A DNA stretch of 58,168 bases from Oscillospiraceae bacterium (lineage in GTDB: Bacteria > Bacillota > Clostridia > Oscillospirales > Oscillospiraceae): contig JAFTYM010000043.1 of NCBI GenBank assembly GCA_017461585.1, positions 1 to 58,168 of the forward strand, read 5' to 3'. Both the position numbers and the translations under genes were made by a program. This document shows, in pieces, positions 1-58,168 of the stretch. Below the pieces are notes generated by a model. It saw only the letters and a list, made by a program, of their open reading frames with translations, was not told where the DNA came from and made no database searches. Position 1 is the first letter of the stretch. Every line of letters starts with the position of its first letter.

Positions 1-38
1 AGTTTTGCCAAAAGCTATTCGAGATAGAAACAGCTTAT

Positions 39-77
39 AAAAATCCGCCAATACTGGTATGTATTGGCGGATTTTTT
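39..77 (-). terminator. intrinsic terminator of the lipoprotein pair
   Basis: Perfect 16-bp inverted repeat (39-54 with 61-76, loop TGGTAT) with A/T runs on both sides, so it could stop transcription in both directions. It lies 84 nt past the stop of the leftward lipoprotein gene. A near-identical inverted copy lies at 4376-4414. Nothing codes in 1-159: bases 1-38 hold no recognisable feature and 78-159 is plain intergenic sequence. Confidence 0.8.
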
Positions 78-159
78 AAGTTGCATTATAGCCGAATAGA
101 TAAAGGCAAAACCTTATGTTTTCTTATCGGGTACACCCTAATGCTCCTGCTTTAAATAT

Positions 160-1290
160 TTACTGTATATATTGCAGTTCAACGCCATGTCCGTCTGCAA
201 GCGACCATGCAATGATCTGATAGAGCTCGTTTGCGTGGCCTGAAAGCTCTATTATCACGTCGTAGTTTCCTTCGTACATTGCGGCATCTGCGATGACTAT
301 GCATAGTTCGGTGTACTCATGTGCCATTTCAACTATCTCGGGATACTTTTCGCTTGCCATTTCAAGATAGAATGGCATAGGACCAAAGCCTGTTTGGAAC
401 TCACCGTTGAAGTTTGGTGTGACGGCAGGGCTCATGGAATTTTCTGTGTTATAAATGTTCATTAGCAGTTCGGGTGCCGCGTAGTTTTCCCAAATGCCTG
501 ATTCGCCGTGTTCTTCGGTGTTGATTCTTATCTGCTCAATGAGATAGTGGGAGAAATCCAATGACCAGAGGAAGGTTGCACAGGCGTGTGAAATGTCGTA
601 GGGATAGCCGTATTCCTCTTCGAAAATAAGGATCTCATCTATCATTTCAGCGTGGTTACGGGTGAAATTACTCTCTATGAGATTACCGTTAAAGCCTATG
701 TAGCAGGGTTCGCCTGCCTCAAGCATTACCATCGCCATTTCGTCTAAGCGGAAGCAGGCAAAAGCCTTGACCTGACCGTTTCTGTCAAGTGCTGCGCTTT
801 CAAATGCATAATCGTAACCAAAGTACCGGTCAATGTTATTTACGAAGTGGTCGGGATTATCGTTGGGATCAAGTATGGGGTACAGATTTTCACCGACGAG
901 AATATGGTCGATATACATATCACCTCTGCCTGAGTAGTCGGTGTAAGTAAATGTGACGATAAGATAGGGGGAATAACCTTCGTTGGTAAGACTTGCGGTA
1001 ACACCGCGGTCGGAGAATTCGCCGATTATGCCGCCGTGGAAGTCTACTGTAAAATCGCCGAAGTCGATGTCTGCTTCGCCAGCCTCAATAGGCGGTATCT
1101 CTTCCGCAGGGGCTTCAACAGCGGGGGCATCTGTTGCGTTGCTGCCTGACCAGCCTGAGTCTGCAGAGGCAGAACCGGTGTCTGTGTTGCCGCCAAAGTG
1201 GAAGGTCAGAGGACCAATATCCACACTTCCGCAGGCACAGAGGGAAAACAGAAGTAAAAGCGCTAATGCAATGGATATTATCTTTTTCAT
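160..1290 (-). CDS. lipoprotein of unknown family, copy 2
   Basis: A 376-residue secreted lipoprotein. MKK is followed by a hydrophobic stretch and the lipobox L17-C-A-C20, so Cys20 should be lipidated and the mature protein anchored outside the membrane. An Ala/Glu/Ser-rich linker (about 26-65) leads to a folded domain. It is a paralogue of the gene directly upstream: both share GPLTFHFG just after the lipid Cys, NNIDRYFGYDYA, WSLD and a P-x-FNG motif. The start at 1290 is chosen because GAGG sits 6-7 nt upstream and it falls 2 nt beyond the neighbour's stop; an ATG further upstream would overlap the neighbour without a ribosome site. The two genes form an operon. I do not recognise the domain and give no function. 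Confidence 0.8.
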   Translation of the reverse strand: MKKIISIALALLLLFSLCACGSVDIGPLTFHFGGNTDTGSASADSGWSGSNATDAPAVEAPAEEIPPIEAGEADIDFGDFTVDFHGGIIGEFSDRGVTASLTNEGYSPYLIVTFTYTDYSGRGDMYIDHILVGENLYPILDPNDNPDHFVNNIDRYFGYDYAFESAALDRNGQVKAFACFRLDEMAMVMLEAGEPCYIGFNGNLIESNFTRNHAEMIDEILIFEEEYGYPYDISHACATFLWSLDFSHYLIEQIRINTEEHGESGIWENYAAPELLMNIYNTENSMSPAVTPNFNGEFQTGFGPMPFYLEMASEKYPEIVEMAHEYTELCIVIADAAMYEGNYDVIIELSGHANELYQIIAWSLADGHGVELQYIQ

Positions 1291-1291
1291 A

Positions 1292-2398
1292 TTATACCTC
1301 TTCAATATAGTATTCATAAGGCTCCATGCCTAAATGGCTGAGTATCATAAAGTAGAGCGACATTGCATATTCACATTGGGCAAAAAACTCATCTGTCATA
1401 CCCTGCGTCATTGCCATGTCTGCAAGCATTAAGCAATACTCTCTGTATTCAAAAAACAGACCCATGACCTCGCCGTCGTATTCTTCAAGGGCAATTTCGG
1501 GTATCATACCATGCATGCCGATGCTGTCCATCGTGAAGTAGCCGTTGAAATCAGGTGCAACAGCAGGGGAGAAGGCATAGCCGTTTGAGAACATTTTAAA
1601 CATCGTGTTTGTACAGTAGTCGTCAAATGTGCCTGTGCCGCCGTAAACCTCTGCGCTGAGCATCATGTAGTTTAAGAGATAATAGGACATATCAAGGCTC
1701 CAGCGAAGCTGCGCATCAGAAAGGGCAAACTCGGGATCCGACGCGACATTAAATGTTTCCTCGATAAAAAAGATGTCGGTATAGCCTGTACACTCTATAT
1801 ATGTGCCGTGGACGCAGTAAATGGGGTTGATGCCTGAGTGAATAGCAGCGCGCGCTTCCTCGGGTATTTCAAAGCAGGCAATCATTGTTTTAGACTCTCC
1901 TGCCTCAAGACCTTTTGTGGGAGCTGCGTAATCGTAACCAAAGTAGCGGTCGATGTTGTTTATAAAGTGGTTTTCGTGCAGATTTACGTCCAGTACAGGA
2001 TAAGAGATGCCGTCTATTACCACTTCGGTGATGTATGTGATCTCATCGTTTGAACTGTTGTTTCCGATATATTCCGTGTAGTCAAAAACGAAGAAAAGGA
2101 ACAGCGCCAGTCCGTCTGAGTTATAACTGGGGTTATAGCCGCGGGGAGTGAAGTCGCCCAGAAAGCTGCCTCTGGATGTCATGGAAAAATCTTCGAAGGC
2201 AAAGGTGTTATCTACAGGTGCGATCTCTTCTACCGGAGGTGCAACAATGGCAGTATCACCGTCTGCTACGCCTGTATTACCGTTTACGGGAACGCTGTCA
2301 CCGAAGTGGAAAGTGAGAGGACCGATGTTCACGCTTCCGCAGGCGCAGAGAGAAAGAATCATAAAAATTACCAAAAATATGGAAATGAGTTTTTTCAA
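1292..2398 (-). CDS. lipoprotein of unknown family, copy 1
   Basis: A 368-residue lipoprotein with a TTG start, preceded by AAAGGA. Signal peptide of about 19 residues with lipobox L17-C-A-C20. The mature N terminus GSVNIGPLTFHFG is almost identical to that of the paralogue downstream, as are NNIDRYFGYDYA and the WSLD region, so the pair arose by tandem duplication. The rest of the domain is acidic and rich in aromatic residues, without a motif I can name. It is first in a two-gene operon with a good promoter (2432-2460), diverging from an ECF sigma factor operon. That arrangement suggests, but does not prove, control by or service to that sigma system. Confidence 0.8.
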   Translation of the reverse strand: MKKLISIFLVIFMILSLCACGSVNIGPLTFHFGDSVPVNGNTGVADGDTAIVAPPVEEIAPVDNTFAFEDFSMTSRGSFLGDFTPRGYNPSYNSDGLALFLFFVFDYTEYIGNNSSNDEITYITEVVIDGISYPVLDVNLHENHFINNIDRYFGYDYAAPTKGLEAGESKTMIACFEIPEEARAAIHSGINPIYCVHGTYIECTGYTDIFFIEETFNVASDPEFALSDAQLRWSLDMSYYLLNYMMLSAEVYGGTGTFDDYCTNTMFKMFSNGYAFSPAVAPDFNGYFTMDSIGMHGMIPEIALEEYDGEVMGLFFEYREYCLMLADMAMTQGMTDEFFAQCEYAMSLYFMILSHLGMEPYEYYIEEV

Positions 2399-2431
2399 AT
2401 TATCATATCCTTTTTGTTCGCAATTACAGTA

Positions 2432-2460
2432 ATTATAGCAGATTGGATAATTTGTTTCAA
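2432..2460 (-). promoter_or_regulatory. promoter of the lipoprotein pair
   Basis: On the minus strand TTGAAA (2455-2460), 17 nt, TATAAT (2432-2437). Near-consensus housekeeping promoter that starts transcription about 30 nt before the TTG start. Confidence 0.7.
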
Positions 2461-2578
2461 TATCGGTCGGTGTATAATGCAGAGGAGTAAAGTGATGAGA
2501 TTTTAAATTTTTTAAGTGTTTTTGCTTAAATTTGCGTACTATAAATGACCGGTTAATTTGAGAACTGAGGTGAACTTG

Positions 2579-3115
2579 TTGAATGATGAAAAGATCATTA
2601 AATCAATAATAAACCGAGATGAAGCTGCTGTTAATGAAGTGATCATAAAGTATTCCAAGCTGTTGTGGAAGGTAGCGGGAACTGTATTGAATAACATAGG
2701 GACACATCAGGATGTAGAAGAATGTGTTGCGGATACTTTTATATACCTTTGGGAGAACCCTGCAAAATTTGATCCACAGCGCGGAAAGTTAAGAACATGG
2801 CTTTGTGTGATAGCCAGGACGCAGGCTGTTAATCGATGCAGGGAAATTGCTAAACGGAATACTGTCTCATTGGAGGAAGCAGCTTGGGCAACGTATGTCG
2901 GTGTAATTGACGGTGTTTTAAAAGAAGAAGCACGAAAAACGTTGTTTGCTGCGATAAATGCGCTGGGAGAGCTTGAGCGTGAGATATTGATTCGCAGGTA
3001 TTACTATGAGCAAAAACCAAAGGAGATTGCTGTAGCGCTGGATATGAGTGTGAAACAAATTGATAATCATTTGTATCAGACCAAGAAAAAGCTGCGCTCA
3101 GCGATAGCGGTTTGA
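2579..3115 (+). CDS. ECF-type RNA polymerase sigma factor
   Basis: A 178-residue sigma-70 family protein with region 2 (about 20-90, including DVEECVADTFIYLW and the RTWLCVIARTQAVNR recognition part) and region 4 (about 120-175, with KEIAVALDMSVKQIDNHLYQ as helix-turn-helix). Regions 1 and 3 are missing, as in ECF factors. GAGGTG at 2567-2572 points to TTG at 2579 (or 2576); an earlier in-frame TTG at 2558 lies upstream of this site and is unlikely. The stop is directly followed by the ribosome site of the next gene, so the two are co-transcribed. The partner is a single-pass membrane protein, as expected for an envelope-responsive sigma/anti-sigma pair. The promoter is not obvious; a TATAAT at 2473-2478 lacks a good -35, which fits self-control by an ECF holoenzyme. 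Confidence 0.88.
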   Translation: MNDEKIIKSIINRDEAAVNEVIIKYSKLLWKVAGTVLNNIGTHQDVEECVADTFIYLWENPAKFDPQRGKLRTWLCVIARTQAVNRCREIAKRNTVSLEEAAWATYVGVIDGVLKEEARKTLFAAINALGELEREILIRRYYYEQKPKEIAVALDMSVKQIDNHLYQTKKKLRSAIAV

Positions 3116-3126
3116 AGGAGGAAAAT

Positions 3127-4377
3127 ATGGATTCTTTCAGCAAAACAAATTTGCAGAATATACTTGATATTTTTGAAAGCAAAACAGGTGTGAAACCGCA
3201 GAACGAACAAAGGCAGTTCAAGCCAACTAAGATAGCTTCAGCGATAGCGGTTATGATGTTGTGCTTTTTGACGTTGACGGCATTTACTGTAGTCAGGTTT
3301 TCTGCACTTTCCGGTGATGAGTTGAGCTTATCTGCTTCATACGAGGGAAACGGAATTGTGCTGGTCGAAGTCGAAAACAGATCTGAAAAAGATTTGGAAT
3401 TTCAGCCGGAAATGAAGTTGATGCTTTGGTCAACAGGAGAGGAAATAGCGCCTGTTACAAAAAATATTGAATTTAACGGAACGGTAATTAAAGCAAATTC
3501 CAAAGGTGTTTTAACTATTGATATTTCAAATGCTTATGATGTGGAGATGTTAGAAAAGCCGTTGGATAATGATAACTATTACTTTGTATTGACAAATAAT
3601 AATTTTGTTTTTGGACAGGATTGGATGTGTACAGTAAAGTTCACTGAAAATGTGAATACCACGGAAGTGTCAAAAACTCCGATGTCACCGTCAGAGGCAG
3701 ACGAAAAGCTTGTATCAGAGGTTGATGAGAGTCTGAAACCATATTTTGATAGCTATGTTACAGATCACGTGGAAAGAGGACAGATGGTATATGAGTATCT
3801 TGGAAAGTGTACCAAGGTAATCGAAGAAGCCGGAAGCATAGTAGTACCCTCTGTCTCTCCGATGCTGATAGTAAATTGCGGAGAACCGGAAGTTGTGTTC
3901 GATGATACTGTGCCTCTTGAAACTCAGCACCAGCTTACAGGACAGCACTGGCACACTCTTGACGGATATGGAATTCCTGTTGGCGCATCGGATAGCGAGA
4001 GCGCTTTAGTGATAAGCGCGTATATTCCGCACCGTGAGGGAGATGATGACGGAGGTGCGGGAATACCGCTGGTATACATTTTTACTTATGAGGTAAACGA
4101 TATAAGGAGCATGCAGGATTGCGCATTTATACACGGCAGGCTTATAACTTTTGAAGAGCTTGAGCAATACAAGGTATATGAGGATGAGCAATATGTGTGT
4201 TATGAGGTTTCTGAATTATTTTATACAGATCTTCGGGCACACGTTGAGAGCATGCTTAGCCAGAGAACTGATGTGTATTTTGATGAACAGATATGGAGCA
4301 GAGTAGAAAATATATATAATTACTATACTGATAAAAATGTGCTCAACAGCAGATTTTTCTATGTAGAAGTAAATTAA
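3127..4377 (+). CDS. membrane-anchored partner of the ECF sigma factor, putative anti-sigma
   Basis: A 416-residue protein with a cytoplasmic N terminus of about 35 residues (DSFSKTNLQNILDIF), one transmembrane helix (about 37-58, ASAIAVMMLCFLTLTAF) and a large outside part that begins with a beta-rich, immunoglobulin-like stretch (about 65-175). AAGGAGG at 3115-3121 fixes the ATG at 3127. It follows the sigma gene with no gap and ends at a terminator. The topology, a short inner tail and a large outer sensor, is that of anti-sigma factors that hold an ECF factor until a signal arrives. No zinc-binding anti-sigma motif is visible in the short tail, so the role rests on position and topology only. 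Confidence 0.6.
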   Translation: MDSFSKTNLQNILDIFESKTGVKPQNEQRQFKPTKIASAIAVMMLCFLTLTAFTVVRFSALSGDELSLSASYEGNGIVLVEVENRSEKDLEFQPEMKLMLWSTGEEIAPVTKNIEFNGTVIKANSKGVLTIDISNAYDVEMLEKPLDNDNYYFVLTNNNFVFGQDWMCTVKFTENVNTTEVSKTPMSPSEADEKLVSEVDESLKPYFDSYVTDHVERGQMVYEYLGKCTKVIEEAGSIVVPSVSPMLIVNCGEPEVVFDDTVPLETQHQLTGQHWHTLDGYGIPVGASDSESALVISAYIPHREGDDDGGAGIPLVYIFTYEVNDIRSMQDCAFIHGRLITFEELEQYKVYEDEQYVCYEVSELFYTDLRAHVESMLSQRTDVYFDEQIWSRVENIYNYYTDKNVLNSRFFYVEVN

Positions 4378-4414
4378 AAAATCCGCCAATACATACCGGT
4401 ATTGGCGGATTTTT
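4376..4414. terminator. bidirectional terminator
   Basis: 16-bp perfect stem (4376-4391/4392 with 4399-4414) closed by ATACCG, with A and T runs on both sides. It serves the rightward sigma operon and the leftward HAD gene that ends at 4419. It matches the reverse complement of 39-76 at 37 of 38 positions. Confidence 0.85.
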
Positions 4415-4418
4415 CATG

Positions 4419-5126
4419 TCATAAGCTTTCCAGATATTCACACATTTTTTCAAAAGTGCCGTGACGGAAATTGCCCAGATTGTCTTTGCTGCCAAGCACG
4501 CAGTCTGTAGTGATGAACACATCAAAGCCGACAGCTGCGGCAGCTCCGTCCTCGTCGATGTCGTTGCCGATCATAAGTGTTGTGGCGGGGTCAAGCTCCA
4601 GTTTTTCTGCAAGCTCTGCATAATACTTGGGATTGGGCTTGCAGAAGTGGGAGTTATCGTAAGTGGTTATGTAGTCAAACTCATAGGGGTCAATGTCAAG
4701 CCAGCCAAGACGCGTATGTACAGCGCAAGGGGGAAACAGGGGATTTGTGGCGAGAATAACTCTGTCAGCAATTTTGTGTGCAGCTTCGATAGCTCTTATG
4801 GCATTGGGATTTTCCCATGTGGTAGTTTTTGCCTTGTTGAAATCCTTGGTGTAGAAAGAGTCTATAGTGAAAACGTAGTCAAAAACTCTGTTTCCGAGCT
4901 TTTCTGCAAAGGTGTTCCAAAAACGCTCTTCATTTGTCATGGTGCCGTCATTTTTTACCATCGCCTTGGTGCCTGCCCAAATGCCTGCGATAAATTCGTT
5001 CTGCTCAAAGCCATAAGGCTCCATATACCGTGCCAGCGCGCCGAAATAGACTTTTATGAAATTGTCCATATCCATGGGCAGCAGGTTGCCGTCCAAGTCA
5101 AAGAGGATAGAAGAGTATTTAGCCAT
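4419..5126 (-). CDS. HAD-family hydrolase at the end of the aro operon
   Basis: A 235-residue haloacid dehalogenase superfamily protein, probably a phosphatase on a small metabolite. Motif I is DLDGN (Asp10 nucleophile, Asp12 acid/base), motif II is around VILATN, motif III is the Lys in CKPNP, and motif IV is GNDIDEDG. The alpha-helical stretch between motif I and II (about 20-100) is a type C1 cap. Motif I has Asn where Thr or Val is usual. The ATG overlaps the end of aroQ by 8 nt with AAGGA in front, so it is translated from the aro transcript. No shikimate-pathway step needs a phosphatase, so its substrate is unknown; it may be a damage-repair or side-product phosphatase. Confidence 0.85.
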   Translation of the reverse strand: MAKYSSILFDLDGNLLPMDMDNFIKVYFGALARYMEPYGFEQNEFIAGIWAGTKAMVKNDGTMTNEERFWNTFAEKLGNRVFDYVFTIDSFYTKDFNKAKTTTWENPNAIRAIEAAHKIADRVILATNPLFPPCAVHTRLGWLDIDPYEFDYITTYDNSHFCKPNPKYYAELAEKLELDPATTLMIGNDIDEDGAAAAVGFDVFITTDCVLGSKDNLGNFRHGTFEKMCEYLESL

Positions 5127-5568
5127 TTATATTTTTTCCTTCCAGATATTCTTTCATCTCTATTATAGCACGTTTGTACCCCTCAAAGCCAAGTCCGTAA
5201 ATAATTTTTAATGCGGCATTGCCTGTTATGGATACGTTGCGAAATTCTTCTCTTGAGTGAATATCGGACAGATGGACCTCAATTGTGGGGATGGACACAG
5301 CCTTCAGCGCATCTAAAATTGCGATGCTGTAGTGGGTATATGCGCCGGGGTTTATGACGATGCCGTCATACTTTCCGTAAGCTTCCTGAATGGTGTCCAC
5401 AATGGCACCCTCGTGGTTGGACTGGTATGTGGTGACGGAAATGCCCTCACTTTTACATACCTCGTTTATCATGTCGATAAGGTCTGAAAAGGTCTGCTTG
5501 CCATAAATATCGGGTTCGCGTAGACCAAGAAGATTTAAGTTAGGACCGTTGATTACAAGTAAATTCAC
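5119..5568 (-). CDS. aroQ: 3-dehydroquinate dehydratase, type II
   Basis: Converts 3-dehydroquinate to 3-dehydroshikimate, step 3 of the shikimate pathway, in the cytoplasm. The 149-residue length is typical of the dodecameric type II enzyme. Visible motifs are GPNLNLLGLREPDIYG (with the catalytic Arg and Tyr of the flexible lid), NPGAYTHYSIAILDAL (substrate Asn and the Tyr/His region) and EVHLSDIHSREEFR (catalytic His and Arg). Its ATG overlaps the end of aroEK by 4 nt (ATGA) and its own end overlaps the HAD gene, so it is translationally coupled on both sides. Confidence 0.96.
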   Translation of the reverse strand: MNLLVINGPNLNLLGLREPDIYGKQTFSDLIDMINEVCKSEGISVTTYQSNHEGAIVDTIQEAYGKYDGIVINPGAYTHYSIAILDALKAVSIPTIEVHLSDIHSREEFRNVSITGNAALKIIYGLGFEGYKRAIIEMKEYLEGKNING

Positions 5569-6785
5569 AGTTTAAGGCTCCTTTTGATTTTGTCTGCTGT
5601 ATCTCTCATGCTGATTTCGTTTTTGACCTGTTCATCACAGAATGTACAGTACATGGGTGCGCGTTTTATGTACATATCCATGAGAGAATTTTGCTGAGAG
5701 AGAGGTCTTCCATTTGTGGGGAGAAGTGAGGTGTTTCGCCTTACCCAGACGATGCTGCTGTTCTGGTGCAGTATGGGGTAGTTTGACGGAACAGTTACGC
5801 AGCCTCCGCCTGTGGAGATGACGCAGGCGCTCTTTTTGCAGAGCTCGGATAGTATTTCCTGCTCTTTTTTGCGGAATTCCGCCTCGCCGTAAGTTGTGAT
5901 ATATGTGCCGGGGAAAATGCCTGTTACGCGCTCAAATTCCTCGTCAGCATCATAAAATTCGCGGTTTAAATCTGCTGCCAGCATTTTACCGACGGAAGAT
6001 TTTCCACAGCCGGGCATACCGATGAGAACAATGTTTTTCATCTGTGCGCCGAGTTTTTGAGTTATCTCGGGGATAACGCTGTCGGGTATTTCTGTATCAG
6101 TAAACAGCTCAGCTGCCCTTTTTGCCTGAGCCACCAGCATGGAAAGTCCGTTTTCAAAGGGAATACCAAGCTGCTCGGCCTGCAGTAAAATTGCGGTGAG
6201 AGAGGGGTTGTAGACGATGTCCAGAACACAGATGCAGTTTTTAAACTGAGCAAGGTCGATAAGCCGCTCGCCGTTGTTGGGGTACATTCCCACAGGAGTT
6301 GCGTTGACGATAATATCTGCATCATAGTGTCGGGAGATGTTTTCGTAGTTATCCTCGCCCTTTCGAGAGATGACGACGACTTCCGCTGCACCCAGAGATT
6401 TGAGAACATCCACAACAGTAAGGGATGCTCCGCCCGAGCCGAGAACGATTGCCTTCTTGCCGTTTACATCCGTTCCCGTACTCTTCACCATGTACATAAA
6501 TCCGTAGTGGTCGGTGTTGTACCCGTGAAGTCCGTCTGCTTTTTTAACAATAGTATTAACGCTGCCAATACGCTTTGCGGTGTCTGACAGGGTGGTAAGG
6601 TGGGGGATAACATCTTTTTTGTAGGGGATCGTTACGTTTATACCTTGAAAATCACTATTTTGCAGAAAGTCCTCAAGCCCTTCGGGTAAAACCTCGAAGA
6701 GCTTGTAGTCGTAATCTTTAAGAAACGCATGTATCTGGGGCGAATAGCTGTGCCCCAGCTTTTTGCCCAAAAGTCCGCAGATCAT
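5565..6785 (-). CDS. fused shikimate dehydrogenase / shikimate kinase
   Basis: One 406-residue chain carries two enzymes. Residues 1 to about 245 are shikimate dehydrogenase (AroE; 3-dehydroshikimate + NADPH to shikimate): GKKLGHSYSPQIH near the N terminus binds substrate, NVTIPYK carries the catalytic Lys, and GSGGASLTVVDVL is the NADP-binding loop. Residues 249-406 are shikimate kinase (AroK): a P-loop GMPGCGKSS (256-264), DADEEFE for shikimate and Mg, the STGGG loop and the RPL lid region. The internal Met249 could be an independent start, but no clear ribosome site precedes it and the reading frame is continuous. The gene overlaps pheA and aroQ by 4 nt each. The two fused activities are consecutive in the pathway, so channelling is possible. 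Confidence 0.93.
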   Translation of the reverse strand: MICGLLGKKLGHSYSPQIHAFLKDYDYKLFEVLPEGLEDFLQNSDFQGINVTIPYKKDVIPHLTTLSDTAKRIGSVNTIVKKADGLHGYNTDHYGFMYMVKSTGTDVNGKKAIVLGSGGASLTVVDVLKSLGAAEVVVISRKGEDNYENISRHYDADIIVNATPVGMYPNNGERLIDLAQFKNCICVLDIVYNPSLTAILLQAEQLGIPFENGLSMLVAQAKRAAELFTDTEIPDSVIPEITQKLGAQMKNIVLIGMPGCGKSSVGKMLAADLNREFYDADEEFERVTGIFPGTYITTYGEAEFRKKEQEILSELCKKSACVISTGGGCVTVPSNYPILHQNSSIVWVRRNTSLLPTNGRPLSQQNSLMDMYIKRAPMYCTFCDEQVKNEISMRDTADKIKRSLKL

Positions 6786-7924
6786 TCTATCACCTCGGTA
6801 TAGCTTCCCAAATATCTGAAGTCCTCTGAAACCTGCTGAAGCTCGATGATGAGCTGCTTGAACTCTTCAGAATAGACCGATGCCTTTAAGTCGAAGTAGA
6901 ACATGAACTCAAAGTCCTTGTCGGGTATGGGACGGCTCTCCAGCTTCAAGAGGTTAATACCAAGTCCGTAGAACTTACCCAGAATGCTGTAGAGCGAACC
7001 AGGGCGGTGAGGAGTTGTGAGCATAATACTGTGCTTGTCTGCACCGGGATATATCTCAAGATTTTTGGAGATGCAGATAAAACGTGTGTAGTTGTTGCCG
7101 TAATCCTGTACTGCAGAGTCCAGTACGTTGAGATTGTACAGAGAGGAGCAGTATTCGGATGAGATTGCCGCAAGGTCGCGGCGGTTGCTTTCGGAGACAA
7201 TTCTTGCCGCAACGGCTGTGTTTTCACAGGGAGTCACAATAACACCAAGATCCTCAAGATACTTTGAACACTGGCTGAGTGCCTGTGGGTGTGATATGAC
7301 TTCCTTGATATCAGACAGTTTTGTGCCGTGAAGTGCCATAAGGTTGTGGTCTATTTTTACACGTGCTGAGCGGATTATCTTGAACTCGTGCTTTACCATA
7401 AGGTCATAGACCTGTTTTACAGAGCCTGCAGTACTGTTTTCGATGGGGATAACGCCATAGTTGCACATCCCTGCCTCGATGGCTGAGAAAACGGCATCAA
7501 AGGAATCGAAAAATACGATGCGAGGGTTCTGGAATATCTTCTCGCAGGCAGCCTGAGAGTTTGCACCCTCAATGCCCTGACAGGCAACAACAGAGTTGGA
7601 GGGGAAGACCTTAGGAGTGTTCTCGATAGCTCCTGCAATGTTGTTCCAAAGCTCTGTGTCGCTGTTTAAAAGTCTGCTTTGGTGCAGACGGGAAACTTCA
7701 AAAAGCTGACCGAAGAGAAAAGCTGTGTACTGCTTCATATCGTCGCGTGATTTGGAAACAACATCCGCAAGCTTTTTGCGTTCGCGGGCAGGGTCGTAAA
7801 CTGCCTTGCCAACCTCTTTTTTATATGCAGCAACGCCGGCCGCTATATCCATGCGCTTTGCAAAAAGCTCTATTATTTGGTTGTCTACCGTGTCTATTTC
7901 TTTTCTTAAGGTTTCAAGATCCAT
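6782..7924 (-). CDS. pheA: bifunctional chorismate mutase / prephenate dehydratase (P-protein)
   Basis: Makes prephenate from chorismate and then phenylpyruvate, the phenylalanine branch. Domain order: AroQ-class chorismate mutase (about 1-85, with LRKEIDTVDNQIIELFAKR and the KK--V-DP-RE helix), prephenate dehydratase (about 105-285, with the catalytic T280-R281-F282) and a C-terminal ACT domain (about 295-375, HRPGSLYSILGKFYG and ESRP) that binds phenylalanine in this family and gives feedback inhibition. The 380-residue length matches E. coli PheA. The gene starts 16 nt after aroC and overlaps aroEK. Since tyrA here has no mutase domain, this gene supplies the operon's chorismate mutase. 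Confidence 0.96.
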   Translation of the reverse strand: MDLETLRKEIDTVDNQIIELFAKRMDIAAGVAAYKKEVGKAVYDPARERKKLADVVSKSRDDMKQYTAFLFGQLFEVSRLHQSRLLNSDTELWNNIAGAIENTPKVFPSNSVVACQGIEGANSQAACEKIFQNPRIVFFDSFDAVFSAIEAGMCNYGVIPIENSTAGSVKQVYDLMVKHEFKIIRSARVKIDHNLMALHGTKLSDIKEVISHPQALSQCSKYLEDLGVIVTPCENTAVAARIVSESNRRDLAAISSEYCSSLYNLNVLDSAVQDYGNNYTRFICISKNLEIYPGADKHSIMLTTPHRPGSLYSILGKFYGLGINLLKLESRPIPDKDFEFMFYFDLKASVYSEEFKQLIIELQQVSEDFRYLGSYTEVIE

Positions 7925-7940
7925 GGTTTTGAGCTTCCTT

Positions 7941-9026
7941 TCAAAGGGATATCATACCGCACTGAAGCATACTGTCGGTAATTGCGAGAGCTGCTGCCGC
8001 TTCAATGCAGGGGACAGCTCGCGGGACGATACAGGGGTCGTGGCGACCGTTTATGGTCAGCTTTTCGTCTGCCATTTTAGAAAGACTTACACTATCCTGC
8101 TCTCTGAAAATTGAGGGGGTGGGTTTAATTGCAACACGGAAAACTATGGACATTCCCGAGGAAATGCCGCCTAAAATTCCGCCATGATTATTTGTTGTTG
8201 TAACTATATTGCCGTCTTTTACGGTATATGGGTCGTTGTGCTCACTTCCGAACATGGAAGCTGCCTCAAAGCCGGCACCGAACTCAATACCGCGAACGGC
8301 TGGAATGCCGAAAACTGCAGAGGAAATGCGGTTTTCAAGACCGTCGAACATAGGCTCGCCCACGCCCACGGGCATACCAGTTACGATGCACTCGATAATT
8401 CCGCCCACGCTGTCGCCATTTTCCTTTGCAGACAGTATTTCCTGCTGCATTTTTTCGCCTGCAGCGTCATCAATTACGGGAAAAGTTTTTGAGGAAACCG
8501 CTTTGAGTTCCTCGATATTATCTTCGCCGTTTACATCGTCAATGCCGTGGATTGATTTAATGTGGGCATAGACGTTTATGCCATGAGTCTTCAAAAGCTG
8601 CAGACATATTCCGCCTGCTCCGCATAATGGAGCGGTGAGACGACCTGAGAAATGACCGCCGCCGGAAACATCCTGAAATCCCTTGTATTTTACATGAGAT
8701 GTGAAATCTGCATGGGAAGGACGGGGAACGTCGCGTATTTCGGAATAATCAGAAGATCTGACATTTGTGTTTCTTATGATAGCGGCAAGTGGCGCTCCGC
8801 AGGTGGTGTCAGCAACGAGTCCTGACAGAAACTCCAATGCATCAGCCTCAGAGCGGGCTGTGGACAGCTTGTTTTTTCCCGGTGCACGGCGAGCCATGAA
8901 AGAGCCCAGCTCATCCATGTCTATTTTAAAGCCTGCAGGCAGTCCGTCCAGAGAAAAGCCGATAGCGGCAGAGTGTGACTGACCGAATATGGAAAGTTTT
9001 AAAATGTTGCCGTAGCAGCTGCTCAT
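7941..9026 (-). CDS. aroC: chorismate synthase
   Basis: Converts EPSP to chorismate with reduced FMN, the last common step. The 361-residue length is normal. The N-terminal GQSHSAAIGFSLDGLPAG holds the catalytic His, RAPGKNKLSTARSEAD is the Arg-rich phosphate/FMN site, NHGGILGGISSG and GRHDPCIVPRAVP are the two further family signatures. The start overlaps the aroA stop by 4 nt (ATGA), so translation is coupled. Confidence 0.96.
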   Translation of the reverse strand: MSSCYGNILKLSIFGQSHSAAIGFSLDGLPAGFKIDMDELGSFMARRAPGKNKLSTARSEADALEFLSGLVADTTCGAPLAAIIRNTNVRSSDYSEIRDVPRPSHADFTSHVKYKGFQDVSGGGHFSGRLTAPLCGAGGICLQLLKTHGINVYAHIKSIHGIDDVNGEDNIEELKAVSSKTFPVIDDAAGEKMQQEILSAKENGDSVGGIIECIVTGMPVGVGEPMFDGLENRISSAVFGIPAVRGIEFGAGFEAASMFGSEHNDPYTVKDGNIVTTTNNHGGILGGISSGMSIVFRVAIKPTPSIFREQDSVSLSKMADEKLTINGRHDPCIVPRAVPCIEAAAALAITDSMLQCGMISL

Positions 9027-10294
9027 ACAGTTTCCAGCCTTTCTATTTTACCACCCATGCTCTCAAAATCATCCCAGAATGCGGGATATGATTTGCTTAC
9101 GCATTGAGCGCCTTTTACGGTGACAGAGTCTGTGCATATAACAGATGCGCAGGCTGCGGACATTGCAATTCTGTGGTCGCCGCAGGAATCAATAACGCCG
9201 CCCTTTAATGTACCTGAGCCGTTTATGATGAGCTTGTCGGGATACTCTGTGATGTCAGCGCCAAGCGCTTTCAGCATCTCCGTTACAGAGTGGAGACGGT
9301 CACTTTCCTTCATGCGAAGTCTGCCTGCGTGTGTGAATTTTGTCGTACCCTCTGCAGAGGCAGCCACAACAGCCAAAACGGGAACGAGATCGGGAATATC
9401 CGCTGCGTTTATAACAATACCGTGAAGCTTTTCGAAAGACACGGTGACGGTGTCAGGGGTTGTTGTAACGGATGCGCCGAATCTTCGGAGAATACGGACG
9501 ATACGTTTGTCCTTCTGAGAGGACTTGTGGTTAAGACCTGTGCAGATAACGCTCTTTTTGGAAAGAGCGCCCATAGACAGCCAAAAGGCTGCGTTTGACC
9601 AGTCGCCCTCAGCCTTTACATACTCAGGTAAGGAGTATACCTGATTTCCGGGGACGATGAATTTGTCTTCTTCGAAAATAATGTTGATGCCTGACTGAGA
9701 GAGCGCATCGAGAGTCATCTGAATGTAGCCTACGGACTCAAGGTCGCCTTCAATGTGAATTATGCTGTCACCATTTAAAAGGGGCAGGGCAAAGAGCAGA
9801 CCGCTGAAATACTGGGAGGAGATATTTCCGGGAAGAGAATACTCACCAGGGGTGAGCTGAGAAGCACAATGGAGAATATTGTGAGTGTCGTTTTTAATTC
9901 TGCAGCCATGGTTTATAAGCTGGTCTGTCAGCGGAGTGATGGGGCGCTCAGGCAGACGGCCTGTCATGTAAAAACGGGCATCTGCACCTAAAGCTGCGGC
10001 AACAGGCAGGAGAAAACGCAGGGTAGAGCCGCTGTCGCTGCAGTTTAAAAGAGGGTCTGCGGGGATGGTTCCCGCAGGTGTTATCTCATAGCACTTGTCA
10101 TTTCTCTTTATGGAAGCACCCAGCGCGCAAAGACAGCGGGCAGTTGCCTCTATATCGTTGGAGGTATCGGGGCAGTAAATTGTTACGGGGCTTTTAGAAA
10201 GGGCGGCACAGATAAGAAGTCTGTGTACGTGAGATTTTGAATTGATAGCGTGAATACATCCGCCTATTTGGGAGGGGGTGATCTTTACTTCCAT
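9023..10294 (-). CDS. aroA: 5-enolpyruvylshikimate-3-phosphate synthase
   Basis: Transfers the enolpyruvyl group of PEP to shikimate-3-phosphate. The 423-residue chain has the two-lobe EPSP synthase layout: NSKSHVHRLLICAALS (Lys and Ser/Arg of the S3P site) near the N terminus, DSGSTLRFLLPVAAAL in the PEP/S3P loop, RPITPL, EGDWSNAAFWL, and the C-terminal MKESDRLHSV and DHRIAMSAA. The loop that reads NAGTAMRP in class I enzymes reads DSGSTLRF here, so the enzyme is not a textbook class I type. It overlaps aroB by 10 nt and aroC by 4 nt. Confidence 0.95.
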   Translation of the reverse strand: MEVKITPSQIGGCIHAINSKSHVHRLLICAALSKSPVTIYCPDTSNDIEATARCLCALGASIKRNDKCYEITPAGTIPADPLLNCSDSGSTLRFLLPVAAALGADARFYMTGRLPERPITPLTDQLINHGCRIKNDTHNILHCASQLTPGEYSLPGNISSQYFSGLLFALPLLNGDSIIHIEGDLESVGYIQMTLDALSQSGINIIFEEDKFIVPGNQVYSLPEYVKAEGDWSNAAFWLSMGALSKKSVICTGLNHKSSQKDKRIVRILRRFGASVTTTPDTVTVSFEKLHGIVINAADIPDLVPVLAVVAASAEGTTKFTHAGRLRMKESDRLHSVTEMLKALGADITEYPDKLIINGSGTLKGGVIDSCGDHRIAMSAACASVICTDSVTVKGAQCVSKSYPAFWDDFESMGGKIERLETV

Positions 10295-11349
10295 GTTTCC
10301 ACTCCTGTTAAGATAAACTGTTTAAAATCTTCTATAGTCATTTTGAAGAGCTTGCTCTTGCCAAAGCTTACGGGGATGACAGCGGTGATGCTGCTGCCTG
10401 TACGCTTTTTGTCGCTTACAAAGCGGGGAAGAAACTCTTCTTTTGTGTAGCCGTGGTTAAGGGTAAAACCAAAGCTTTTTATAAGCTCAACGATGCGGTC
10501 ACTTGTGTCTTTGGTGCACATTCCTGCATTTTGTGCACTTTCGGAAATTATTGCCATGCCCATTGCGACTGCTCTGCCGTGGGATACACCGAAATTGCTC
10601 AGCTTTTCTATAACATGACCTGCTGTGTGACCGAGATTCAAAAGCTGCCGCATACCGCGGTCAAACTCGTCTCCGTTAACGACATCGCGCTTCATGGAAA
10701 CGCAGGTGGAGATGACGTAGTCTACATCAAAATCTAATCTTTGCTTCTCAAGGTGCTCAAGAAGCTCTGCGTTGCCCAGACAGCCGTATTTTATTACTTC
10801 TGCACAGCCGTCAAGAAAAATATCGGCAGGCAGGGTTTTGAGTGCGTCCGTGTCGCAGAGGACTAAGTGCGGCTGGTAAAATGCACCGCAGAGATTTTTG
10901 CCGCGAGGCAGGTCAATGGCTGTCTTGCCGCCGACAGATGAGTCTACCATTGCCAAAAGCGTTGTGGGTATCTGCACAAGGTTTATGCCTCGCAGATATG
11001 TGGCTGCTGCAAAGCCTGCAAGGTCGCCTGTTACTCCACCGCCGAGAGCGACGATAACATCGCTTCGGGAAAGGTCAGATTCTGCCAGAAAGTTTATAAG
11101 GTCAACGTATGTAGCTGCGCACTTTGAACTCTCTCCATGGGGGAATACATATTTGAAAACTTCTATGCCTTCGTCCGCAATGGACTTTTTGACAGCTTCG
11201 GCATAGAGCTTATCTACATTGTCGTCAGTAACGATGACACATTTTTCTGCGGAAAAAAGAGAAGAGACCTCTTTGCCTGCGGTATCCATCAGCCCTGAGC
11301 CGATGCGTACCTCATAGGCACGGGAGGCATTTACTGTTATGGTGTTCAT
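10285..11349 (-). CDS. aroB: 3-dehydroquinate synthase
   Basis: Cyclises DAHP to 3-dehydroquinate, step 2, using NAD and a divalent metal. The 354-residue length is typical. GGGVTGDLAGFAAATYLRG is the NAD/phosphate-binding core, DSSVGGKTAIDLP the substrate loop, and the metal ligands are the Glu in GCAEVIKYG and the His residues in LNLGHTAGHVIE and the following SHGRAVAMG. The tyrA stop and aroB start share one base (TAATG), so translation is coupled, and the 3' end overlaps aroA by 10 nt. Confidence 0.96.
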   Translation of the reverse strand: MNTITVNASRAYEVRIGSGLMDTAGKEVSSLFSAEKCVIVTDDNVDKLYAEAVKKSIADEGIEVFKYVFPHGESSKCAATYVDLINFLAESDLSRSDVIVALGGGVTGDLAGFAAATYLRGINLVQIPTTLLAMVDSSVGGKTAIDLPRGKNLCGAFYQPHLVLCDTDALKTLPADIFLDGCAEVIKYGCLGNAELLEHLEKQRLDFDVDYVISTCVSMKRDVVNGDEFDRGMRQLLNLGHTAGHVIEKLSNFGVSHGRAVAMGMAIISESAQNAGMCTKDTSDRIVELIKSFGFTLNHGYTKEEFLPRFVSDKKRTGSSITAVIPVSFGKSKLFKMTIEDFKQFILTGVETWK

Positions 11350-12179
11350 TAACCGTCGATCTCCTTTTTAAGATTTGCGCCGTCTGCCAAAAGCTGTTCC
11401 AGCGTCGCGCGGTCACTTCTTTCGAGTGCATCTTTATATTTTACCAGTTCATTTACGATGGTGTCTATCTCAAAAATCATATTATCGCGGTTATTTAAGA
11501 ATAATTCAGCCCACATGATGGGGTTGAGCCACGCAACACGGGTAAGGTCGCGGTAGCTGCCTGCGGAAAAGCCCTTATGGACTTTCGCTGTTGGACTTTT
11601 TATGTATGCGTTTGATACAACGTGAGCAAGCTGGGATGTAAAGGCGATAACGGTGTCGTGCTCTTTTGCCGTTGTGACGGAGATGCTGCCGAAGCCCAAA
11701 GGCTCAAGGATGGTTTTTACTCTGTCAAATAAGGTTATGTCGTCGTATACAGGGGGGACTATGACCATGGGAGCACCGCGGAAAAGATCGGGATTGCTGG
11801 CTCTGTAGCCTGAGTGGTGCGTGCCTGCCATGGGGTGACCGCCCACATACAGGAAACCGTGCTCTGCGGCTGCTTCAAAGCCTGCCTTGCACACCTCTTC
11901 CTTTGTACCGCAGCAGTCTATAACAAGACCTGTCTTTGAAAAGTGAGGTCCGTTGTTTCTGATGTATTCCGCTGCGTCTTTCGGAAAAATGGCGATGAGA
12001 ACGAGGTCACAATCCTTGAGGTTTGTCTCATTAAGCTCCCCTGCAGCGCCGCCTGACATAATGGCGAAAGACAGTATGCTGCTGTCTGTGTCGTATGCCA
12101 AAACCGTGTGTCCTGCTGCGCTGTATGCCTTGGCGATGGAACCGCCTATAAGTCCTAAACCGACTACTCCCACTGTCAT
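11349..12179 (-). CDS. tyrA: prephenate dehydrogenase
   Basis: Oxidises prephenate to 4-hydroxyphenylpyruvate, the tyrosine branch. The 276-residue protein has an N-terminal Rossmann fold (VGLGLIGGSIAKAY, with D30 after the second strand suggesting NAD preference), the GGHPMAGTHHSGY substrate loop, TSQLAHVVSNAY, and an all-helical C-terminal dimerisation domain including SYRDLTRVA. It has no chorismate mutase domain and no ACT domain, unlike many tyrA products, so the protein itself shows no feedback site. GGAG precedes the ATG, which is 13 nt after aroF. Confidence 0.94.
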   Translation of the reverse strand: MTVGVVGLGLIGGSIAKAYSAAGHTVLAYDTDSSILSFAIMSGGAAGELNETNLKDCDLVLIAIFPKDAAEYIRNNGPHFSKTGLVIDCCGTKEEVCKAGFEAAAEHGFLYVGGHPMAGTHHSGYRASNPDLFRGAPMVIVPPVYDDITLFDRVKTILEPLGFGSISVTTAKEHDTVIAFTSQLAHVVSNAYIKSPTAKVHKGFSAGSYRDLTRVAWLNPIMWAELFLNNRDNMIFEIDTIVNELVKYKDALERSDRATLEQLLADGANLKKEIDG

Positions 12180-12192
12180 GGTTATCTACTCC

Positions 12193-13191
12193 TTAAAATA
12201 CTGTACGTATTGTTGCAATTTTCTTTGAAAGGTCGTCAAACTGCTCAGGCGTAAGAGACTGGGCACCGTCGCAGAGTGCGTTGATTGGGTCGTTGTGTAC
12301 TTCTATCATAAGTCCGTCTGCTCCGCAGGCTGCCGCTGCCATGGACATGGGCGGAACAAGCTTTGCGATGCCTGATGCGTGGCTGGGGTCAACGATAACG
12401 GGAAGATGTGTCATTTCGTGGAGCATGGGAACAGCGGAAATGTCGAGTGTATTTCTTGTAGCTGTTTCAAATGTGCGGATGCCGCGTTCGCAGAGGATGA
12501 CGTTGGGGTTGCCCTGAGCGAGGATGTACTCGGCGCTCATTAAAAGCTCGTTGAGAGTGTTTGCAAGACCGCGCTTTAAGAGTACGGGCTTTCCAAATTT
12601 GCCCACTTCCTTTAAAAGTTCGAAGTTCTGCATGTTTCTGGCACCCACCTGAATAACGTCTACGTCTTTGAAGAGGGGGAGGTGAGATGCGTCCATAAGC
12701 TCTGTTACGATGGGAAGACCTGTCTTTTCCTTGGCTTTAAGGAGAAGCTCAATGCCGTCACCGCGGAGTCCCTGAAAAGCATAGGGAGATGTACGGGGTT
12801 TAAATGCACCGCCGCGAAGCATGTTTGCGCCGCTTTCTTTTACTCTTTCTGCGATGGTTGTAAGCTGTTCTTCGGATTCAACAGAGCAGGGACCGGCGAT
12901 AATAGCGAAATTGCCGCCGCCGATCTTAACGCCGTCAATGTCGATCACGGAGTCATCGGGATGGAATTTACGGCTGCACTGCTTATAGGGCTCTGAAACG
13001 CGCTTTACGGAGTCTACGATGGAAAGACTTTCAACCAGAGAGACGTCGAGATGATTTGTGTCGCCTACAAGTCCCAATACTGTATATTCGCTGCCCACGG
13101 AGAGGTGGACTTCGATGCCCTGTGTTTTGAACCAGCTGATAAGGTGGTCACGCTGCTGCTCTGTGGTGTTGGGTTTTAATACGGTTATCAT
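12193..13191 (-). CDS. aroF: DAHP synthase, type I-beta, with N-terminal regulatory domain
   Basis: Condenses PEP and erythrose 4-phosphate to DAHP, the entry step. The 332-residue chain has a ferredoxin-like N-terminal domain (about 1-70), as in the Thermotoga maritima enzyme, where that domain mediates feedback by aromatic amino acids. The TIM-barrel follows with GPCSVES, KPRTSPYAFQG (PEP/phosphate site), QVGARNMQNF and DPSHASG (metal site). The start at 13191 is chosen because GGAGG stands 8 nt before it; the in-frame ATG at 13206 contains that ribosome site. It is first in the operon, behind the Tyr/Phe leader. A second DAHP synthase of another subtype is at 42466. Confidence 0.95.
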   Translation of the reverse strand: MITVLKPNTTEQQRDHLISWFKTQGIEVHLSVGSEYTVLGLVGDTNHLDVSLVESLSIVDSVKRVSEPYKQCSRKFHPDDSVIDIDGVKIGGGNFAIIAGPCSVESEEQLTTIAERVKESGANMLRGGAFKPRTSPYAFQGLRGDGIELLLKAKEKTGLPIVTELMDASHLPLFKDVDVIQVGARNMQNFELLKEVGKFGKPVLLKRGLANTLNELLMSAEYILAQGNPNVILCERGIRTFETATRNTLDISAVPMLHEMTHLPVIVDPSHASGIAKLVPPMSMAAAACGADGLMIEVHNDPINALCDGAQSLTPEQFDDLSKKIATIRTVF

Positions 13192-13210
13192 GGTAAAATC
13201 CTCCATTAAT

Positions 13211-13237
13211 TAAAATAAGACCGCACTTTGTGCGGCC
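13211..13237 (-). terminator. attenuator terminator in the aro leader
   Basis: On the minus strand the hairpin CCGCAC-AAA-GTGCGG (13221-13235, with an outer G-C pair) is followed by TCTTATTTTAATT, an imperfect U-tract. It lies between the leader peptide and aroF, so read-through must be permitted for the operon to be expressed. Its 5' arm (13227-13236) pairs with 13290-13299 in 9 of 10 positions, an alternative antiterminator. Confidence 0.8.
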
Positions 13238-13305
13238 TTACGGTTTACTGAAATTATCTTCAAAAGAGAAATAACAATCACTGTAATTTGCAGCACAAAT
13301 AGCTT

Positions 13306-13365
13306 TTACTTGTTTCTAAAGTAAAAGTAATAATAGTATGCAAATCTGATAGCAGACATTGTCAT
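13306..13365 (-). CDS. Tyr/Phe-rich attenuation leader peptide of the aro operon
   Basis: A 19-codon reading frame, MTMSAIRFAYYYYFYFRNK, with GGAGA eight to nine bases before the ATG. Codons 10-13 are Tyr (TAC TAT TAT TAC), then Phe, Tyr, Phe: eight of 19 residues are Phe or Tyr, the end products of the operon it precedes. The gene is too short for routine gene calls. It works by being translated: when charged tRNA-Tyr or tRNA-Phe is scarce the ribosome stalls in the run and covers ATTTGCA (13339-13345), which otherwise pairs with TGCAAAT (13286-13292). That leaves 13290-13299 free to pair with the terminator's 5' arm. A ribosome that reaches the stop covers part of 13290-13299 and allows termination. 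The design matches pheL of enteric bacteria. Sequence and pairings are seen; the mechanism is inferred. Confidence 0.88.
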   Translation of the reverse strand: MTMSAIRFAYYYYFYFRNK

Positions 13366-13398
13366 GAAATGCTTCTCCGTGAAAAAAGATTTGAGACT

Positions 13399-13427
13399 AT
13401 TTAACACCCAAAACCTTGATATGTCAA
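13399..13427 (-). promoter_or_regulatory. promoter of the aro operon
   Basis: On the minus strand TTGACA (13422-13427), 17 nt, TTAAAT (13399-13404). Predicted start near 13392, which gives a 5' part of about 27 nt before the leader peptide ATG. The -35 box is inside the palindrome 13410-13433. Confidence 0.7.
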
Positions 13428-13433
13428 GGTTTT
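13410..13433. promoter_or_regulatory. palindrome over the aro -35 box
   Basis: Arms AAAACCTTGA and TCAAGGTTTT are perfect complements with TATG between. On the plus strand it is followed by TT, so it also resembles a weak terminator, but no rightward gene ends here. Its overlap with the -35 box suggests a repressor operator. It may also end read-through from degV. Confidence 0.5.
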
Positions 13434-13449
13434 TTGCTAATTTTCTTTA

Positions 13450-13493
13450 AATTGTTAAAGAAACCACCGCCCCTTATAAAGTGACGGTGGTTT
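13450..13493 (-). terminator. terminator of degV
   Basis: Stem AAACCACCG/CGGTGGTTT (13461-13469 with 13485-13493), followed on the minus strand by TTTCTTTAAC. It lies 12 nt past the degV stop. Confidence 0.7.
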
Positions 13494-13504
13494 GCAAGTT
13501 ATTT

Positions 13505-14377
13505 TTATCTATGCTTGCCGAGGAAGAACAGAGCGATTGTGCCGGGACCGGAGTGTGCGCCGATAACAGGACCGATGGTGCTGATTACAACCTCGGGAAC
13601 GCCAAGCTGCTCCTTGATCATGTTTGCAAGGTCAACAGCTTCACTCTCGCAGTCACCATGGCTGATGTAAACATAGTTCTTCTCTTCTTCAATAAGAGTT
13701 TCCTGCATCTGGGCAAGGAGAGCCTTGATAGAAGCTTTTCTGCCTCTTGCCTTTGCAACGTTTATAAGGTGACCTTCTTCGTCAACGTGCAGAATAGGCT
13801 TGATGTTGAGAACAGAACCGACGATAGCGGTAGCTGCGGAAACGCGGCCGCCTCTTTTCAGGTGGAACAGGTCGTCAACTGTGAACCATGCGCAAACATC
13901 ATGACGCTTTTTGTCAAGATACTCACACAGAGCGTCAAATTCCATGCCTTCGTCGCGTTTGTCACATGCCATGATAACGAACATACCCTGACCGAAAGAA
14001 GCCATGAGAGAGTCTACTGCATAAGCCTTTCTGTCGGGGAACTCTTCTGTAAGCTCGGAGAAAGCTACCTGAGCTGCGCTGATGGTGCTTGTAAGACCGG
14101 AGGAAAGACCGATGTAGAGAATGTCCTTGCCCTCTTCCATAAAGGGACGTGCAGCCTCTTTGAGCTGCTCAGGATTGAGCGCTGATGTGCTTGCTGTTTC
14201 GCCTGAACGCAGCTTGGCATAAAACTCCTTGGAGGTCATGTTGCGCTCGTCGGGGTAATGGGGGAAGGAAGCATCGCCCATAGTAACTGTCATGGGGATG
14301 ACATGGATGTTTCTGCTCTCTACCAAAGACTGAGGAAGATCGCCTGCGGAATCGGTAATGATTACATAATTGCTCAT
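13505..14377 (-). CDS. DegV family fatty-acid-binding protein, copy 1
   Basis: A 290-residue DegV protein. Members bind long-chain fatty acids; in Firmicutes those named FakB hand them to the FakA kinase. Motifs: DSAGDLPQSLVE near the N terminus, STSALNPEQL, GLSSGLTSTISAA (fatty-acid carboxyl pocket), KRGGRVS and a C-terminal GPVIGAHSGPGTIALFF. AGGAGA fixes the ATG at 14377; an ATG 36 nt upstream has no ribosome site. It is a single-gene unit with its own promoter and terminator. No fakA lies in the window. A second DegV gene is at 38553, and two FakB proteins with different acyl preference per genome are common. Confidence 0.92.
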   Translation of the reverse strand: MSNYVIITDSAGDLPQSLVESRNIHVIPMTVTMGDASFPHYPDERNMTSKEFYAKLRSGETASTSALNPEQLKEAARPFMEEGKDILYIGLSSGLTSTISAAQVAFSELTEEFPDRKAYAVDSLMASFGQGMFVIMACDKRDEGMEFDALCEYLDKKRHDVCAWFTVDDLFHLKRGGRVSAATAIVGSVLNIKPILHVDEEGHLINVAKARGRKASIKALLAQMQETLIEEEKNYVYISHGDCESEAVDLANMIKEQLGVPEVVISTIGPVIGAHSGPGTIALFFLGKHR

Positions 14378-14442
14378 AGTAGTTCTCCTAAAAAAGTGGT
14401 AATTGTTATCCAATGAGATAATATTAAAAACAAGATGTTATA

Positions 14443-14471
14443 ATAATAGCTCGCAAGAGAGGAAATGTCAA
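14443..14471 (-). promoter_or_regulatory. promoter of degV copy 1
   Basis: On the minus strand TTGACA (14466-14471), 17 nt, TATTAT (14443-14448). A perfect 16-bp palindrome GTCAATAATTATTGAC (14467-14482) overlaps the -35 box and may be an operator. Confidence 0.75.
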
Positions 14472-14501
14472 TAATTATTGACCTTTCATTATAAACAAAT
14501 C

Positions 14502-14526
14502 AGCCGCATCACGGCAGGATGCGGCT
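14502..14526. other. hairpin in the degV/acyltransferase intergenic region
   Basis: Perfect 9-bp stem AGCCGCATC/GATGCGGCT with a 7-nt loop. It lies between two divergent promoters in a 380-base gap (14378-14756) that has no other gene. On the minus strand it is followed by GATTTGTTTATAA, a poor terminator tail. No role can be assigned. Confidence 0.5.
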
Positions 14527-14670
14527 AAAAGGGGAAACATATAACGATACAACAGTCTTATTTATAAACTCATTGTAGCGGTATACACAGAAACTGAGAA
14601 GCGGGAGAGGGGGATATTTTTAAGATTCTATTTAAATTTTCGGCAAATTGTACAAAATTGAGTGAATGTT

Positions 14671-14699
14671 TTGACAACAGGCTATAGAGCTGATACACT
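14671..14699 (+). promoter_or_regulatory. promoter of the acyltransferase-like gene
   Basis: TTGACA (14671-14676), 17 nt, TACACT (14694-14699); transcript leader of about 50 nt. Confidence 0.65.
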
Positions 14700-14756
14700 A
14701 TATTAGTTAAAAGAGTAAAACAAAACAGATTAACAAATAAGGGGAATTTAATTTAT

Positions 14757-15617
14757 ATGAGATGCGACGGAATTAAAGTTAAAAATTGCGATCCCATGTA
14801 CGCGCTTATTCCTTACTTCCTTACAAAGCGTTATGACGCCATGAATATGACGACTATCGACATTCCCGTTGAGCCTTTGAAGAAGTACATAAATGAAAAG
14901 CGCAAAGAGGGAAGGCCTATAAGCCACCTTGCTCTTGTTCTCGCAGCATACATCAGAACAGCCGCACAGTTTCCGCTGATAAACCGTTTTATCGGTAATA
15001 AGAGCGTATATCAGCACAACGACTTTACTGTATCCATGGTCGTTCTTCGCCACAACTCCAACGACGACACAATGGCAAAAATCAGCTTTGAGATGGCAGA
15101 CGATATTTTCGAGGTTCAGAGAAAGATCGACGAGTTTGTTGAGAGCAACAGAAGCGATGCAGATCAGAGCCTTGACAAGATCATGCGTATTATTCAGGGC
15201 ATTCCCGGCGTTATGGGACTTGCAATTGCGGCTCTGCGCTTTATGGATAAGCACGGTCTTCTGCCCAGAGCAATTGTTGATGTCAGCCCGTTCCACGCAA
15301 GCCTTCTTATCTCCAACCTCGCAAGTATCCGCACAAACCACATTTATCACCATGTTTACCAGTTCGGTACCACAAGCGTAGGTATCACAATGGGCAACAT
15401 GCGTGAGGTGCCCAAGAGAAAGGGCGGCATTATCGTTCACGAGAAGTGTATTCCTCTCGGTGTTGTTATGGACGAGCGTATCTGCAGCGGTCACTACTTT
15501 GCAAGAGCATTCCAGGCTCTTAAGGGCTATCTTGCAGCTCCCTCCACATTGGAAGGCCCTCCCACCTTTGAGGTTATCGAAAAGGAAGAGGCTGCAAAAA
15601 TCTCCCAGACGATCTAA
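14757..15617 (+). CDS. stand-alone acyltransferase-fold protein (2-oxoacid dehydrogenase E2 catalytic-like)
   Basis: A 286-residue protein that resembles the catalytic domain of dihydrolipoamide acyltransferases and chloramphenicol acetyltransferase, but has no lipoyl or peripheral-subunit-binding domain. Recognisable parts are an N-terminal RPISHLALVLAAYIRT (the domain's first helix), SPFHASLLISNLASI, FGTTSVGITMG and the C-terminal VVMDERICSGHYFARAF. In active E2 enzymes the last region reads DHR--DG with catalytic His and Asp; here the His is Glu and the Asp is Ser, so classical acyl transfer to lipoate or CoA seems unlikely. AAGGGGA lies 11 nt before the ATG. It is a single gene with its own promoter and terminator. 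No E1 or E3 gene is near. Confidence 0.7.
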   Translation: MRCDGIKVKNCDPMYALIPYFLTKRYDAMNMTTIDIPVEPLKKYINEKRKEGRPISHLALVLAAYIRTAAQFPLINRFIGNKSVYQHNDFTVSMVVLRHNSNDDTMAKISFEMADDIFEVQRKIDEFVESNRSDADQSLDKIMRIIQGIPGVMGLAIAALRFMDKHGLLPRAIVDVSPFHASLLISNLASIRTNHIYHHVYQFGTTSVGITMGNMREVPKRKGGIIVHEKCIPLGVVMDERICSGHYFARAFQALKGYLAAPSTLEGPPTFEVIEKEEAAKISQTI

Positions 15618-15623
15618 AAAACG

Positions 15624-15657
15624 AAATCCCTTCGAGAACTCTCGAAGGGATTTTTTT
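15624..15657. terminator. bidirectional terminator
   Basis: 14-bp stem AAATCCCTTCGAGA/TCTCGAAGGGATTT with T7 on the plus strand and a T-run on the minus strand. It ends the acyltransferase-like gene and tyrS, which converge here. Confidence 0.88.
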
Positions 15658-15665
15658 GCCTGATT

Positions 15666-16886
15666 TTACAGGGAGAAGCGGTGGAAAATCTTCTTGCCCT
15701 TTTTGATTTTGATGCTCTCCTTAAGCTGTGCCTCGGAAACTGTCTGACCGATGCCTGTTACCTTTTCACCGTCAACGGAGATACCGCCCTGCTCGATAAG
15801 ACGCTTTGCCTCACCACGGCTCTTTGCGATGCCGCCAAGCACAAGAAGGTCTGCAACGGAGACAGCGCTGTCAACAAGAGAAGCCGCGTCAACAACTGTG
15901 TGGGGCATGTTTGCATCGTCGCCTGCGCCGCTGAAGAGCGCCAGAGAAGTCTCCTGAGCCTTCTTTGCCTCTTCTTCACCGTGAACAAGAGCTGTCAGGC
16001 TGTAAGCCAGAATGGACTTCTTCTCGTTGATGCGGGAATCATCCCACTTGTCCATTTCGTCGATCTCCTCAAGAGGAATGAAGGTGAGCATGCGGATGCA
16101 CTTCATAACGTCAGCATCGCCGACATTGCGCCAGTACTGATAGAACTCGAAGGGAGAAGTCTTGTTGGGGTCGAGCCAAACAGCGTTGCCTGCTGTCTTA
16201 CCCATCTTCTTGCCCTGAGAGTCGGTGAGAAGGGTAATTGTCATGGCGCTTGCATCCTTGCCCAGCTTGCGTCTGATAAGCTCGGTACCGCCGAGCATGT
16301 TGGACCACTGGTCGTCGCCGCCGAACTGGAGATTACAGTTGTAGTTCTTGAAGAGATAGTAGAAGTCGTAAGACTGCATGATCATATAGTTGAACTCGAG
16401 GAAAGAGAGACCCTTTTCCATTCTCTGCTTGTAGCACTCGGCTCTCAGCATGTTGTTAACAGAGAAGCAGGCGCCGACTTCACGGAGCATGTCAACGTAG
16501 TTGAGGTTTAAAAGCCAGTCTGCGTTGTTGAGCATCATAGCCTTGTCATCGCCAAACTCGATGAATTTCTCCATCTGTTTTTTGAAGCACTCTGCGTTGT
16601 GGTCGATGTCTTCCTTTGTGAGCATCTTTCTCATGTCAGTTCTGCCGGAGGGGTCGCCGATCATGGTTGTGCCGCCGCCGATGAGGGCGATGGGCTTGTT
16701 GCCAGCCATCTGAAGACGCTTCATAAGTGTGAGCGCCATAAAATGACCTGCTGTAAGGCTGTCTGCTGTGCAGTCAAAGCCGATGTAGAAGGTTGCTTTG
16801 CCGTTATTTATAAGCTCCTTAATTAAAGGCTCATCTGTAACCTGAGCGATAAGGCCGCGTGCCTGCAGCTCTTCATAAATGTTCAT
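15666..16886 (-). CDS. tyrS: tyrosyl-tRNA synthetase
   Basis: Charges tRNA-Tyr. A 406-residue class I synthetase with an AGHFMAL variant of HIGH (about 46-52), GGDDQWSN in the tyrosine pocket, KKMGKT as the KMSKS loop, and a C-terminal S4 RNA-binding domain (SRGEAKRLIEQGGISVDG). GGAGG precedes the ATG. A promoter is visible but no T-box leader, unlike many Firmicutes tyrS genes. Its place between degV and the SPFH operon, 2.5 kb from the aro promoter, is thematically fitting because charged tRNA-Tyr is the presumed signal for the aro attenuator. Confidence 0.96.
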   Translation of the reverse strand: MNIYEELQARGLIAQVTDEPLIKELINNGKATFYIGFDCTADSLTAGHFMALTLMKRLQMAGNKPIALIGGGTTMIGDPSGRTDMRKMLTKEDIDHNAECFKKQMEKFIEFGDDKAMMLNNADWLLNLNYVDMLREVGACFSVNNMLRAECYKQRMEKGLSFLEFNYMIMQSYDFYYLFKNYNCNLQFGGDDQWSNMLGGTELIRRKLGKDASAMTITLLTDSQGKKMGKTAGNAVWLDPNKTSPFEFYQYWRNVGDADVMKCIRMLTFIPLEEIDEMDKWDDSRINEKKSILAYSLTALVHGEEEAKKAQETSLALFSGAGDDANMPHTVVDAASLVDSAVSVADLLVLGGIAKSRGEAKRLIEQGGISVDGEKVTGIGQTVSEAQLKESIKIKKGKKIFHRFSL

Positions 16887-16961
16887 CTTCTGTTCCTCCT
16901 AAAAAATAAAGGTCAGACAAGAAATTTCTCATCCGGCCGAAGCTGTCAGATTTCGCAAAAC

Positions 16962-16990
16962 AGTATAACAGCTTTTTATATAAAGCGCAA
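16962..16990 (-). promoter_or_regulatory. promoter of tyrS
   Basis: On the minus strand TTGCGC (16985-16990), 17 nt, TATACT (16962-16967). The leader is about 70 nt and shows no T-box or leader peptide. Confidence 0.6.
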
Positions 16991-17019
16991 GTGCCGCATG
17001 GTTAAAAATCATTGAGAAC

Positions 17020-17055
17020 AAAGGAAAAACCGCAGCTTATCTCTAAGCTGCGGTT
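17020..17055 (-). terminator. terminator of the nfeD-SPFH-XRE operon
   Basis: 12-bp stem AACCGCAGCTTA/TAAGCTGCGGTT with a TCTC loop, followed on the minus strand by TTTTCCTTTG. It begins directly after the XRE gene stop. Confidence 0.85.
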
Positions 17056-17059
17056 AAAA

Positions 17060-17260
17060 CTATTTGTCTGTAAATTCGGCTATGTCTTCTAAACGGCATT
17101 GCAGTATTTTGCAAAGCTGGTCGAGAGTATAGGTGTTGACATTCTGATTCTTTCGGAGTCTGTCAAGCTGACCGGTGCTTATGTTGTATTCGTGTATGAG
17201 CTTGTATTGCGAAATACCGCGCTTTTTCATAGTTTCCCATAATCTGTCAAACACGATCAT
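17060..17260 (-). CDS. small XRE/Cro-type helix-turn-helix regulator
   Basis: A 66-residue protein that is one DNA-binding domain of the Cro/C1 type: MKKRGISQYKLIHEYNIS forms helices 1-2, TGQLDRLRKNQNVNTYT the recognition helix region, and LDQLCKILQCRLEDIAEF the last helices. There is no dimerisation or sensor domain. AGGAGG stands 8 nt before the ATG at 17260; an in-frame GTG at 17269 lies inside that site. The gene is 18 nt downstream of an SPFH gene, with its ribosome site next to that stop, so it belongs to the operon and may regulate it. Confidence 0.85.
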   Translation of the reverse strand: MIVFDRLWETMKKRGISQYKLIHEYNISTGQLDRLRKNQNVNTYTLDQLCKILQCRLEDIAEFTDK

Positions 17261-17278
17261 ACAAAGCACCTCCTTGGC

Positions 17279-18199
17279 TTAATTTTCTGCCTGTGTTACG
17301 CCGGAACTGCCGAAGTCAAAGACGGGGGTCATGCCGTTTTCACCTGCGACGAAGGTGGGAAGCTTGCCGTCCCATTTCTCGGCGTATGTATAGTCGATAA
17401 GCTCCTGCGTAAGGGAGTTGGAGATAAGCTCATTTGCCTCCGCCTCAGCTTCAGCTCTTGTGATGATCTCATAAGCCGCTGCGTCTGCCTCTGTCTTTCT
17501 GATCTCAGCTTCAGCCTCAGCCTCAATGACCTTCTGCTCAGCCTCGGTTTCTGCCCTCAGCTTGTTCTGCTCGGCAACCTGCTTTTCTTCAACTGCGTTT
17601 GTGAAGGCGTCTGTAAAGTCCATATCCTCGATAGAGGTGCTTACAAGCTCAATGTTGTAGTAAATAAGCTTTGTGGCAATGTCTTCCTCAATGGCCTGTG
17701 CCAACTCGCTTCTGCGTCCGATTATCTCTTCTGCATTATAACGGGCGGTGACGATTTTTACAGACTCTGCGATGGCAGGTGCGATAACCGTGTTGTAATA
17801 GTCTGTGCCGATAGTGCTGTAAATGGTCATGGCGTCAGACTTTTTGATCTGGAAGTTTACTGTGTAGACCATGGATACTTCCTGAATATCGGAAGAGAAA
17901 CAGGAGAGCTCAACGGTCTCCTTCTGTACGCGGTTATCCATCTTTACAACGCTCTGCCAGGGAAGGACAAAGTGCAGACCGGAGTCCAGCGTATAGTTTT
18001 CAACACGTCCGAAAGTGGTTACAACACCTGTGTGACCTGTGGGGACGGATGAAATGCAGGATGATGCGATGAGTAATACTGCCAGCAATACACCGACTAT
18101 CAGTCCGCCGAAAGCTGCCTGTTTTTTCTTAGTACGGACAGTCAGAAAAACGATCACACCGACAATGGCGGCGATGACGCCTAAAAACAATAAAAACAT
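17279..18199 (-). CDS. SPFH/prohibitin-family membrane protein
   Basis: A 306-residue protein with two N-terminal hydrophobic segments (about 2-20 and 30-50), then an SPFH (band 7) domain starting VPTGHTGVVTTFGRVENYTLDSG and a long helical, Ala/Glu-rich coiled coil (about 195-270). SPFH proteins form large ring- or cage-like oligomers on the membrane and organise lipid domains or protease partners. AGGAGC precedes the ATG. It is third in the operon after nfeD and a second SPFH gene and differs from that one in sequence and topology, so this is not a recent duplication. No FtsH gene is nearby. Confidence 0.85.
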   Translation of the reverse strand: MFLLFLGVIAAIVGVIVFLTVRTKKKQAAFGGLIVGVLLAVLLIASSCISSVPTGHTGVVTTFGRVENYTLDSGLHFVLPWQSVVKMDNRVQKETVELSCFSSDIQEVSMVYTVNFQIKKSDAMTIYSTIGTDYYNTVIAPAIAESVKIVTARYNAEEIIGRRSELAQAIEEDIATKLIYYNIELVSTSIEDMDFTDAFTNAVEEKQVAEQNKLRAETEAEQKVIEAEAEAEIRKTEADAAAYEIITRAEAEAEANELISNSLTQELIDYTYAEKWDGKLPTFVAGENGMTPVFDFGSSGVTQAEN

Positions 18200-18259
18200 T
18201 TAAAAGCTCCTTTAAAAATTTAAACTGAGAGGAATGTCCGAAGACATTCCTCATTTGCG

Positions 18260-19186
18260 TTACTTCTGTACTGTTGTCTTCTTAACTGCAGGAGCTTCGG
18301 GGTCTGCAATAACTTCCTTAAAGGATGTTGCAAGACCGGCAAGTCCCTGAATCTCAGAGGGAATGATTATCTTTGTTGCCTTGCCGTTTGCGGCTGCTGT
18401 GAAGGCCTCCAGAGCACGGAGCTTGATTACAGCATCAGATGCGCCTGCCTCGTTTACAAGGCGGATACCTTCTGCGTTGGCTGTCTGGAGCTTGATGATG
18501 GCTTCAGCCTGACCTTCAGCCTCTAAGATAGCGGACTGCTTCTTGGCGTCAGCTCTCAGGATTGCAGCTTCCTTTTCACCTTCGGCTTCAAGGATTGCAG
18601 ACTTCTTTTCACCTTCAGCTCTCAGGATAGCTTCGCGGCGTTCACGCTCAGCCTTCATCTGCTTTTCCATAGCATTCTGAATTTCCTTAGGAGGCATAAT
18701 ATTCTTCAGCTCAACGCGGTTGACCTTGATACCCCAGGGGTCGGTAGCTTCGTCAAGGATGGAACGCATCTGTGAGTTGATTGTGTCTCGGGATGTAAGA
18801 GTCTGGTCCAGCTCCATGTCACCGATGATATTACGGAGAGTTGTAGCTGTCAGATTCTCAATAGCGGACATGGGGTTCTCAACGCCGTATGTGTAAAGCT
18901 TGGGGTCTGTGATCTCAAAGAAGATAACTGTATCGATCTGCATTGTTACGTTATCTTTTGTGATAACAGGCTGGGGAGGGAAGTCTACGACCTGCTCTTT
19001 AAGGGAGACGGTTTTTGCGATCTTCTCAATGAAAGGAACCTTAAAGTGGAAACCTACGTTCCATGTTGCTTTATATGCACCCAGACGTTCAACGACAACT
19101 GCTCTTGCCTGAGGTACGATCTTAAAGCAGCGTGCGATAACTATCAGCACGACGACAACTATAATACCAATGCCTACATACTCCAT
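18260..19186 (-). CDS. SPFH/stomatin-like protein (paraslipin type)
   Basis: A 308-residue protein with one N-terminal transmembrane helix (about 4-20), an SPFH domain (VPQARAVVVERLGAYKATW, VSLKEQVVDFPPQPVITKDNV, EIQNAMEKQMKAERERR) and an exceptional run of EAEGEK-like repeats (about 185-230) that forms a coiled coil. This is the layout of QmcA/paraslipin, whose partner is NfeD. GGAGG precedes the ATG. The gene lies 16 nt downstream of nfeD, the classical pairing, which supports the family call. Function is membrane organisation in general terms; no substrate is known. Confidence 0.92.
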   Translation of the reverse strand: MEYVGIGIIVVVVLIVIARCFKIVPQARAVVVERLGAYKATWNVGFHFKVPFIEKIAKTVSLKEQVVDFPPQPVITKDNVTMQIDTVIFFEITDPKLYTYGVENPMSAIENLTATTLRNIIGDMELDQTLTSRDTINSQMRSILDEATDPWGIKVNRVELKNIMPPKEIQNAMEKQMKAERERREAILRAEGEKKSAILEAEGEKEAAILRADAKKQSAILEAEGQAEAIIKLQTANAEGIRLVNEAGASDAVIKLRALEAFTAAANGKATKIIIPSEIQGLAGLATSFKEVIADPEAPAVKKTTVQK

Positions 19187-19202
19187 GAAATTTCCTCCTT
19201 AA

Positions 19203-19649
19203 TTATTCAATGTTCTGTTCGATGGGAATTACTATGAGCTTTACGCCTTCAATGGCAACTGCCCTTACCAGGTCTCCCTCTTTAAAAGGCTGACCGGTTT
19301 TACTTCTTGCTGTCCAGATTTTGCCCTGAACGGAAACTGCGCCGGTGGCTGCGATGTTGTCGATATCCTCGGTAACCTTGCATGCCATACCGATAACTCT
19401 GTCTGCGTTTGTGGGTTTTACCTGTGCGTTGAGATGTTTCTTCACAAGCGGCCGTGTGAGAATGAGCGCTGCAATGGCAACGACAAGGAAGAGAACTATC
19501 TGCAGCCACAGGGGACCGTGACAAAGCGCAACGATAAACGCCGCCAGAGAGCCTGCTGCAAACCAGATAGACACCAGCTGAACCGTCGCCGCTTCTGCAA
19601 TGGCAAAAACGATGAGAGCTGCCAGCCAGATGATTGACATCAGATCCAT
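19203..19649 (-). CDS. NfeD-family membrane protein
   Basis: A 148-residue short NfeD: three or four hydrophobic segments in residues 1-75, then a soluble OB-fold domain (about 85-145, VIGMACKVTEDIDN...GAVSVQGKIWTARS...GDLVRAVAIEGVKLIV). It has no N-terminal ClpP-like protease domain, so it is the short partner type. NfeD proteins bind SPFH proteins, and the gene lies directly before a paraslipin gene. GGAGG stands about 10 nt before the ATG. It is first in the four-gene operon. Confidence 0.9.
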   Translation of the reverse strand: MDLMSIIWLAALIVFAIAEAATVQLVSIWFAAGSLAAFIVALCHGPLWLQIVLFLVVAIAALILTRPLVKKHLNAQVKPTNADRVIGMACKVTEDIDNIAATGAVSVQGKIWTARSKTGQPFKEGDLVRAVAIEGVKLIVIPIEQNIE

Positions 19650-19742
19650 AACCCGTTTTCCTCCTTTATATTTTTAAGTTATATTTATAGTATATCATTA
19701 GCAGAGAAAAATAAATACTCAAAATAGTTTACCAGCATAAGT

Positions 19743-19790
19743 GTAACTTTAAGTTACCTAAATAGTAAACCTAATGCGTAAATTTGTCAA
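19743..19790 (-). promoter_or_regulatory. promoter and palindrome of the nfeD-SPFH operon
   Basis: On the minus strand TTGACA (19785-19790), 17 nt, TACTAT (19762-19767). A perfect palindrome GTAACTTTAAGTTAC (19743-19757) lies at the predicted start of transcription, and a looser pair GTTTAC/GTAAAC encloses it. The site looks like a repressor operator; the operon's own XRE protein is a candidate. The gap 19650-20024 holds this promoter, an A/T-rich stretch without genes and the hairpin at 19921. Confidence 0.65.
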
Positions 19791-19920
19791 TATATTTTTG
19801 CGAAAATCTGTAATTTGTTATTTTGCTGCATTTTTGTATATATTTTTTGGTGAAATTGCTGTGTGATATTTTTATAAAATAGGGAGCTGAGTGAATAAAA
19901 TTTACGTTTGTTTGATGAGT

Positions 19921-19954
19921 ATAGAAAAAGGAAATCGCAGTTTCCTTTTTCTAT
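19921..19954. terminator. hairpin upstream of padR
   Basis: Perfect 14-bp inverted repeat ATAGAAAAAGGAAA/TTTCCTTTTTCTAT with a 6-nt loop. It touches the -35 box of padR and may insulate it from upstream transcription. Confidence 0.6.
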
Positions 19955-20010
19955 TGACAAAACCCATGCAGCATACTACAATATCGTTATACGATATCAA
20001 TTAACGATAT
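19954..20010 (+). promoter_or_regulatory. padR promoter with operator
   Basis: TTGACA (19954-19959), 17 nt, TACAAT (19977-19982). A perfect palindrome ATATCGTTATACGATAT (19981-19997) starts at the -10 box, and a third half-site ACGATAT follows at 20004-20010. This fits repression by the PadR protein encoded directly downstream. Confidence 0.78.
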
Positions 20011-20024
20011 TATGAGGTGATAAT

Positions 20025-20390
20025 ATGCCGAAAAAGTCTATGGAGACTCTTACAGAGTCCATGTTTTATGTGCTCATGGCGTTTTCAAAAAGACCCATGT
20101 GCGGAATAGAGGTTACAGAGTATATCGAGAGAAAGACGTCAGGGCGTGTGCTTATGGGACCTGCCACGCTGTACACGATTTTGGGCAAGTTTGAAAAAGA
20201 GAAGTATATCCGTGAGGTAGAGGTAGTAGGCAGAAAACGCACCTACTGCATTACACAAAAAGGATATGATGCCTATAAGGAAGAGGTCGCAAGGCTTAAA
20301 CAATGCATACTGGATGCGGAAGGGGCTGACGATTTTGAGCGAGAAGAAACTGAAGAAATGTTACCGTCTGCCGCCCTGTCCCCCGTATGA
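20025..20390 (+). CDS. PadR-family transcriptional regulator
   Basis: A 121-residue winged-helix repressor: TESMFYVLMAFSKRPMCGIEVTEYI (helices 1-2), ATLYTILGKFEKEKYI (recognition helix) and the wing REVEVVGRKRTYCITQKG, followed by a short helical dimerisation tail, as in the short PadR type. GAGGTG precedes the ATG. It is first in an operon whose next gene overlaps it and encodes a DUF2812 membrane protein, a very frequent partnership in Firmicutes. Likely autoregulated through ATATCGT-type sites in its promoter. The ligand is unknown. Confidence 0.93.
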   Translation: MPKKSMETLTESMFYVLMAFSKRPMCGIEVTEYIERKTSGRVLMGPATLYTILGKFEKEKYIREVEVVGRKRTYCITQKGYDAYKEEVARLKQCILDAEGADDFEREETEEMLPSAALSPV

Positions 20391-21543
20391 TGTAGAGGGG
20401 ACCGAGAGCTGGCTTTCTGACATGGCGCGTGACGGCTGGCTTTTGGCTGAGGATGGCTTGTTTTTAGGCGTTGCCACCTTTGAAAAATCTGTGCCTGTGG
20501 AGATGACCTACCGCCTGACCGTTGCTGAAAACGGAACAAGCATGTGGGGCGAAAACAACGGTGACCCCGATGCTGACGAGATAGAACACAGCGCAATGTA
20601 TGGCTGGGAGTATATCGCAAAGCGTGGAGATTTCCACGTTTACCGCAGCGCAAAGCCTATGCTGCGTGAACTGAACACCGACCCGGAAGTTCAGGCAATA
20701 GCGCTGAAGGAGCTGAAAAAGCGCCAGCGCGGTTCATGGCTTGAGTGGATATTCTGGATAGTATATTTTATTGTAAGATATGCAAAAAGCAGAATATTTA
20801 CGACCATGCTCTATGCGAAAACGTGGTTTATGCTTCTTGCGTTCGGCGTGCTGCTGTGGTTTCTCATAAACTCAATAGTGCGCGCAGTTCATTACAGAAA
20901 GCTGCGAAATAAGCTGCAGGAGCAGGGGAGACTTGACAGCGGCAAAAACTGGAGAAGCGGTGCTGCAAAATATCATATCGGCAGATTTACACGATACGTT
21001 CTTGTAATCGCGCTTGTGATGATTTTTATGGTAAATATCTCTTCAACTGTGTTGGGAGAAAACGAGATACCGATTTCTGAATTTTCTGAAGAGCCGCCTT
21101 TTGCAACGATAGCGGATTTTGCGGAAGGCGAATATGAACTGCAGAACTACGGCTCGTGGGGAAATAATGTGATCCACTGGAGCGATTGGCTTGCTCCCGA
21201 GTGCTGGCGCTGGCACGAAATTGCCAAAGTTCGCACGGAAAATGGAACGCTGGATGGCGGCTTGTACATTGATTATTATGAAACTGCAGCGCCGTGGATA
21301 GCGAATATTATTGCAAAAGAGTACTACAAAGTGGCAAGGTGGGATAAAGACTTTGAGATTTTTGAAGCCGAGCTGCCCGAGGGAAATTTTGCAGCGTGCT
21401 ACTACGATGAGATACATATACCGACTATGATACTTCAGCGGGGAAATGTAGTCATTAATGTCAGCTTTATCCAGTACGGCGAGGGCTATGTGATGAGCTT
21501 TGAGGAGTGGACGGCTATAGTGGGAGAGTATTTGGGAAAGTGA
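20335..21543 (+). CDS. DUF2812 domain membrane protein, copy 1
   Basis: A 402-residue protein. The N-terminal DUF2812 domain (about 8-115) contains PPYDVEGTESWLSDMARDGW and a FEK-----YRLT motif. Two transmembrane pairs lie near 140-185 and 225-245, followed by an outside C-terminal domain. The start is TTG at 20335 with AAGGGG ahead; it overlaps padR by 56 nt. Longer in-frame starts inside padR are unlikely because the downstream paralogue aligns from this point. Function unknown; proteins of this family are often encoded with PadR regulators and are suspected to be sensors. Confidence 0.8.
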   Translation: MSEKKLKKCYRLPPCPPYDVEGTESWLSDMARDGWLLAEDGLFLGVATFEKSVPVEMTYRLTVAENGTSMWGENNGDPDADEIEHSAMYGWEYIAKRGDFHVYRSAKPMLRELNTDPEVQAIALKELKKRQRGSWLEWIFWIVYFIVRYAKSRIFTTMLYAKTWFMLLAFGVLLWFLINSIVRAVHYRKLRNKLQEQGRLDSGKNWRSGAAKYHIGRFTRYVLVIALVMIFMVNISSTVLGENEIPISEFSEEPPFATIADFAEGEYELQNYGSWGNNVIHWSDWLAPECWRWHEIAKVRTENGTLDGGLYIDYYETAAPWIANIIAKEYYKVARWDKDFEIFEAELPEGNFAACYYDEIHIPTMILQRGNVVINVSFIQYGEGYVMSFEEWTAIVGEYLGK

Positions 21544-21571
21544 CAGGTTTTGGCGAAAGGAGCTGAAAACC

Positions 21572-22783
21572 GTGAAAGATAAGAAAAACAGAAATGTTTA
21601 CAGATTTCTGCCGTGTTCGTTCTTTGACGTAGAGGGGATTGAGAGCTGGCTTTCAGATATGGCGCTTGAGGGATATTTTCTGGAAAAAGACGGTTTTAAA
21701 GTCGGATTTGCCGTTTTTGAAAAAAGAGAGCCTGTAAACCTGCGGTATCGTCTTACAGTTGTGGGGAACGGAACGCGCTCTGCAGCGGATGAGGACAGAC
21801 CCGAATGGGAAGAACGGATATATTATAAAGAACACGGATGGGACTACAGAGCAACCTACAGCGGATTTCATATTTACTGCACAGCAGACCCCGATGCTGC
21901 GGAATTGCACACGGAACCTGCGGTGCAGGCACTCACTTTCAAAAGGCTGAGAAAGCAGTTTTTTGGACTTCTGATATACAGAATTATTTTGGCGCTGCTG
22001 CCATTGTATATATGCTGCGTAAGTATGCTTTCAACAATGCTGAGAATGAGAAGCTGGGTTGTTATACTGTTTCTTGCATGTGTGATCTGGATGATAGCGG
22101 ATACGGTGCGTGAAGCTTTGATTTTACGGCGGGTGCATCAAAAGCTGAAAATAGGTATTGAACTTGAAAGAGACCGTGACTGGCGTAAAAACAGCCGAAA
22201 ATATACTGCAAAAGAGATCATCACAACGATTGCGGCAATATTTTTGCTGGTCGGAATGGTTTTGTACCATGTGTCATATAAGCCTGACAGAAATATGCAG
22301 CCGATTGAGGAATTTGAAGGAGATATACCATTTGCAACCGTTGCGGATTTTGCGCCCAATGGCAGATATTCCAACGACAGTTGGGGCAACAGCAACGAGT
22401 TTAAACGTTGGAGTGACATAATTGCTCCTGTGTGCATTGTGTGGGATGAGGGAGCGCGCGTATATTTTGATGACGGAGGAGAGTACGGCTGCTGGTTGCA
22501 GGTGGAATACTATGAAATGGCGGCGCCTTGGCTGGCAAGGGCGTTAGTGAGAGAAGAAAAACGCTTAAATCTGCATGGCTATGAGTTTTTTGATATTGAA
22601 GTGTCCGGGGCTGACTACGCTTTTATTTATTATGACTATGTGCTTAACATTGTAATTCAGGACGGAAACAGGGTTGTACACGCGAGAGTGTCTGATTTGG
22701 GTGTATTCACGGATGAGCGTTTTGATGTGGATTTAACAGAAGAGGATTACATAAGAATTGTTGCGGAAAAGTTTTTAAATTAG
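21572..22783 (+). CDS. DUF2812 domain membrane protein, copy 2
   Basis: A 403-residue paralogue of the preceding protein with the same layout: DUF2812 (DVEGIESWLSDMALEGYFL, FEKREPVNLRYRLTV), two hydrophobic regions (about 135-185 and 215-235) and a C-terminal outside domain beginning PIEEFEGDIPFATVADFA, a motif nearly identical to PISEFSEEPPFATIADFA in copy 1. GTG start with AAAGGAG nine bases upstream, 28 nt after copy 1. The duplication is old, since most positions differ. Function unknown. Confidence 0.82.
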   Translation: MKDKKNRNVYRFLPCSFFDVEGIESWLSDMALEGYFLEKDGFKVGFAVFEKREPVNLRYRLTVVGNGTRSAADEDRPEWEERIYYKEHGWDYRATYSGFHIYCTADPDAAELHTEPAVQALTFKRLRKQFFGLLIYRIILALLPLYICCVSMLSTMLRMRSWVVILFLACVIWMIADTVREALILRRVHQKLKIGIELERDRDWRKNSRKYTAKEIITTIAAIFLLVGMVLYHVSYKPDRNMQPIEEFEGDIPFATVADFAPNGRYSNDSWGNSNEFKRWSDIIAPVCIVWDEGARVYFDDGGEYGCWLQVEYYEMAAPWLARALVREEKRLNLHGYEFFDIEVSGADYAFIYYDYVLNIVIQDGNRVVHARVSDLGVFTDERFDVDLTEEDYIRIVAEKFLN

Positions 22784-22789
22784 AAATTT

Positions 22790-22810
22790 CGGGAAGCTTT
22801 TTGCTTCCCG
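22790..22810 (+). terminator. weak hairpin between DUF2812 copy 2 and the sigma gene
   Basis: Stem CGGGAAGC/GCTTCCCG with a T5 loop and no U-tract after it. It may give partial termination or processing rather than a full stop. Confidence 0.45.
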
Positions 22811-22863
22811 AGTGTTATATTTCCGTCAAAAACGTGTCTATATGGGTGAAAGGGGGAAAAGCC

Positions 22864-23424
22864 ATGGAAGATGAGAAAATTATTGAGCTGTATTGGGGAA
22901 GAGATCGTGAGGCGATTTCCGAGACAGACAAAAAGTACGGAAGCTACTGCATGACCGTGGCAAATAATATCCTGCACAGCACCCGGGATGCGGAAGAGTG
23001 TGTCAACGATACATACTTTAAAACATGGAACTCCATTCCGCCAACTCGTCCTAAAATCCTGTCGGCATTTTTGGGGAAGATAACCCGAAATCTTGCCTTT
23101 AACCGCTATCGCATGGAAAATGCGGAGAAAAGAGGGGGCGGTGAGCTGCCGCTGATTTTGGATGAGCTGGCAGAGCTTGTTTCAGGCGAGGATGACGTGG
23201 AAAGTGCGGTTGAACTTTCTGAGCTGAAAAATACCTTGAACGCATTTTTAAAGGGACTTTCACAGGACAAACGCAGCATCTTCCTGCGCCGCTACTGGTA
23301 CTGCGACAGCGTAAAGGAGATTGCAGAGAGATACGCCATGAGCGAGGCGGCAGTGTCCATGAACCTTGTGCGCCTGAGAAAGCGGCTGCGCGGATTTTTG
23401 ATGGAAAGGGGATTTGAGGTTTGA
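22864..23424 (+). CDS. ECF-type RNA polymerase sigma factor
   Basis: A 186-residue sigma factor with region 2 (about 10-85, including DAEECVNDTYFKTWNSIPP and the FLGKITRNLAFNRYR recognition segment) and region 4 (about 125-182, KEIAERYAMSEAAVSMNLVRLRKRL read in parts). AAAGGGGG precedes the ATG at 22864; an in-frame upstream ATG at 22801 falls in the hairpin of the intergenic region. The stop overlaps the TTG start of its partner (TTGA), so the two are translationally coupled. It is a different lineage from the sigma factor at 2579. Confidence 0.9.
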   Translation: MEDEKIIELYWGRDREAISETDKKYGSYCMTVANNILHSTRDAEECVNDTYFKTWNSIPPTRPKILSAFLGKITRNLAFNRYRMENAEKRGGGELPLILDELAELVSGEDDVESAVELSELKNTLNAFLKGLSQDKRSIFLRRYWYCDSVKEIAERYAMSEAAVSMNLVRLRKRLRGFLMERGFEV

Positions 23425-24116
23425 AAAAAGAGGATATGTTTGAAGCTTTGAACGATGTGGATGATGAATACATCGAAAAAGCCAACGGAAAGAAAAAGCG
23501 CGGCTTTACCAAATGGGCTGCCTTGGCGGCATGTTTTTGCATCGTTGTTATAGGCGCTGTCACTATATTTTTGCCGAATAAGGACGCGGCAGGCGGCTAT
23601 GATGCAGGGGGCTCTGACATGGACGGAGAAGCGGGAATGTACAGCATCGCCGTGTATCCCCCTTACGAGAGCGAGGAAAATGTAGCCGATGCGCAGATAA
23701 TCACGCTCAGCGAGACCGAGGCTTATTCCTTTGAAACGCTGGGCGAGGCTCTTCCAACCGAGCTTCCCGAGGGGTATTCTTATCAGAGCGGTTATCTCTA
23801 TGACACCACTATGGAAGACGGCACCAAGTATTATATGCTCCGCGTGACCTTTGCCGACGGACCCCGACCAGAGGAGATCGTCACCGAGGACGGGGGAGTT
23901 GTTGCACCTGATCCGAATGAGATGCCTGATGAGTTTTACGTGCTTGTGACGAACTATCAGCCTGTTGAGAATGTTGAATTATATACATCCGGAGATGTTG
24001 GCGATATAGACATCAACGATATATGGTTTAGTAATGGCGAGAATATATACCGTGCTGTTGAAGCGTATGATTTGTCGGATGATGAAATTTTGATAGTACT
24101 TCAGTCTATGGACTAA
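23421..24116 (+). CDS. membrane-anchored partner of the ECF sigma factor
   Basis: A 231-residue single-pass protein: an N-terminal cytoplasmic helix (KKEDMFEALNDVDDEYIEKA), a basic patch, one transmembrane segment (about 30-52, WAALAACFCIVVIGAVTIF) and an acidic outside domain. The N-terminal helix resembles those of small anti-sigma-like proteins paired with ECF factors in Clostridia. The TTG start overlaps the sigma stop by 4 nt and is preceded by GAGG; Met6 is an alternative with a very close ribosome site. Likely holds or senses for the sigma factor, by context. Confidence 0.7.
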   Translation: MKKEDMFEALNDVDDEYIEKANGKKKRGFTKWAALAACFCIVVIGAVTIFLPNKDAAGGYDAGGSDMDGEAGMYSIAVYPPYESEENVADAQIITLSETEAYSFETLGEALPTELPEGYSYQSGYLYDTTMEDGTKYYMLRVTFADGPRPEEIVTEDGGVVAPDPNEMPDEFYVLVTNYQPVENVELYTSGDVGDIDINDIWFSNGENIYRAVEAYDLSDDEILIVLQSMD

Positions 24117-24147
24117 GGGCAGGTTATACCTGCCCTTGTCTTTTTTT
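24115..24147 (+). terminator. terminator of the sigma operon
   Basis: Stem AAGGGCAGG/CCTGCCCTT with a TTATA loop, followed by GTC and T7. Confidence 0.9.
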
Positions 24148-24148
24148 C

Positions 24149-24172
24149 GGGGCGTCGAGGACGTCGCCCCCT
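24149..24172. repeat. short GC-rich interspersed-type hairpin
   Basis: GGGGCG and CGCCCC arms with a small internal hairpin GTCGAGGACG between. It stands out in base composition from its A/T-rich surroundings. Similar units are scattered between genes in related Clostridia from memory; only one copy is seen here. Confidence 0.4.
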
Positions 24173-24210
24173 ACAAATATCATTGTGACACGCAGCAATA
24201 AATTTCCCTC

Positions 24211-24265
24211 TTGACAAAACTGGTCTATAGTTATAGACTACAAACAAGGTCGATAATTATAGACC
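24211..24265 (+). promoter_or_regulatory. blaI-type promoter with two operators
   Basis: TTGACA (24211-24216), 17 nt, TAGACT (24234-24239). Operator 1, GTCTATAGTTATAGAC (24223-24238), is a perfect palindrome that covers the spacer and -10 box. Operator 2, GGTCGATAATTATAGACC (24248-24265), is a near-perfect copy at the transcription start. This is the BlaI/MecI arrangement, so the operon should be repressed by its own first gene. Confidence 0.85.
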
Positions 24266-24283
24266 GAAACAGGAGGTGCAAAA

Positions 24284-24646
24284 ATGGACGAACTGAAACT
24301 GTGTGAAAGCGATTTTCGCTTTATGGATATCGTTTGGGAAAATGAGCCTGTTTCTTCGGGTAAGCTTGTAGAGCTGTGTTTAGATAAGCTTGGCTGGAAA
24401 AAATCCACCACTTATACTGTTCTCAAAAAGCTCTGTGAAAAGGGCTTTGCGAAAAACGAGGGCGCGGTGGTAACGGCTCTTGTGCCGCGCGATAAGGTTG
24501 CAGCTTTTGAAAGTGAGCGCGTGGTAGAGCGTACATTTAACGGCTCTCTGCCGGGGTTTCTTGCTGCGTTTTTAGGCGGCAAGACCATAAGCGAGCAGGA
24601 GGCAGCGGAGCTTAAAAAGCTCATAGACAGCCACAGGGAGGGATAG
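24284..24646 (+). CDS. BlaI/MecI/CopY-family repressor
   Basis: A 120-residue winged-helix repressor: LCESDFRFMDIVWENEPVSS (helices 1-2), KSTTYTVLKKLCEKGF (recognition helix), a short wing, and a C-terminal dimerisation helix region. In the family the repressor is cut by, or at the order of, a membrane metalloprotease encoded next to it, which frees the promoter. That protease gene follows after 3 nt. The two palindromes in the promoter fit this repressor. AGGAGGTG precedes the ATG. Confidence 0.93.
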   Translation: MDELKLCESDFRFMDIVWENEPVSSGKLVELCLDKLGWKKSTTYTVLKKLCEKGFAKNEGAVVTALVPRDKVAAFESERVVERTFNGSLPGFLAAFLGGKTISEQEAAELKKLIDSHREG

Positions 24647-24649
24647 ACC

Positions 24650-27061
24650 ATGACCGATATTTTCTATGACCTTCTGAATATGAGCCTTAAGGCAAGCTAT
24701 GTAATTCTGGCGGTTATCCTCGTGCGTTTTCTTCTGAAAAAAGCGCCGAAAAAGTATTCCTATGCCTTGTGGGCCGCGGCGGCTTTTCGCCTTGTGTGCC
24801 CTGTGAGCTTTAAGTCTGTAATAAGCCTTTTTGCCCTGCAGGCAGCGCGAAACAACACGACTTATGTAGATCTTACACAGGTTGTTTCACCCGCGGTAAA
24901 CACTATACAGCCCCGGGCGAACGTGGGCATACCTGTAGTTGACACAGCCATAAACAACTCGCTGCCCGCGCCAACGCCTCAGTACAGCGCAAACCCTATG
25001 CAGATAATCATGTATATTGCCATGATGGTTTGGCTTGCAGGCATTGCGGTGCTTTTGCTTTACGGCGTTATCAGCTATATAAGGCTTCACAGAAAGCTGC
25101 GATTTGCGGTGAAGTTTGAGGACAATATTTGGCAGTCGGAGGTTGTGTCCTCGCCATTTATCATGGGCTTTGTAAAGCCGAGAATCTATATTCCCTACGG
25201 ACTTGACACGGATAAACTCTCTTATGTCCTCGCCCACGAAAAAGAGCATATCCGCAGACTTGACCACATAATAAAGCCGCTGGCGTTTATTATTCTGACG
25301 GTGCATTGGTTCAATCCCCTGGTGTGGCTCAGCTTTTACCTTATGAGCCGCGACATGGAGATGAGCTGCGATGAAAAAGTGCTGTCTAAAAATGATGTGT
25401 CATCAGCAGATTACAGCACAACTCTTTTGAGTTTGGCTGTGAAAAAGCGCTTTCCGTCTCCGTCACCTCTGGCTTTCGGTGAAAGCGGTGTCAAGGGCAG
25501 AATCAAAAACGCTCTGAAATTCAAAAAGCCTGCTGTGTGGATAACGGTTGTTGCCGTAATTATCTGCATCGCTGTGATTTTTATCTGTGCAGCAGACCCG
25601 AAAGAGAAAGCGGAAGAACGCGATATGTTTGGAACTGTGTACAGCACAAACGGACTTGCGTATGTTGACGGAATGTTTTCCTATGTGCCTGAAGAAAAAA
25701 CTGCAGGTAAATACTATGTGGATGATAATGGCACAATGTATGAACGCGGATGGACAGCTGAAGAAGGCTGGAACGAGATGGGAACATTTGAGAAATTTGG
25801 GCTGACGAAAAGCAATTTCGATGAATTGTTCCGGGGAGTGGAGATGTGGTCGGGCGGCTGTTCTGCAGATAAAATACGCAAGAGTAATGTAAATGCGTGG
25901 GAATTTACAAATGGCGGTAATTTTTACTATCTTTTGGAGCAGGACGATGGAGAAGTATATCTTGCTATCGGTCACAATGATAAGGATTTTGAAGAACCGC
26001 TTATCCGTTGGCTGTTTGTTCTCGAGGCTACGGGTAAAGGAGAGTTTCCGGAATATGCCCTGTCCGGTGACAGCTATGTTTCATATCAATGCCTGTATAT
26101 GACGCCTGTAAGCTCATTTGCCGCTGTGGGCGGAGACTCAGGTTATCGGTACTTGTTTGTAATGGACGAAGAACTGGCATATTGCAAAAGCTTTGTCCGC
26201 ATAGACAGAAGTACAGGCAATATGATGTCGTTTGATTACAGCGATTGGGGCGTATTTCCTTATACCGAGGAAGAGTGGAATGATATGTTTACACTTTATC
26301 CTGTGGACATCTCGGGATACACAGCAAGAGAGTGGATGCAGCTTAACGGCAGCTGCGCCCTTGCAATGATGGACAGCAGCGAGCTTTGGTTTATACAGCT
26401 CGGAAAGCACCCTGACGGTGAGGAGTATATATGGAGCATCTATTCTCTGGTTCCCGAAGAGTATATGGGTAAAGCCGAGTGGGATTATTCCGAGGGTGAA
26501 ACCCTGAAAATTGACTTCGACATTCCCGGAAACATGACTGCAGTTTGCACACAGAGTGATATTTCAGCCGACGGAGTAAACTTTGACGTCGGTGCAGAGT
26601 GGTCAAACGGCGGTATTCGCTGGACACCTGTTAACGAAAGCGGAGAACCTGTCTACAACGCGCAGATACATTATTCGTCCGACACAGGATATGCAGGCAC
26701 CATCTATATAGTCGGAAGCTTTTCCGGTGACGGCATGCACTACAGCGTGGAAACATCAGGTACGGGCCTGTATATTGAAAATGTTGATGAAGGTGTGCGT
26801 ATCAGCGTAAAAGATGAGATTCTTGCTTTTGAGGAAGATATTGTTACAGTACCCGATATGTTGGGATATTCTATAAAAGATGCGGCGTATGAATTGCAGA
26901 GCAGAAACTTGAAATATGAATTTGAGTACGTAGATAGTGAAATGCCTTTGGATTGGGTAGTGTCACAAAGCCATGAAGAAGGTACGAAAGTTCCCGAAAG
27001 AACTGTTGTTGTACTTGAAGTGTCAAACGGAGAATTGATGCCTGACAACGTAAAATATTAG
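24650..27061 (+). CDS. M56-family sensor metalloprotease with C-terminal PASTA domain
   Basis: An 803-residue BlaR1/MecR1-like sensor. The N-terminal 320 residues hold about four transmembrane helices and the zinc protease motif H196-E-K-E-H200, with a downstream DMEMSCDEK providing the third zinc ligand. After the last helix (about 297-315) comes a large outside region (about 320-725) that is not the penicillin-binding domain of BlaR1: no SxxK/KTG set is visible. The last 65 residues (about 733-797, VPDMLGYSIKDAAYELQ, VVSQSHEEGTKV) are a PASTA domain, a module known to bind muropeptides or beta-lactams in Ser/Thr kinases and PBP2x. Start ATG 3 nt after blaI. It should sense a cell-wall signal and trigger inactivation of the BlaI repressor. 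Confidence 0.85.
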   Translation: MTDIFYDLLNMSLKASYVILAVILVRFLLKKAPKKYSYALWAAAAFRLVCPVSFKSVISLFALQAARNNTTYVDLTQVVSPAVNTIQPRANVGIPVVDTAINNSLPAPTPQYSANPMQIIMYIAMMVWLAGIAVLLLYGVISYIRLHRKLRFAVKFEDNIWQSEVVSSPFIMGFVKPRIYIPYGLDTDKLSYVLAHEKEHIRRLDHIIKPLAFIILTVHWFNPLVWLSFYLMSRDMEMSCDEKVLSKNDVSSADYSTTLLSLAVKKRFPSPSPLAFGESGVKGRIKNALKFKKPAVWITVVAVIICIAVIFICAADPKEKAEERDMFGTVYSTNGLAYVDGMFSYVPEEKTAGKYYVDDNGTMYERGWTAEEGWNEMGTFEKFGLTKSNFDELFRGVEMWSGGCSADKIRKSNVNAWEFTNGGNFYYLLEQDDGEVYLAIGHNDKDFEEPLIRWLFVLEATGKGEFPEYALSGDSYVSYQCLYMTPVSSFAAVGGDSGYRYLFVMDEELAYCKSFVRIDRSTGNMMSFDYSDWGVFPYTEEEWNDMFTLYPVDISGYTAREWMQLNGSCALAMMDSSELWFIQLGKHPDGEEYIWSIYSLVPEEYMGKAEWDYSEGETLKIDFDIPGNMTAVCTQSDISADGVNFDVGAEWSNGGIRWTPVNESGEPVYNAQIHYSSDTGYAGTIYIVGSFSGDGMHYSVETSGTGLYIENVDEGVRISVKDEILAFEEDIVTVPDMLGYSIKDAAYELQSRNLKYEFEYVDSEMPLDWVVSQSHEEGTKVPERTVVVLEVSNGELMPDNVKY

Positions 27062-27067
27062 ACAAAA

Positions 27068-27102
27068 AACACCCCTTAAGGTTTTGAACCTTAAGGGGTG
27101 TT
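27068..27102. terminator. bidirectional terminator
   Basis: 16-bp stem AACACCCCTTAAGGTT/AACCTTAAGGGGTGTT with a TTTG loop, between the converging M56 and mgtE genes. Confidence 0.88.
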
Positions 27103-27105
27103 ATC

Positions 27106-28461
27106 TTATATTCCCAAAACAAGCTCTGCGATTTTGCAGTAAATGAAAAGTGACAGGGCGTCAACAATAGTTGTAATAAAGGGGCTTGCCATTACAGCAG
27201 GGTCAAGACCGATGCGCTTGGCTGCTATGGGAAGTGCGCAGCCCACAAGCTTTGCAACGAAAACGGTTACGATAAGGGTAAGGCAGATGATAGATGCAAC
27301 GCCGATTGCAACGTGGTCAATAAGCATGAGCTTTCCGAAGTTTACGATTGCAAGGGAGACACCACACATTACGGAAACGCGGATCTCTTTCCAGATAACG
27401 CGTAAGGTATCGGAAAATTCGATCTCCTGCAGAGAAAGTCCGCGGATAACGGTAACGGATGACTGGCTGCCGCAGTTACCGCCTGTACCTGTAATCATGG
27501 GGATAGACGCAACGAGAATTGTGTATGCGGAAAGTGCGCCTTCAAAGTGGCTGATTATCATGCCCGTAAATGCTGCAGAAAGCATGAGGAAAAGCAGCCA
27601 GGGAATACGGCTCTTGTAGATGTCAAAAACGGACTGGCGAAGATAGGGCTTGTCTGAAGGGGTGATAGCACCCATCTTCTCCATATCTTCAGTAGCCTCT
27701 TCCTGAATAACGTCGATAGCGTCGTCGATTGTTACAATACCGACGAGACGTGTCTCTTTGTCGACAACGGGAAGGGCGGTGAAGTCGTATTTTGCGAACA
27801 TATCCGCAACAGTTTCCTGATCCTCCGTTGTGTAGACGAAGATGACGTTAGGCTCCATAATGGTTTCAATAACGTCGTCTTCTTCGGAGAGGATAAGGTC
27901 ACGGATTGAAATAGCACCGATAAGACGGCGTGATTTATCTGTTACGTAACAGACGTTGATGGTCTCTTTGTCGATACCTGTCCTGCGGATGCTCTTGATA
28001 GATTCTGCAACGGTGAGGTCAGGGCGAAGCTCCACAAACTCTGTGGTCATGATGCTTCCGGCTGAATCCTCGGGGTATTTCAGCATCTCGTTGATAAGAC
28101 GACGTGTCTCGGGGTCAGACTGCTTTAAAATACGTTTTACAACGTTTGCAGGCATCTCCTCAACAAGGTCAACAGTATCGTCCATGTACAGCTCGTCCAG
28201 AATTTCTTTCAGCTCGTTATCGGAAAAGCTGCTTATAAGCTGTTCCTGAAAATCTCCGTTCATTTCGACAAATGATTCTGCAGCCAGCTCTTTAGGGAGC
28301 AGGCGGAACAGCAGGGGAATTTTGTTACGGGGCATCTCCTCAAAAACATAAGCGATGTCGGCAGGGTTCATAGTTGTGAGGATGTCACGCAGGGAGTTAT
28401 ATTTTTTGTTCTCGAGCAAAGCCTCGATGGTAGATTCCATGGTGGAAGTAAGTTCTGCCAT
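27106..28461 (-). CDS. mgtE: MgtE-family magnesium transporter
   Basis: A 451-residue Mg2+ channel/transporter. An N-terminal superhelical domain (about 1-130, DILTTMNPADIAYVFEEMP), a pair of CBS domains (about 135-255, SIMTTEFVELRPDLTVAESI and MEPNVIFVYTTEDQETVADMFA read in parts) that bind Mg2+ and gate the pore, and five transmembrane helices (about 285-448) with the pore motif GTGGNCGSQ. GGAGG precedes the ATG at 28461; longer starts lie in the leader. An M-box riboswitch and a small ORF precede it, so expression rises when Mg2+ is low. Confidence 0.95.
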   Translation of the reverse strand: MAELTSTMESTIEALLENKKYNSLRDILTTMNPADIAYVFEEMPRNKIPLLFRLLPKELAAESFVEMNGDFQEQLISSFSDNELKEILDELYMDDTVDLVEEMPANVVKRILKQSDPETRRLINEMLKYPEDSAGSIMTTEFVELRPDLTVAESIKSIRRTGIDKETINVCYVTDKSRRLIGAISIRDLILSEEDDVIETIMEPNVIFVYTTEDQETVADMFAKYDFTALPVVDKETRLVGIVTIDDAIDVIQEEATEDMEKMGAITPSDKPYLRQSVFDIYKSRIPWLLFLMLSAAFTGMIISHFEGALSAYTILVASIPMITGTGGNCGSQSSVTVIRGLSLQEIEFSDTLRVIWKEIRVSVMCGVSLAIVNFGKLMLIDHVAIGVASIICLTLIVTVFVAKLVGCALPIAAKRIGLDPAVMASPFITTIVDALSLFIYCKIAELVLGI

Positions 28462-28549
28462 TTTTGATGTCCTCCGTTCTGATTGAATTTGCATTTCGCA
28501 CTTGCGAAAGGATCAGACAGGAGCAGGACGCGTATCTTCAAGCGAAGTC

Positions 28550-28636
28550 TCAGGCAGCCGTAAATGACACCTGAGCAGTATTTAATTTACAGTTACTTCG
28601 CCCCGGAACCGTGCCGCCCAAACTGTCAGCTGTCAT
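28550..28636 (-). CDS. 28-codon small ORF in the mgtE leader
   Basis: An open frame of 28 codons that starts MTADSLGGTVPGRSN and ends AQVSFTAA. GAGGTG stands 7-8 nt before the ATG, as good as any ribosome site in the window. It lies after the M-box terminator and 88 nt before mgtE, so it is made only when the riboswitch allows read-through. A hairpin TTTCGCA/TGCGAAA follows it (28496-28511). It could be a translated leader that tunes mgtE, as mgtL does in Salmonella, or a small membrane-independent protein. It is not proline- or acid-rich like mgtL. No homologue is known to me. Confidence 0.55.
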   Translation of the reverse strand: MTADSLGGTVPGRSNCKLNTAQVSFTAA

Positions 28637-28657
28637 TATTGTTCACCTCTCAAAAAT

Positions 28658-28872
28658 GAAATAAAAATAACCCATACGCGGCAGGCGTTACGGGCTTTTA
28701 TCACGTCAATATGGCGCACCGTAACGAGCTTCAGCATCGCGGGGCGGTGTAACTGCGTTAAATCATGCCTTGTGCTTCGACATGACCTGTTCAAACCAAC
28801 GGATAGTGTCTCCACTATTTTGCGGCAGCAGCCCATATCCCCACGGTAGCCTTACCTACCGGAAGTTTCTTC
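28658..28872 (-). ncRNA. M-box (ykoK) magnesium riboswitch
   Basis: The minus strand 28872-28745 reads like the M-box aptamer: GGTAGGTAAGGCTACC (compare GTTAGGTGAGGCTCC), then GGGGATATGGGCTGCTGCC, a small hairpin with GTGGAGACAC, CCGTTGGT and an A/G-rich GAACAGG with AAGGC and TTTAACG later. The expression platform ends in a bulged stem CCCGTAACGC/GCGTATGGG (about 28665-28690) followed by TTATTTTTATTTC, a Mg2+-dependent terminator. It stands directly upstream of mgtE, the usual target of this class. Family known; boundaries approximate. Confidence 0.85.
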
Positions 28873-28883
28873 TTAGCATATTT

Positions 28884-28912
28884 ATATTATGCCGATTTTT
28901 TTACTGTGTCAA
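28884..28912 (-). promoter_or_regulatory. promoter of the M-box/mgtE transcript
   Basis: On the minus strand TTGACA (28907-28912), 17 nt, TAATAT (28884-28889), directly before the aptamer. Confidence 0.7.
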
Positions 28913-28943
28913 TGCATTTATTATGTAAAATAAAACTTTTTTT

Positions 28944-28979
28944 AAAGCACGCAGGGAGCGTATTTCCTCTGCGTGCTTT
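28944..28979 (-). terminator. hairpin after the 4Fe-4S protein gene
   Basis: 11-bp stem AAAGCACGCAG/CTGCGTGCTTT, with A/T-rich flanks but no clean U-tract directly after the stem. Probably the terminator. Confidence 0.6.
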
Positions 28980-28984
28980 TAATG

Positions 28985-29794
28985 CTATTTTTTGGGGATT
29001 CTGCTCTCACAGGGAACGCCGACCTGACATTTTCCGCAGCCGTATCTGACGCGGTTGTTTATGCCATGGGGCGGCAGCTTTGTGCTGTTTACGAAGGGAG
29101 CGCAAATGCTGTGATCCTTGCCGTCGGCAACGCCCTTTGAGGCGTCAATTGCCTGTGGAGGACATTTTCTCTGACATGCTTTGCACATAGTGCAGTATTC
29201 AAAGGGGCTGCTGTAGGGACGGGGCGTCACAGGAAGCTCTGCTGTTGTGACTACGCTTCCGAATCTGCCTGCCATGCCTTTTTCGGTGATAAGTCCTTTG
29301 GAAAGACCGAATGTGCCCAAGCCGCAGATGTAGGCAATATGACGCTCTGACCAGTTGGAGGTTAAGGGGGCGATCGTGGTAAATCGTGGATCTCTTGAAG
29401 GATAGACAGCGTCAAAGCCTTCGCTTTTTAAAAGGCTGCAAATATGTGCGCCCAAGGTGTCAACCGCTGTCTGCCCCTCTATTCTTGCGTGAAGCCACTC
29501 ATCTGAGGCTTTGACGGGATCAATGCGGTTTGATTTTTTGACTGCATCGGTAAAGGGCAGAAAGAATGAAATGACACTTTTTGCACCGTCAAGCCAATCG
29601 GAGGGGAGAAATGCCCCTGCTCCAACTACTTTCGGCTCACGAAGCTGCAGAAACAGCGGGTCATCAGCTGAAGCGACGGCGAAGATAGGCTCGTCGTATA
29701 TCTGCATGCCCGCAAGCTCGGGACGCAGAGCATCCTCTGCCGATACAAAGTTTTCTTTTGAATTCAGTATATATTTTGCTGCTGAAGATAACAT
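28985..29794 (-). CDS. 4Fe-4S protein related to epoxyqueuosine reductase
   Basis: A 269-residue cytoplasmic protein. The C terminus has a ferredoxin-like cluster motif CTMCKACQRKCPPQAID (about 202-218) and further Cys residues in YGCGKCQVGVPCES, enough for two 4Fe-4S clusters. The middle (SNWSERHIAYICGLGTFGLSKGLIT, read in parts) matches the QueG-like region. It is much shorter than QueG, lacks the C-terminal HEAT part and any obvious cobalamin motif, so tRNA queuosine synthesis should not be assumed. AGGTGA precedes the ATG. Single gene with its own promoter. Confidence 0.78.
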   Translation of the reverse strand: MLSSAAKYILNSKENFVSAEDALRPELAGMQIYDEPIFAVASADDPLFLQLREPKVVGAGAFLPSDWLDGAKSVISFFLPFTDAVKKSNRIDPVKASDEWLHARIEGQTAVDTLGAHICSLLKSEGFDAVYPSRDPRFTTIAPLTSNWSERHIAYICGLGTFGLSKGLITEKGMAGRFGSVVTTAELPVTPRPYSSPFEYCTMCKACQRKCPPQAIDASKGVADGKDHSICAPFVNSTKLPPHGINNRVRYGCGKCQVGVPCESRIPKK

Positions 29795-29815
29795 AAAATC
29801 ACCTGCTTTGATTTA

Positions 29816-29844
29816 ATTATACACTATATGTGCTGTGAATGCAA
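29816..29844 (-). promoter_or_regulatory. promoter of the 4Fe-4S protein gene
   Basis: On the minus strand TTGCAT (29839-29844), 17 nt, TATAAT (29816-29821). Confidence 0.68.
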
Positions 29845-29847
29845 AAA

Positions 29848-29877
29848 AACACCGCCCGTTTTTAAACGGACGGTGTT
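29848..29877 (-). terminator. terminator of ackA
   Basis: 14-bp stem with one mismatch (AACACCG-CCGTTT with AAACGG-CGGTGTT) followed on the minus strand by T7. It overlaps the -35 region of the next leftward gene. Confidence 0.88.
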
Positions 29878-29892
29878 AAAATTTTCGGAAAT

Positions 29893-31092
29893 TTAAGCCT
29901 CGACGATTTCCTTTGCATCGCGAGCGATAACAAGCTCTTCGTTTGTGGGGATAACGTAAACCTGAACCTTGGAATCCTCAGCAGAGATCTTCTGGAGCTT
30001 GCCGCGGCAGTTGTTAGCTTCCTTGTCAAGCTTAACGCCCATGTACTCAAGACCTTCAAGGCAAGCTTCACGAACAGAAGCGGAGTTCTCACCAACACCT
30101 GCTGTGAATACGATTCCGTCTACGCCGCCCATAGCAGCTGCATAGGAACCGATGTACTTCTTAACATTGTAGTTGAACATGTCAAGAGCAAGCTTTGCAC
30201 GTTCGTTGCCTTCTGCAACAGCGTTGTCAAGATCACGGAAGTCGGAGGAAACGCCGGAAACAGCGAGAACGCCGGACTTCTTGTTGAGCATTGTAAGAGT
30301 CTCGGAAACTGTGCAGCCTTCGAGGTTTGTGATGAACTCAACAACAGCAGGGTCGAGGTCGCCGCTGCGTGTGCCCATGGGAACGCCTTCCAGAGGAGTA
30401 AGACCCATGGATGTATCGAAGCACTTACCGTCCTTAACAGCAGCAAGGGAAGAACCGTTGCCCAGGTGGCATGTGATGATCTTGGAGCCTTCTGCCTCAA
30501 GACCCATTACGCGGATAGCTTCAGCGGAAACATAACGGTGGGATGTGCCGTGGAAGCCGTAACGGCGAACCTGGTTCTCTTCATAGTACTTGTAGGGAAT
30601 TGCATACATGTAGGAGCTTGCGGGCATTGTCTGATGGAAAGCTGTGTCGAAAACAGCGATCTGGGGAACGCCGGGCATAGCCTTTTCACAAGCCTCGATA
30701 CCCATAAGGTTTGCGGGGTTGTGGAGAGGACCAAGGGGGAAGCATGCACGGATAGCTTCCTTAACTTCCTCAGTTACGAGCTGGCTTGCTGTGAACTTCA
30801 TGCCGCCGTGGAGGACACGGTGACCAACAGCGCCGATTTCTTCCATGCTGGAAACTACGCCGTACTCTGCGCTTACGAGCTTGTCAAGAACAGCTGCGAT
30901 AGCTTCAGAGTGTGTGGGGAAGCTCATGTCTTCGTCGAATACGGGCTTGCCGTCTACCATGGGAGTGTGCTTTAAGTGACCGTCGATACCGATACGCTCG
31001 CACAGACCCTTTGCGATGATGGACTCATTGTCCATATCGAAGAGCTGGTACTTCAGGGAGGAGCTGCCTGCGTTGATAACAAGAATTTTCAT
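29893..31092 (-). CDS. ackA: acetate kinase
   Basis: Acetyl phosphate + ADP to acetate + ATP, the final energy step of acetogenic fermentation. A 399-residue ASKHA-fold kinase: VINAGSSSLKYQLFD (phosphate loop), HRVLHGG, FDTAFHQTMP, YGFHGTSHRYV, CHLGNGSSLAAVKDG, MGLTPLEGVPMGTRSGDLDP read in parts, and FTAGVGENS. AGAGG precedes the ATG. No phosphotransacetylase gene is adjacent, which is unusual but not rare. It diverges from tmcAL. Codon use is strongly biased, consistent with high expression. Confidence 0.97.
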   Translation of the reverse strand: MKILVINAGSSSLKYQLFDMDNESIIAKGLCERIGIDGHLKHTPMVDGKPVFDEDMSFPTHSEAIAAVLDKLVSAEYGVVSSMEEIGAVGHRVLHGGMKFTASQLVTEEVKEAIRACFPLGPLHNPANLMGIEACEKAMPGVPQIAVFDTAFHQTMPASSYMYAIPYKYYEENQVRRYGFHGTSHRYVSAEAIRVMGLEAEGSKIITCHLGNGSSLAAVKDGKCFDTSMGLTPLEGVPMGTRSGDLDPAVVEFITNLEGCTVSETLTMLNKKSGVLAVSGVSSDFRDLDNAVAEGNERAKLALDMFNYNVKKYIGSYAAAMGGVDGIVFTAGVGENSASVREACLEGLEYMGVKLDKEANNCRGKLQKISAEDSKVQVYVIPTNEELVIARDAKEIVEA

Positions 31093-31217
31093 TTTTCATA
31101 CCTCTTGATATAATAATTTTTATGCTATACAATGTTAATAAACGTAGTAAACGCAACAAATATTTTAATACTTATGGCGAAATATTACAATACCTTTTTC
31201 GCATTGGAGGAAAAATT

Positions 31218-32381
31218 TTGAAGGTTGTTGGCATAATTTGTGAATATAACCCCCTTCATAACGGTCATATTTACCATATAAATGAGACAAAACGTCTGAT
31301 CGGTGAAGATACAGCCGTGGTCTGCGCCATGAGCGGAAATTTTGTCCAACGCGGTGAAACGGCGGTTTTTTCAAAATTTGCAAGGGCGAAGGCTGCGGTA
31401 AAGTGCGGCGCCGACCTCGTTATAGAGCTGCCTTTGGAAACTTCTCTCTCCTCTGCGGAAGGTTTTGCCCGCGGCGGAGTGAAGCTGCTGGACGCCCTCG
31501 GTGTGTGTACACATCTTTCCTTCGGAAGTGAAGAGGGAGATGCCGGGAAGCTTGAAAAAATTGCGAAGGCGCTCCTTGTGCCCGAAATGGACGAGCTTAT
31601 AAAAAAAGAACTGGAAAGCGGCGTATCTTATGCCGCGGCACGGCAGAAGGCTCTTCGCAGAGTTTTGGGAGAGACCGCGGATATTATAGAAAAACCCAAT
31701 AATATCCTTGGAATAGAATACCTTAAAGCCCTTGAAATTATACATTCGGACATGCAGCCTGTTACGGTTTCGCGCTTCGGCGGAGATCATGACGGGGAGA
31801 CTGGCTACTCAGCCTCCGCTGTCCGTGCCGGTCTTTTGGAGGGGTGTGCCGATTGGAGCACAGTTCCCGAAAAAGCGGCGGAAGTTTTTAAGAAAGAAAT
31901 TGAAGAGGGCAGAGGCCCTGCGTTTACAAAAAATATCGAAACGGCAATGCTTTACCGCCTGAGGACCATGACGGAAGACGAATACGATACTCTGCCGTTT
32001 GCTTCCGAAGGGCTGGGACAGCGCCTTAAAAAGAGCGTTATAAGCAGCGCGACTTTGGACGAAATACTTGAAAAAACCAAGACAAAGCGGTATGCTATGT
32101 CAAGAATAAGACGCATGATAATGTGCGCTTATCTCGGTGTTACGGCTGAGGATATGAACACATCTCCGGCGTATATAAGGGTATTGGCTGCGACGGAAAA
32201 GGGCAGAGAGCTTCTTAAAAAGATGCGAAAAACGGCAAAGCTCCCTGTTATCACAAAGCCTGCGGCAGCAAAAGACCATTTAAACGGTAAAGACTCTGAC
32301 CTGTATACTCTGGCATATCCAAACAGTACACAGAGACTTTGCGGAACTGATTTTACTACAAGTCCCTATATGGAAAAATAA
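31218..32381 (+). CDS. tmcAL: tRNA(Met) cytidine acetate ligase
   Basis: A 387-residue nucleotidyltransferase-like protein of the YlbM/TmcAL family, which uses acetate and ATP to make N4-acetylcytidine at the wobble base of elongator tRNA-Met. GIICEYNPLHNGHIYHI carries the HxGH nucleotide motif, followed by MSGNFVQRGE, FGSEEGD and the C-terminal RIRRMIMCAYLG helical region. TTGGAGG stands 7 nt before a TTG at 31218, where homology begins; the in-frame ATG at 31122 is inside the promoter region and has no ribosome site. It diverges from acetate kinase, and its substrate acetate links the two. murI follows after 28 nt. Confidence 0.9.
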   Translation: MKVVGIICEYNPLHNGHIYHINETKRLIGEDTAVVCAMSGNFVQRGETAVFSKFARAKAAVKCGADLVIELPLETSLSSAEGFARGGVKLLDALGVCTHLSFGSEEGDAGKLEKIAKALLVPEMDELIKKELESGVSYAAARQKALRRVLGETADIIEKPNNILGIEYLKALEIIHSDMQPVTVSRFGGDHDGETGYSASAVRAGLLEGCADWSTVPEKAAEVFKKEIEEGRGPAFTKNIETAMLYRLRTMTEDEYDTLPFASEGLGQRLKKSVISSATLDEILEKTKTKRYAMSRIRRMIMCAYLGVTAEDMNTSPAYIRVLAATEKGRELLKKMRKTAKLPVITKPAAAKDHLNGKDSDLYTLAYPNSTQRLCGTDFTTSPYMEK

Positions 32382-32409
32382 AGGGCAGAAGCGAGGTGAC
32401 ACTGCGGTC

Positions 32410-33201
32410 ATGAAAATAGGAATATTTGACTCCGGAATGGGCGGCTTGAGCCTTTTACACAAGGCGATTAAATATCTCCCCGGTGAGGATTATATTTTCT
32501 ATGCCGATGTTGCAAATGTTCCCTACGGCAGCAAAACACCTGAGCAGATTAGAGCTTTTTCGTCTGCTGCGGCAGAGTTTATGATAGCAAAAGGCTGCAA
32601 GGCAATGGTTGTCGCATGTAATACCGCAACAAGTGTTGCTATTGAACACCTGCGAAGCAACTATGATTTTCCGATTTTGGGAATTGAGCCTGCTGTAAAG
32701 CCTGCCGTAACTCATGAGGGGCATAAGCGGGTGCTGGTAATGGCAACTCCCGTAACAGTCCGCGAGGCAAAGCTCCACATGCTCATTTCCCGTCTTGAAG
32801 CGCAGGACGATGTGGACCTTCTGGCAATGCCCGACCTCGTCAGCTTTGCAGAGCGAGAGGAGTTTGGCGCTGCGGTTGAGGAGTATATTAAAAAGCAGTT
32901 GGGAGATACAGACCTGACCCAGTATTCGGATCTTGTTTTAGGCTGTACTCATTACAATAATTTTAAAGACACGTTTTCTAAAATATTCCCGAAGGAAACA
33001 GCAATAATCGACGGAAGCCGCGCGACCATACGCCACCTTGACAGTATACTTACGGAAAAGGGAATGCGCGGCGGCGGTAATGGCAATGTTGAATACTACA
33101 CCTCAGGCGGAGTATTAGCCGACAATGCATTTTGCGAAAAGGCTCAGAGATTCCTCTCAAGACTTGAGGAAATGGAAAAAATCACCTGCGGTACTTTATA
33201 A
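32410..33201 (+). CDS. murI: glutamate racemase
   Basis: Makes D-glutamate for peptidoglycan. A 263-residue two-domain enzyme with the paired catalytic Cys residues in VACNTATS and LGCTHY, the N-terminal FDSGMGGLS and YADVANVPYGSK substrate loops, and EPAVKPA. GAGGTG lies upstream of the ATG. Probably co-transcribed with tmcAL and ended by the terminator at 33207. Confidence 0.95.
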   Translation: MKIGIFDSGMGGLSLLHKAIKYLPGEDYIFYADVANVPYGSKTPEQIRAFSSAAAEFMIAKGCKAMVVACNTATSVAIEHLRSNYDFPILGIEPAVKPAVTHEGHKRVLVMATPVTVREAKLHMLISRLEAQDDVDLLAMPDLVSFAEREEFGAAVEEYIKKQLGDTDLTQYSDLVLGCTHYNNFKDTFSKIFPKETAIIDGSRATIRHLDSILTEKGMRGGGNGNVEYYTSGGVLADNAFCEKAQRFLSRLEEMEKITCGTL

Positions 33202-33206
33202 AATAT

Positions 33207-33240
33207 ACGGCATCGAGTGTTCTCGATGCCGTTCTTGTTT
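33207..33240. terminator. bidirectional terminator
   Basis: 11-bp stem ACGGCATCGAG/CTCGATGCCGT, TGTT loop, then TCTTGTTT on the plus strand; between converging murI and MATE genes. Confidence 0.8.
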
Positions 33241-34627
33241 ATTCGGGTAGAATGTCGGGCTCGTCTGCTTTGTTTTTAAGAGGACGGTAAACCGTCAGCA
33301 TCATGGTTATCCAGCAGGCAAGTCCGCCGATGACGTTTGATATGGGCTCTGCCAGAAATACGCCGTTTACGCCAAGACCGAAAAGCTTGGGCAGTATGAT
33401 GATAAGAGGAGCCATGACGATGACTTTACGCAGCAGGGAGAAGAAAATGGCTGTTTTTGCCTTTCCCAAAGCAAGAGAAACGACCTGTCCCGTAAGCTGG
33501 AAAGCCATAAATGCAAAGGCGGCAAAATAGATGTGGAATGAGCGTACACCGATTTCAAGAAGTTCGGGGTCGCTGTTGAAAATGCGGATGAAAAAGCCGG
33601 GGAAAATCATAATTACCGCCCATGCGACGATACAGTAAAGGAGAGACGCTCCTGTGCAGAAGCGAATCGCCTCACGTACCCGGCTGTATTTTCCTGCGCC
33701 GTAGTTGTAGCTTATAACAGGTGTTGTGCCGTTTGTAAGACCGTTAACACCTGCAAAGAAAATGTCTCGTATGGAGTTTATAACGGTCATTATGCTGACG
33801 TAAAGCGTTCCTCCCAGATCGCGCAGGTTGGTGTTGCACAGCATCTGCACTAAACTTGTGGTAAAGGACAGACAAAAACCGGATGTTCCCAAAAGTGTGA
33901 TGCGCTTTATTGTCTCAGCCTTTGGGCGCATGTCGGCAAGGCTGAATTTAACAGCAGCTCTCTTGCCGCATAAAAATGCCAGAACCCAAACTGCAGATGC
34001 TGCCTGAGAGATAATGGTGGCGAGGGCAGCACCGGATACGCCCATATCTAAAGCGAAGATGAAAATAGGGTCGAGAATAATATTTATGACCGCGCCGATA
34101 GCAACGGTGAGCATACCTGTTCTGCCTGCGCCCTGTGCGTTTATGAATGGGTTCATTCCAAGGCTTATCATAACGGCAATGCTGCCGATGAGATAGACGG
34201 AGAGATACTGATTTGCATAGACATAAGTTTCTTCATCAGCACCAAGCCAGTATAAAAGGGGCTTTTTTATGGCAAAGGCAATTATTGTAAGAATAACGCC
34301 CAAAGAAATCATCATGAAAAATGCGTTGCCGATTATGTGTCGGGCTTGCTTATCATCGCCCTTGCCGCGCGCCATGGAGAAAAGAGGAGAGCCGCCCACG
34401 CCGCAGAGATTAGCAAACGCCATTATAATTGTAAGCACGGGAGCGCAGATACCAATTCCCGTGAGGGCGAGACGGCCTGTCTCTGCAAGTCTTCCTATGT
34501 ACATTCTGTCTACAAGGTTATACAGAACGTTTATCATCTGGGCAATTACCATAGGTCCTGCAAGGCGCAGAATATTTGAAGAAACAGAACCCTGGGCAAA
34601 ATTGCCCTTATCTTTTACAGCTGCCAT
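33239..34627 (-). CDS. MATE-family multidrug/Na+ antiporter
   Basis: A 462-residue membrane protein with about twelve helices in two similar halves, typical of MATE efflux pumps. Family marks include MVIAQMINVLYNLVDRMYIG near the N terminus, GMNPFINAQGAGRTGM and NGTTPVISYNYGAG. GAGG precedes the ATG at 34627; an in-frame ATG 27 nt upstream overlaps the comF stop region. It follows comF by 23 nt. Substrate cannot be told from sequence. Confidence 0.92.
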   Translation of the reverse strand: MAAVKDKGNFAQGSVSSNILRLAGPMVIAQMINVLYNLVDRMYIGRLAETGRLALTGIGICAPVLTIIMAFANLCGVGGSPLFSMARGKGDDKQARHIIGNAFFMMISLGVILTIIAFAIKKPLLYWLGADEETYVYANQYLSVYLIGSIAVMISLGMNPFINAQGAGRTGMLTVAIGAVINIILDPIFIFALDMGVSGAALATIISQAASAVWVLAFLCGKRAAVKFSLADMRPKAETIKRITLLGTSGFCLSFTTSLVQMLCNTNLRDLGGTLYVSIMTVINSIRDIFFAGVNGLTNGTTPVISYNYGAGKYSRVREAIRFCTGASLLYCIVAWAVIMIFPGFFIRIFNSDPELLEIGVRSFHIYFAAFAFMAFQLTGQVVSLALGKAKTAIFFSLLRKVIVMAPLIIILPKLFGLGVNGVFLAEPISNVIGGLACWITMMLTVYRPLKNKADEPDILPE

Positions 34628-34650
34628 AAATACACTTCCTCGGTGGTGGA

Positions 34651-35343
34651 TCATTTTTTCGGTTTGGCCTTAACTTTTGAGGTTCCCGCTTTTGCGAGCG
34701 TCACGCAGTATATGCGCTCAGCTCCGCCCAAAAGAAGTACCTTTGCACATTCGGAAAGGGTAGAGCCTGTTGTTACAACGTCGTCAACAAGCAGGATGCT
34801 CATTCCCTTTATGTCGATGCCGTGGGAGAGGGCATAAGCACCTGCAATATTTGCGCGGCGCTGAGATTTGTCTTTGAGCGTGGATTGCGCTTTTGTATGG
34901 CGTGTCTTTTTTAGCATGCCCCAAAGAGGAATGTCAAACAGACGTGCCAAAGCTTCTGCAAGACATTGTGCCTGATCATAGCCGCGGTTTCTGTATCGCT
35001 TCTTACTCAGCGGTACCCAGGTTATGTAATCAAACTTAATGTCAGGGTGATTGTCAAGACATTCCCTTATGAGATGTGCATACGGTGTGCTGTAAAACTG
35101 ACAGCGATAGAACTTGAAGCGGTGGATGGATTCGCGTACATTGTCTCTGTAAAACAGGGGAGATACGCATTTTGCAATAAAATCTGCGGTTGTAACTCCG
35201 TTTGCCGTTGTTGTGCGGGGAAGATTATTTTCGCAGCTGTTGCAGATAAAGTCGCCGTCGTCATCGCCGCGCCACAGGAGCTTGTGGCAGAATATGCACT
35301 TGGGTGGGAATGCCAATTCTATGAGTTTATCCAGAAATTTCAT
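34651..35343 (-). CDS. ComF-family phosphoribosyltransferase-like protein
   Basis: A 230-residue protein with an N-terminal zinc-ribbon (CIFCHKLL and CNSCENNL, two CxxC pairs) and a C-terminal PRTase domain with the PRPP loop LVDDVVTTGSTLSECA. ComF proteins assist DNA uptake in naturally competent bacteria, but most carriers are not known to be competent. GGGTG stands before ATG 35343; a GTG at 35352 is an alternative start. First in an operon with the MATE gene. Confidence 0.9.
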   Translation of the reverse strand: MKFLDKLIELAFPPKCIFCHKLLWRGDDDGDFICNSCENNLPRTTTANGVTTADFIAKCVSPLFYRDNVRESIHRFKFYRCQFYSTPYAHLIRECLDNHPDIKFDYITWVPLSKKRYRNRGYDQAQCLAEALARLFDIPLWGMLKKTRHTKAQSTLKDKSQRRANIAGAYALSHGIDIKGMSILLVDDVVTTGSTLSECAKVLLLGGAERIYCVTLAKAGTSKVKAKPKK

Positions 35344-35375
35344 ATTATTCACCCGATAATATCTGTTCTGCTTAA

Positions 35376-35404
35376 ATAATAAATCAGAAACAGTTTTTGT
35401 TCAA
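35376..35404 (-). promoter_or_regulatory. promoter of comF-MATE
   Basis: On the minus strand TTGAAC (35399-35404), 17 nt, TATTAT (35376-35381); short leader. The rest of the gap up to 35556 shows no further feature. Confidence 0.65.
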
Positions 35405-35556
35405 TGTAAAAAACAGGGCGAAACAGTGATGAAAACTTGTGCAATTTGACTGAAAACTGTGAAAAAATCAGCCATACGAAAAAATCATATAACGAATTTT
35501 AAAAGCAAAGGGCAAAATGCACAAAAAGAGATGGGATAATATGTATAAAATAACGA

Positions 35557-35585
35557 TTGACTTTAACTCTTTAAAGCTTTATATT
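35557..35585 (+). promoter_or_regulatory. promoter of the ABC importer operon
   Basis: TTGACT (35557-35562), 17 nt, TATATT (35580-35585). The 50-nt leader shows no T-box. Confidence 0.7.
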
Positions 35586-35641
35586 CCCAAACAGAGGTGC
35601 CTGTTAAAGACATGCTAATCTAATTTAAGGAGATAAGAAAA

Positions 35642-36601
35642 ATGAAAGCAAGAAAAGTTTTAGCAATTCTGTTGGCAATGATTATGATCGTTTCCGTATT
35701 CGCCGGCTGCGGCAAGAAGGACGATAAGTATAAAATAGGTATTTGTCAGCTCGTTCAGCACGAAGCTCTCGATGCAGCAACAAAGGGCTTCAGAGATGCT
35801 CTCGTAGAGAAGCTTGGTGAAGACAAGGTAGATTTCGATGAGCAGAATGCTTCCGGTGACAGCGCAAGCTGTACAACAATAGTAAGCGGCTTCGTTTCTG
35901 ACGGCGTAGACCTCATCATGGCAAATGCAACTGCTCCTCTTCAGGCTGCAGCATCCGCAACATCCGAGATCCCCGTTCTTGGCACATCCGTTACAGACTA
36001 TGCTTCCGCTCTTGAGATAGACGGCTGGACAGGCACAGTAGGTACAAACGTTTCCGGTACATCTGACCTTGCTCCTCTGGATCAGCAGGCAGCAATGATC
36101 AAAGAGCTGTTCCCCGATGCAAAGAACGTAGCTCTCCTGTACTGCAACGCAGAGTCCAACTCCGTATACCAGTGCACAGTTATTGAAGAGCACCTGAAGG
36201 GCTTCGGATACACAGTAGAGTGGTTCGGCTTCAACGACACAAGTGATGTTAACTCCGTAGCAGAAGCTGCTTGTGAATTTGCAGATGTTATCTACATTCC
36301 CACAGATAACACAGCAGCAGCTAACACAGAGGCTATTGCAAACGTAGTTCTTCCCGCAGGCATTCCCGTTATCGCAGGTGAAGAAGGTATCTGTAAGGGC
36401 TGCGGCGTTGCAACTCTCTCCATCGACTACTACGACCTTGGCTACCAGACAGGTCTCATGGCTTACGAGATCCTCGTAAACGGCGCTAAGGTTTCTGAGA
36501 TGCCCGTTGCTTACGCTCCCGAAGTTACATACAAGTACAATGCAGATGTCTGCGCACAGCTTGGTGTTACAGTTCCCGATACATACGTTGCAATTGGATA
36601 A
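35642..36601 (+). CDS. ABC transporter substrate-binding lipoprotein, TrpX type
   Basis: A 319-residue lipoprotein: signal peptide with lipobox VFAGC (Cys23), then a two-lobe periplasmic-binding fold of the PF04392 type (ICQLVQHEALDAATKGFRDAL, LGTSVTDYA, GEEGICKGCGVATLSIDYYDLG read in parts). In streptococci and other Firmicutes this family (TrpX) serves tryptophan or other aromatic compounds, but substrates vary and nothing in the pocket can be read by eye. AAGGAG precedes the ATG. Codon use is highly biased, consistent with the excess of binding protein. A hairpin separates it from the permease gene. Confidence 0.88.
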   Translation: MKARKVLAILLAMIMIVSVFAGCGKKDDKYKIGICQLVQHEALDAATKGFRDALVEKLGEDKVDFDEQNASGDSASCTTIVSGFVSDGVDLIMANATAPLQAAASATSEIPVLGTSVTDYASALEIDGWTGTVGTNVSGTSDLAPLDQQAAMIKELFPDAKNVALLYCNAESNSVYQCTVIEEHLKGFGYTVEWFGFNDTSDVNSVAEAACEFADVIYIPTDNTAAANTEAIANVVLPAGIPVIAGEEGICKGCGVATLSIDYYDLGYQTGLMAYEILVNGAKVSEMPVAYAPEVTYKYNADVCAQLGVTVPDTYVAIG

Positions 36602-36627
36602 ATAAACTGTTATAATGAACTTAATCG

Positions 36628-36657
36628 AATCAAAGGGGAGTAACCTCCCCTTTGATT
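36628..36657 (+). other. hairpin between binding-protein and permease genes
   Basis: Perfect 13-bp stem AATCAAAGGGGAG/CTCCCCTTTGATT with loop TAAC and only a weak U-rich tail. Such hairpins often protect the upstream message and give partial termination, so that binding protein exceeds permease. Confidence 0.7.
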
Positions 36658-36693
36658 TGCTGTTATGTAAGAAGAAGTCGGAGGATACTTTTG

Positions 36694-37638
36694 ATGAGTT
36701 TTATAATTTCATTGCTTAATTCCATGCCCGGCGCCATAGCGCAGGGACTTATTTGGGGTATTATGGCAGTAGGTGTTTATATTACATACCGAGTACTTGA
36801 CGTATCTGACCTTACTGTAGACGGATCTCTGTGTACAGGCGGTGCTGTATGTGTCATCATGACGCTCAACGGTGTGCCCATGCCGGTTGCGCTTATTGCA
36901 GCAGTACTTGCAGGTATGCTGGCAGGCATGGTAACAGGTATTTTACACACAGCCTGCGGTATTCCTGCTATCCTGTCAGGTATTCTGACTCAGCTGGCAC
37001 TTTACTCCATAAACCTTCACATTATGGGATGGGGCACAGACAGCGGAAGCAAGGCAAACCTGCCTATTTCCATTGATAAGTATAACCTCTGGGTATCCAG
37101 CCGATATGTCCGTGATCTGTCCCTTGAAAACCCCTATCTTGTGCTGATCCCCGTTGTTGTTATTCTGATCGCCATTCTGTACTGGCTGTTCGGTACTGAG
37201 ATCGGCTGCTCCATGAGAGCGACAGGTGCAAACCAGAGCATGGCGCGTGCTCAGGGTATAAACACAAACATTACAAAGGTTCTCGGACTTATGATTTCAA
37301 ACGGTCTCGTTGCTCTTGCAGGCGCTCTCTTCAGCCAGTATCAGGGCTTCTGCGATATCAACATGGGCCGCGGTGCTATCGTTATCGGTCTTGCTGCTGT
37401 TATCATCGGTGAGGTTCTGTTCAGCAAGGTGTTTGTAAACTTTGCTCTGAAGCTCTCCGCTTGCGTTATCGGCGCTATTGTTTACTACATCGTTATCCAG
37501 TTCGTCCTGAAGCTCGGTCTCTCTACAGACGATCTGAAGCTTTTGACAGCTGTTGTAGTTGCTCTGTTCCTTGCAATTCCTTATCTGAAAAATGTTTATA
37601 AAGCAAAACATGTGAAAGGGGGTAAGACAAATGCTTGA
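36694..37638 (+). CDS. ABC transporter permease, TrpY type
   Basis: A 314-residue permease with eight or nine hydrophobic helices (BPD_transp_2-like, related to branched-chain and sugar/nucleoside importers). Motifs: AIAQGLIWGIMAVGVYITYRVL, DLTVDGSLCTGGA and MRATGANQSMARAQGIN (read in parts), the last being the cytoplasmic loop that contacts the ATPase. GGAGG precedes ATG 36694; an upstream in-frame ATG lies in the hairpin. It overlaps the ATPase gene by 8 nt. Confidence 0.9.
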   Translation: MSFIISLLNSMPGAIAQGLIWGIMAVGVYITYRVLDVSDLTVDGSLCTGGAVCVIMTLNGVPMPVALIAAVLAGMLAGMVTGILHTACGIPAILSGILTQLALYSINLHIMGWGTDSGSKANLPISIDKYNLWVSSRYVRDLSLENPYLVLIPVVVILIAILYWLFGTEIGCSMRATGANQSMARAQGINTNITKVLGLMISNGLVALAGALFSQYQGFCDINMGRGAIVIGLAAVIIGEVLFSKVFVNFALKLSACVIGAIVYYIVIQFVLKLGLSTDDLKLLTAVVVALFLAIPYLKNVYKAKHVKGGKTNA

Positions 37639-38425
37639 GGTAAGAAATATTTTCAAAACCTTTAACCCGGGCACAATCAATGAGAAGCATGCCCTTAACG
37701 GCATAAGTCTTACCATGAATGACGGCGATTTCATCACAGTTATCGGCGGTAATGGTGCAGGTAAGAGCACTCTGCTCAATGCTATCGCAGGTGCATGGAG
37801 CATTGATTCAGGCGAGATCGTTATTGACGGTGAGAATATCACACATCTTCCAGAGCACAAGCGCGCAGCATATATCGGTCGTGTATTTCAGGATCCCATG
37901 ATGGGCACAGCCGCAACAATGCAGATCGATGAGAACATGGCTTTGGCTGCACGACGCGGCAAAAAGCGCACACTCAGCTCCGGAATCACAAAGAAAGAGC
38001 GCGAAAGCTACAGAGAGCAGCTTAAGGTTCTCGACCTCGGCCTTGAGGACAGACTTACTGCAAAGGTAGGACTTCTCTCCGGCGGTCAGAGACAGGCGCT
38101 TACGATGCTTATGGCAGTTTTAAACAGACCTAAGCTTCTGCTTCTGGACGAGCACACAGCAGCTCTTGACCCCAAAACCGCTGCAAATGTTCTTGCGCTT
38201 TCCGACAGATTTATTTCCGAAAGCAAGCTGACAGCGCTCATGGTTACACATAATATGAAGGATGCCATCGCTCACGGAAACAGACTTATTATGATGAACG
38301 CAGGCAAAATAATCCTCGACATCTCAGGTGAGGACAAGAAGAAACTCACAGTTGACGACCTCCTTGCTGAGTTTACCAAGGCAAGCGGACAGGAATTTGC
38401 TTCTGACCGCGCACTTTTAAGCTAA
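37631..38425 (+). CDS. ABC transporter ATP-binding protein, TrpZ type
   Basis: A 264-residue ATPase: Walker A GGNGAGKSTLLN, signature LLSGGQRQALTM, Walker B LLLLDEHTAALD, H-loop in VTHNMKDAI. The Walker B is followed by His instead of Pro (DEHTA), which is usual in this subfamily. GAAAGGGGG precedes the ATG, which overlaps the permease end. Third gene of the importer operon. Confidence 0.93.
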   Translation: MLEVRNIFKTFNPGTINEKHALNGISLTMNDGDFITVIGGNGAGKSTLLNAIAGAWSIDSGEIVIDGENITHLPEHKRAAYIGRVFQDPMMGTAATMQIDENMALAARRGKKRTLSSGITKKERESYREQLKVLDLGLEDRLTAKVGLLSGGQRQALTMLMAVLNRPKLLLLDEHTAALDPKTAANVLALSDRFISESKLTALMVTHNMKDAIAHGNRLIMMNAGKIILDISGEDKKKLTVDDLLAEFTKASGQEFASDRALLS

Positions 38426-38431
38426 TAACAG

Positions 38432-38466
38432 ATACCGCGGAAATTAAAATTTCCGCGGTATTTTTA
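38432..38466 (+). terminator. terminator of the importer operon
   Basis: 14-bp stem ATACCGCGGAAATT/AATTTCCGCGGTAT followed by TTTTATTT. Confidence 0.9.
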
Positions 38467-38492
38467 TTTAATAAAATATTTAAAAATATTAG

Positions 38493-38521
38493 TTTACATT
38501 GTGATTAAAGTCGTGTATAAT
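38493..38521 (+). promoter_or_regulatory. promoter of degV copy 2
   Basis: TTTACA (38493-38498), 17 nt, TATAAT (38516-38521). Confidence 0.75.
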
Positions 38522-38552
38522 AATATTAAATATTAGATGCGGAGGCGATAAT

Positions 38553-39422
38553 ATGAGTTTTAAGGTATTTACAGATTCGTCTGCAAACTTACCGGGAAAT
38601 ATTATTTCCCGATATGATATAGAAGTAATCCCGTTTAGATATGAGATAAACGGAGTTATGCATACTTGTGAAAAGAACACGGATAATTTTGACTGTCACA
38701 GATACTATGAGATGCTGAGAAATAAGGGCACGGTAAAGACGTCTTTAATCAATGTACAGGAGTTCTGCGATGAGCTTACACCGATGCTGAAAGCAGGACA
38801 GGATGTTTTATATGTCGGACTCTCTTCGGGCGTAAGCGGAACCGTGCAGGCTGCAAAAGTGGCTGCAAGGCTTCTCACAGAGGAGTTTCCCGAGAGAAAA
38901 ATCAGAGTGTTTGACAGCATGGGAGCCGGTCTTGGAGTCGGTCTTACAACATGTAAGGCTGCTTCATTAAATGAGGCAGGAATGTGCATAGATGAAGCTA
39001 TGCTGGAGCTTGAGGAGTATCGTATGAAGCTGTGCCAGTATTTCACCGTTGACGATATCATGTTCTTAAAGCGCGGAGGCAGAGTTTCGGGTGTTACAGC
39101 GGCGGTCGGAACAGTACTGAACATCAAGCCGATTCTGCGCGGAGATGAAGAGGGACATATTGTGTCCTGCGGAAAGGTTAGAGGAAGGATGCGTGCTGTG
39201 GAAGCGCTGGCTGAGATATATCAGAAAAAGGTACGCAATGCCGAAAACCAGATAGTTGCCATTTCTCACGGAGACTGCATGGAGGACGCGGAGAGACTTG
39301 CGTCTATAATCTGCGATATCGCGAAGCCAAAGGAGATCCTTATAATGCCCCATGAGCCGTTGACAGGTGCCCATGTCGGTCCCGGGATGCTGGCGCTGTT
39401 CTATGAGGGAAACAGCAGATAA
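38553..39422 (+). CDS. DegV family fatty-acid-binding protein, copy 2
   Basis: A 289-residue DegV protein: DSSANLPGNII at the N terminus, KTSLINVQEF, GLSSGVSGTVQAAK, KRGGRVSGVTAAVGTVLNIKP and a C-terminal PLTGAHVGPGMLALFY, all counterparts of motifs in copy 1. The two copies share the fold and motifs but differ widely elsewhere, so they are separate paralogues, perhaps with different acyl-chain preference. GGAGG precedes the ATG. Single gene with own promoter and terminator. Confidence 0.93.
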   Translation: MSFKVFTDSSANLPGNIISRYDIEVIPFRYEINGVMHTCEKNTDNFDCHRYYEMLRNKGTVKTSLINVQEFCDELTPMLKAGQDVLYVGLSSGVSGTVQAAKVAARLLTEEFPERKIRVFDSMGAGLGVGLTTCKAASLNEAGMCIDEAMLELEEYRMKLCQYFTVDDIMFLKRGGRVSGVTAAVGTVLNIKPILRGDEEGHIVSCGKVRGRMRAVEALAEIYQKKVRNAENQIVAISHGDCMEDAERLASIICDIAKPKEILIMPHEPLTGAHVGPGMLALFYEGNSR

Positions 39423-39459
39423 AAAACGATCCGTATGCTAGGGCATACGGATCGTTTTT
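39422..39459. terminator. bidirectional terminator
   Basis: 17-bp perfect stem AAAAACGATCCGTATGC/GCATACGGATCGTTTTT, loop TAGG, between converging degV and the Cys-rich protein gene. Confidence 0.92.
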
Positions 39460-39463
39460 AAGT

Positions 39464-39862
39464 CTACTCATTGCAGTTGTGCGTGTTCATTTCAAACCAG
39501 TTTATAAGTCTGCCGCACTTTGGACATAGATGTTCAGTTATTTTTTCACTAACCCATGCGGACACTCCAATCTCTTTCATCCGCAATGAATCGGGTATTA
39601 CATTGGCGTGGTTGCAAATGCCGTTTATAACAGGTTTTATGCTGAATTCTTTTAGTTTATCGCAAGGAAACTCGCCGCACTCATAACAACGGGTAACACC
39701 GTGATTTGCTGCACAATCCAAAAAGCCGTGCGTATTACAGTTTTTACAGCAGCTGCGTACGAAATCGGAAAAACAGCCATGGCATTCTTCGGGAAAAGCA
39801 GGGCACGCACCACAAAACAAACCGCATATAGATGCACACTCTTCAGTAGGAATTCTGGTCAT
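39464..39862 (-). CDS. Cys-rich DUF3795-type protein
   Basis: A 132-residue protein rich in cysteine: CGLFCGACPAF, CHGCFSDFVRSCCKNCN, CYECGEFPCDKL and a C-terminal CPKCGRLINW. The N-terminal part (CG--CG-C and CYECGEFPC) matches the DUF3795 pattern and probably binds zinc or an iron-sulfur cluster; the C-terminal CPKCG is a small zinc-ribbon half. GGAGG stands 9 nt before ATG 39862; a longer frame to 39901 has no ribosome site. Function unknown. It lies downstream of rny but behind the rny terminator. Confidence 0.78.
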   Translation of the reverse strand: MTRIPTEECASICGLFCGACPAFPEECHGCFSDFVRSCCKNCNTHGFLDCAANHGVTRCYECGEFPCDKLKEFSIKPVINGICNHANVIPDSLRMKEIGVSAWVSEKITEHLCPKCGRLINWFEMNTHNCNE

Positions 39863-39896
39863 AGACAGGAGCCTCCAAGTTTGATTAATTAAATGC

Positions 39897-39925
39897 AACA
39901 CCCGATGCTTTATGCATCGGGTGTT
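39897..39925 (-). terminator. terminator of rny
   Basis: 12-bp stem AACACCCGATGC/GCATCGGGTGTT, loop TTTAT, followed on the minus strand by GCATTTAATT. Confidence 0.75.
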
Positions 39926-39930
39926 TAAGT

Positions 39931-41484
39931 TTATTTTGCGTATTCAATGGCTTTTGTTTCGCGGAGAAGATGGACCTTGATCTGTCCGGGGTATTCAAGC
40001 TCGTTTTCGATCTTCTTTGCGATGTCGCGAGCGAGAAGTACCATTTCGTCCTCTGTGACCTGGTCGGGCTTGACCATGATTCTGATCTCACGTCCTGCCT
40101 GGATAGCGTAAGAGCTTTCGACACCGTTAAAGGAGGATGTAAGCTCTTCAAGCTTCTCAAGACGCTTGATGTAGTTTTCAATGTTCTCACGTCTTGCACC
40201 GGGACGAGCAGCGGAAATTGTGTCCGCAGCCTGTACGATGCAGGCAATAATTGTGTGTGCCTCAACGTCGCCGTGGTGTGCGTGGATAGCGTGGATAACG
40301 TCCTCGCTTTCCTTGTACTTACGGGCAAGGTCAACACCGATAGTAACGTGGCTTCCCTCAACCTCGTGGTCGATAGACTTACCAATGTCGTGGAGAAGAC
40401 CTGCGCGCTTTGCTGTCATGACATCAACGCCCAGCTCTGCAGCAAGGAGTCCTGCAATATGTGAGACCTCGATAGAGTGGTTGAGAACGTTCTGACCGTA
40501 GCTTGTACGGTATTTCTGACGGCCGAGGATCTTGACAAGCTCGTGGTGGAGACCGTGAACGCCCGTTTCAAATGTAGCGCGCTCACCCTCTGCCTTGATG
40601 GTTGCGTTGACCTCTTTGCGAGCCTTTTCGATCATTTCCTCGATTCTGGCAGGATGGATGCGTCCGTCTACGATGAGCTTTTCAAGAGCAAGTCTTGCAA
40701 TCTCACGACGGACGGGATCGAAGCTGGAAAGTGTGATAGCTTCGGGAGTATCGTCGATGATAAGGTCAACACCTGTAAGTGTTTCGATTGCGCGGATATT
40801 ACGTCCTTCACGACCGATGATACGACCCTTCATCTCGTCGTTGGGAAGGGGGACAACAGAAACCGTAGCCTCTGCAACGTGGTCTGCAGCACATCTCTGG
40901 ATAGCCAGGGAAATATACTCTCTTGCTTTCTGATCAGCCTCTTCCTTGTACTTTGTCTCGATTTCCTTGATCTTCATGGCAGCCTCATGGGTTACTTCGG
41001 ATTCAAGGTTTTTGATAAGGTATGCCTTTGCTTCTTCTACGGTGTAACCGGAGATTTTTTCAAGCATTTCAAACTGGCTTTTCTTAAGCACAGCAACTTC
41101 TTCACGGGCAGCTTCAAGGTCTGCCAGCTTCTTGTTAAGAGTTTCTGATTTCTTTTCAACAGCGTCAGTTTTCTTATCAAGGGATTCTTCCTTCTGCAGA
41201 AGTCTGCGTTCCTGCTTCTGGAGTTCACTGCGGCGCTCTTTTTCTTCGCGCTCATATTCCTTGCGGCTTTTGTGTATTTCTTCCTTTGCCTCTAAAAGAG
41301 CCTCTCTTTTCTTGCTTTCAGCGGACTTTATAGCTTCATTTACGATGCGGGTAGCCTGTTCCTCTGCACTCTGAATTTCGCGCTCGGAAACTTTTTTGCG
41401 GTAAAGAATACCAAGTATAAAAGCAACAACAAACACCGCAATAAATGCGATGATGAGAAGAATTAGTTTCAGGGTTGGAGACAT
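39931..41484 (-). CDS. rny: ribonuclease Y
   Basis: Membrane-bound endoribonuclease that starts mRNA decay in Firmicutes. The 517-residue protein has an N-terminal transmembrane helix (about 5-27), a long charged coiled coil (about 30-190), a KH domain ([20 protein letters not shown]) and an HD domain with [13 protein letters not shown] and [12 protein letters not shown]. The GGAGGTG site lies 12 nt before ATG 41484, a long spacing; the in-frame ATG at 41505 contains that site and is unlikely. Promoter at 41591-41619. Confidence 0.95.
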
Positions 41485-41590
41485 AGTAAGTATACACACC
41501 TCCATTCTGTTTGAGATTAAAATATCTTATAAAGAAAATAAATAATATTATTATGAAATGACCACATAACATTCCTAATATATCACATAC

Positions 41591-41619
41591 ATTTTACCGC
41601 CCTTCGGTCAATGTGTCAA
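41591..41619 (-). promoter_or_regulatory. promoter of rny
   Basis: On the minus strand TTGACA (41614-41619), 17 nt, TAAAAT (41591-41596). Leader of about 100 nt before the start codon. Confidence 0.72.
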
Positions 41620-41712
41620 GTTTTAAAGTGTTATGATTGGTTATTTTCGACGAAAAAATATAAAAAGAGTTACAAAATTGCAGGTTGAATATTGTATGGG
41701 ATATACAAAAGA

Positions 41713-41745
41713 AAAAACGGAGCAAAATAGCTTTGCGCCGTTTTT
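41713..41745 (-). terminator. terminator of the flavoprotein gene
   Basis: AAAAACGG-GCAAA with TTTGC-CCGTTTTT, one mismatch, and T-run on the minus strand. Confidence 0.75.
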
Positions 41746-41750
41746 GTGTG

Positions 41751-42308
41751 TTAAAAAGTTTTATCGATACTCTCTTCAGCAGCCTTTAAAATTGCCTCCA
41801 CATCGTTTCCGATGACGTCAAGGAACTCTGCTGTGAAAAGCTGTGTTTCAGGGATGCCGTAAAATCCCTGTGCCATTGTTTTGATGTAGTTATATCCGAA
41901 ATCAGGAGTGAAAGGACCGCCGCAGGTGGATACAAAATACAGCTTTTTGCCCTTGCAAAGACCTTTGGGGATACCGTTTACATAGGTAAATGTTACGCCC
42001 GAAACCGTGATAGCTTCAATATAGTTTTTGAGAGAAGAGGGGAAGGACATATCCCAGAAAGGAGCTGCGATAACAATAGTTTCCGCATTTGCAAACTGAT
42101 TTGCGTAAGAGAGCATGGGATCGCCAAATTTGCCGCAGTGCAGGCATGTGTCGCGGTAAGCCAGCGTATCTTGGGTGAGTGCCTGTATGTTTTCCTTCTC
42201 AAGATTCAATTCGGTTATTTCACCGTCAAGCTTTGACAAAAGATGCTTTGCCAGACGGAGTGTTCTTGAGTCTTTGCGAACACATGCATTTATAAAAAGA
42301 ATACTCAT
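41751..42308 (-). CDS. NAD(P)H-dependent FMN oxidoreductase (flavodoxin-like, azoreductase family)
   Basis: A 185-residue flavodoxin-fold protein. The N terminus FINACVRKDSRTLRLAKHLL is the FMN phosphate loop, PFWDMSFPSSLKNYIEAIT is the isoalloxazine and dimer region, and VSTCGGPFTPDFGYNYI the second FMN loop. The family reduces quinones, azo dyes or nitro compounds; the native substrate is unknown. AAGG precedes ATG 42308; longer starts lack ribosome sites. Diverges from a DAHP synthase gene. Confidence 0.85.
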   Translation of the reverse strand: MSILFINACVRKDSRTLRLAKHLLSKLDGEITELNLEKENIQALTQDTLAYRDTCLHCGKFGDPMLSYANQFANAETIVIAAPFWDMSFPSSLKNYIEAITVSGVTFTYVNGIPKGLCKGKKLYFVSTCGGPFTPDFGYNYIKTMAQGFYGIPETQLFTAEFLDVIGNDVEAILKAAEESIDKTF

Positions 42309-42405
42309 TGCTGAAACCTTCATTTCATAGATTTTTGACCATTTTACCATACAATTACTATAACGGCAATCTGAAAAAATATGTTGAATTCGGCTGAATT
42401 AACTA

Positions 42406-42434
42406 TTGACTATACGAATTTAAAGTGCTAAAGT
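42406..42434 (+). promoter_or_regulatory. promoter of the second DAHP synthase
   Basis: TTGACT (42406-42411), 17 nt, TAAAGT (42429-42434). The short leader has no leader peptide or terminator. Confidence 0.65.
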
Positions 42435-42465
42435 ATCTATATTCAAAACAGCAGAGGTAAGCGTT

Positions 42466-43497
42466 ATGAAAAATATGAATTTTAAAAGAAAACTGCCGGT
42501 TCCCAAGGAGATCAAGGAGCAGTATCCTCTCACCGAGGAGCTTTCGAAGATAAAAGAGGCGCGGGATATTGAGATCGCTGATATTTTTACGGGCAAGAGC
42601 AGCAAAATGGTTCTTGTTATTGGTCCCTGCAGCGCAGACAGAGAGGATGCCGTGCTGGATTACTGCACCCGTCTTGCGAAGCTGCAGGATAAGGTAAAGG
42701 ACAAGCTTGTTCTCATTCCGCGCGTATATACAAATAAACCCCGAACAACAGGCGCAGGCTATAAGGGACTTCTGCATCAGCCTGATCCCGAGAAGCACGA
42801 GGACATGCTGGAGGGTGTTATTGCAATACGCCGCCTGCACACAAATGTTCTGGCACAGACGGGACTTTCCACAGCAGACGAGATGTTATATCCAGATAAT
42901 TACCGTTATCTGTCTGACCTGCTGTCTTATGTAGCCGTAGGTGCCAGAAGCGTGGAAAATCAGGAACACCGCCTGACAGCCAGCGGAATTGATATTCCGG
43001 TAGGCATGAAAAACCCCACCAGCGGCGATATTTCAGTAATGCTGAACTCTATTATGGCAGCACAGGGAAGCCACACTTTCATTTACCGCGGCTGGGAAGT
43101 TGAGACAACGGGTAATGAGCTGACACACGCCATTCTTCGCGGCTATGTAAACCGCCATGGTGAGGCCATCCCTAACTATCACTACGAAGAGCTTGAGAGC
43201 CTTTACAAGGCTTATGTGGATAAAAACCTCAAAAATCTTGCTCTTGTTGTGGATGCAAACCACTCCAACTCCGCTAAAAAGTATGAAGAGCAGCCGAGAA
43301 TTTGTAAAGAAGTGCTGCACTCATGCAGACATTCTGCACATATAAAATCCATGGTAAAAGGCTTTATGATAGAGTCTTACCTTGAAGGCGGCAGCCAGAA
43401 AATAGGCGAGGGTGTTTACGGAAAATCCATCACCGACCCCTGCATCGGCTGGGATGACACTTACCGCCTTGTATGCGATATTGCAGAGCTGATATAA
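42466..43497 (+). CDS. DAHP synthase, type I-alpha (AroG-like)
   Basis: A 343-residue isoenzyme of the entry step of the shikimate pathway, of the E. coli AroF/G/H subtype rather than the subtype in the aro operon. Motifs: VIGPCSADREDAVLDYC, PRVYTNKPRTTGAGYKGL, VAVGARSVENQEHR, VGMKNPTSGD and VVDANHSNSAKKYEEQ, which carry PEP, E4P and metal ligands. The N-terminal 45 residues form the extension that in E. coli makes the allosteric site for an aromatic amino acid. AGAGG precedes the ATG. Single gene; having two subtypes allows separate feedback and transcription control. Confidence 0.95.
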   Translation: MKNMNFKRKLPVPKEIKEQYPLTEELSKIKEARDIEIADIFTGKSSKMVLVIGPCSADREDAVLDYCTRLAKLQDKVKDKLVLIPRVYTNKPRTTGAGYKGLLHQPDPEKHEDMLEGVIAIRRLHTNVLAQTGLSTADEMLYPDNYRYLSDLLSYVAVGARSVENQEHRLTASGIDIPVGMKNPTSGDISVMLNSIMAAQGSHTFIYRGWEVETTGNELTHAILRGYVNRHGEAIPNYHYEELESLYKAYVDKNLKNLALVVDANHSNSAKKYEEQPRICKEVLHSCRHSAHIKSMVKGFMIESYLEGGSQKIGEGVYGKSITDPCIGWDDTYRLVCDIAELI

Positions 43498-43504
43498 AAC
43501 AAGT

Positions 43505-43540
43505 AACCGCAGCGCTATTTAGGCGCTGCGGTTTTTTATT
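43505..43540 (+). terminator. terminator of the second DAHP synthase
   Basis: 11-bp stem AACCGCAGCGC/GCGCTGCGGTT, 7-nt loop, then TTTTATTT. Confidence 0.9.
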
Positions 43541-43555
43541 TAGTATGGGGGTTAG

Positions 43556-43996
43556 TTATTCAAACCATTTTACTTTCATAACGAAGTTTTTAGCATCACG
43601 ATATCCTGCTTTTCCGTAATATCTTTCATGCAATTCGTCATTAACTGCTTGAAGTTCGATACAAGATGCCCCGATTTCTTTCACCTTGGTCTCAAGTGCA
43701 GAAAGAAGCTTACTTCCTAAACCTTTATTTTGATATTCATAAGCAATGATAATCTCTTCGAGTGTGTAGCCTAATATGTCATCGTATTGTTTAAAATATC
43801 CCATGACAAAGCCCAGTACCGTACCGTCATCATCTTTCATAATCAACGAATAAGCGTTATCTATTGTAAGTACTTGATGAATTCTCTTTTTTGCGGTTAA
43901 TTCTGTCCAACAACTGTCTTCATGGTTATTATAGTAATCTATATATAATGGGATAACTAAATCAATATCTTCTGTTTTCATTACTTCAATCAGCAT
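43556..43996 (-). CDS. GNAT-family N-acetyltransferase
   Basis: A 146-residue acetyl-CoA-dependent acetyltransferase fold. IIAYEYQNKGLGSKLLSALE is motif A with the pyrophosphate loop (Q-x-x-G-x-G), and ELQAVNDELHERYYGKAGY the C-terminal motif B. GGAGA stands 8 nt before ATG 43996; the longer frame to 44023 has no ribosome site. Substrate unknown. The sequence is more A/T-rich than its neighbours. Confidence 0.88.
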   Translation of the reverse strand: MLIEVMKTEDIDLVIPLYIDYYNNHEDSCWTELTAKKRIHQVLTIDNAYSLIMKDDDGTVLGFVMGYFKQYDDILGYTLEEIIIAYEYQNKGLGSKLLSALETKVKEIGASCIELQAVNDELHERYYGKAGYRDAKNFVMKVKWFE

Positions 43997-44122
43997 ATAA
44001 ATGTCTCCGTTCCATAAATTCAAAACTTTTTGATATTATATCACAATCACGCAAGTAGGGAAGAGATGAATTATAGGGTTTTCGGATGATTAAAAGCATA
44101 GCTCAACAAGAACGAGCGCAAT

Positions 44123-44208
44123 TTGACATTGGGATGAGGATGAGTATAATTTTGTTAGGACATCCTAATGGATGTGCTTTTTATCAGAAATATGTTAGGG
44201 CATACTAA
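44123..44208 (+). promoter_or_regulatory. strong promoter with paired operators, CydDC-like operon
   Basis: Consensus TTGACA (44123-44128), 16 nt, consensus TATAAT (44145-44150). Operator 1, TTAGGACATCCTAA (44155-44168), is a perfect palindrome at the predicted start of transcription; operator 2, TTAGGGCATACTAA (44195-44208), is an imperfect copy centred exactly 40 bp downstream. Both are preceded by G. The half-site TTAGG/CCTAA recalls DtxR/IdeR-type iron operators, although the spacing differs. Such a strong promoter must be repressed. Confidence 0.75.
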
Positions 44209-44220
44209 CGGAAATAGGAA

Positions 44221-45969
44221 TTGATTAGAATGATGATAAACAAGAGGCTTATAGCCGCTGTTCCCGAAAGCAAAAAGTTTATTGCGGGAAATGTAGTATG
44301 TCAATGGATATCACTGGCTGCAAATATAACGATGATGGGGAGCATTACGGCGTTTTTGATGAAGCTGTTTGAAAAAACAGCAGACACAGGAGATGTTGTT
44401 CGTACTGTCATTATTACGGCTGTTGCGGTAGCTGTGCGTTTTTTATGTACCACGCTGGCAAGCAAAATGAGCTATTTGTCTTCAAAAGCGGTAAAGAAAA
44501 CGCTGAGAGAGATGATATATAAAAAGCTGCTGCGCCTTGGCAGCGGATACAAGGAAAAAGTCAATACTTCTGAGGTCGTACAGGTTGCCGTTGAGGGCGT
44601 TGACCAACTGGAAACATATTTCGGTCAGTATCTGCCGCAGTTTTTCTATGCGATGCTTGCGCCTGTTACGCTTTTTGCTGTGCTGTGCTTTGTAAGTGTC
44701 CCGTGCGCTGTAGTGCTGCTTATTTGTGTTCCTTTGATACCGGTGGCTATTGTTGCGGTGCAGCGTTGGGCTAAAAAGCTTTTGAGCAAATATTGGGGAC
44801 AGTATACTGCCCTTGGTGATACATTCCTTGAAAATCTTCAGGGACTTACAACTACGAAAATATACCGTGCCGACGAGTTTAAGCATCGGGAAATGAATGA
44901 GCAATCTGAGAATTTTCGCAAAATCACAATGAAAGTGCTTACGATGCAGCTCAACTCCATTACGATCATGGATCTTATAGCATACGGTGGAGCGGCTGTG
45001 GGTGTGATTATGGCGTCTTTACAGTTTGCATCGGGAAAAATTGATCTTGCGGGATGTCTTTTGATTGTTTTGCTTGCTGCGGATTTCTTTATTCCAATGC
45101 GTCTTTTGGGGTCATTTTTTCATATAGCAATGAACGGAATGGCTGCAAGTGACAAAATATTCCGGCTGCTGGATATTGAAGACAGTAAGGAGAAACACCT
45201 GTACGTACCTGAGGATTGTACCATAAGGTGTTCTGATCTGCGCTTTTCTTATGACGGAAGCCGCGAAATATTGCATGGTATAGATATGCTGTTTCCGATG
45301 GGGAGCTTTACGGCCATAGTGGGTGAATCGGGATGCGGAAAGTCTACAGTTTCGGCAGTTCTTATGGGAAAGAATAAGAATTATAGGGGAAGTGTGACGG
45401 TCGGCGGAGCAGTGCTTTCTGAGTTGTCGGAAGAAAGCGTTCTGGAAAACTTTACATACATCACGCACCAAAGTTATCTGTTCAAAGGTACTGTCCGGGA
45501 CAATTTGCTTATGGGGCGACAGGATGCCTCTGATGAGGAACTGTGGCAGATCCTTGAAAGGGTCAATCTTGCTGCATTTATAAAAAGTGAAAATGGACTT
45601 GATACACAGCTTGCAGAAAAGGCGTCCAACCTGTCCGGGGGACAGTGTCAGCGCCTTGCTCTTGCAAGAGCGCTGCTGCATGACAGCCCTGTATATATCT
45701 TTGATGAAGCAACATCAAACATAGATGTGGAAAGCGAAAATGACATAATGCGCGAAATCTATGCTTTGGCAAAGCATAAAACAGTTGTGCTGATATCGCA
45801 CCGACTTGCCAATGTAACAGGGGCGGACAATATTTATGTTATGGCCGGAGGACGTGTTGCAGAGAGCGGAGATCACAGCTCACTGCTTGAAAAAAGCGGA
45901 GTGTATGCAAAACTTTGGAATGCACAGCAAAGTCTTGAAAACTATGGAAAGGGTGGTGAGAACATATGA
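44221..45969 (+). CDS. ABC exporter half-transporter, CydD-like
   Basis: A 582-residue fused membrane/ATPase protein: six transmembrane helices (about 20-300), then an ATPase domain with Walker A GESGCGKST, signature LSGGQCQRLALARAL, Walker B VYIFDEATSNID and H-loop ISHRLAN. It is most like CydD/CydC exporters, which in E. coli export glutathione and cysteine and are needed for cytochrome bd and heme. No cydAB gene is in the window and the host looks anaerobic, so another substrate is possible. It overlaps the second half-transporter by 4 nt. The start used (TTG at 44221) is uncertain; ATG at 44230 or 44233 are alternatives. Confidence 0.85.
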   Translation: MIRMMINKRLIAAVPESKKFIAGNVVCQWISLAANITMMGSITAFLMKLFEKTADTGDVVRTVIITAVAVAVRFLCTTLASKMSYLSSKAVKKTLREMIYKKLLRLGSGYKEKVNTSEVVQVAVEGVDQLETYFGQYLPQFFYAMLAPVTLFAVLCFVSVPCAVVLLICVPLIPVAIVAVQRWAKKLLSKYWGQYTALGDTFLENLQGLTTTKIYRADEFKHREMNEQSENFRKITMKVLTMQLNSITIMDLIAYGGAAVGVIMASLQFASGKIDLAGCLLIVLLAADFFIPMRLLGSFFHIAMNGMAASDKIFRLLDIEDSKEKHLYVPEDCTIRCSDLRFSYDGSREILHGIDMLFPMGSFTAIVGESGCGKSTVSAVLMGKNKNYRGSVTVGGAVLSELSEESVLENFTYITHQSYLFKGTVRDNLLMGRQDASDEELWQILERVNLAAFIKSENGLDTQLAEKASNLSGGQCQRLALARALLHDSPVYIFDEATSNIDVESENDIMREIYALAKHKTVVLISHRLANVTGADNIYVMAGGRVAESGDHSSLLEKSGVYAKLWNAQQSLENYGKGGENI

Positions 45970-47624
45970 AAAAGAGAAGCGGATTTAATGTGATGATGCG
46001 ATTGATAGGCTTGGTGAGACCCCTTGCAGGATTTATGGTTCTCGCCATTCTTATGGGGCTTATAGGTAATTTATGTGCATCCTTCATAACAGTTTTCGGA
46101 GGGCTGGCAGCAGCAAAGCTGACAGGCTTTGACATCCCTGCGGCAATGGGCGTGCTGTTTGTGATAACGGTACTTTTTGCGGTGGTGAGAGGTGTGCTCA
46201 GATATGCTGAGCAGGCATGCAACCACTATATTGCTTTTAAGCTACTTTCCCTTATACGAGACAAAGTATTCGGCGCATTGAGAAAGCTTTGTCCTGCTAA
46301 GCTGGAAGGGAAGGATAAAGGTGACCTGATATCCGTAATAACATCGGATATTGAGCTTTTGGAAGTGTTTTATGCTCACACGATCTCGCCTGTAATTATA
46401 GCGGTTCTGTTTTGCGCGGTAATGTGTGTATTTATAGGCAGCTACAGCGTATATCTCGCTCTGATAGCGCTGGCGGCATATATCTGCGTGGGACTTGTAA
46501 TACCTGTTGTGACGTCAAAGGTCAGCGGTGATGACGGCTTGAATTTCCGCCGTGGTGCAGGAGAGCTGGCTGCTTTTGTCCTTGACAGCCTGCGTGGACT
46601 GTCGGAGATACTGCAGTTCGGACAGGGAGAAAAACGTCTGGCAGAGATGAATAAGCGTACGGATGAACTGTCGGCTGATGAAAAACGTATGAAACGAACA
46701 GCAGGAAGAAACAGCGCGGTTACAAATACTGTCATTCTGCTGTTTGATCTTGCGATGCTGTTTACATCTGCTGTGATGTATCAGAATGGTGAGCTTCAGT
46801 TTGACGGTGTTCTGATACCGACGATTGCGCTCATGAGCTCTTTTGGACCATGCGTTGCTTTGGCTGCGTTGGGAAGTACGCTGCAGAACACATTTGCGGC
46901 CGGAAACCGTGTGCTTGATATTCTTGATGAAACTCCCGTCACAGAGGAGGTAAGCGGCAAAGCAAAGGTGGTATTTGACGGCGCTTCTGCTGAAAGTGTT
47001 ACCTTTGCTTACGGTGAAGAACAGATACTGAACGAACTTTCCGTGGAAATACCAAAGGGACGTGTTGTGGGTATCACAGGCAGAAGCGGCAGCGGAAAAT
47101 CCACGCTCCTTAAGCTGTTTATGCGTTTTTGGAAAGTGCAGGGAGGCAGCGTGAAGATATCAGGTACGGATGTGGAAGAGATAAATACTGATGACCTGCG
47201 CTGCATGGAGAGCTTTGTTACTCAGGAGACTCATCTTTTCCGTGACAGCATACGAAATAATCTGCTGATTGCAAAGCGAAATGCAACTGATGAGGAACTG
47301 ACAGCGGCCTGTAAAAAGGCGTCAGTACATGATTTTATCATGACGCTGCCTGAAGGATACGATACATCGGTAGGAGAACTTGGTGATACGTTGTCAGGCG
47401 GAGAGCGGCAGAGGTTGGGACTGGCAAGAGCATTTTTGCACGATGCGGATCTTATGCTGCTTGATGAGCCTACGTCTAATCTTGACAGTCTGAATGAGGC
47501 GGTAATATTGAAATCGTTACACGAAGAACGTGAAGATAAAACCGTAATACTGGTTTCTCACAGAGCGTCTACAATGCGAATAGCCGATAAATGCTACTCT
47601 GTAGAACGCGGGAGGGTAAGCTGA
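45966..47624 (+). CDS. ABC exporter half-transporter, CydC-like
   Basis: A 552-residue partner of the preceding protein with the same layout: six helices (about 10-310), Walker A GRSGSGKST, signature LSGGERQRLGLARAF, Walker B LMLLDEPTSNLD and H-loop VSHRAST. It presumably forms a heterodimer with the first half. Its ATG overlaps the upstream stop (ATGA) and its stop overlaps the next gene's ATG (TGATG), so three genes are translationally coupled. Confidence 0.87.
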   Translation: MKKRSGFNVMMRLIGLVRPLAGFMVLAILMGLIGNLCASFITVFGGLAAAKLTGFDIPAAMGVLFVITVLFAVVRGVLRYAEQACNHYIAFKLLSLIRDKVFGALRKLCPAKLEGKDKGDLISVITSDIELLEVFYAHTISPVIIAVLFCAVMCVFIGSYSVYLALIALAAYICVGLVIPVVTSKVSGDDGLNFRRGAGELAAFVLDSLRGLSEILQFGQGEKRLAEMNKRTDELSADEKRMKRTAGRNSAVTNTVILLFDLAMLFTSAVMYQNGELQFDGVLIPTIALMSSFGPCVALAALGSTLQNTFAAGNRVLDILDETPVTEEVSGKAKVVFDGASAESVTFAYGEEQILNELSVEIPKGRVVGITGRSGSGKSTLLKLFMRFWKVQGGSVKISGTDVEEINTDDLRCMESFVTQETHLFRDSIRNNLLIAKRNATDEELTAACKKASVHDFIMTLPEGYDTSVGELGDTLSGGERQRLGLARAFLHDADLMLLDEPTSNLDSLNEAVILKSLHEEREDKTVILVSHRASTMRIADKCYSVERGRVS

Positions 47625-47959
47625 TGGACGGTATTTCCGAAAAGAGAGAACGGGAGAAAAAGACTGTTTCCGAGATGATCACTCTGTATTGCAGGAAAAA
47701 TCACGGATCAAAACATACCTTGTGCGATAAGTGTGCAGAGATTAAAAGCTATGCATATCAGCGAATTGATAAATGCCCGTTTATGGAGACAAAAACGTTT
47801 TGCTCAAATTGTAAAGTCCATTGTTACAAGCCTGAGATGCGGGAAAAAATCAAAGCGGTCATGCGTTTCTCGGGACCGAGAATGATATTTATCCATCCTG
47901 TAATGGCAGTTCGTCATGTAATTGAGAGTAAACGTGAGAGGCGAAGATTGGAGAAATAA
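47624..47959 (+). CDS. YgbA-family (nitrous oxide-stimulated promoter) protein
   Basis: A 111-residue cytoplasmic protein of the YgbA_NO family. Its conserved cysteines are in TLCDKCAEIKSYAYQRIDKC and FCSNCKVHCYKP, a pattern that suggests a metal or iron-sulfur site; the C terminus is strongly basic. In E. coli ygbA is controlled by the nitric-oxide regulator NsrR and linked to iron-sulfur cluster repair. GGAGGG stands 7 nt before ATG 47624, and the start overlaps the exporter stop. Its place in this operon hints that the exporter responds to iron, heme or nitrosative stress. Confidence 0.85.
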   Translation: MDGISEKREREKKTVSEMITLYCRKNHGSKHTLCDKCAEIKSYAYQRIDKCPFMETKTFCSNCKVHCYKPEMREKIKAVMRFSGPRMIFIHPVMAVRHVIESKRERRRLEK

Positions 47960-47961
47960 TT

Positions 47962-48348
47962 ATGAATATAAAGAAAGTATTCTGGATAGTGCTTGGGTGC
48001 ATTGGAGTCGGTCTCGGTGCAGTAGGCGCAGTAGTGCCTCTGCTTCCTGCATTTCCGTTTTTACTTTTGGCTGCCTTCAGCTTTGCCAAGAGCTCAGAGA
48101 GAGTACATAACTGGTTTACCGGTACAAAGCTTTATAAGGATAATCTTGAGGATTACGTTGCCGGAAGAGGCATGACATGGAAAACCAAAATCCGTATCAT
48201 GATAACGGTCACTGTACTTATGTCTATCGGATTTATAATGATGAGTCGTGTTCCGGTTGGGCGTATAATACTTGCCTGTGTCTGGGCGTTTCATATCATT
48301 TACTTTATTTTTGGGGTCAAAACGATCCATGAACAAACTGATAAATAA
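47962..48348 (+). CDS. YbaN-family (DUF454) inner-membrane protein
   Basis: A 128-residue membrane protein with two N-terminal helices joined by the family motif GAVVPLLPAFPFLLLAAFSFAKSSER (positions about 22-48; read in parts), then two more C-terminal helices (about 72-115). DUF454 members have no firm function; some are in iron- or heme-related operons. The start is 2 nt after the ygbA-like stop, so it is the last gene of the operon, followed by the terminator at 48350. Confidence 0.87.
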   Translation: MNIKKVFWIVLGCIGVGLGAVGAVVPLLPAFPFLLLAAFSFAKSSERVHNWFTGTKLYKDNLEDYVAGRGMTWKTKIRIMITVTVLMSIGFIMMSRVPVGRIILACVWAFHIIYFIFGVKTIHEQTDK

Positions 48349-48349
48349 G

Positions 48350-48384
48350 AAAAAGCCGTTAGGGATATACCCTAACGGCTTTTT
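48350..48384. terminator. bidirectional terminator
   Basis: 15-bp perfect stem AAAAAGCCGTTAGGG/CCCTAACGGCTTTTT, loop ATATA, between the converging ybaN-like and glycyl radical enzyme genes. Confidence 0.92.
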
Positions 48385-48394
48385 ATGTATAAAC

Positions 48395-50845
48395 TTAGAT
48401 GTTGTGCTCAGCTCTGGAGATGATGTCTTCCTGCATTGCAGGTGTCATATCTACGAAGTAAGCGGAGAAGCCTGCGATACGAACAACCAGGTTGTGGAAG
48501 TCGTCAGGTCTTTCCTGAGCCTTTCTCAAAGTCTCAGCGTCAACAACGTTGTACTGAACTTCCATACCGCCCTGCTCAAAGTAAGCCTTTGTTACATCGA
48601 TGAGCTTTGTAACGCCATCGTTTGCACGAAGAGCTGTGGGATGGATCTTGAGGTTAAGAGCCATACCGTCCATGAAGTGAGAGTGGTCAAATGTTGTGGA
48701 AGATACGAATACAGCTGTGGGACCGTTTACGTCACGACCCTGTGCAGGGCTGGATGCGTCAGCGATAGGATCGCCTGTTCTGCGTCCGTCGGGAGTTGCC
48801 CATGTGATCTCACCCTGAACAACGTGGTCGGAAGCACCGAAGGTTCCGCACTTATATGTTGTGCAGCGGTGTGTGGAGTACTTTCTGGACAGGTTGTAGT
48901 ACAGGTCGATAACATACTTCATTTCCATATCTGCGTAAGGATCTGCATTGCCGTAGTGAGGAACCTCGTTGAGGATTCTCTGACGGAGAGGCTCGTAGCC
49001 TTCCCAGTTTGCAAGGAGAGCCTTCATGTACTCGTCAGCTGTGATGAGCTTCTTGTCGAATACCATGTACTTGATAGCTGTAAGGCTGTCTGCTGTTGTA
49101 GCAAGACCTGTAGCTGTGCCGCCGTAGGAGTTGTACTTAGCGCCGCCCTCAGAAACGTCCTTACCGGATTCCATACAGCCTGTTGTGGAGATGGAGAGGT
49201 TGGGGAAGGGGAAGAGTCTGGGGAACTCGTGCTCTGTGTAGTTGTTAAGAGTTGCAGACCATGTGAGCATCCAGTCGGAGATCTTCTCAAATGCTGCACG
49301 TACTTCGTCCATGGACTTCATGTCTTTGAAGTGACCGGAGCAAACCTTGTCAGGAGCCTTAGCGCCGTTGATGGGGTTAACACCGTTGTTAAGAGCCATC
49401 ATAAGACCGATTGCCCAGTAGATACCGCTGTGACCCATGGAAGAACCGTTGGGAGCGGGATAGTCGTTACCGGAACCTGTGATCTCCTGACAGCCGATGA
49501 ATGCGAAGTTTCTTGCGTCCTCAAGCTCGAAGTTCAGCTCCTGCATAAGAGCGGGAACGATAACTTCGTCGTTCTGGATGAGGGGCAGACCGCCGACGCG
49601 CATGGATGTAGCCATTGCGCACTCCCAAATCTCTTTGGGTGTGTTCTTGGAGCAGCGGAGAGAAACTGTGGGCTCGTGGAGTTCCATACGGCTCATAGCT
49701 TCGAGAACCATGTAGGATACGGGGTTTGTTGCATCCTCACCTGTCTCAGGGATCATACCGCCGATTGTTGTGTGCTGACCGAGGTGACCGATACCTGCTG
49801 TCTGCTGTGTCTTGCCGAAGCCGCCGCCGTAGAAGGTGTTGATCTTCAGGAAGAATGCGTCAACAAGCTCCTGTGCTTCGTCGAGAGTCATTGTGCCTTC
49901 CTCAAGCTCTTTCTTGAGGTACGGCCATGTGTACTGGTCAAAACGACCCATGGATGTAACACCGGGATCGTTGTCTACCTTGAGGAATACGTTGTAGATC
50001 ATGACCTGCTGGAGAGCTTCCCAGAATGTACGTGCGGGCTTCTCTGCGATCCAGTCAAGACCTGTTGCCATCTTCTCAAGCTCTGCCTTGCGCTCAGGTG
50101 TTTCAGCTGTAAGAGCCTTCTCACGAGCAAGGTCAGCATAGCGGCGTGTCATTGTGATAGCGCCGTCGCAAGCTACTGTTGCAGCCTTGTAGAACATGTA
50201 CTTGCCCATGTTGTCGCCCTGAACGTTGCCCTCGTGCTCATCCAGCCAATCCTGAGCCTGCTTGCGGATGTCGCCGTAACCACGCTTGAGGATGTTCTGG
50301 AAACCGGGAGTCAGGTGTCCGGGAGGCATCATAACGGGGAAACCGCCGATCTTGCCGTAGTCTGTAGCCTGAAGTGCGAAGAATTCGCGTGCTCCGTCGG
50401 GCAGCCACTCTTCAGGAATCTGCTGACCGTAAACGGACATCTGCTCCTTGAAAATTCTGCGGAGCTCTTTAAGATCATCGGGGTGGATAGCCAGCTTCTG
50501 GTGAGAGTAGAACGGATCGTCATCGGGAGCATGGTGAAGGCCATCTTCTTCGATGGGCCATGTGTTCTCAATGTCAGCCATGAGCCACATGTGTCCGAAT
50601 GCGGCACCCCAACCTTTGTTACCCATGTCACCTACAAAATACTCATCTTCACGAATGTCGATGGGCATGTTGGAGATAACATGAAGGGAGATGTAGGGCT
50701 TCTGAAGCATGGGGGGGAAGTTATAATACTTCTGCTTTGCTTCGTGCTGCAGGCGAGCCTTTTCAGCATCTGCAACGATTACTCTGTCACGAACTTTATC
50801 GCGCATTCTTGCGATACGGTCTGTGTAGGGTCTAAAAGTGTACAT
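48395..50845 (-). CDS. glycyl radical enzyme of unassigned type (PFL/dehydratase family)
   Basis: An 816-residue oxygen-sensitive enzyme that works by a stored glycyl radical. The radical site is RIAGFSAYF with Gly792, 25 residues from the end. The active-site loop is GCQE with Cys452 (thiyl radical) and Glu454: C-x-E is the pattern of the dehydratase/eliminase/decarboxylase members, not the Cys-Cys pair of pyruvate formate-lyase. The residues after it (ITGSGNDYPAPNG) differ from the GCVEP of glycerol, choline and hydroxyproline enzymes, so no substrate can be assigned. Codon use is strongly biased, so it is likely abundant. No radical-SAM activase gene lies in the window; it must be activated by one from elsewhere. 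A long 5' leader carries a palindrome near the -10 box. Confidence 0.88.
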   Translation of the reverse strand: MYTFRPYTDRIARMRDKVRDRVIVADAEKARLQHEAKQKYYNFPPMLQKPYISLHVISNMPIDIREDEYFVGDMGNKGWGAAFGHMWLMADIENTWPIEEDGLHHAPDDDPFYSHQKLAIHPDDLKELRRIFKEQMSVYGQQIPEEWLPDGAREFFALQATDYGKIGGFPVMMPPGHLTPGFQNILKRGYGDIRKQAQDWLDEHEGNVQGDNMGKYMFYKAATVACDGAITMTRRYADLAREKALTAETPERKAELEKMATGLDWIAEKPARTFWEALQQVMIYNVFLKVDNDPGVTSMGRFDQYTWPYLKKELEEGTMTLDEAQELVDAFFLKINTFYGGGFGKTQQTAGIGHLGQHTTIGGMIPETGEDATNPVSYMVLEAMSRMELHEPTVSLRCSKNTPKEIWECAMATSMRVGGLPLIQNDEVIVPALMQELNFELEDARNFAFIGCQEITGSGNDYPAPNGSSMGHSGIYWAIGLMMALNNGVNPINGAKAPDKVCSGHFKDMKSMDEVRAAFEKISDWMLTWSATLNNYTEHEFPRLFPFPNLSISTTGCMESGKDVSEGGAKYNSYGGTATGLATTADSLTAIKYMVFDKKLITADEYMKALLANWEGYEPLRQRILNEVPHYGNADPYADMEMKYVIDLYYNLSRKYSTHRCTTYKCGTFGASDHVVQGEITWATPDGRRTGDPIADASSPAQGRDVNGPTAVFVSSTTFDHSHFMDGMALNLKIHPTALRANDGVTKLIDVTKAYFEQGGMEVQYNVVDAETLRKAQERPDDFHNLVVRIAGFSAYFVDMTPAMQEDIISRAEHNI

Positions 50846-50942
50846 AGCAATAGTTCCTCACATAATAGAGTAGTAATTATTTTCGTCCCTCTCCAAGGAC
50901 GTGGGTGCGAACTTGCCGCAATAACCCATTTTTAATGACAAC

Positions 50943-50962
50943 ATTATAACTGATAAAATCAG
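50943..50962 (-). promoter_or_regulatory. -10 box and palindrome of the glycyl radical enzyme gene
   Basis: On the minus strand TATAAT (50943-50948) lies directly after the palindrome CTGATAAAATCAG (50950-50962, plus-strand view), which sits in the spacer. No good -35 is visible, so an activator may be needed. The leader is about 95 nt with a small hairpin CGTCC/GGACG (50883-50900). Confidence 0.5.
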
Positions 50963-50984
50963 ATTTGTGTAGTCTTTTTTTATT

Positions 50985-51027
50985 TTTTAAAAGAAAAGCG
51001 CTGATGATTTATTATCATCAGCGCTTT
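50985..51027 (-). terminator. terminator of the aminotransferase gene
   Basis: 14-bp perfect stem AAAGCGCTGATGAT/ATCATCAGCGCTTT, loop TTATT, then TTTTCTTTT on the minus strand. Confidence 0.88.
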
Positions 51028-51078
51028 AAATTATCATTTTCGGTTAAATGTTATAAGCCCCCATTACATAAATTGTGA

Positions 51079-52290
51079 CTACTTTTGGTGATATCCGTCC
51101 AGGAAATTACCCAGTTTTGTCATTGCCTCACGGAGCTGAGGTGCCTCGGGAAGCATTACGATTCGGAAATGGTCGGGTTCGGGCCAGTCAAAGCCGCTGC
51201 CGGGAACTATCAGAATATTGGTTGCACGCAGCAGATCGCCTGCGAACTTCTTGTCGTCGGTAATGCCGAATTTCTTTACGTCCAGTTTAGGGAACAGGTA
51301 GAAAGCGGCTTTGTTTTTGACATAAGAAATTCCGTCGATATTGTCCAGCACCTCTGTAGTAGCCTTGCGCTGCTCAAAGTAGCGGCCGCCGGGACGAACC
51401 ATGGAAGCGGGAGTTTCCATATCCTCAAGTGCGGCAGGAATGACAAGCTGAGCCAAAGCATTGGAGCACAAACGCAGAGATGTCAGCTGTACGATGCCGG
51501 CACGGTATGCTTCTGTAATCTCACGTGGACCGCTGATTACCATCCAACCGCAGCGATAGCCGCAGAGAGAATGAGACTTGCTGAGACCGTTTAAGGTAAT
51601 AACAGTGAGATCAGGTGCCAGAGAAGCGGTGGAGACATGCTCACGCTCGTCCAGAAGCAGTCTGTCATAGATCTCATCGGAGAAAACGATAAGGTCGTGC
51701 TCGCGGGCAACTTTGAGCATATCGTTCAAAACATCGGTGTTATAAAGAGCGCCGGTGGGGTTGTTGGGGTTGATGATGACCATAGCGCGTGTTTTAGGTG
51801 TTACCTTACTGCGCAGATCTGCAATATCAGGGTTCCATTCGGATGCTTCGTCACAGCGGTAGAAAACAGGTTTTGCGCCTGCTAAGAGGATGGTGTTGCT
51901 CCACAGAGAGTAGTTGGGAGTTGGGATGAGCACTTCGTCACCGGGGTTGAGCAGCGGCATCAATGCAAAGTTTACGACTTCACTTACGCCGTTGCCGATA
52001 AATACGTCGTCCACGTGCAGCCCTTCTATTCCCTTGCTTGTCTCATAGCGGACGATGGCTTCGCGGGCATCACGCATGCCCTGAAAATCGCAGTAGGGCA
52101 CAGCTGCAGCTTCTCGGCCTTCAATTGCTTTTCGGATGCTTTCAGGCAGCGGGAAACCAAAAGCGGCAGGGTTTCCTGTGTTCAGCTTCAGAACATTGAT
52201 TCCCTCAGCCTGCATACGCATAGCCTCGTGATATAATTCTCCGCGAATATCGGAATGAACATGTTCCATTCTGTCAGCCAGTTGGATCAT
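51079..52290 (-). CDS. alaA: class I/II aminotransferase, AlaA type
   Basis: A 403-residue PLP enzyme close in length and sequence to E. coli AlaA (glutamate-pyruvate aminotransferase): KLNTGNPAAFGFPLPESIRKA, GNGVSEVVNFALMPLL, VIINPNNPTGALY, SDEIYDRLL and the PLP-Lys loop NGLSKSHSLCGYRCGWM. Besides pyruvate, enzymes of this class can act on aromatic keto acids; the aro operon has no aminotransferase of its own, so this is one candidate for the last step, without direct evidence. ATG 52290 has GGAAG upstream; an ATG 27 nt earlier lacks a site. Single gene. Confidence 0.85.
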   Translation of the reverse strand: MIQLADRMEHVHSDIRGELYHEAMRMQAEGINVLKLNTGNPAAFGFPLPESIRKAIEGREAAAVPYCDFQGMRDAREAIVRYETSKGIEGLHVDDVFIGNGVSEVVNFALMPLLNPGDEVLIPTPNYSLWSNTILLAGAKPVFYRCDEASEWNPDIADLRSKVTPKTRAMVIINPNNPTGALYNTDVLNDMLKVAREHDLIVFSDEIYDRLLLDEREHVSTASLAPDLTVITLNGLSKSHSLCGYRCGWMVISGPREITEAYRAGIVQLTSLRLCSNALAQLVIPAALEDMETPASMVRPGGRYFEQRKATTEVLDNIDGISYVKNKAAFYLFPKLDVKKFGITDDKKFAGDLLRATNILIVPGSGFDWPEPDHFRIVMLPEAPQLREAMTKLGNFLDGYHQK

Positions 52291-52344
52291 AGAGGTTACT
52301 TCCTTTCGTAGTGGCAAAATCTGTCAAAATACATAGATAAAGCC

Positions 52345-52373
52345 ATTTTATCATCAAAAAATGATTTTGTGAA
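52345..52373 (-). promoter_or_regulatory. promoter of alaA
   Basis: On the minus strand TTCACA (52368-52373), 17 nt, TAAAAT (52345-52350). Confidence 0.62.
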
Positions 52374-52512
52374 GTGGAAGATAAGCAACAATTATATGAC
52401 ATACTGCAAATGGTATAAAGCAGGTTAAAGAATGTAACATCATTGATAGATTTTGTGTATGTTTTTCGTCTTATATAGTAAGAGAAACTAAAAACATAAA
52501 GGAGGCAATATT

Positions 52513-53706
52513 ATGAAAAGGTCAATCAGTATTATTCTTGTGCTTTTAATGACGGTTTTATGTGTTTCCTGTGGGAAAGACGGTGGAAGCAGCGGAAACG
52601 GATACAACTTTGAAACGGACTTTCAGATAAACACCATGCAGGCAAACAGTACAGCGATGTATACACTAAGTCCTACGGGGGTATACACCATCCAGGGGGC
52701 AATACTCAGATATTTTGAAAACGGCGGTACAGGGGCAGTTACGACCTGCACAAGGCCTGAATGTATGCACGCAGACTGGGGAACGAATACGCACGAATGT
52801 GATGCGTATGTAGGCATGGCGGTCAGCGGCCTTATGTACTATAACGGATATCTTTATATAGCATCATTCGACCCAATGCGGGAAGAAACGACGTCAATGA
52901 ATACTCTTACAGAATATACATTACAGGGGAAATATGTGAGAACAGTAGCCGATCTTCCGGACAGCCTGCAGTATATTATTCAGCACAGAGGTGTATTCTA
53001 CTATATTTACTGTGAAGAGACAGATGACAATGAGATATTGTACAAGCTGTCTTATGTGACAGCGGACGGCAGGAAAAGCGGCGTGATCTCTCAGGGGGAA
53101 AATGAAAACTGTATGATTGCGGTTCCGTCAGCCTACGGAAAATATCTGTATTTTAACTATATGGAATACAGCGGGGGAGAGAACTTATATCATATGGTAA
53201 TATACAACACCGAAACAGGTGAGACAAGCAAACTGGACAAGGTTCAGAAGGTGTATTTTGTAAATGACAAGCTTCTCTATGTCCGTCTTGAAAACGGTAT
53301 GATCTGCACCTCTGATTTAGATGGTACAAATGAGAAAGAATATATAAAGCTGGATAATGTTAATGCACTGCTGTATGCCTATGATGATGTTGTCATAGCT
53401 TCAAATCTTGACACCTATGATGCAAGCGACGGATGGGTCTGTGAATTTGCCTTATATAAGGGCGGAAAGTTTATCAGAACCTTTAATGTTGATGATTTTA
53501 CAAGCGGAGAATGGGATGAGAATCGCGTTACATATAATATGTTCCACACGGATGATTACGTTTATATGACGGTATCACCTGAAAACAGAGTGGACTTCGT
53601 CCTTGTTCGCTTTGACCGCGCAAATTTTGAAAAAGGTATATTTGAGCCTGTAGTGATGGATGTTGAAGCAACTTCTAATGACAGCGATGTAGTGTACGGA
53701 GATTAA
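52513..53706 (+). CDS. lipoprotein, first gene of an ABC-2 transporter operon
   Basis: A 397-residue lipoprotein: signal peptide with lipobox LCVSC (Cys20), a Gly/Ser linker, then repeated segments with spaced Tyr and Trp such as LMYYNGYLYIASF, GVFYYIYCE, KYLYFNYME and DKLLYVRLENG. These beta-strand-like repeats suggest a beta-propeller outside the membrane. AAAGGAGG precedes the ATG. It is followed after 21 nt by a permease and an ATPase, so it may be an accessory receptor of that exporter. Not recognised beyond this. Confidence 0.75.
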   Translation: MKRSISIILVLLMTVLCVSCGKDGGSSGNGYNFETDFQINTMQANSTAMYTLSPTGVYTIQGAILRYFENGGTGAVTTCTRPECMHADWGTNTHECDAYVGMAVSGLMYYNGYLYIASFDPMREETTSMNTLTEYTLQGKYVRTVADLPDSLQYIIQHRGVFYYIYCEETDDNEILYKLSYVTADGRKSGVISQGENENCMIAVPSAYGKYLYFNYMEYSGGENLYHMVIYNTETGETSKLDKVQKVYFVNDKLLYVRLENGMICTSDLDGTNEKEYIKLDNVNALLYAYDDVVIASNLDTYDASDGWVCEFALYKGGKFIRTFNVDDFTSGEWDENRVTYNMFHTDDYVYMTVSPENRVDFVLVRFDRANFEKGIFEPVVMDVEATSNDSDVVYGD

Positions 53707-53727
53707 AAACTTAAAAGGAGGATCGTA

Positions 53728-56118
53728 ATGAAGATATTCGGTTATGAATTGTACAAGATTGCGAAAGCGAAAATGTTTTTGGGTATCATTGCGGTCCTTT
53801 TTGCTTTCTCACTATTCGTATTTGGTATGCAGCAGAATAAAATAACCGGTTATGCCGAGGCGAAGGATATATTTGAAGATTTGGCTGCGGAATATTCAAC
53901 GATGGATACCGATGAGGCTTATGAAAAGCTGAAGCTAAAATATGTGGAGTATGATATTCGTACTATGCGTTTTCGTGCTGTAAACGATGGTACTGTGGCA
54001 TGGTTTATGTCTATGTACGAGGAAAGCTATCCGAAGCTTTATGAGGAAATAATGAGTTCTGAGGAACCCTTGACATTTGAAGACTTGGAGAACACACGAT
54101 TTGCTTACTGGCAGCTTTATGAAAATGCAAAATATATATTAGAGTATCCCGAGTATATAGATAATGTACAGGAAAATGCAAAGACAATGACAAGTGTGTC
54201 TATATTTGCGGAAAAGGGCAGCTTTACATACAACAATATTCTGAAGACAGCGGAAAATTTTGAACAGCTGAAAGACCTTAAGCTTTCGTTTGGCACTGAC
54301 AGAGGAATAGTGGCAGTTACAGATTACAGTATCGGCGATATTATGCTTGTAGTTATGGTTTTTGTGCTGTGCATTTTCCTCTTTTCGGAGGAACAGGGCA
54401 GCGGTATGCTGAACCTTATTATAACGAGTAAAAGCGGCAGATTTCCGGTGATAACAGCAAAAATACTGTCGCTGATCACAGTGACAGTTGTAATAGGGGC
54501 TGCATATATCGGGGCTGTTTATACCTATGGAGAAAGTCTTTACGGATTTGGTGATACATCACGTTATGTGCAGTCCATGAGCAGTTTTCAAAATTGCGGT
54601 ACAGCTATAACTGTAAAGCAGTTTTTGATTTACTCTGCAATTACAAAGATATCGGTTCTTGTGGGAGTGGGGATGTTTTTCTCTGTAATATTTGTGTTGT
54701 TTCGCGGAAATGCTGCAATGACATACCTTTCTTCGATTTTGCCTATGGGAATTATGTGGCTTGCGTATACCACAGTTCCGCCGAACGCGGTGTTCAACCA
54801 TATTAAATATTTAAACCCGTTTAACTTTTTGAACACATACGGCTTGTATGGCAAGTATATGAATATAAGTTTCTTTACTTTGCCTGTTAATGTCCTTGAC
54901 ACATTGCCGATTATCACGGCAATTGTAATTGTGATATGTGCCATTTCAAGTTGTATTGTGTTTGTTAAAATGCGTGGTAGTTACCGAAAAAATCCTTTTA
55001 GTGGAGTACGGGAGAAAATAAGCAATATATGGCGCAGCGGAAGTAAATCTACTTCTCTGTTTTTGGAAGAGGGCTTTAAGCTCCTTGTTCAGGGCAGAGT
55101 GCTTGTTATGCTCCTTGCGGCAGCAGTAATCGGAGCGGTAGCGGTTATGAATTACCGTGAACCTACATTTGATGTTGATGAACTTGTATATAGAAAATAC
55201 ATGCGAAATATAACAGGTGAGGCAACAGAGGACACATTTACTTATCTAGATCAGCAGCAAGCGGAATTTGATAATATACCCAACTCAGTTGCAGCATATC
55301 AGGCTGCATATGAAGCAGGAAAAATAACCGATACTGAGCTCCGTGAAAGGACTGCATATTTAGAGCATACCATTGGGATGCAGCAAAAAGGGTTTGAAAT
55401 GGTACAGCAGGATGCTGAGTATGCAAAACAAAACGGTACATGGTTTACAGATCAGATAACAGCCAAAGCGTGGTTTGGTAATACGAAAGAGGATATCACA
55501 AACGGTCTTAAATTCGTCGTATCGGCAATTATCTGTCTGTCACCGGTGTTTTCGATGGATTATAAGAGGAAAGCCCGTCCGATACTGTTAAGCACAAAAA
55601 ATGGACGAGCACCATTGGTGAGAGCAAAGCTTTTGTGGAGTGTTGTCATATTGCTGATAATCTACATATCAGTCTACCTGCCACACCACATAAATCTACT
55701 GAAGGGCTATGGAACACCTGAGTGGGATGCACCGATACAGAGTGTGCAGTTATATGAAAACTTTAGTGGTAAAATGACGGTACTTGAATTTTATGTGAGA
55801 ACTCACATTCTCAGGTTTGCGATAATCGCGATGCTTGGAATGATATTTGCCCTGATTTCCGTCAAGGCGAAAAAGCAGCTTATTATAATACTTGTCTCAT
55901 CTGTTATATTTGCAGTGCCTCTGGTACTCCAGCAGCAGGGGGTTGACTTGAGATATTTTTCTTTTAACAATGCGTTTATGCTGAACTCATCATTTTTGAG
56001 TGATGTGGGTGTTAGAAAGAGCATTATAAACCTTGCGGCAATTTGTATAATCGGAGTTGCAGGTGCAGGGCTGACATTTGATGACAGCGAAACTACGAAA
56101 AGGAGGCTGCTGAGATGA
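53728..56118 (+). CDS. ABC-2-type permease with two halves
   Basis: A 796-residue membrane protein made of two similar halves (about 1-430 and 445-796). Each half starts with a charged segment and one helix (FGYELYKIAKAKMFLGIIAV; EEGFKLLVQGRVLVMLLAAA), then a large soluble, helical outside domain with many Tyr and Glu, then a group of about five helices. The halves share EQGSGMLNLIITSKSGRFPV and YKRKARPILLSTKNGRAPL (read in parts), the loop before which contacts the ATPase. So the gene is an internal duplication that yields both permease halves in one chain. AGGAGG precedes the ATG; it overlaps the ATPase gene by 4 nt. Confidence 0.8.
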   Translation: MKIFGYELYKIAKAKMFLGIIAVLFAFSLFVFGMQQNKITGYAEAKDIFEDLAAEYSTMDTDEAYEKLKLKYVEYDIRTMRFRAVNDGTVAWFMSMYEESYPKLYEEIMSSEEPLTFEDLENTRFAYWQLYENAKYILEYPEYIDNVQENAKTMTSVSIFAEKGSFTYNNILKTAENFEQLKDLKLSFGTDRGIVAVTDYSIGDIMLVVMVFVLCIFLFSEEQGSGMLNLIITSKSGRFPVITAKILSLITVTVVIGAAYIGAVYTYGESLYGFGDTSRYVQSMSSFQNCGTAITVKQFLIYSAITKISVLVGVGMFFSVIFVLFRGNAAMTYLSSILPMGIMWLAYTTVPPNAVFNHIKYLNPFNFLNTYGLYGKYMNISFFTLPVNVLDTLPIITAIVIVICAISSCIVFVKMRGSYRKNPFSGVREKISNIWRSGSKSTSLFLEEGFKLLVQGRVLVMLLAAAVIGAVAVMNYREPTFDVDELVYRKYMRNITGEATEDTFTYLDQQQAEFDNIPNSVAAYQAAYEAGKITDTELRERTAYLEHTIGMQQKGFEMVQQDAEYAKQNGTWFTDQITAKAWFGNTKEDITNGLKFVVSAIICLSPVFSMDYKRKARPILLSTKNGRAPLVRAKLLWSVVILLIIYISVYLPHHINLLKGYGTPEWDAPIQSVQLYENFSGKMTVLEFYVRTHILRFAIIAMLGMIFALISVKAKKQLIIILVSSVIFAVPLVLQQQGVDLRYFSFNNAFMLNSSFLSDVGVRKSIINLAAICIIGVAGAGLTFDDSETTKRRLLR

Positions 56119-56975
56119 TTCTTGATATTCAAAATGTAAGTAAATACTATGGAAAAACAAGAGCATTGAGCGAGTTTACGGCACAACTCACTCCCGGTGT
56201 ATACGGATTTCTCGGACCAAACGGTGCGGGCAAGAGCACACTAATGAATATAATTACGGATAACCTTGCAGCAGACTCCGGAACCATAACCTTTAACGGA
56301 AAAGACACCGTTAAAATGGGAAAGAAATTTCGTGATCTTATTGGATACATGCCGCAGCAACAGGGGCTGTACGACTTTTTTACAGGCAGGCGCTTTCTGT
56401 GGTATATGGCGTCGCTTAAGGGGATAAGGAAAGACGTTGCCAAAGAGAGAATCGATAAGCTGCTTGAAATAGTGAATCTGAAAAGTGATGCAAACCGCAG
56501 AATAGGCGGATATTCCGGCGGTATGAAACAGCGATTGCTTATTGCACAGGCACTGCTGAATGACCCTGACATACTTATTCTCGACGAGCCTACAGCAGGT
56601 CTTGACCCAAAAGAGCGCATACGAATACGAAACTTTATCAGCGAGATCGCCGCTGGAAAAATAGTCATCCTTGCAACTCATGTTGTATCAGATATTGAAT
56701 TTATTGCAAAAGAAGTAATGATAATTAAAAACGGACAACTCATACAGATGGACACAATACCGAATCTTTTAAATCTTATTCAGGACAAGGTGTATGAAGT
56801 TTATGTGCCTGAAAATGAACTTGCTGAAGTTCAAAGCCGATACAAGGTAAGCAACGTAATACAGGATAGATTCGGTATATGTGCACGAATAGTAAGCGGC
56901 GAAAAACCTGAAGAGTATAAATGCAGAGCGGTTACACCGCACTTGGAAGATCTGTACATATATCTTTTTGATTAA
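56115..56975 (+). CDS. ABC transporter ATP-binding protein
   Basis: A 286-residue ATPase of the drug/peptide export type: Walker A GPNGAGKSTLMN, signature YSGGMKQRLLIAQALL, Walker B ILILDEPTAGLDP and H-loop LATHVVSDI, then a C-terminal extension of about 70 residues. It partners with the preceding permease. The natural substrate is unknown; lipoprotein plus ABC-2 operons often export or confer resistance to peptides. It ends at the terminator 57000. Confidence 0.92.
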   Translation: MILDIQNVSKYYGKTRALSEFTAQLTPGVYGFLGPNGAGKSTLMNIITDNLAADSGTITFNGKDTVKMGKKFRDLIGYMPQQQGLYDFFTGRRFLWYMASLKGIRKDVAKERIDKLLEIVNLKSDANRRIGGYSGGMKQRLLIAQALLNDPDILILDEPTAGLDPKERIRIRNFISEIAAGKIVILATHVVSDIEFIAKEVMIIKNGQLIQMDTIPNLLNLIQDKVYEVYVPENELAEVQSRYKVSNVIQDRFGICARIVSGEKPEEYKCRAVTPHLEDLYIYLFD

Positions 56976-56999
56976 TAAAAAGTGTTGTTAAAATAAACG

Positions 57000-57038
57000 C
57001 AAGCGCCCTATGGCAAAGCCATGGGGCGCTTGTATTTA
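57000..57038 (+). terminator. terminator of the ABC-2 operon
   Basis: Stem CAAGCGCCC-ATGGC with GCCAT-GGGCGCTTG, one mismatch, AAA loop, then TATTTATTT. Confidence 0.82.
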
Positions 57039-57143
57039 TTTATCACCTGATATGATGAGTGGCGGGATGGAATAAGCAAAGTCCGAACACAATAACTTAT
57101 TAACTAATCGACAAGTTACAAGAGAAGAGTGAAAAAGTAAAAA

Positions 57144-57171
57144 ACGACACCCTTCTTTCGAAGAGTGTCGT
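57144..57171. terminator. intrinsic terminator, probably of the original ssrA gene
   Basis: ACGACAC-CTTC with GAAG-GTGTCGT, one mismatch, loop TTTC, with T-runs both ways. It starts 9 nt after the 3' CCA end of the fragment at 57180-57203 on the minus strand, the normal place for a tmRNA terminator. The stretch 57039-57143 shows no gene. Confidence 0.7.
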
Positions 57172-57179
57172 CTTTTTAT

Positions 57180-57203
57180 TGGTGGAGCTGGGGGGAATCG
57201 AAC
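57180..57203 (-). other. 3' end fragment of a tmRNA (ssrA) gene, putative attachment site
   Basis: The minus strand reads GTTCGATTCCCCCC then AGCTCCACCA: T-loop, T-stem 3' arm, acceptor 3' arm and encoded CCA. The acceptor AGCTCC plus the long C-run matches tmRNA ends (in E. coli the end is likewise CAGCUCCACCA). The T-stem partner should be GGGGG, but here reads GGATTG-, so the RNA gene ends mid T-stem and cannot fold. A tRNA-like 3' end that breaks at the T-arm beside foreign-looking DNA is the signature of an integrase attachment site. Confidence 0.75.
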
Positions 57204-57239
57204 AATCCTCTTTTGGGCTTTTGTATACGTAACATTTAT

Positions 57240-57707
57240 ATGAAAAGACGCTATTATCTCGCCTACGGCAGTAACCTGAATGTGGCCCAGATGGCTTACC
57301 GTTGCCCGACTGCACGAATTGCCGGAACGGCTGTGATCCCTGATTACCAGCTTCTCTTTAAAGGAAGCAAGACCGGCTCTTACCTTACCATCGAACCCAA
57401 GGAAGGCAGCAGCGTTCCCGTCGCGGTTTGGTCGGTGGAAGAGCAGGATGAGCGCCGATTGGATGCCTACGAAGGTTATCCGCATTTCTATTACAAGAAG
57501 GAGCTGCAGCTCCCCATCACCGGCATCAAGACCGGTACCGTTCGGGTTCGGGATGCCTTCGTGTACATCATGCACGAAGATCGGCTTCTGGGAACACCGT
57601 CTGCGCATTACCTGCAGGTATGCTGCAAAGGCTACGACGATTTTGGTTTCGATCCCAAGTATCTGGTGGACGCCTATGTTGCCAGCAGCAAGGAGGATGC
57701 AGAATGA
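57240..57707 (+). CDS. gamma-glutamylcyclotransferase-like (AIG2 fold) protein
   Basis: A 155-residue protein starting MKRRYYLAYGSNLN; YGSN is the active-site loop of the gamma-glutamylcyclotransferase fold, followed by RCPTARIAGTAVI, FKGSKTGSYLTIEP and VEEQDERRLDAYEGYP, where the Glu in DAYEGYP matches the catalytic acid. Native substrate unknown. There is no ribosome site before the ATG, and the start is only 37 nt from the attachment fragment. The 5' signals may have been replaced at integration; an in-frame ATG at 57165 lies in the ssrA terminator and cannot be the natural start. Confidence 0.82.
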   Translation: MKRRYYLAYGSNLNVAQMAYRCPTARIAGTAVIPDYQLLFKGSKTGSYLTIEPKEGSSVPVAVWSVEEQDERRLDAYEGYPHFYYKKELQLPITGIKTGTVRVRDAFVYIMHEDRLLGTPSAHYLQVCCKGYDDFGFDPKYLVDAYVASSKEDAE

Positions 57708-57913
57708 AAGAGAACAATGTAGACCACATCAGGGTTTGCCCCCGGTGTGGCCAAAGTTATACCGAGCCTCCGGCACTGTCCAGATACGATAGCGAAACGC
57801 TCATCTGCCCTGACTGTGGTACACGGGAGGCACTGGAAAGCATCGGCGTCAGTGTTGAAGAACAGGACTCCATCATAGAGGCCATCCACCGCAGCATCCA
57901 TAATCCGCGATAA
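57704..57913 (+). CDS. small zinc-ribbon protein
   Basis: A 69-residue protein with two CxxC pairs (VCPRCGQSY and ICPDCGTREAL), a rubredoxin/zinc-ribbon knuckle, and an acidic helix at the end. GGAGG stands 8 nt before the ATG, which overlaps the upstream stop (ATGA), so it is translated with the cyclotransferase-like gene. Function unknown; small zinc-ribbon proteins are common cargo of conjugative elements. Confidence 0.8.
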   Translation: MKENNVDHIRVCPRCGQSYTEPPALSRYDSETLICPDCGTREALESIGVSVEEQDSIIEAIHRSIHNPR

Positions 57914-58038
57914 AACACACAATTTCCAATGAGGATGTTTGTGTAGTATATTCCTCTGAAATGACTTGCTATTTTGCCCCGGTAGAGCGAATATGTGTAC
58001 ACCGCAAGGGAAATACACAAAAAACGGAGGACATAACA

Positions 58039-58168
58039 ATGAAAAAGGCATGGAGAATCAGAGAAGAATTTAAGCTTATCGACCGCATCGCAATCAGCAG
58101 AGCTACCTTCGACGGAGCTTTTACGAAGACCAAGGAACGCATTGAGTTCACCTTCAACGGTTGGGATG
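58039..58168 (+). CDS. partial gene, element cargo, unknown
   Basis: The first 43 codons (MKKAWRIREEFKLIDRIAIS...) of a gene cut by the window end. GGAGG lies 9 nt before the ATG. The stretch is charged and has no signal peptide. The 125 nt in front of it hold no other gene. No family can be named from this length. Confidence 0.7.
   Translation, partial: MKKAWRIREEFKLIDRIAISRATFDGAFTKTKERIEFTFNGWD

Follow-up and report, generated by a model that had tools for sequence, protein, structure and literature searches.

An open reading frame (ORF) of 19 codons, rich in tyrosine and phenylalanine codons, lies upstream of aroF on the minus strand, with a DegV-family gene (13505-14413) on its other side, raising the question of whether the aromatic amino acid operon behind it is governed by the progress of a ribosome through that ORF. 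The stretch analysed, hereafter the window, is a contig of 58,168 nucleotides from an Oscillospiraceae bacterium. We consider it highly probable (roughly 0.92) that the aroF leader is a classical ribosome-mediated transcription attenuator of this operon. Its anatomy and conservation, the covariation of its 1:2 and 3:4 helices, the preference of regions 2 and 3 for their own partners, and the way in which the codon run follows the downstream gene were all computed directly. The leader comprises the following features:

13427-13399, minus strand: predicted sigma-70-type promoter, from the sequence, with -35 TTGACA at 13427-13422, a 17-nt spacer and -10 TTAAAT at 13404-13399.
13378-13375, minus strand: Shine-Dalgarno core GGAG of the leader ORF, from the sequence.
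13365-13306, minus strand: leader peptide ORF MTMSAIRFAYYYYFYFRNK, 19 codons from ATG 13365 to the stop codon at 13308-13306, from the sequence.
13338-13318, minus strand: control codons (putative sensor) Tyr-Tyr-Tyr-Tyr-Phe-Tyr-Phe, from the sequence, the four Tyr codons at 13338-13327 and Phe-Tyr-Phe extending to 13318.
13339-13345, minus strand: outer arm of region 1, pairing with 13286-13292 and competing with 2:3 (complementarity and folding).
13319-13327, minus strand: inner arm of region 1, CUUUUACUU, the Tyr/Phe codons themselves, pairing with 13303-13311 (minimum free energy folds; a covarying helix in 34 aligned leaders).
13283-13311, minus strand: region 2, the element AAGUAAAAG..AUUUGUGCUGCAAA, holding the 3' arms of 1:2, with 13290-13299 as the 5' arm of the antiterminator (alignment A1, below, and duplex tests).
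13227-13236, minus strand: region 3, GCCGCACAAA, pairing with 13290-13299 as antiterminator or joining the terminator (complementarity).
13241-13215, minus strand: intrinsic terminator hairpin (3:4) of 12 pairs with loop AAA, followed by T-rich TTTAATTAAT (terminator scan; in A1, 10 of 10 pairs show compensatory change).

A preliminary description had proposed a 19-codon ORF with four Tyr codons followed by Phe-Tyr-Phe, a ribosome site and a terminator before aroF, and its coordinates hold in the sequence; the pairings it had claimed are complementary at 7/7 positions for 1:2 (13345-13339 with 13292-13286) and at 9/10 for 2:3 (13299-13290 with 13236-13227). Its placement of region 1 just before the Tyr run is correct for the outer part of 1:2, which competes with 2:3, but the codon run itself forms an inner part absent from that account. 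This is a longer helix of 9 bp between CUUUUACUU (13327-13319) and AAGUAAAAG (13311-13303), the latter spanning the last Lys codon, the stop codon and 3 nt, and in the window it is compatible with 2:3. The ORF contains 5 Tyr and 3 Phe among its 19 codons. The 190-nt leader folds more stably than 200/200 shuffles (z -4.24), and in the window the pairings exceed composition shuffles at p = 0.03 for 2:3 and p = 0.01 for 1:2. A terminator scan of the window leader returned 2 terminator-like sites in 371 bases, against 0.2 expected from shuffles; the T tract of the window terminator is modest rather than strong, and the hairpin ends 8 nt upstream of the aroF frame. The genes that follow are:

12193-13206, minus strand: aroF, DAHP synthase (PRK08673 / TIGR01361, family match), the first gene.
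11349-12179, minus strand: tyrA-like prephenate dehydrogenase (family match, below curated cut-offs).
10285-11349, minus strand: aroB, 3-dehydroquinate synthase (family match).
9023-10294, minus strand: aroA, 3-phosphoshikimate 1-carboxyvinyltransferase (family match).
7941-9026, minus strand: aroC, chorismate synthase (family match).
6782-7924, minus strand: pheA, chorismate mutase / prephenate dehydratase (below NCBIfam cut-offs; PF00800 over cut-off).
5565-6785, minus strand: shikimate dehydrogenase / shikimate kinase fusion (aroE-aroK) in one ORF (residues 2-244 and about 247-404 match two families, below cut-offs).
5119-5568, minus strand: aroQ, type II 3-dehydroquinate dehydratase (family match).

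A HAD-like hydrolase also belongs to the operon. The earlier claim of a complete aromatic operon is borne out by family search, with enzymes found for all seven shikimate steps together with those of the Phe and Tyr branches (chorismate mutase-prephenate dehydratase and prephenate dehydrogenase). Although ATG first occurs in the aroF frame at 13206, the gene more likely starts from the ATG at 13191, which GGAGG at 13204-13200 precedes. On the same strand, about 2.2 kb upstream of the leader, lies tyrS (15666-16886), upstream of which no Rfam match was found at E <= 0.1 (16860-17290 scanned).

According to the mechanism that we propose, transcription would begin near 13392, as judged from the promoter, and translation of the leader ORF would follow immediately. 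As long as charged tRNA-Tyr and tRNA-Phe are abundant, the ribosome would reach the stop codon at 13308-13306 with its footprint extending into region 2; 2:3 would then be blocked, and the terminator at 13241-13215 would halt RNA polymerase short of aroF. Under a shortage of Tyr (or Phe), the ribosome would halt within 13338-13318 and mask region 1. Region 2 would then pair with region 3 ahead of the synthesis of region 4, and the polymerase would read through into aroF-tyrA-aroB-aroA-aroC-pheA-aroEK-aroQ. Without a ribosome the terminator should form, because 1:2 hinders 2:3 in most relatives, although in the window this basal state is less clear-cut. Translation, ribosome-polymerase coupling, stalling and read-through are steps that we infer. 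As for the features expected of this class of attenuator, the leader has an ORF with its own ribosome site (translation being predicted), a cognate codon run, an intrinsic terminator, and an antiterminator that uses the 5' arm of the terminator and is blocked by an earlier hairpin, in the window by the outer 1:2 helix only.

Conservation was assessed upstream of aroF. A search of 60 relatives matched aroF in 46, from which 30 loci were taken; the best 80 loci from named genomes were added to give 110. Leaders were defined as ORFs of 8-65 codons with at least 6 Tyr/Phe/Trp in a 10-codon window, within 350 nt upstream of aroF. Such an ORF precedes aroF at 87/110 loci (26/30 relatives and 61 of the best 80 from named genomes), these loci being related and including a few near-duplicates (L012/L098, L062/L063); scores of at least 7 were reached in 68 and of at least 8 in 37 of the 110. 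Dinucleotide shuffles (n=2200) attained a score of 6 in 2.2%, 7 in 0.3% and 8 in none, and reverse complements reached 6 in 3/110: the aromatic ORF before aroF is not due to chance. Its ten-codon windows are made up largely of Phe and Tyr (321 and 306 residues, respectively, of 870 in the 87 windows), and Trp was rejected as the main signal with only 7. Named species with such a leader include Sporobacter termitidis, Aminicella lysinilytica, Angelakisella massiliensis and Yanshouia hominis. An aromatic leader with aroF was also observed on contigs labelled Treponema, Treponemataceae, Lentisphaerae, Oligosphaeraceae or Thermoguttaceae (L043, L045, L094, L097, L102, L107), reflecting either transfer of the cassette or misbinned contigs.

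Ten of the 23 loci below the threshold score 5, some of them with plausible leaders (MRAMLHSRFAYYYALYRKSRA in L073, for example); at several of the 23, aroF overlaps or closely follows another frame. Two of the 23, L075 and L079, carry a 7-scoring ORF further upstream. This leader-like ORF (MEKEMK.Y.SYFYFYFNSKV) begins about 430-480 nt ahead of aroF, from which additional sequence separates it. Replacement of the missing leader by a T-box was considered and rejected, in that Rfam scans of 20 of the 23 (L075, L079 and L092 left out) returned no cis-regulatory match at gathering score and one tRNA only.

The remaining parts of the leader recur with the ORF. A hairpin with a T tract lies between the codon run and aroF at 87/87 loci, at a median distance of 71 nt from the run. 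In one of these, L007, the scan chose the wrong ORF (the likely leader ends 87 nt before aroF), and this locus was therefore omitted from the pairing, composition, ribosome-simulation, Shine-Dalgarno/promoter and hairpin-energy tests, leaving 86. Because the hairpin scan alone is lenient, with some hairpin of any strength in 219/258 shuffles, an energy threshold provides the real control: T-tract hairpins of -15 kcal/mol or better occur in 81/86 loci compared to 16/258 shuffles (medians -21.3 and -7.2). The hairpin ends at least 20 nt before the aroF frame in 41/86 loci. A Shine-Dalgarno core precedes an in-frame start in 78/86 leader ORFs, compared to 236/1322 start-like codons of the same regions, and upstream promoters matching TTGACA/TATAAT at 11-12 of 12 positions were found for 51/85 leaders, composition shuffles reaching at most 10. 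The peptide is variable outside the run and the paired element, the picked ORFs ranging in length from 15 to 42. The preliminary description had made conservation in relatives one test of its reading, and there the aromatic ORF, Shine-Dalgarno sequence, promoter, terminator and pairings all recur.

To characterize the pairings, we aligned 34 of the 86 leaders, a non-random sample chosen for a shared element (alignment A1). The consensus reads UUUGCAGC..GCAUAU..UUUUACUUUUACUUUAU....AGUAAAAGUGAUUUGUGCUGCA....GGCC.CGCAGUG......CUGCG.GGCCUUUUUU, in which the Tyr/Phe codons pair with AGUAAAAG as helix 1:2, and helix 3:4 is the terminator. Across these two helices, compensatory (two-sided) change occurs at 16/22 pairs and 90.7% of cells are paired; 0/500 shuffles equalled any of five measures, and sliding the partner destroyed the signal. 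In 6/34 leaders a U-A pair of 1:2 is swapped to A-U: UAU stands in place of a UUU codon, with a matching change in the opposite arm.

Support for 2:3 from the MAFFT alignment was weak and mixed, probably because MAFFT misplaces the gaps of the terminator loop. Although 72.4% of cells are paired (1/500 shuffles as high) and the covariation score was attained by 9/500, double-change pairs were equalled by 281/500 and further pair types by 179/500, and sliding by +3 gave a higher covariation score than in place. We therefore used an alignment-free swap test with a composition control. Over the 86 loci, a leader's own 2:3 duplex averages -16.96 kcal/mol compared to -12.08 for swapped partners, and its own 1:2 duplex -22.8 compared to -15.64 (0/10,000 permutations in each case). 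Relative to composition shuffles of the partner, p <= 0.05 was reached for 1:2 in 67/86 loci and for 2:3 in 52/86, and missed in 19/86 and 34/86, respectively.

A covariance model (R1), built from the chosen subset in A1 and applied with strict filters, had matches at E <= 0.01 in 52/391 genomes of the class, the window's own included. Downstream genes were assigned for 29 match loci (L124-L152; aroF 25, pheA 3, tyrS 1) and for 20 more (aroF 8, pheA 5, tyrA 1, phenylacetate-CoA ligase 1, and 5 unclear, namely L236, L237, L238, L239 and L241), with 11 further matches left out; 4 of the last 5 pheA calls were made by family search and one (L247) because its translation resembles the rest. The composition of the run changes with the gene that it precedes. 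Within one genus (g117), seven pheA leaders hold 51 Phe and 0 Tyr, compared to 17 Phe and 36 Tyr in six aroF leaders (Fisher 3e-15, treating residues from related leaders as independent), and in one genome of another family a Tyr-Tyr-Tyr leader precedes tyrS (L150). Exceptions to this rule are a near-all-Phe leader before aroF (L231) and a mixed leader before pheA (L130). Together with conservation in relatives, this tracking of the downstream gene by the amino acid of the run supports the attenuation reading.

As a rough control, no ORF with a Tyr/Phe score of at least 6 was found at 76 loci of pheA (30), tyrS (30) and trpE (16), scored for Tyr/Phe only over 350 nt upstream of the stop-to-stop frame, with the strand perhaps wrong for a few. 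In the window's own genome (79% complete), R1 was convincing only at the aroF leader, a training sequence (E 2e-10); the next three matches (E 0.13-0.62) look like chance and were rejected. The seven g117 pheA leaders (L148, L152, L230, L235, L244, L247, L248) differ in layout, the ORF starting 6-7 nt after a TATAAT box in 7/7. As this leaves no room for a ribosome site, these Phe-only peptides seem, from the sequence, to be translated from leaderless mRNA; the g117 aroF leaders have a Shine-Dalgarno-like sequence in 5/6. We also observed an aromatic leader, MFLSVLFVFICLYFYFFAFLFCKSKSVLCCG, before a phenylacetate-CoA ligase gene (L229, genome G166), whose product perhaps makes Phe from phenylacetate, although this is a guess.

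The consequences of ribosome position for the switch were simulated on RNA up to region 3 only, with an assumed footprint of -18 to +12 from the A site held unpaired. In the window, a ribosome stalled anywhere between the second Tyr codon and the Arg codon that follows the run leaves 2:3 with 12.7-13.3 expected pairs; the figure is 1.6 for a ribosome at the stop codon and 9.7 when no ribosome is present. For the window, the modelled contrast between stalled and stop is clear and that between stalled and untranslated is not, because the inner 1:2 helix can coexist with 2:3 and only the outer arm competes. Averaged over the 86 loci, 2:3 has 11.48 expected pairs when the ribosome occupies the aromatic codons, 4.04 when it is at the stop and 6.53 without a ribosome; the stalled state exceeds the stop state by >1 pair in 73/86 loci (the reverse in 5) and exceeds the ribosome-free state in 65/86 (the reverse in 4). 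A ribosome at the start codon gives 9.42 pairs compared to the 11.48 of the stalled state, lying >1 pair above it in 18/86 loci and below it in 48. When the full window leader was folded with region 4, the terminator was favoured at equilibrium for every ribosome position tried; hence the switch must be kinetic, with the order of synthesis decisive. In trp attenuation, the order of synthesis is likewise accepted as deciding.

These data bear on three other explanations. It is improbable, to our judgement, that the ORF is translated and ribosome position matters, but through RNA decay, Rho-dependent termination or the initiation of aroF translation instead of the intrinsic terminator. The hairpins of -15 kcal/mol or better in 81/86 loci (compared to 16/258 shuffles) and the compensatory change at 10/10 pairs of the terminator stem argue for termination, and at 41/86 loci the hairpin ends at least 20 nt short of the aroF frame, even though in the window the T tract is modest and the 8 nt to that frame are close enough for the hairpin to affect initiation.

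Still less probable is a riboswitch, T-box or protein-binding RNA governing the terminator, with the ORF a by-product of a U-rich, pairing-constrained RNA. Since the UUUUACUUU codons pair with AAGUAAAAG, part of the Tyr/Phe run could indeed be kept for pairing. However, no Rfam family reached threshold at the loci scanned (the window and 18 relatives), a Shine-Dalgarno sequence stands before 78/86 leader ORFs, the UUU-to-UAU changes are matched on the opposite arm, and the residues depend on the gene (exclusively Phe ahead of pheA in one genus, Tyr-Tyr-Tyr ahead of a single tyrS) while the ORF, terminator and pairing element stay. The least probable explanation is that the peptide itself acts, as a Tyr/Phe-rich signal or membrane peptide to which the aroF neighbourhood is incidental. 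Its shortness, aromatic richness and good Shine-Dalgarno sequence would suit such a role, but the variable residues outside the run and paired element, lengths of 15 to 42, and the terminator that follows do not; nor do the genes behind it (mostly aroF, otherwise pheA, tyrA, tyrS, phenylacetate-CoA ligase and 5 unclear) or the score of 6 reached in 0/76 loci of the rough pheA, tyrS and trpE control. Ribosome-mediated attenuation is therefore the reading that we prefer.

A T-box or other known RNA at the leader was rejected: no Rfam family reached gathering score at the window leader or at 18 relatives' loci, and the T-box family RF00230 had no match at this leader, in agreement with the preliminary description. 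Elsewhere in the window's genome (79% complete) there are 9 T-box matches, 4 over cut-off. Phe_leader was absent from the 27 Rfam matches at E <= 10 and Trp_leader scored 13.1 bits compared to a gathering score of 41, placing the leader outside these proteobacterial families. The window also holds an M-box (magnesium) riboswitch (28710-28870, minus strand) upstream of an MgtE-type transporter gene (27106-28494), an expected pairing.

Extending the attenuation reading beyond the window, we think it probable that in much of the Clostridia the shikimate/Tyr/Phe operon is usually controlled by classical leader-peptide attenuation rather than by a T-box. The leaders would form one evolving family in which the run has been re-tuned for each gene (a Tyr/Phe mixture for aroF, Phe alone for pheA, Tyr for tyrS), with leaderless versions lacking a ribosome site in one genus, and which would have accompanied aroF into Treponema, Lentisphaerae and Planctomycetes. 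The attenuator in the window provides a testable account of Tyr and Phe sensing in these Clostridia through a gene too small for normal calling. Related genomes, in which the runs of aroF, pheA and tyrS leaders differ, offer a natural experiment for codon-specific sensing, and covariance searches can find more such leaders.

The pheL and trpL attenuators of Enterobacteria (Rfam Phe_leader and Trp_leader) are ribosome-mediated and built from regions 1-4. The aroF leader resembles them in its short ORF with codons for the product amino acids, its Shine-Dalgarno sequence, its regions 1-4 and its alternative antiterminator and terminator before a biosynthetic operon; it differs in having no sequence match to them, a mixed Tyr/Phe run, a whole shikimate operon starting from aroF, and a host of another phylum. 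T-box riboswitches likewise sense tRNA charging through a terminator and antiterminator, whereas here an ORF is the sensor. The kind of element is known and the family is widely distributed, but a Tyr/Phe attenuator family is apparently undescribed in Clostridia, no report of such a leader peptide having been found in the open-licence literature searched; it may be in print elsewhere.

Among described elements, the closest precedents are the uORFC-13-1 motif and the His leaders predicted for Firmicutes. The uORFC-13-1 motif, compared here by its text description, also lies before aroF and combines a uORF having at least one Phe codon with a promoter, ribosome-binding site and terminator; its 24 representatives are from Acholeplasma and unassigned or environmental sequences, and the available text describes a further helix and no 1:2 / 2:3 switch (PMC8632094). 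The candidate riboswitch of the Enterococcus faecium aroF operon is, from the text available, a different element (PMC4448216). The preliminary description held that this form of attenuation is known from Proteobacteria and that Firmicutes usually use T-boxes or TRAP; published accounts qualify the second part with cases for His (PMC2965389, PMC9413887), Leu (PMC5794164) and the Acholeplasma aroF uORF (PMC8632094). His-leader attenuators have been predicted in 17 Firmicutes genomes (PMC9413887), and His leader peptides are reported in bacilli, with predictions covering Bacillus and some Clostridia (PMC2965389, PMC9413887); the authors of PMC2965389 knew of no earlier case outside Proteobacteria and Actinobacteria, ermC apart. 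These leaders share with ours a codon-run peptide, attenuator, antiterminator and terminator, and an occurrence in Firmicutes where T-boxes or HisR are absent (PMC9413887, PMC2965389); they differ in sequence and in serving histidine genes. The ilv leader of Staphylococcus aureus, a Leu-responsive attenuator studied by experiment (PMC5794164), is, on the published description available, also an amino-acid-responsive leader-peptide attenuator of Firmicutes, differing in its amino acid (Leu), its operon (ilv) and its class (Bacilli). To these few leader-peptide attenuators reported in Firmicutes, the leader described here would add the aromatic pathway.
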